28,862 nucleotides of DNA from Monosiga brevicollis MX1. Taxonomy: Eukaryota > Opisthokonta > Choanoflagellata > Craspedida > Salpingoecidae. A program made the translations under genes and the position numbers. Numbering within the stretch: the first letter of the stretch is position 1; every line of letters begins with the position of its first letter. The stretch spans positions 535,604 to 564,465 of the forward strand of contig NW_001865064.1 of the NCBI RefSeq assembly GCF_000002865.3, given 5' to 3'. Positions 1-28,862 of the stretch are shown here, in pieces. The notes beneath the pieces are model-generated. The model made no database searches and was not told the DNA's origin. It worked only from the letters and a program-made list of their open reading frames with translations.

Positions 1-2
1 CA

Positions 3-188
3 CTTGATAGCCAGAATGATGTCACGGCCGAGCAAGAAAAGAGAGCACGAAGAGAGAAACAGCGGATTCGAGACGGTGGAGGCACAGGCTGGGGCGGGGT
101 GACCTTTGTGTTGCCGGGCAAAGGGTGGTGTTGCCCTGACGGGTTGCAAAGTTTGCTTGGTTTGGTCAAGAAGGAAAACGACGGGTAG
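3..188 (+). other. Possible 3' end of an upstream gene (very weak)
   Basis: One frame is open from the left edge to a TAG at 186-188. Its first 25 or so residues are highly charged (AEQEKRARREKQRIRDGG), as in a coiled-coil or basic tail, and then turn Gly/Trp-rich and less protein-like. It could be the last exon of a gene entering from the left, or chance. No domain is recognisable and the start lies outside the window. Confidence 0.2.
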
Positions 189-630
189 CGGGGCAGCAGC
201 AAAAGAGCTCCTTTGGGGTGAATGCTTGAGAAGCTGTGCCAATGGGGCCCGCAGATCTCGCTCGGGGAACGATCCTGGGCTCGCACTTGGAACGCATGCA
301 GCAGAATGGCCTGTGGAGTGCCAAGTTTCTTGCTTGTATTTTCTTCCCAAGGAGGGTGAAGAAAGCTTCTTTTGTGATGCGCACTTGATGTGGTGGTCAG
401 GGGTGGGTCAGGGTGGGGCAGGAGGGTGGCTAAGTAGGAAGGGGGAGATCCGACGGAAACAGACGTTAGGGGATCTGTTTCGTCCGCTCTGTGCCACATC
501 AGTCAGGTCCAGCACTGGGTCAAGCAGGGTGTAAGCGCCGACGAGTTGAGTTGGGCGCGATAGTAGACGAGACGGTTACGCCGAGCCATTTTCCTTGTGG
601 CAGCATCGATCATCCTGACGAAGAAGCATC

Positions 631-632
<2 letters not shown>

Positions 633-696
<64 letters not shown>
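633..696. repeat. (GT)n microsatellite, about 32 units
   Basis: An uninterrupted GT dinucleotide run of about 64 nt. A shorter interrupted GT run follows at about 805-834. Alternating purine-pyrimidine tracts of this length can adopt Z-DNA and are usually length-polymorphic. Confidence 0.97.
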
Positions 697-697
<1 letters not shown>

Positions 698-1922
698 AGG
701 CGCCGGTTGGTGCTTGCAGGCACGCATTTTACTAGTCGGCGAATGCAGTGAGATGTGAGATTGAACGCTACCTCAGGAAACGTCTGACATTCCAGCTGTG
801 TGTTCTGTGTGTGTGTGTGTGAGTGTGTGTGTGTTGTGGCTTTGCCTTTTGTATTGATTTGTGGGGGAAAAGTTGGTGTACAGTGATACACGGATGTGCC
901 CGCCCTCGTAAGCAAGGAGATGTACAATAGCCCGACGATGTGCTACAATAAGCATTCAATACAACAGTAATGTTTTAGCGTTTATGATTTGAAATGCTGC
1001 ATTATCTCCACCGAGCGATGATGTTAATGTTACACCCCTTTCCGCTCGAGCTTTCGAGAGAGAGCAGAGAGCGAGAGAGACGGGGAAAGAAAGCCAGAGA
1101 GTGACGGACAGAGTCAGAGTGTTTGTATGGGAAAAGTGTAGAAAAATCAGAGAATGTTTTGATTAAGACTCTGAAGTCAGAGATGCGAAGCGCGAGAGAG
1201 ACAAAGGTGACCAGAGTCGGAGACAGCAATGGCATCGCGAGTCGGTGTGATTTGTTCTCGATGCGCTGCCAAAGCTGTGTGAGCATGCAAGCTGCTGCGT
1301 ATCTACGGGATCGCGATCGAGTCCAAGTCGATGCCCTGAGCCGCTGCACACCAGCCTTACAGCCAGCTTCAAACGAAAACTTCCAAAACTACCCAAGGCA
1401 CAACTACAACCTGAAGGCTTTCTACGATACGTAGAATAATACAGAATAATGTATTACCAGATAAAATAAATATTTCTGCATAAACTCCACTTTCTTCTGC
1501 AATAAGTTGATCATTCACGGTCCAACAGGTTGTATATGTTGATATTAGAGGATTAAAACTGTATTTTAGAGAGGTATCAACTCGCCCGCTCACGCACTCA
1601 TTAAAAAGAAGAAAAAAATCAAAAACGGCAGCGCGACCTCTCTCCCTCTCTGCCTCTGCCTCTGCCGCCGCCGCTGCCGCTGCTGCCAATGCCTCTTCCG
1701 CACATGGGTATTGCATCGGTGAGGGGGCATCTTGGTGCGTTCTGAGCCGTGGTCTTGCCGCGAGACAGACGAATTTTTTGGAAACCGCTCGTGCATCAGC
1801 GGCAAGAACATGATGCCGACAATGGCAGCGGCAAATGGCAGCGGCAAATGGCGGCAGTAAATGGCGGAGAGCCTTCCAGGCGGAAGGGGTTGGAGTAGAT
1901 CTGTGTCGCGAATGCTATCCGT

Positions 1923-1994
1923 TCTCTCTCTCTCTGTCTCTCTCTCTCTCTGTCTCTGTCTCTCTGTCTCTCTCTCTCTCCCTCTCTCTCTCTC
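1923..1994. repeat. (TC)n microsatellite with TGTC interruptions
   Basis: A polypyrimidine tract on the plus strand made of TC units interrupted by several TGTC variants. It lies about 480 nt upstream of the PTEN start codon. Confidence 0.95.
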
Positions 1995-2131
1995 ATGCAG
2001 ATCATGTGTCGTGCTCACGTCTTGCTTGATTCGGTTGCTCGGTAGGGGACTTGAGGTGTGGTTTTGCCTGCGCTTTGTCATCTTGGCGGTGGTGCACCTG
2101 TCGGCAGTCCGAGCTGAACCGTGTCCGACAG

Positions 2132-2242
2132 GTAAGACCTCCCCTTGCCTGCCCGTCAATGTCTGATTCGGCATGGTGGCGGTGGTGTTGTCCTGCCTCG
2201 GTTGTTGAACATGCTCCCCTTTCATTCCCTTCTTCTGTTCAG
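2132..2242 (+). other. Candidate 5'UTR intron of the PTEN gene
   Basis: A near-consensus donor (CAG then GTAAGA) at 2132 pairs with a pyrimidine-rich acceptor (TTCTGTTCAG) ending at 2242, giving a 111-nt intron. It lies 233 nt upstream of the PTEN start. The coding frame is closed by an in-frame TGA at 2455-2457, so this would be an untranslated-leader intron. This is inferred from splice signals only. Confidence 0.5.
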
Positions 2243-2475
2243 CTCTAGGCACGTTGGACTCTTTCCAACCCCGAGAACGCGAACCCTTTGGCATCGGGCT
2301 GATCGCCGGTGTCCGCCTTGATCCCTTGGACTAGCCCACGACACAAATCACACGGCGGCCTCCGGTTTCCATCATTGTCCGGCCTTGACGGTCCTGCGGA
2401 CGTCCTTTCCCGCGCTCACATCCCGCTCCACCTGGGGCTCCCCCCTTTGCGCCTTGATCCTCTCTGAACGGCACG

Positions 2476-4148
<1,673 letters not shown>

Positions 4149-5147
4149 CTACCATGTCCTAACCCTCTCCTGTCCCTCACGCCCCCCACCCTACTTTACC
4201 ACATTCCGATTTTATAGACTGCAGTCCTATTGACTTGTTTCGTGGTTTCTGTTTTTCTCTTTACTTTTTTTTTTCTGTTTATGTGTTGTCGTTGGTCTTG
4301 TGTGAATCCTTAATCCGCCTGGCTTTTTTACCCTCGCCTCTGTTCTGAACGGTTAGGCCAGCCCACAGCCCCTTGTCGCCTTGCGTGGATCCAATGCTGC
4401 CCGTGTGCATCCCCCTGTTGTTCCCTGGTTTGTGTTGGTGATTTCGATCAGAGGCCTTGGGCCGAAGGCACTGGACTCGAGTCTTTGTGTCTGCCGGCCC
4501 TTGTAGTGGCGAGTGTGGCGTTTTGGTCGCACTTCAGATTGCCGCGTGTTTAACACGGCCCGTATGCAATCAGTGCCAAGTGCTTTATCAATGTCTTTAT
4601 GCTATCAAGTGGTGCAGCGCCGCCACTCTTGTCTCCAAATTCATTCGTCATTGGTTTTTTTTTTTTTTTTTCAAAACAGGTCACAGAACAAAACATTGTT
4701 GACCAGGTTGGTGGGGTGCTCTCATATTGACACACTGTTTTCTCGTCTTTGCAATTGTAACACAGTCAAGTAGCAGCAGGCTGGCTGGCAGCCAAGGCGC
4801 AGAAGTCAAAAGCCAGGTCAGGTCATAATAAATGGGTTCCACCAGGCAAACATCGTCGGCCAAGGAAAAAATTGGAAAGGAAAAAAAAAAAAAACTCAAA
4901 AAGTCGGCCACAAGAAACGTTCAAAATAACAAATTCAGATAAGAGAACGGGCAAAGCTGGCCCTAATACATTGTTGCGGTCAAACGCAACCAAACTATCG
5001 GGTGCGGCGAAACAAGCTGCTCGGCAGCCAAGGGACAGACGATGAAGCCAGGCCAGGTCACTACCAGGCATGGATTGTTGAGTCCCGTCGTCGCCCTGGT
5101 CACGCGGTGCAATTGGAATATGGCTGTGAGATGGGATAGCGCACAGG
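4149..5147. other. Convergent 3' region between PTEN and the DEP-ankyrin gene
   Basis: No gene is supported here. The stretch should contain the 3'UTRs of two converging genes. It holds T-rich patches (about 4255-4275), a 17-nt poly-T (about 4655-4671), an A tract (about 4879-4893) and one AATAAA on the plus strand at 4827-4832, which would be a distant polyadenylation signal for PTEN. Closer variant signals may be the real ones. Confidence 0.5.
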
Positions 5148-7534
5148 CTACGGCCAGAGCAAACGAGATACAATGGCCGTGCTGAGAGATGACGCACCAT
5201 TGGTCAGTGGGGCGGGGCTTGCACGAATGGTTTGATTGAGGACAACACCCGCGGCGTTGGGGGCTGATCGTGTGTTGACGGTGGCGCCAGCACGATTGCC
5301 TCCTACGGCTCCAGTGGCTTCAAGGGACATGCGCTGCAGCACCTGCACGCATTGGCTATAGCCTGTCCCAAGCGCGACCCCAAGCAAACAAGCAAATGAT
5401 TGGTCATGAGATGCATGGTCAAGAGAAGGAACTTGCTCGCAGGAAAATGGATATTCAGACATCAAGGCCTGCCTACCTCGCGCAGTGGCGTAATGTAGCG
5501 GCGTCATGCCATTGGAGTCACGAAACGAGGGCTTGGCGCCACGTTGCGCAAGGGCTTTGCAAATGTCCGGACGATTGCACACGGCAGCCCTATCCAAAGA
5601 GCATCGGATGAGACACGCGGCGAGTGCCTACAGATCGCGGGGTTGAGAACAAGGGGACTGACCAGTGAAGCGGAGTGGTCATGCGTGAATCAGTGCAGTT
5701 GACGTCGAGTTGCGGTCGGCTCAACAACGTCACAACAATGTCAAGCGGGCTGGTTGCGGAGATGGCCAGGTGCAGAGGCGCTCGCCCACGGTCGTCGCGC
5801 GCATTGACATGGCTATCGTCATTCTCCAACAACATCTGCGCCAGCCACGGCTGAGCATGAGGCAAGCCGAACCGAAACTCTTCTATCACAACACAATAAT
5901 GCGAGTTTATGGATGGCTACGTGCTAGGTTGGACATACCCGAAGACATCGCGGAGTGTCGCTGGATACGGCATAGTGAAACGCCGTGCGCCCCTCGGCAT
6001 CGGCAACCGTCGAGTCAGCTCCAGCACGCAGCAATCGTGCCAGGTGCTCAACATGACGGCACATAATGCTCCAGTGCAGAGGCGTCACCAGTTCCGTATC
6101 GCGGTGGTTGATTAGCTCCAGCGGCGCCACCTGTTCAAGAGGGAGTGGGTCGCGAGCGTGAACAAGAGCAAGCAGGACCCAAGCACCACACGTGAAAAGA
6201 TGCATAGAAACAAAACGAGAACAACAAAAAAAAAGGGGGGGGGGATTGAAAACAAAAAGTCACAAAACCAGGTCAGAAAGCCGGAAAGTTTGACGCACAC
6301 GCAGTAGAATATCGAGGCTGCGCGTAGAGGGATGCTTGCAGGCCCAGTGAATGGCCGAACGACCTTCAGGGTCCATAAAGCCGAGCAATTCCCGGTTGGC
6401 GCGCAATAATGCTCGGATCACTTCGGCATGGCCATAGTAGGCCGCCCAGAGAAGCGCTGTGCGCCCGTTGTTGTCGCGCGCCGATGCATCTGCATTGCTC
6501 TTTAAGAGCAGTTCGACGGAGCGCACGCGGTTGGCAATGGCGGCATACATGAGCGGCGTGCGTCCAAGCGCATCACAGCTGTTGACGTCGAGTGTTTGCA
6601 GCAAGGCCTTGATAGCCACACGGTCTCCCTGGCCGGCCGCCGAGTGCAGCATTGTGGCACCGTGCTGCTGCCATTCCTCGTACTGCTGCTGAGCGTCTGC
6701 CGAAGCGGGTTCTTCTTCGGCCGTGGTACCATTCATGGTGAAGGAGCGATCCAGCGCATCGCTGCTGCGTGCTTCACCAAGACGGCCACCGAGCAGTTCC
6801 CGTCGTGCACCACTGGCCCCGGTGGAAGCAGATCGCGCACGCCGCGACACGCGACTGGCGCCTGTGCCGGGCGAAAGCAAGTCGCCACCTGAATTCTGAC
6901 CCGTGCCTGAAGCGCGGGCCTCAGTTTGACTCGGACGCCCGGCTCCACGGATGTGAGTCGCGGCCCGCAGTGTAGACCCAAGACGGGCCAGGCGTGCTCG
7001 AAGCCCCGTGCCCTGGCTGACGCCAAGGTTACTACCGGCACTCTCCAAACCACTGCCCGTATCGCTCTCATCATGACCATTGGTATCCTGAGTGCGGTGT
7101 GGCACGGCCGAGTCTGACTCGGAGAGGGTAGAGCTGCTGCGGGGAGCGGGGCTAGCTGTGCCGGCAACCTGCGAGGCTGAGACGGCATGACGCACGCGGC
7201 GCTGGGTGCTATACTGCGTGAAGCGGTAAAACACATGTGGCGAGGAAACAAAAGGCTCGTCACTCTTTTGTGGGTCCAGCGGCTCAAATAACCCAAGGTC
7301 GAGTAGTTGCTGGCCCGTCTGTTGGGCGGCCGTCACGTCGTTCACCCCTTCCATGTTTTGCATGACCCACTGGGTGATGGCTTGGCCAGGAAAGACGTTG
7401 CGGTGCAGCTTGAGTTGAAACTGGCAATCCTGCGTTGGCACGCCAGTTGTGGGGTGGCGCAGAGCACGAATGTACATGTTGAGCAGCTGCTGTTGACGTT
7501 GCTGCTCCTGTCGCTGCTGCTGCGTCTCCTCCAC
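5148..7534 (-). CDS. DEP domain plus ankyrin-repeat protein (possibly the C-terminal half of a kinesin fusion)
   Basis: Five exons on the minus strand: 7534-6269, 6130-5939, 5850-5663, 5589-5477 and 5362-5148 (TAG). They encode 657 aa. A Gln-rich start (EETQQQRQEQQRQQQLL) leads into a DEP domain at about residues 15-105 (GVPTQDCQFQLKLHRNVFPG, then a C-terminal VFYRFT). A Ser/Arg/Gly-rich linker follows. At least seven ankyrin repeats come next, several with TPLH-type turns (GRTPLMYAA, GRTALLWAA, GRSAIHWAC, VTPLHWS, GRAPLHLA, TTPLHWA, MTPLHYA). DEP domains commonly bind acidic phospholipids or GPCR/G-protein modules; ankyrin repeats bind partner proteins. The first exon begins right after a TTAG acceptor and has an in-frame TAG just upstream. 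It therefore needs either an upstream exon or a start at the internal ATG at 7477 (638 aa). Exon phases 0, 0, 2, 1 all close. Partner and pathway are unknown. Confidence 0.85.
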
Positions 7535-7638
7535 CTAAGTTCGGGGCGCAGCGCCAAAGGTGCGAAGGAAGCACGCGATCATCAAAACTAGGAACAATTT
7601 TTTTCTGTCACACAAGGTCACAGTCAGAATGCCACTAC
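7535..7638 (-). other. Short gap or in-frame intron between kinesin and DEP-ankyrin exons
   Basis: Read on the minus strand, the gap starts GTAGTG after an ATG codon and ends in CTTAG directly before the DEP exon. Both flanks are in phase 0, so removing these 104 nt joins the kinesin tail to the DEP-ankyrin frame. A second in-phase donor (GAG then GTTGGT, at 7650) would also work. Without splicing, the kinesin stops at TGA 7626-7624. Confidence 0.5.
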
Positions 7639-10600
7639 CATGCTACCAACCTCTGAGGTTTCTGTCTCGGTTTCCTCCTGATCCTGGGCTCCGTCACTTT
7701 CATTGTTATCATGGCGATTCTTGCAAACTTTTGAACGTGTTTTGGAATCAACGTCTTGGACGGTGACCTTGGTCCGACCCGGCGAAGGGGTGGGCGTTTG
7801 AAGAGTGTCCATGGGGCTGAGCTCAGCGCGTTCTGATTCCGACTCGGACGAAGAGAGCTCAGCGGAAGCGCGGCCCGTTGTCTTGAGGGGCCGGCCGGAA
7901 TGAGTACGTACAAAGCCACGGCCAGACTGCTGGGGAAGGAGATAGCTCGCTCGCGATCCAGCGGCTTCGCGAGTGGGTGTGGCCCGGTCATCAGCGTCGA
8001 CATCAGTCACCTCAGCTGTCGGAGGAAGTGTTGAGCGCAAAGGAGATTGGGGTGGAGGCAAGAACCGTGGTGGGCCTGCCCCTGGATGAACAGAGTAGCA
8101 ACGTTGATGAGCCATGGGCAGACACAGGCGGGCAAAAGATGACATGGGTCCAGGCATTCAGAGAGGCGAGAAGGAAAAGGCAACCGAAGGTAAAGGGCAA
8201 TGCGGCGTACGTTTAGGACCGCTGCTGGCACTGCTGCCGCGAGAGGTGGCATCCGAGGCCATGGAAGAGTGCGTTGAGTCTAAACAAAAGTAAACAAAGA
8301 AATGAGAAGAGGCCACCAAGGCGGGGGGGGTGGTTGCGTTGAATAGTTCTGTAACACACCCGTGCTGAGAGTCATGTGGCGCATGTCCTCATCCATACTG
8401 GAGGCGGTGGGTTCGGACGACAGCAAAGGAGCCGCGGCCAGCTCTGGGTTGGTAAGTGATAGTTCTGTGGCTTGGCGCACAAAGTCAGCGCGTTGGCGTT
8501 GGAATTCAAGCCGCTCCATTCGGAGTTGCTCACGCTCCGCTTCGAGCAGGGCCAGTTTGGCGTCGTACTCGTTGGCCAACTTGGCCTCCATGGCCTTGAC
8601 GGCAGCATGAAACTCGGGGGACTCTTCAATCTCAGCACCACCTAGAATCAAACGAGGGCGTTGAAATGGGTACGCGATCAGCAGGACAAAGTGCATGTTG
8701 CAGACTTGTTCCCACAAGGCTGTTGAGAACCAAATCGAGAAGGAAGCACAAGGACAAACCAGTGAGGAGCTGGCGTTCCATGGAGTGTATCTTGGCCCGA
8801 AGGCGCTTGGATTCCTCTTGGGCTGTGGCAACTGCTGCGGTGCGGGCTTCAAGCTCGTTGGCCATGGCTTCTTTCTCGGTGGTGAGGCGTAGCTTTTGTT
8901 CCTTAAGCTGGGTCACGGCCACACCGCCTAGGCATGGGGAAGGACCGATGAGTGAGTGATAATCATATTCTTCCGTAGAACCTGGAGGGCAAAGGGCAGA
9001 GGGTGTGCGGCGTACGAGAGGAATCGGCCAGGGCTTTGCGAAGCCGCTTAATTTCACTTTCGTAAGCCGAAAGGAGGGCGCTGTTGTTGAGGTCTTGATT
9101 CACATATGCATAGTTCTTGACCTGCTTGGCGCGCTTGGCAAACTTGAGACTGTAGGCGCGGGCGGGACATGAAACGGTGAGGGCACTGTTGCAAGGAACG
9201 CACAGGTGTGTCCTCGGGACCGTACCTGTTGAGGGTTTCCGGGTAGCTGTTGGCCACGGCGGTGACGGCGGTGATCAGGGTTGTTTTGCAGTTGCCGCCC
9301 AGGCTCCCCTGCAGAAGGCGCGTGAGCTTGGAGTCACGGTAGGGGATGTGGTGGTTGCCTGGCGAAGTCAGAGCCAAGATAACCTAAACCAACGGAGAGA
9401 ATAAAAAAAAGCGGGGGGGGGGGGGCGGGGGGGTGGTTGTTGTGCGCGTGAGGCTGAGGCAATGAGGTGAACGATTTTGAAACTGAGTAGATGGGTGCTT
9501 GAGGGGCTGAGCTGACCTTGCCAAAGGCGGTGAGTGAGGTGTTGATGTTTTTCATCTCATCAAGCTGCTTGCCGCCTTGGATGCCGGTTTTAGAAATGCG
9601 TTCTGAACCAGCCAGGTCAACAAGGTTCAATTTGCCGATGGTGACGCTCTTGCCCTCGTCTAGAATGTGTTTGACCCATACGAATGCATCATCGTATGTA
9701 TGTGAGAGGCATCGCACCTGATGATGATCGCGCCGGTGGGTGGGCAGGCAGCAGGCGGGCAGGCAGCAGGTGGGCAAGCGGAGCGAGAGAGATAAAAAAA
9801 AAAAAAAAAAAACTCACCGTCTTCAGTACCAGCCTGTGATTTCTCGACAATGACGGTGAAGAGTGCATGGGAACGGCTGGACTGCTGGTTCATTTGGGTG
9901 GCACTGGTGGACCGCATCTTGGTGCCGAGTTGTAAAAGGTCGCAAATTTCGGACGGAGACTTGACAATGTGTTCAGACAGGCCAGAGACGTAGACGTCGG
10001 TGTTGGGGTCGGAGCGGATGCGCAACTGTTTGGCGTCAGTGTTGTGTAAAGCGTCGGGATTGAGAAGATCGCTAATTTTTTCGTTGTAAATCTGAAGGAA
10101 GGAGACGCGGACCAGGTAGGTCACGTTTGGTGTCTGGTCGCCTTCAATATGCTGGAAAATCTCACTGGCAGCGCGAGGGATGATGCCTCGGTCCTCGGCC
10201 TCCTGTGATGGCGGGATTTGGCCGTGCGGTTAGGGTTGGGGTTGAAGGGTGGGGTTAAAGCTGAAGAATGGGCAACAGTCGGGGGGGGGGCGGGGACGAA
10301 AGATAGGCTGCACGGTGCAAAACTTGCTTCGGTGCCTTGAATGGTGTGGGTTTTTCCGGTGCCCGTTTGTCCGTAGGCAATGATGGAGCCGTTGTAGCCT
10401 GCCAAAAGTGAAGAGTTGTTGTGCGTCAAGACAAGGGAGGGTGGGGCATTGACGTTGGCAAGGGAAATGGGCGCGGGCGCAGGAGCAGCACGCTGGTGCT
10501 GGGCGGTTAAGAGCAAGCGGGGTCGACCTTCAAGACTGGAAAGGACAACGGGGCGCACGGCCGAGTCGTAGACATCCGACTGGCTGGCATTGGGCTCGTA

Positions 10601-11350
10601 GATGCGATCAAAGACAAATTGGTGCTCTTTTTCGCGCCCAAAGGCCGCGGGTCGGTCAATCTTGCACATCTGGTGTCGTGAGAAAAGGGAGCCGCCGGTC
10701 AGAAGCCGAATTTAAGGAGAATGTGTTTGGCAGGGCGGAGGGGTGGGGAAGATGCAGACCTGAAGGTCATGGACTTTGAGACAGGGTTTTTGCAGCTGTT
10801 CGCGCATGATCATGGGCCGGACACGAACAACAACCTGGCAAGCGGATCAGAGGGACGGACGAGGGGTTGATGGAAGCCAGCGTGAGCCCACGGGGATGGA
10901 AGTTGCGATAAAGGGGGATGAGGATTGAAGAAAGGAGACCTTGAAGTTTTTCGTCTTGTTACTCTCGTCATTGTCAACGGCATCAAAGAGGGATTCGGCC
11001 AGGTTGGTGCCGCGGGCTATGTGATGAGCAGAGACGTGAGCGGGTAGACGGGGGCGAGGGTTGCGGGCCGCTGGGTTGATTGGGCCTGGGCGTACTTTGA
11101 AGGTGTGGGGCAGCAAAGGCGGTCGGGGTGAGGGGTCCCGGAGTATCAGGTTCGGGTGCTGGTTCGGCGTAGTTGTTCAAAGCTGCAGAGCAGAAACAAG
11201 GGCAGGCACATTTGTTGAGCTGCTTGGGGGCGCTTTGAAGAGTCTGAGGGGGGGTTATTTCAAGGTGGTGACGGAGGTGCGGGGCAGACCTATGGGTTCC
11301 GAGGCCACGCCATCAGCTGCGGGAGCCGCAGGTGGCTCCTCTTGGGCCAT
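7624..11350 (-). CDS. Kinesin-like motor protein with N-terminal extension and coiled-coil tail
   Basis: Fourteen exons on the minus strand: 11350-11290, 11182-11096, 11016-10940, 10834-10760, 10669-10528, 10398-10328, 10202-9818, 9659-9517, 9383-9226, 9149-9016, 8981-8760, 8641-8360, 8279-8211, 8081-7624. They give 787 aa if translation stops at 7624. After a Pro/Ala-rich extension of about 75 aa, the motor starts at VVVRVRPM. It has the ATP P-loop GQTGTGKT (about 157-164), switch I NQQSSRSH, switch [10 protein letters not shown] (about 312-319) and the [19 protein letters not shown] microtubule-binding region. The neck reads [20 protein letters not shown]. Two coiled coils follow (about 460-600), each beginning with a Gly-Gly motif ([12 protein letters not shown] and [11 protein letters not shown]). 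The tail is Ser/Pro/Glu-rich. The neck and GG-coil arrangement resembles an orphan kinesin group of protists rather than a standard animal subfamily; that is from memory and not certain. Confidence 0.92.
10203..10327 (-). other. GC-AG intron in the kinesin motor domain
   Basis: After the P-loop exon (ending GGC ACC GAA) the intron begins GCAAGT and ends CATCACAG before GAGGCCGAGGAC. Only this GC donor restores the conserved run into DRGIIPRAA in phase 0. Nearby GT dinucleotides break the frame or add unrelated residues. GCAAGT is the typical donor of the rare GC-AG class. Confidence 0.75.
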
Positions 11351-11668
11351 GGCGACGATTGGATCTGAATGCGTGTGTGCTCGTGTTTGCTCGGGTGGGA
11401 AGCAATGAGAGAAGGTCACAAAGACGGAAGACGGAGAAGGAGGACGAGGGGAAAGAGAAGGAAGGAGAGGAATGGCCAGAGGCGGCGTTCAAGGGAGAAT
11501 GTGGTGATGCAGTGGAGATTAGCGCCGAGGCGCACGGCTGAACATGGTGAACGTGGTGTTGTTGGTCGTGGCGAGGTAGGGCGCGTCCTTGTCGGATATA
11601 TCAAAGGACACTGGTGGCGCGTCGATCTCAAGACAGAGCCACCCGCTCGCGGCCCAAGGCCCAAGCGA

Positions 11669-11777
11669 GACGCGACGAGACGAGACGAGACGGGAGCGAT
11701 GCAACGAGCGCAAAGCAGCCCAGGAAAGCTCCCCCTCGAGCAGGTCGAGCAGGTCGAGCAGGTCGAGCAGGTCGAGT
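11669..11777. repeat. Short tandem repeats: GACGA 5-mer and GTCGAGCAG 9-mer
   Basis: The GACGA pentamer repeats about four times near 11669-11692. From about 11738 a 9-nt unit GTCGAGCAG repeats about four times, ending at GTCGAG near 11776. Both lie about 350 nt upstream of the kinesin start. Confidence 0.85.
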
Positions 11778-12000
11778 TAGGACTTTGATTGGTCGTAGCC
11801 TTTCCATCCAATGTCCAATGCCTGCCAACCACAACAGGCAGCCTGGCAAACGAATGCAGACACACGTCAAGTGCTGCTCCAAGGCGAATGCACACCACCG
11901 TGCCTCCCCCCACGCACGTCCGTACACCTTAAAGCTACACTGGAAACCCGCGCCACGGCACTACTGCCCCTCTGGTCCCGGCGTCCCTCTCTGCGTGCGC

Positions 12001-12002
<2 letters not shown>

Positions 12003-12053
<51 letters not shown>
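12003..12053. repeat. (GT)n microsatellite, about 25 units
   Basis: A pure GT run of about 51 nt, 650 nt upstream of the kinesin start codon. Confidence 0.96.
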
Positions 12054-12055
<2 letters not shown>

Positions 12056-12094
12056 GACGCAACGAGAACAACAACGAGAGGGTCTGTCTCTGAA

Positions 12095-12305
12095 CTCTCT
12101 CTCTCGAAATCTCTGTGTTTGTGTGTCTCTCTGTCTCTGTCTCTGTCTCCGTCTCTGTCTCTTCAAAGTCTCTCTCTGTCTCTCAAAATCTCTCAAAATT
12201 TCTCTTTTCGTCTCTCTCTCTCGTAAAATCTCTCTGTCTCTCTAATCTCTCTCTCTCTCTCTAAAAAGTCTCTAAAAAACCCTCTCTCTCTTTCTCTCTC
12301 TCTCG
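12095..12305. repeat. Degenerate TCTC tract with AAAA/TAAAA spacers
   Basis: Runs of TCTC are broken by GTCTC and by CAAAATCTC, GTAAAATCTC and CTAAAAAGTCTC spacers. A sparser version with TCTCTAAAA units recurs at about 24710-24900. Confidence 0.8.
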
Positions 12306-13133
12306 TCTCTGGCGGCGATCGACCGCTCAGGTGAATTGGCAGACCTCGCCCTTGCCTTGGCCTGTGTCAATCTTTCTCTCTCTCTATCTGTGCATCTCTG
12401 CATTTCTGCCGTTGCGCCTTTCCGCCTGTTCGCCACACCCGCTTTCGTGCTCCCTCTCCCCTTCTTCTGTGTTTTTCTGATCGTTGTTAGGGCGTGTTTG
12501 CTGGATCAAATAATCGGCGATTTGTCTTGACTAGCCTGTTTCTCTAAAGTATGAAACAAGTTGGGACGCTTCTCTGTATTCCCCTTGCTTTCTAGCTTAG
12601 ACCCAATCTGGTTTGGTTGAACATCTCTGAATTTTCACATTGGGAATGACGCCTCTCTCTCTGCCCGTTGAACCGTCCGTCGCAGTGGCAGTGCATCAAC
12701 GTCTCTGATCAACGGCGCCTGGCGACTTGTGGACGCAGGGCCTCTGAAAGCTATTCGGTCGAGGCGCTCACGGGCCGTTTGGCCAGTTGAGGGACATGAC
12801 AGAGGGCGTGCGGCCAAGGTTTTGGTGCAAGTATGAGCTTGACATGCGGACTTTGGTGTCCCGATCATGCAAGCGGTGGTGGCTGAGACCAGTGGACGTG
12901 GACGTGTGTGCCAGGATCGTCCGACGTATGGCACACTCTGTCACACGCCAGAAGAGTCCCACGCCACACTCCAAAGGAAAAGAAAAAAAAAAAATATCAA
13001 TCGCGCATGCCAATTCAAATACAGACGTCAGTCACCTCTGGCGGTGCAAGCGGCAGGCATAAAAAAAAAACACAGGTCCAAAACGCGCCCCGACTCGACA
13101 CGATCGCAGCGCCATGTCATTGCCGCTTGCCGC

Positions 13134-13811
13134 TTAGGTCGAGGCAAAGAATAACCAGAGGGCCAGGGCGGTTTCGGAGAAAAAGGGAATGGCGTAGAAT
13201 GGCTCCACCAGGCCGCGGGCGTCGGGGGCCACGAGACGACAGATGCTGCCGAGAAGATAGACGAGGCCCGAGGCCGCCAAGCCCCAGGCAATGGGACGCG
13301 GGGCCCGCAGCAGCGAGGGGGTGGCAGCCACCGATTGCTTGGGGTGCAGGAGGAGGCCCATGATCAGACAATTGATGCCAAAGGGAATGAGACCAACGTC
13401 GTAGCCCGTGGCATGGAGCTCGGTCAGAAGGAGAGCCAGGTCGTCCTGCCCGCGTTGGGCCGCCAGCGGCGTGCCGGAGAGCAAGACCAAGCTGGCGCCA
13501 ATCAGAGCCGCCTGCACCAACCGCAGAACCAGGGCCAAATGCGCCAAGACTGGGTGGGCCAAGCGCAGCAGGGTGTAAAACAAGACGCCAACCACAATGT
13601 CGCAGAGGACCATCATGGCATCGGCCAGCAGGCTGGCCCGAAAGCTCGCCTCATGCTCGCGCACCGCCGCTGCTGTGGCAGCTGCCTCCCCCGGGACCAG
13701 CAAATTGCCCCGCACCACGCCTTCGGCCCAGATCCCGCACACAATAATGAGAATGTAGGCCCCACCCAGCACTCGTCGAACCGTCCCAGACGACTCCTTT
13801 TCCCCGCTCAT
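13134..13811 (-). CDS. DUF4386-type six-helix membrane protein, intronless, bacterial-like
   Basis: A single uninterrupted frame of 225 aa starts at ATG 13811 (MSGEKESSGTVRR) and ends at TAA 13134. No usable ATG lies further upstream in the frame. The architecture matches the bacterial DUF4386 family: a first helix with GGAYILIIVCGIWAEGVVRG, the NLLVPGEAAATAA loop, then helices at SLLADAMMVLCDIVVGVLF, LALVLRLVQAALIGASL, the GYDVGLIPFGINCLIMGLLL segment, IAWGLAASGLVYLLGSICRL and FFSETALALWLFF. About six transmembrane helices are visible. The family's biochemical role is unknown. In a region where every other well-supported gene has introns, an intronless gene of a mainly bacterial family suggests horizontal acquisition. 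The flanks are microsatellite-rich eukaryotic DNA, so bacterial contamination is unlikely. Confidence 0.88.
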   Translation of the reverse strand: MSGEKESSGTVRRVLGGAYILIIVCGIWAEGVVRGNLLVPGEAAATAAAVREHEASFRASLLADAMMVLCDIVVGVLFYTLLRLAHPVLAHLALVLRLVQAALIGASLVLLSGTPLAAQRGQDDLALLLTELHATGYDVGLIPFGINCLIMGLLLHPKQSVAATPSLLRAPRPIAWGLAASGLVYLLGSICRLVAPDARGLVEPFYAIPFFSETALALWLFFAST

Positions 13812-14091
13812 CCTGGTCCGTCCACGCGCAGACGCCAACCCACACCACGCCGCGCAACAAGCAAGAACCGGCAAAGCTGGCTTGAAGAAAAATAAAAACC
13901 CTCAGAAGGGGGGAAGGGGCAGAGCAGTCCCAGTGATCGTGCGGCAGAGAAGAAAGAGGAGAAGATAAGCGTGTGTGTGTCTGTCTGTATGTCTGTATGT
14001 GTGTATGTGTGGTTCGAGGTGATGAAGAAAAAAAATGCAGAGAGGGGGCAGTAAAGGGGCAGGTACAGGCAGCAGGAGGAGGGGAGCAGCA

Positions 14092-14150
14092 GGAGCAGCA
14101 GCAGCAGCAGCAGCAGCAGGAGGAGGAGGAGGAGGAGGAGGGAGGAGTGG
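14092..14150. repeat. Compound (GCA)n-(GGA)n trinucleotide repeat
   Basis: About nine GCA units run directly into about nine GGA units. On the minus strand these would read as homopolymeric Cys/Ser-type frames, but no gene model supports translation. Confidence 0.9.
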
Positions 14151-14191
14151 TCCAGTGATCCGTTAGGTCAAGTTGGGTGTGCTCCTTTTTT

Positions 14192-14193
<2 letters not shown>

Positions 14194-14268
<75 letters not shown>
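14194..14268. repeat. (GT)n microsatellite, about 37 units
   Basis: The longest pure GT run in the window, about 75 nt. It is followed by a small palindrome around GTACGTAC (about 14277-14284). Confidence 0.96.
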
Positions 14269-14272
<4 letters not shown>

Positions 14273-14591
14273 GGACGTACGTACATCCGATGTATGTCCA
14301 TTCAAAGAGGTGTGTGTATGTGTGTGTGAGCAGAGACGAGAGTTGCGAGTGAGCAGAGACACACACAGAGATCGAGAGACAGACGAAGGGGCGGGGAGGC
14401 GGAGTGACAGAAGAACGGAGAGTGCGACCGAGGGAATTCAAGCGAGTTTAAGGTTAAGCGAGAGGAGAGAAAACAAGTCTAAGAACAAGGAACGGTAAAA
14501 GTACCACATGTAAGTAATAATAATAAGGATACGAAGAAAGGTTTTTTGTGGCTTTTTTTGGGGATTTTTTTTTTTTTGCTTTTTACAAGTA

Positions 14592-15890
14592 TCAGGGCTC
14601 TACTGTAGAGTTGGCGTGCCATAACGACTTGATGTTGGAGTCGGAGTTGCACAGCTTGGCGAGTAGCGCTGGGGTTTGAATGGTTCTACTCCTGATTCCT
14701 TTTACAAGCTGGCAAGGGCCTGATCCAGGTCCAACTCTATCCAAAACTGCCAAGACTGAGGGGAAAATGTCATTGCGTTCAAAACTATAACGACCCCCAC
14801 CTGCAGGACACCATGATGAATGTGCGTTTGCTCGAATCACACAAAACAGCCCGACAAGCATCAGAATGCCGTTTCGTGAGCTGGACTGTCCCTTGCTGTA
14901 GCTGGATTGCTTGCCCACCGGAAAACCTGCTTCCCGACCTTCCATATACCCAGGCCCATCATCAATTAGCGTATCTTTGAGCAGCCGGTGACTCAACCTG
15001 TCCGCTTCAAAACCGTAATTCCGCATCTTGTCCTCGTACCGACTCGAGCCGGGGCACGGGCAAGCCCAAAGGCGAGGGCACAATCTGTATCACCATCGAG
15101 TGGCTGGTGTATGGGGCTGGAATGCATTGTCGAAATCTGCCAGGTGGTAGCGTCAAATCCGTTCTGGAGCCAGATGCCAGGTACTTTTTGGTGCTCTGCG
15201 CGGAAGCCTAAACATTCACCTGTCTTTCGCTCTGGGTTCGTGCATTTTGAAAAGCACAACCATCGCCCTCATTCAGACCTGAGAGGCGCAGACGGCAGGT
15301 TTGAGTCTGCAAAGTGACCTCTAACCCGTGCAACAACTTCTTGAATGACTGTGCAGCAAATTTGCCAATGAAACGTACTCCAAACTTTGGTACTTGAATG
15401 GCTGCAGGCGTTGACGACACGGGTGCAAGCTTGCCACCAAAGGGTGCGCCAAATGATTAGGGTGCCTTCCCAGCTAGCCCGATTGACGACGGGGGCAGGA
15501 TTAGGTGGAGGCTGCGGGAGGTCGAGCTGTCTTTTTGTGTGCAACAAGACCAGCACGACTGCCCCAAGTGACCAGTGATGAAAAGACCACAAGCCAAAAG
15601 GCTGACGTTCAGGAGGAATTGACAGCGCGCATCTTAAATAGATCACTGTTTCTGCCGAGTCCATCTGGCTGCTGTATTCGACCAACATCTTCAACGAAAC
15701 CAAGACCCCAATTAAGCAGACACGTCCATGTCAAGGCAGCAACGGCCTGTAAATGTAACCACAATATTATGTTAGCGTTAAATCCACTGGCCTTGACACG
15801 TCGTAGAGCCTGACAGACAAGTGCAGAGCACGACCTGCCCCAGCACCGATGTTCGTGCTCTATTTGATTGCAGCATATTCCGATTTTCAA
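14592..15890 (-). other. Unresolved stretch with weak coding appearance
   Basis: Several minus-strand open frames occur here. One covers 15083-14592 (163 aa, ending HANSTVEP). One near 15440-15230 ends at a CAG-GTGAAT donor-like site and reads GVRFIGKFAAQSFKKLL. Another, 15890-15609, has a hydrophobic stretch. I could not join them with consistent splice phases, and no domain is recognisable. It could be a diverged or decayed multi-exon gene, or chance frames in DNA of balanced composition. Confidence 0.25.
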
Positions 15891-15989
15891 CCTATAGCGC
15901 TTCTAAGGATTGCGTTGCTGTCATCGCGCCTGAGCTCGTTTCAGGGTTTGATATGTATGATATTGGTGACAATGACCGCGACCGAAAGT

Positions 15990-17459
<1,470 letters not shown>

Positions 17460-20400
17460 ATGACCATGAGTGAAGATGGAAAGCAGCTGTACAATGCGTG
17501 TTTTCAACAAAGTTCAGAAAAGGCCCTGAAGCTGTTGAGCAGTTGGGACGCGCCACGTATTCAAGCCACAAATACTTACAAAGGCGGTGTACGTTTGCTG
17601 CTTGGTCGTGACGTTACACTCGCGTTCACATGTTCACATGGTATTCGACCTCTGGTGCGAAATGGTTAATGATGATGCTGCACCTGTCTACATGGTGGTA
17701 CCACAACCGGTAGATCGGCACATCTTTCTACGCTGCCTGTTTCAACGGTCATGTGCAGGTGGCGGAGATGCTATTGAGGCATGGCGCTGATGCCAACGCC
17801 AAGCACCTCGTCAGTACCTGCTCCATTCCCCTTTGGTGTGCATTTGCTGCTGACACATGGTATTTGGCATACGGGCCGCTCATGGTGCTATCATGGTGTT
17901 GCTACACCTGTTTACAATGGTGGTGGATCAACCTACAGGGGGACACTGCATTGCACTGGGCCTGTAGACTTTGTCATGTGGAGGTGGTGAAGATGCTATT
18001 GAAGCATGGCGCCGATGCATACGTTGCAAATGCCGTCAGTACCTCGCACTTTAATGATATTCCGTCTGTGCTTGGTTGCGCCGCGCGTGCTCCTCTCCTT
18101 CTCTCCTTTTTTTTTGCTTTGCGTCCACCCGTTTGACTTCACCGTACAACTCGCTTGTCGCTCGCCCATGTACCCGCCTCTTGCTCTTTGCTCTTGGTCA
18201 TTCATCTTTCTTCCTGTTATGGCTGTGTGCTCAGGAAGGTAAAACGCCCCTTGATCTGGTTCACCTAAGCGATCATGACACCAAGCTGGAGGATGTGTTT
18301 GTTGCGCACGAGATTCGTCTCGCACAACTTCCTGCCTGGCTGCCACCTCTACCCGGCGATACACCTACTATGCAGGTGGGTCCTCTCCTCATATGTCTTC
18401 AACTGCGATTCTTGCTTGTTTCCGTATCTGACGTATTCATGACCACTGACACCACACTACCCATAGACGACAGCCCATGTTGTGGGGGTGGTGCACGTTT
18501 GGCTCAAGCCACTCCTGCCCGGGCCCACCACCACCCATCCCTTCCCGTACCTCGATGCCCTGATCAGTGGTACCATCAAGCGCGACCCCAAGCTCGCAAC
18601 GGCGGTTGATGACATTCGAAAAATCATCAATGAAGCACCGGCAGAGGCATCTGTGATGGACTGTGCCACCCTTCAGGTCATCATCACTCAGGCCGTCGAC
18701 TCGCTTGATCAGGCACTACGGGCGCCCGAAGCGTTGAAAAATCGTTTGAGGCACTTGGATCCAAAGACCGACGCCGTGGAATCAGTGCTCCAAGATCTGC
18801 ATGACCTTGCAAACCAGTTTGAGCTGCAGCCAGTCCTTCACGAGCTCCAGACCGTGCTGGCAACATTTCCCGATCCACCTACTGCGCCGGCATCTGCACC
18901 CAAGACGCCCCCCGCCGATATTGCAACGGCCCTGAACAAACTTGCTATGCCGCGCAACATCGGGCCTGAGCGCCAAAAGCTGCTTGATAGCACTGAAAGC
19001 AACCTCAAGCGCCTGACACTGGCGCTGATCGATTCCCTGGGTGCTGTTGCGAAAGCAGGGGCTGCCGAAATGATTCAGTGCGTGGTCACGCTGTGGCGAT
19101 GCACGCAATGCTCGGATGTAAGCGAACCGCCTCCAGCCAAGGCGCTGCCCGAGGCGTGGAAGCAGCTCTGTCGAGCTCACGAGATGCTGAGTGTGCCCGA
19201 ACACAATGGTCTGGAGCAGCTTGCAATCTGGGTAGGAACGCATGACTATTTCCACCTGAATTGGTACCTGGCATTTGTGCATCACGAGTTGCTGGCTTTG
19301 ATGCAGAGGCTGCAGGACATGGCTGACTGGCAGACCACGACGCTGTCCGTGCTGGCTTTGTGCAAAACTTGTATCAATGAAATCACGCGGGACAGCGCAA
19401 GCCGGATTGTATCTGCACACGAAGAAATGTCCAAGTTACAGCAACAAATCCAGGCGACCAAAGCATTCTTGACTTTTGCTCCAGATGAGCTGCGTGCTGG
19501 GCTTGAAGCTGGTGTGCAAGACAAGCAAGAACGTCTGACCACCTTGCGCCATCAGTTGGCTGCTCAGCCACACGTGGATCGTGTCGCAGAGCTGGCAAAG
19601 CTGTTGCATCAGCACTTCCCAGCCCTACTGGTATTGCTGCATCCCGAACAAAGCTCCTTGGGAGCACACCTTCGTGCAGTGCTTGGACCTGACCTGCCCG
19701 CCAGTCTCATCTTTGAGGTCATGACCGAAGTGAATCAGGCGTTGACGCTCTCCAGTCTGGGCCAGCTTGACCTATACTACAATCAGAACCACAAAGTGTA
19801 CAAAGCCCACGCCGCGCTGCCCAACTGTTCCGCGCAAGACTTGGCCGTGAAAGAGTATGCCTTTGCTCGGCAACAAAAGCATGATCAGTGCCGCACGTTT
19901 CTCCGTGAACTCCGCGCCATGCGTCAGCTGGAGCACCCAAACATCATCCCGGTCCTCGGCACGCTTGTGGACGTGCACAATGGCCACCCCAGCGCATACC
20001 TGGTGCAGCCGTGGTGTACGCAGGGAGATTTGCAGCAGTGGCTTAGCAGAGCGCGTCACCTGGCCACCTCGGCCGTGATTACGGGTTTGATGAATCAGTT
20101 GCGCGCAGCATTGGCTTTTATGCACAGCAAAGGCTTGGTGCATCGGGATGTCAAGCTGAGCAACGTCATGCTGGATGGTGAGGAGGATCGGCCGGTTGTC
20201 CGGCTTGGCGACTTTGACATGGCCAAGGCCGCCGCTGAAGCCACAATGCTACCATGTACAACCACTGCATCGTCGGGTACGGCCGGATATGTAGCTCCGG
20301 AGGTGCTTTTTGGTGACGGCTGTGTGGGTGCGCGCCCGGCGCAGGATGCCTTTTCCTTTGGCTGCGTTCTTTACAATACCTACATGTTTCCACAAACAGT

Positions 20401-21617
20401 GCCCGCTGCTCGTCTACCCACGGATCAGCTGGTTGACAAATGCAAATGGAATTTCCAAGCAGGAGGCACAGATTGCAGCTTTCCACACCTGGCGGCTGAG
20501 GTAAGCGCGACTTCGGAACTGACCAGTGGGGCATTGCTCTCTTAGTTTCATGATCAAACCTTATTTGGTGTTACTCGATGCAGATGTGTGATTCTGCGAG
20601 CTATCTGTATCGTGAAGCGCGGGCCTTGCTTGCCACTGATCCAAAGGGACGCCCCAGCCTATTTAGTGCCGGGCTGATTGCGCAGCAACCCGTCGCCCAC
20701 AAAGTTGGGCCAGCTATTGATGTTTTGCGCGATGCGCCTGAGCTTGTGCAGGAGGTGTGTTGTTCGAGAATGCAATTGCTTTTTTTTTTTGATCCGCAGG
20801 CTGATTTAAACCCGGGTGTGGCTAGGTGGCGGACCTGTTAGAACAGCTGAGTTGTGACGGGCGAGGACCGGACACGATTGCAGTGCGGCGGGTCAAGCGC
20901 GTCGAAAACCCAGTGTTGTGGGAGCGCTATAGTGCAAAGCGACGGGAGATGTTGCATCGCATCACGAGTCAGAGGCACTGCGATCAACTTCAAACGGCTA
21001 AAGTGGATGCGCTCCCAGGCCTTCCGGCCTTGCTTCGCAACACATCCTGTCAGGAGCGGCTGCTGCTCCACGGGATCGCCGCCGACAAATCGCTGCGTGA
21101 CAAGATTGTGCGCCTGGGCCTCGACTATCGCTTTGCGGGCAGCAGCAGAGGTCATCGCTTTGGGCACGGCACGTATTTGTCGGATCATCCTGGCAAGGTC
21201 TGACAGCACTGGCTTCTCCTTGCTATTTTCTTCATTCAAATGCTGCTGTGCTGACGTATTGTGTGTTGACTTGCATGTAGACCCATCAGTACGCCAAGGC
21301 TGGCCCCAACGGTGAACGCATGCTCATTGTGACGAGAGCACTGCTCGGCCAAGCCTATGTCGATGAAGCGCCTAACTCGAAGGCGCTGGCACCCCCGCTT
21401 CTGCCCAGTGCGCCGAACAACGAACGGTGGGTGCGCGGGACAGAGTCGGCCTTTGATGCGTGTTGGTCTTTGCATCTGACCTGCCGACTGCTGCGCCTGG
21501 CTTTTCTTCAGATACGATTCGGTTATTGCGACGCCGCATGGGCGATTTCAAGAGGTCATTATGTTTGAGAATGCCCAAATGTATCCCGAGTTGGTGGTGT
21601 ACTACACGGCCGATTAG
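17460..21617 (+). CDS. Ankyrin repeat - protein kinase - PARP-type ADP-ribosyltransferase fusion protein
   Basis: Nine exons (17460-17588, 17714-17809, 17939-18034, 18235-18375, 18467-20500, 20584-20754, 20826-21197, 21281-21426, 21512-21617) encode 1096 aa. An in-frame TAA 9 nt upstream supports the start; a second ATG lies at 17466. Residues 1 to about 130 hold ankyrin repeats (FYAACFNGHVQVAEMLLRHG, TALHWACRLCHVEVVKMLLK, GKTPLDL). Residues 155 to about 580 are helical, with no known domain. The kinase covers about 587-865: no clear Gly-rich loop, Lys616 (LAVKEY), Glu635 in helix C, catalytic HRDVKLSN at 713, DFD in place of DFG at 736-738, GTAGYVAPE at 764, then DPKGRPS. The Ser/Thr or TKL type fits best. 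The PARP domain is about 900-1096: VKRVENPVLWERY, His971 in LLLHG, GHGTYLSDHPGKTHQY with Tyr1017, YDSVIA, and Glu1076 before VIMFENAQMYPE. H-Y-E is the triad of polymer-forming PARPs, so the enzyme should transfer ADP-ribose from NAD+. Substrates are unknown. Confidence 0.92.
17589..18034 (+). repeat. Tandem duplication of an intron plus ankyrin exon
   Basis: Unit 1 is intron 17589-17713 (125 nt) plus exon 17714-17809 (96 nt). Unit 2 is intron 17810-17938 (129 nt) plus exon 17939-18034 (96 nt). The exons are alike (AAGATGCTATTGAAGCATGG in unit 2 versus GAGATGCTATTGAGGCATGG in unit 1). The introns are also alike, sharing CACATGGTATT and a CACCTGTnTACAnTGGTGG block near the 3' end. The exons are followed by the same donor context, GTCAGTACCT. 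Intron similarity means the copy is recent and spans non-coding DNA. Confidence 0.8.
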
Positions 21618-21886
21618 GATGTTGCAGTCTGCTGCTGCATTTTGCTGTTTGCTTGTCAGAATGTCACCAAGGGTGGGAGCTGGCTCAAGGAGGAATGGTT
21701 TGTGGTGTGCGTGTGTTTGAAAGTGAGATTGAGCTCAAGGCGTGTGTGAGGACAAGGGTAGAGCAAGGAAAGATGGGAGACTGTTATGAGTAATCGGATA
21801 CAAACATCCAAAGGTATCAATTTGGGAGCAGAAGGAGCGAGACACTAAAACATCGAGCAGTTCTTCAAAGCATTGGTGTCGGGTTG
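21618..21886. other. Convergent 3' intergenic region
   Basis: A 269-nt gap between two genes transcribed toward each other. No AATAAA is seen on either strand, and no gene, repeat or structure stands out. Confidence 0.5.
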
Positions 21887-24130
21887 TTAGATGTTGATGT
21901 ACAAAGGCTCCACGGGAAGTGCGCCCACTGGGGTATAGTCAAGCTGGCACACCTGTGGCTCAGCTCCTTCACGATTGATTGTGATCTCGATGCTCAAGCG
22001 AACGTCGGCATTCACCGTCTGAGTCAGACACATGATACTTGTATCATCTGCAGGCTCCATGTCAGCCTCAACCACCAGGTCTTGAGGGGCATCGTGCTCG
22101 TTGATTTTGCATTTGACCTGCGTGGATGGGGGGTCACACTTGATCACGATATTGAGTTGAGTCTTTTTGCTTCGCTCAACAAGCCTGTCAACGGTCCAGT
22201 CATCATCTGCTCTTGTAATAATCTTGGTGATGACTGTTTTGCACAAGGCGATCAGGCTGCTTGCTTTTTTGAACGTTAAAAGACATTCATTTGTCTCCTC
22301 TAGAAATCCAGACGCCTGTTTTTTGAAAAACAAGCGTTGGGTCGGATGCCCTAAAAAGTAGTCGTGAAGCTTCTCCAAGCGATTTCTTAGAACCTTAAAG
22401 GAGTTGTCCTATCGAAAGCAGTAACATCGTGTGAGTCCTGTAACACACTAAACACGCCATGCCATGCACCTTACCGCGTCAAAGAGCCAGGGGCAATCTT
22501 TCAGAATGGATGGATGCAATATGTTGGCGGCGAGAAAAGAGAGTTCAACCAAACTTTCCTTCACGCCGTGTGTGGTCGGCCATAGATCTGTGCCTGCCTG
22601 ACTGATGTTGCAGACGGTCTGCGCTACGTCACGAACAATGATCGCATCACGCAAGGCCAGTTGAAGCTTGCAGGAGCTTGGGCTGAGATAAAAAAGAGCA
22701 TTGCATTCAAAATCGACAGGAGGATCGCTGTTCTGTGGCCGGTCAACTCTTCGAAAGTTGACGGGGATTGCGTCGGTCGGGCGAAAGTAGGACTTGAAGC
22801 CAAGATCATACAAAAGGATGCTCGACACTCCATTGACGTGTGCGAACAAATGTTTCAAGTCGATGTTTGATGGTTTGGATGGCATTTGCCAACACAACCC
22901 AGCAACGTTGCTGCTCAGCCGTGCTTGATCTAGGGCGAGAAATGATGCGCCTGTGTTTGGGTTGTCCTCTTGAACTTTTGCACGTTGAATCGCATGAGCC
23001 ACCGATTTGTTTCGCTTGGTCTTGAGAGCTGCGAGCACGCTTGAAAGCGTTTCTTTCCATTGAGAAACACCAATTTGTTTTTCAAACAAGCTTGCCGTTG
23101 CCTCCAAGACGTCTTCAGTCAGGACTGGCCTTGAGAGCTGATTGTGCACTAATAGGCCACCTGCTACCGCGCTGAGCTTCTCGCACAGGATCGTTTGTGT
23201 GTCATATCGAGAGGGACCTTGGCACCATTCTGCATATGATTCAGCCAGCTTCGCGTGTATGTTCCATACGAGCACAGTGTCCAGAACGCTCGCATGGCAA
23301 TTGGTCCAAAGCTTCTTGTTCTTTTGATTCGTAATGCCCTTAATGATATTTCTGACCGCGTCTTCGCGCCCATTAGCATCAACGTGACCCAAGGCAGCTT
23401 TCAAGACAGAAGACAGATTCGTGGGGGCATTGTTGGCAACAACTTTTTCGCTGGGAATTCGGATGGCACCCACACGACGTCCAAAAAAAGCCTCGACCTT
23501 GTGGCGCACTTCAGGATCGAGCGAATCCGAATCAATGGCAACTTCACCATTCAACTTGATGGAAATATTTTGGCCATTTGCTTGTCCGACGTTGATCAGA
23601 AAGTCTCGCACAAACTTTTGAAGCTTTTGATTATCATCGTCGCCATCTTGCTCGATGATGAGCTCGCGCAGACGCTGTTCATGTTCGTCTTTCAAACGTG
23701 CCTGGATCGACGTCAGGTGATCAGTCGACAGCTCTTTCGAAATCGCTTTAACGACCGTTGGACGCCAGGTCATGAGCGCATTATACGTAAAAAGGTCGCC
23801 GCTGTTGTTTTGCTTGATTTCAAAAAGAGCATGATCGGCCAAGAAGCCTGCTATCATGGCCCGCAACGTGGCAAGTTTCTGCCGGTCGGAAAGTTTTTTT
23901 CGCAGCCTTTCTCTGGCCGTAGCGTTCCGATTGTTTGGCATCATTGAACGTTGCTGCCTCCACTGGAGACAGAAAAATGAGCAGTACAGCAATGCTCCTT
24001 GCTTCAGGCCTTGCTTCACGGTCCCTTGCTCATTGCATTGAATTGTCCGTCTGAATCCGCCCATTTTACGAGCGAGTCTGAAAGTGTACACGCCAGCAAA
24101 CTTTACAGGTGTGTGGACATTCCATGTCAT
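21887..24130 (-). CDS. Uncharacterised 725-aa protein, two exons
   Basis: Exon 1 (24130-22475) and exon 2 (22408-21887, TAA) join in phase 0 through a 66-nt intron with donor GTAAGG and acceptor TTCGATAG, reading WLFDA into DNSFKVLRNRLEK. I do not recognise the family. The N-terminal part is charged and helical (ATARERLRKKLSDRQKLATL). A middle region has an acidic stretch (IIEQDGDDDNQKLQKF) and many short helices. The C-terminal exon reads like a beta-rich module (QLNIVIKCDP, DVRLSIEITINREG) ending VEPLYINI. No signal peptide, transmembrane segment or cysteine cluster is evident. The start is uncertain: ATG 24130 is first, but a good acceptor (TTTTTCTGTCTCCAG before 23965) could remove a 5' segment in phase, and MMPNNRN at 23944 is another start. 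Its codons look less GC-rich than those of its neighbours, by eye. Confidence 0.75.
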
Positions 24131-24458
24131 GACTTTTCGACATTAACGCCACAGCAGGCCGCACACCTTTGTGGGTCATCGTGGTAGAATCCGCTTGTGA
24201 CCTGGTCCCGACCTTCACTCATGAGTCTGCGCGCTGCCGGCGAGTGAGTGCCCCAACCGTCCACCCCCATGCCCATGGGTTTGGTGCAAGAGAAAAAAGA
24301 CAACATCGACACTAGCGCTGCAGGAAGCGTGCTGATGCAGCCTGGACCTCATGTCTCCTTCTTCGACAGTCCTCACTGCGATCCTAACCAATGTAAAAAA
24401 AGCCAAGAACCCGCCCTTCCCCCTGCCGACTCGTCGATCTCGATCTCTAGGAAAAGAT

Positions 24459-24460
<2 letters not shown>

Positions 24461-24537
<77 letters not shown>
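24461..24537. repeat. (GA)n microsatellite, about 38 units
   Basis: A pure GA run of about 77 nt, followed by GATCGAGAGA variants to about 24568. It lies upstream of both divergent genes. Confidence 0.96.
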
Positions 24538-24539
<2 letters not shown>

Positions 24540-25142
24540 GAGAGATTATCGCGAGAGAGATCGAGAGAGTCCGGCTGATCTGATCGATCGCTGTGCCGAG
24601 TTCAGACACAATAAAATCGTCTGACATTAACATTCTGGTTGAAAATGAAAGTGTGATATGTATCACACAGTCCCTTCGCGCTGTGAACTGTTGACTTGTT
24701 TCATCTCTCTTTTAAGATCTCTCAAACGACGTTTATCTCTCGACAATCTTTCATCCTTGAGATGTATCTCTAAAATACGAAGTTGTCTCTAAAATCTGCT
24801 TTGTTGTAAATGATTACTAGGTCACCATATCGTGCAAACCTCTAATCTCACCTTTTATCTCTGACCGATTTCACCTTGTTCTCTCACATCTCTTCCTGAA
24901 TTATGTCATCTAAGCACATCTCTTGATTTTGTTTGTGTCAGTGAGACGTGCACACACACACACAGTGGCAGCGCCGACGTGACGATCGCCGGCATTTCAG
25001 GGCGTCCGAGCCCACGGATTTGTACACGGACGATAGCTTTCAGGGTGTTCTTTGCCAGTTTGTGGCTTTTATCGGTGTGGGGCGAGCGCGTATAAACGCA
25101 TACACCTGCGCATAACCATACACCCAGCTGTTGAATAGTCTC

Positions 25143-25146
<4 letters not shown>

Positions 25147-25183
<37 letters not shown>
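25147..25183. repeat. (GT)n microsatellite abutting the RUFY-like start codon
   Basis: About 18 GT units ending 22 nt upstream of the ATG at 25206. It is likely within the 5'UTR or core promoter, so its length could affect expression. Confidence 0.93.
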
Positions 25184-25187
<4 letters not shown>

Positions 25188-25205
25188 AGTCGCGGCATCG
25201 GCTTT

Positions 25206-28200
25206 ATGGCCGACTCGGATGAGGCGGCAGCAGCTGAATCGGCGAGACCGGATGCCTCGCCACCAAGCAGTGGCTCGGTGCCTGATGAATCTGATGAACG
25301 GGAGGATGCTGCGCACGCAGTCGTCGCTCAGGTGCGTGTTTTGGTGCGAGCGAGCCCGACCGTCGCGCTCAGCAATAGGAGCCCTTCTCATGGACCGGTC
25401 GTCATCCCACGTGCTTGGCCTCTTGTGTTAGGACCCCGGCAGCCCGGGCCCAACGGCTGAAGAAGAACAGCAAGAAACCCATGCTCCCGACGCTTTTGAT
25501 GCGCCAGATGCAGCCGATGCGTCTGATGCCGTGCCCAGCAGCCCGGGCCTCACCGTGCCCGAGGTACCATCGCGCAGGCCATTGGCCGAAGACCTTGTTC
25601 AAATTTTGGCATCCACACCCTCACATGCTCATGGACCTCGTCTCCACCGCCTTCTTTTTTTTTTTTTTTTCACGCTCGCCGGTCTTGCATCTCCTTCACT
25701 TGCCCCCACCATTCTCGCCTCCTTGTTCCAAAACAGGTGGGTGCAGCCGCAGCCCGTCGCGCCGAGCTGATTGAAAAGATGCGCTCCCAGCGCCTGACCT
25801 CCCTCAAGCCCGGCCCCGATGGCGAAACGCATGCCGTACCTGTTGCGCAGCCCGGCGATGAGCCCCTCCCCGGCCAGGTCTCTAGCCGCCGTTGCTGCTC
25901 GCCTCCATTGCTGTCCGCCGCAGACTCCTCACCATGATGTACACGCATGGTCTTAGGAGGTGATCGGCGTGGCCATACCGCCCCCAACGGAAACGGAGGA
26001 CGTCTCACGACTTGCCCGCAGTGGCAGTCTGCGGGTTGTCCCCTCCTCCCCGACCCGCACCAACGCACCTGCCGCTGCGCGTGTGACCAACGATGGCACC
26101 ACTCCTGCTGCGTCCCGCGGCCTTTTTCGCAAGCTCAAGTGGCGTGGCAACGTGCGTACCACACTTTTTCCGGACACCGCAGCGCCTTTGATGTGCTTCT
26201 CACTTTCTTTCCCTGATACTCGTGGTGTAGACTGGGAGCACGTCCGAGGAAGGCGGGTCAGGCGGCGAGGAGACGCCGGCTGAAGAGTCTCGCCCGGCGC
26301 GGAGTGGCAGCAACCCTCGTACGAGCGCCGCGGCCCAAGCCCGGGAAGACCAAGAGCGCCGCCAGCAACTCAAAGCCGAAGCCGATGCCGAGGGACACCG
26401 ACGCGAATGCGCCAACATGGTCAGATGCACCCCACCTCTTTTCTCATGCAAGCCCCCGCCTCGTGTTCTTTGTTGCCGAACCCAGTCTCGTGGGTTTGAC
26501 CTCATTTTGCCGCGTGCTGCGCAGCTCAACATGTGTAAGATTGCCCTGAAAACCATGATCGAGTCCACCATTGGATTGGCCCCGCCCATTCACGACTCGC
26601 ACCGCCCCTTGGCCCAGGTCTGGTTCTCGCTGCCTCATCCATCCGAGTCTGTTTGTTCTTTGGACCAAGCCCGGCCAAACGCTTACCATGTATTCTGCAC
26701 GCACGCATCGATAAACGCACATGTGTGACTGAAAAGCTTCTACTCGTGCTTGAGGCCGTGCTGCGCCATGGTGTGCGTAAGCGTGCCCTTGCCGCCAACC
26801 GGGACGTTTTTGCCTTGTTTGATGCCGCCGACCGCGGCGGGCTCTTGGCCGAGCTGGCCGAGCCTGCGGCCGCCCTCGGTCCCGACCAAGTGACTCTTGT
26901 TAGTATTGTCAAGCAAGCGCGCAGCCATCCGGCCCTGCGCACGAACCAGGGCCGAGGTCGGTTCTGCCTTCGGCAGGCCACCCAGCACAAGCTCATTTCA
27001 GAGCTCGTGCGCACTGCGGCAGACCACCCAGCCGTCCTGCACGACGCGTATGTGCCTTCACACGCCTCGTGACGTTTTTTAGCAGCCGATGTCCTCCTCC
27101 CCCCCCTCCTCACTCGATCATTGATGTCTCTCTTCTTCACTGTGTGGTACAACTTGTAGGTTCGAGCCCTGGGCCTTTTTGCGGTCAGAGGACGCGGTAG
27201 TGCTAGCCGGTCTGCTCATGGGCCTGGCAACCCTGGAGCTCGATCTTGAGTGCCCCGCCGAACAGCTCGACACGGACACAGATGTCTTGGACCTCAGTCT
27301 CTATTTTAAGGTTTGCCGTTTCTTGAACCGCGCTGGCCGCGCCACGATGGACGCACGGCAGCCTCTACGCTCGCGCCAAGGCTCAAACTGGGACCGGCAC
27401 TCATTGACTATAGGATGGCAACTATCTGAAACCAGCCACCGCAGAGAATCCCGACGAGGAGGACGCGCGCTTCTCTGAAGAAACATTCACGTGCGTGACC
27501 ACGCCTGTTCCCCGCTCTTGCCTATCGCGCCTGCCGCGCTTTTGACAAGCACGGCTCCTCGTGCTGACCGAGTGCACCTGCTGTGCTTTTATCAGGGCCT
27601 TGAGTGATCAAAACGCACGCTTGCGTGAGCACAATCGCAAGCTGGAGCAACAGCTCTTCTCGTCCAATCATGAAATGGCGGAGACCAAGGAGCAGCTGGT
27701 TGCGGCTCAAGCCGCAGCCGACGAAGCCCGAGCCAAGGTTACCGAGCTACAGCAAGAACTCGCCGAACGTAAAGAGGTTGGTCATACGGCTGTCTATGAC
27801 TAACCAGTTGGTGCTCTTTCAAGAGACTGGCTGCTTGTATTCGTATTCATCCCCCCTGTCGTCTCTGCTGAGCCACGTTTTTTGCCACATGACTCATGTA
27901 TCTGACGATCCCTGTGTCATGAGCAGGAGGTGCAAAGTGTACGGGCAGAGTGTGATCGCCGTGTAAGTTCGCTGGCCTTGGCCTCTTGGGTGGCGTCGCA
28001 TCGTGCTCACAGTCAAGGCGTGTGCTCGTGCTCGTGTGACAGCTTCAAGCCGTCGAGGCAGACATTTCCACTGAGCGCGCCACGTACAACGTCTCGCGCG
28101 AAGGCTTGAGCCAGGTCTTGGACGCGACGACCCAACAAATGGCCAAAGAGCAGCAGCTGCGCGAGGAGATGGAGCGCGAATTGGTGTCCTGGAAGCAGAA

Positions 28201-28862
28201 GCGCGATGAATTGAGCGATCAAGTGCAGGGGCTCGAAGCCAAGTTGGCTCAGCGGCAAGAGGCCAACGACAACTTGCGCAAGCAGCTCAAGGATGTCAAG
28301 GGCCTCAACTTGCAGATGCTCTCCACCGTGCAGGTGCGCCTTTTCTGCCCGGATGATTTCGGGTCCATGCCGCAAACTTGTCAGTTCTGTGCATGTTAAC
28401 GCTCATGCAACGCTTCTGGAACAACGCGTTCAGGAACTACAAGACAAAGCCAAGGAAGCCGATGAAAAGGTGCGAGAGAGGAGAGCCACGGTTCATACCA
28501 CCCGAAGCATGTGCATCGTGCTCACTGAAGTGACCTTTTGGGCGTGTGCAGACGCATGCAATTCAGCGCAAGTGCGATCAATATCAGGGTGAAATCCAGG
28601 GTCTGACCTCCAAGCTCGGCGACGGCGAGACGGCACGCGAGCGGCTGGAGAAGACGTTGGTGCAAGTCACGCAGCGACTCAAGGTCAGATCTGGCTCTTA
28701 CTAGCTTTTTGGTGGCCGGGGACACACCGTCTTGGCTCACCTGATCTTGCGTGCTTGTAGACGGTGGATGGGGAAAAAACCGAGGTGGAAACCAAGCTCA
28801 TGATGGAGAGTGAGTGGCGGGCCAATCTGCAGGAAGAAGTTGCTACTCTGAAAAAGCGCGTA
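25206..28862 (+). CDS. RUFY-like protein: RUN domain plus coiled coil (3' end beyond the window)
   Basis: Fifteen exons are visible: 25206-25331, 25432-25563, 25737-25877, 25957-26151, 26231-26419, 26525-26617, 26737-27047, 27160-27310, 27414-27490, 27596-27776, 27927-27962, 28043-28333, 28434-28469, 28552-28683, 28761-28862. They give at least 731 aa. Residues 1 to about 255 are Ala/Pro/Ser/Glu-rich and probably disordered. The RUN domain covers about 262-446 and follows RUFY proteins block by block: LNMCKIALKTMIESTIGL, LVLEAVLRHGVRKRAL, HPALRTNQGRGRFCLRQA, VVLAGLLMGLATLELDL, DVLDLSLYFK. A linker (DGNYLKPATAENPDEED) leads into a heptad-rich coiled coil from about 472 on. RUFY proteins bind small GTPases and kinesin/dynein adaptors on endosomes, and many end in a PI3P-binding FYVE finger. 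That finger, if present, lies past the window. Two 36-nt exons (27927-27962, 28434-28469) keep phase 0. Confidence 0.9.

Follow-up and report, generated by a model that had tools for sequence, protein, structure and literature searches.

A gene on the forward strand of the stretch of Monosiga brevicollis DNA analysed here (28,862 nucleotides, hereafter the window) joins ankyrin repeats, a protein kinase domain and a PARP catalytic domain in one polypeptide, and this architecture is well supported by sequence comparison. The gene belongs to a multigene family, and at five positions of the family's ankyrin repeats nonsynonymous change exceeds the neutral expectation, as measured by pairwise counting among paralogues. 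In our estimate, the chances are about even that the window gene belongs to a large family, expanded within its lineage, of intracellular recognition enzymes made as single chains.

Structure and domains of the window gene

Splicing of nine GT-AG exons between 17,460 and 21,617 (forward strand, as are all features below) gives a single open frame of 1096 codons, closed by the TAG at 21,615-21,617. The first seven of the eight introns are in phase 0 and the eighth is in phase 2. Exon 1 (17,460-17,588), assigned from splicing and from five paralogues, holds the start and an N-terminal ankyrin-like half-repeat cap. Since four of the five paralogues with an exon 1 lack the first ATG, the true start of the window gene is probably the second ATG, at 17,466, from which a product of 1094 rather than 1096 residues would be translated. 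These four paralogues carry M-S at the second ATG, with the N-termini MSDDG (twice), MSDG and MSLDG, and the fifth, L016, starts MSDDDDG at the first. According to splicing and Pfam, exons 2 (17,714-17,809) and 3 (17,939-18,034) each encode one ankyrin repeat of 32 residues, in phase 0 at both ends. Exon 4 (18,235-18,375), with a homologous exon modelled at 27 of the 30 loci, supplies a C-terminal half-repeat cap and a proline-rich linker (WLPPLP), so that the array of this copy is small, with two whole repeats flanked by half-repeat caps. The repeats are followed by a middle region (18,467-19,762, residues 155-586) and by the kinase domain (19,763-20,685, residues 587-866), which runs through exon 5 to 20,500 and, after an intron at 20,501-20,583, into exon 6. 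The PARP catalytic domain begins in exon 7 (20,826-21,197), from about 20,874, as placed by splicing, Pfam and a PDB search; its middle part lies in exon 8 (21,281-21,426) and its end in exon 9 (21,512-21,617), both assigned by splicing and Pfam.

An earlier note made from the sequence alone had proposed one gene with this order of domains, which was borne out. In Pfam the model matched ankyrin repeats at residues ~12-115 (Ank_2, 7.1e-14; Ank_4, 3.4e-14), Pkinase at residues 609-800 (E 3.6e-35) and PARP at residues 906-1092 (E 2.7e-9; 37.3 bits against a cut-off of 26.7). A PDB sequence search with the kinase part matched many kinases, while PARP12, 15 and 14 ranked first among solved structures for the PARP part. 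Matches from PADLOC and NCBIfam were to kinases in general, every NCBIfam match being below cut-off.

The helical stretch between the ankyrin repeats and the kinase, which is conserved among the copies, is a feature that the earlier note had not described. An AlphaFold2 model of residues 155-586, built from 29 copies, is nearly all helix (mean pLDDT 74, pTM 0.51); a model of the whole of exon 5 was left unused (mean pLDDT 61.7, with the kinase part below 50). The middle-region model had no PDB fold match at E ≤ 0.001, and in the window member this region had no Pfam family above cut-off. Collectively, the Pfam, PDB profile and PDB fold searches of the region returned weak matches spread over various proteins, most of them helical or coiled-coil. 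The middle region could conceivably oligomerise or relay binding. Viral and prokaryotic sources were also considered and rejected: patterns of the middle region gave 27 pattern matches in viral contigs and those of the PARP domain 32 in prokaryotic genomes, with no confirmed relative in either of these non-eukaryotic collections.

A multigene family and its catalytic domains

A second feature outside the earlier note is the presence of about 40 paralogues. When the middle and kinase exons were searched against the whole genome (39.47 Mb, 57 contigs), at least 42 loci matched, the window included; the family counts are lower bounds, since 42 of 754 candidates were scored. Kinase loci and matches to PARP exon 7 were paired by eye, and in at least 40 of the 42 loci, among the matches listed, exon 7 lies directly downstream on the same strand. 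Two loci (C9:58464-60122 and C17:198062-199342) have no exon-7 partner among the matches listed, and four further near-full exon-7 matches (C9:9603, C40:821113, C44:27208 and C37:18466) have no scored kinase partner.

Thirty copies were modelled, namely the window copy and 29 paralogues taken as 5-kb loci (L009-L038), in which exons 4-9 were sought by homology with GT, AG and fixed phases required. Since the search demanded them, the canonical splice sites and phases of these models hold by construction, and what the modelling shows at the sequence level is open exons of near-fixed length, in order. Exons 5-9 were modelled in 29 of the 30 loci and are all open in 27 copies. Exon 5 encodes 674-683 residues across the models, exon 7 encodes 124 residues in 28 of 30 and exon 9 encodes 33-35 residues in 27 of 30. 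A pseudogene family was rejected for most copies, three of the 30 being broken: L021 by a premature stop codon in exon 5, and L015 and L010 by disrupted reading frames in exons 7 and 6, respectively. These breaks may be real or may be assembly errors.

Because at least 40 of 42 loci, among the matches listed, keep the PARP exon downstream and 27 of 30 copies are open, a kinase-PARP fusion produced by chance or by misjoining two genes is unlikely. The broader proposal that kinase and PARP come from separate genes, or from alternative transcripts, and were joined in error draws on the fact that translation would terminate in 27 of the 30 modelled copies if intron 6 stayed unspliced, and for this reason regulated retention of intron 6 is possible. 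Such a proposal is nevertheless opposed by the conserved order and strand, by the mere 64-120 nt that separate exon 6 (kinase) from exon 7 (PARP) in the 30 models and by the dN/dS of the PARP exons, which evolve as protein. We regard it as highly improbable; the conserved order, together with purifying selection, led us to reject two misjoined genes.

Both catalytic domains are maintained, since their dN/dS is low and their catalytic residues are invariant or nearly so. In a set of 28 copies (without L015 and L021, with L010; 378 pairs), median dN/dS was 0.13 for the kinase (378 pairs), the lowest of the modules, 0.16 for the PARP domain (351 usable pairs) and 0.26 for the middle region. The kinase residues Lys616 (19,850-19,852), Glu635 of helix αC, Asp715 of the HRD motif (20,147-20,149), Asn720 and Asp736 of the DFD motif (20,210-20,212) are invariant in all 28. 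In the H-Y-E triad of the PARP domain, His971 (21,069-21,071) is kept in 27 of 28 copies, being replaced by Tyr in the open copy L030, and both Tyr1006 (21,174-21,176) and Glu1076 (21,552-21,554) are kept in 28 of 28. This triad is compatible with transferase activity, and for the kinase and PARP domains alike enzyme activity is a prediction.

Modules have been exchanged between copies. Four pairs were compared, of which two are the clearest: L032 and L034 share 99.6% identity in the upstream part, 95% within exon 5 and 70% in the downstream part, and the corresponding values for L027 and L031 are 82%, 95% and 99%. The protein distances of the middle, kinase and PARP parts correlate incompletely (r 0.42-0.65). 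Twelve of the 30 copies lie less than 50 kb from a contig end, for an expectation of at most 14.4% (binomial 5e-4); the copies are clustered, hence this value is merely indicative.

The variable face of the ankyrin repeats

Each ankyrin repeat corresponds to a single phase-0 exon. Introns 1 and 2 of the window gene are alike (score 26.5, against a mean of -3.7 and sd of 4.4 for shuffles), as expected of an exon and an intron duplicated together as a cassette. Intron 3 is unlike intron 1 (-21.0 versus -19.3) and resembles intron 2 weakly at most. In the 30 loci, 79 candidate repeat exons were found, namely 70 of 99 nt, four of 96 nt (two of them in the window) and five longer ones; the search spanned 1.5 kb 5' of exon 5, so that arrays extending further upstream are cut off.

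Diversity was counted over 70 repeats of 33 residues from 26 of the 30 loci (68 distinct sequences), the two 32-residue repeats of the window being left out. Positions 1, 3, 8, 11 and 12 are highest in nonsynonymous change, as the top five by pN, and were named hypervariable (HV) after inspection of the repeats. Over all 2415 repeat pairs, pN is 0.63 and pS 0.44 at the HV positions, compared with 0.17 and 0.31, respectively, at the other positions; the overall pS is 0.32. With bootstrap over loci, the ratio of HV pN to HV pS is 1.45 (1.14-2.02) and that of HV pN to overall pS is 1.95 (1.47-3.03), these values being pairwise counts over paralogous repeats and not tree-based. The same pattern is observed within single arrays (68 pairs; HV pN 0.58, pS 0.37). 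The contrast is greater in pairs with near-identical cores, but such selection by itself lowers core change. Mutagenesis of the kind driven by diversity-generating retroelements was rejected: many codons at the variable sites are TGG or have G or A as third base, which does not fit mutation from asparagine codons alone, while targeted mutation as such is still possible.

A conserved repeat framework with variable positions on the binding face is the design of DARPins, and four of the five variable sites found here are, we take it, sites randomised in these designed proteins. The present arrays differ from DARPins in being natural and joined to enzyme domains. The hypervariable face suggests that the family recognises many ligands that change, and not that it docks a single common substrate. 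Here the interpretation offered in the earlier note has to be divided: its three-domain single gene stood, whereas docking of a shared substrate fits poorly with an ankyrin face that is hypervariable across the family. It may still be that kinase and PARP work on the same recruited target, or that one of the two controls the other.

Known systems and candidate functions

Tankyrases (PARP clade 4) also combine ankyrin repeats with a PARP catalytic domain in one protein, and their PARP domain carries an H-Y-E triad. They have many ankyrin repeats, a SAM domain and the PARP domain, whereas the window protein has two whole repeats, a kinase between the ankyrin and PARP parts and no Pfam match to SAM at E ≤ 0.1. 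With SAM absent, repeats few and a PARP profile that favours PARP12 (64.6 bits) over tankyrase-2 (34.9 bits), tankyrase identity was rejected, in agreement with the earlier note, which had set the protein apart from tankyrases. By profile ranking, the nearest catalytic domains of known structure are those of PARP12, 15 and 14, which belong to clade 3 (PARP7/10-15). The third triad place in this group is held by an aliphatic residue, Ile in the aligned PARP12, whereas the window family has Glu there. The group further differs from the window protein in its zinc finger, WWE and macro domains, none of which Pfam found in the latter.

In the portions of the literature consulted, M. brevicollis is described as having no detected tankyrases (PMC9688111), and ankyrin-PARP combinations are reported from clades 1 and 4 as well as from M. 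brevicollis, with a kinase unmentioned in these portions (PMC2964712, PMC4245714). The clade 1 proteins, such as Dictyostelium ADPRT3 and C. elegans PME-5, resemble the window protein in joining ankyrin repeats and PARP in one protein but carry WGR and regulatory domains, again with no kinase mentioned in the passages available (PMC2964712, PMC4245714). The word "kinase" is likewise absent from the accessible text of an earlier PARP survey (PMC1266365). The earlier note knew of no kinase-PARP fusion, and none was found described in the literature searched; papers on the M. brevicollis genome and kinome lie outside it and may list the family.

A different parallel is offered by fungal NLRs, in which, according to the sections of the study drawn on here, a fraction of ANK/TPR repeats is highly conserved internally, polymorphic in repeat number and under positive selection, and one ANK locus has five selected positions, all but one on the concave binding face (PMC4986451). 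The NLR-like (STAND) receptors of fungi, with their ANK, TPR or WD repeats, are thus similar to the present family in their many members, modular repeats and five diversifying ANK positions, as far as those sections describe them (PMC4986451), the likeness at five sites being one of number and not matched position by position. Binding-face diversification of repeats in a multigene family, as in NLR/STAND receptors, is found here by counting, with the window repeats excluded. In contrast to fungal NLRs, the repeats are N-terminal and the output consists of a kinase and a PARP domain in one chain; moreover, unlike NLR/STAND receptors, the window protein has no Pfam match to NACHT or NB-ARC at E ≤ 0.1.

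It is mainly because five sites stand out here as in fungal NLR ANK repeats that we infer a recognition role for the family. The ankyrin array would bind changing protein ligands, whether parasite, viral, microbial or non-self, and binding, passed on through the helical middle region, would switch the kinase. The signal would then be relayed by the kinase and/or the PARP domain, which could modify the ligand held by the array, the receptor molecule or other targets in the host; consumption of NAD+ would be an alternative output. The repertoire itself could arise by duplication, by repeat cassettes being added or lost and by exchange between paralogues. The recognition reading also draws on the fusion in at least 40 of 42 loci, among the matches listed, on the 27 open copies with their conserved catalytic domains, on the module exchange and on the 12 copies close to contig ends. 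Counting against it are the missing NLR nucleotide-binding domain, the pairwise counting at sites chosen after inspection, the exclusion of the window's repeats from that count, the altered kinase motifs described below, the three broken copies and the lost PARP His of L030.

The three domains sharing one chain, and the purifying selection on both catalytic domains, would also suit an ordinary signalling family, whose arrays dock endogenous substrates or scaffolds and whose kinase and PARP domains modify the same clients in tankyrase-like fashion, the client list being split among copies with no conflict involved. Relaxed or divided docking, however, predicts a pN about equal to or below pS, whereas the five face positions exceed pS, and some 40 module-exchanging copies are, in our judgement, unusual for housekeeping signalling; we consider this explanation unlikely. 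A question of another kind is raised by the kinase itself, whose loop glycines are gone, with QNHKV in their place in 27 of 29 copies, and in which DFD replaces DFG in 28 of 28. Since it has lost these elements, the kinase may be incapable of phosphorylation, although the changes weaken a claim of ordinary phosphotransfer and not that of a kinase fold. It could therefore be a pseudokinase, or have some other chemistry, and serve as a nucleotide-dependent switch for PARP as the only effector. Against this stand the invariance of the Lys, the αC Glu, the HRD Asp, the Asn and the metal-binding Asp in 28 of 28 copies and the fact that no module has a lower dN/dS, which leaves such a switch, to our mind, on the doubtful side. 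It would be compatible with either a receptor or ordinary docking, and would conflict only with the output step of the receptor mechanism.

Returning to the recognition receptors, we suggest, as a tentative extension, that the roughly forty germline DARPin-like members could form a system for immunity or allorecognition that resembles NLRs but lacks their nucleotide-binding switch domain, with kinase and ADP-ribosyltransferase outputs coupled in one chain. If this is true, such a receptor repertoire would sit in a choanoflagellate, a unicellular relative of animals, and the variable ankyrin face could help to explain how a single-celled eukaryote senses intracellular threats or non-self. The pairing of different arrays with closely related enzymes would make ligand screens feasible. 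Furthermore, the kinase and PARP domains in one chain would offer a natural model for how phosphorylation and ADP-ribosylation influence each other.

Neighborhood of the ankyrin–kinase–PARP gene

A tandem array of the 4-base unit ACAG, with about 212 copies, lies 5' of the ankyrin–kinase–PARP gene (window 15991-16843). The gene is adjoined on the opposite strand by a 564-aa open frame (22448-24142, minus strand), for which a Pfam search at E≤0.001 returned no match and a search of the same genome no second match. The window also carries a PTEN-like gene (3039-4148, plus strand; PTEN C2 domain, E 1e-29), an open frame combining a DEP domain with ankyrin repeats (6260-7534, minus strand) and a partial kinesin motor domain (9660-10229, minus strand).

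Family copies compared along their length

The family member on contig C9 (G000:C9:58464-60122, minus strand) sits inside a 2220-aa open frame; its match is limited to aa 151-703, and no PARP exon is found among the matches listed. In the duplicate pair of loci L027 and L031, the kinase-PARP part is almost identical, whereas the ankyrin part has diverged more. Both loci are located on contig C48, at about 650 and 575 kb, respectively. Since L032 and L034, two copies on contig C28, are almost identical in their ankyrin parts but share just 70% identity downstream, this mismatch in sequence likeness suggests exchange between copies.
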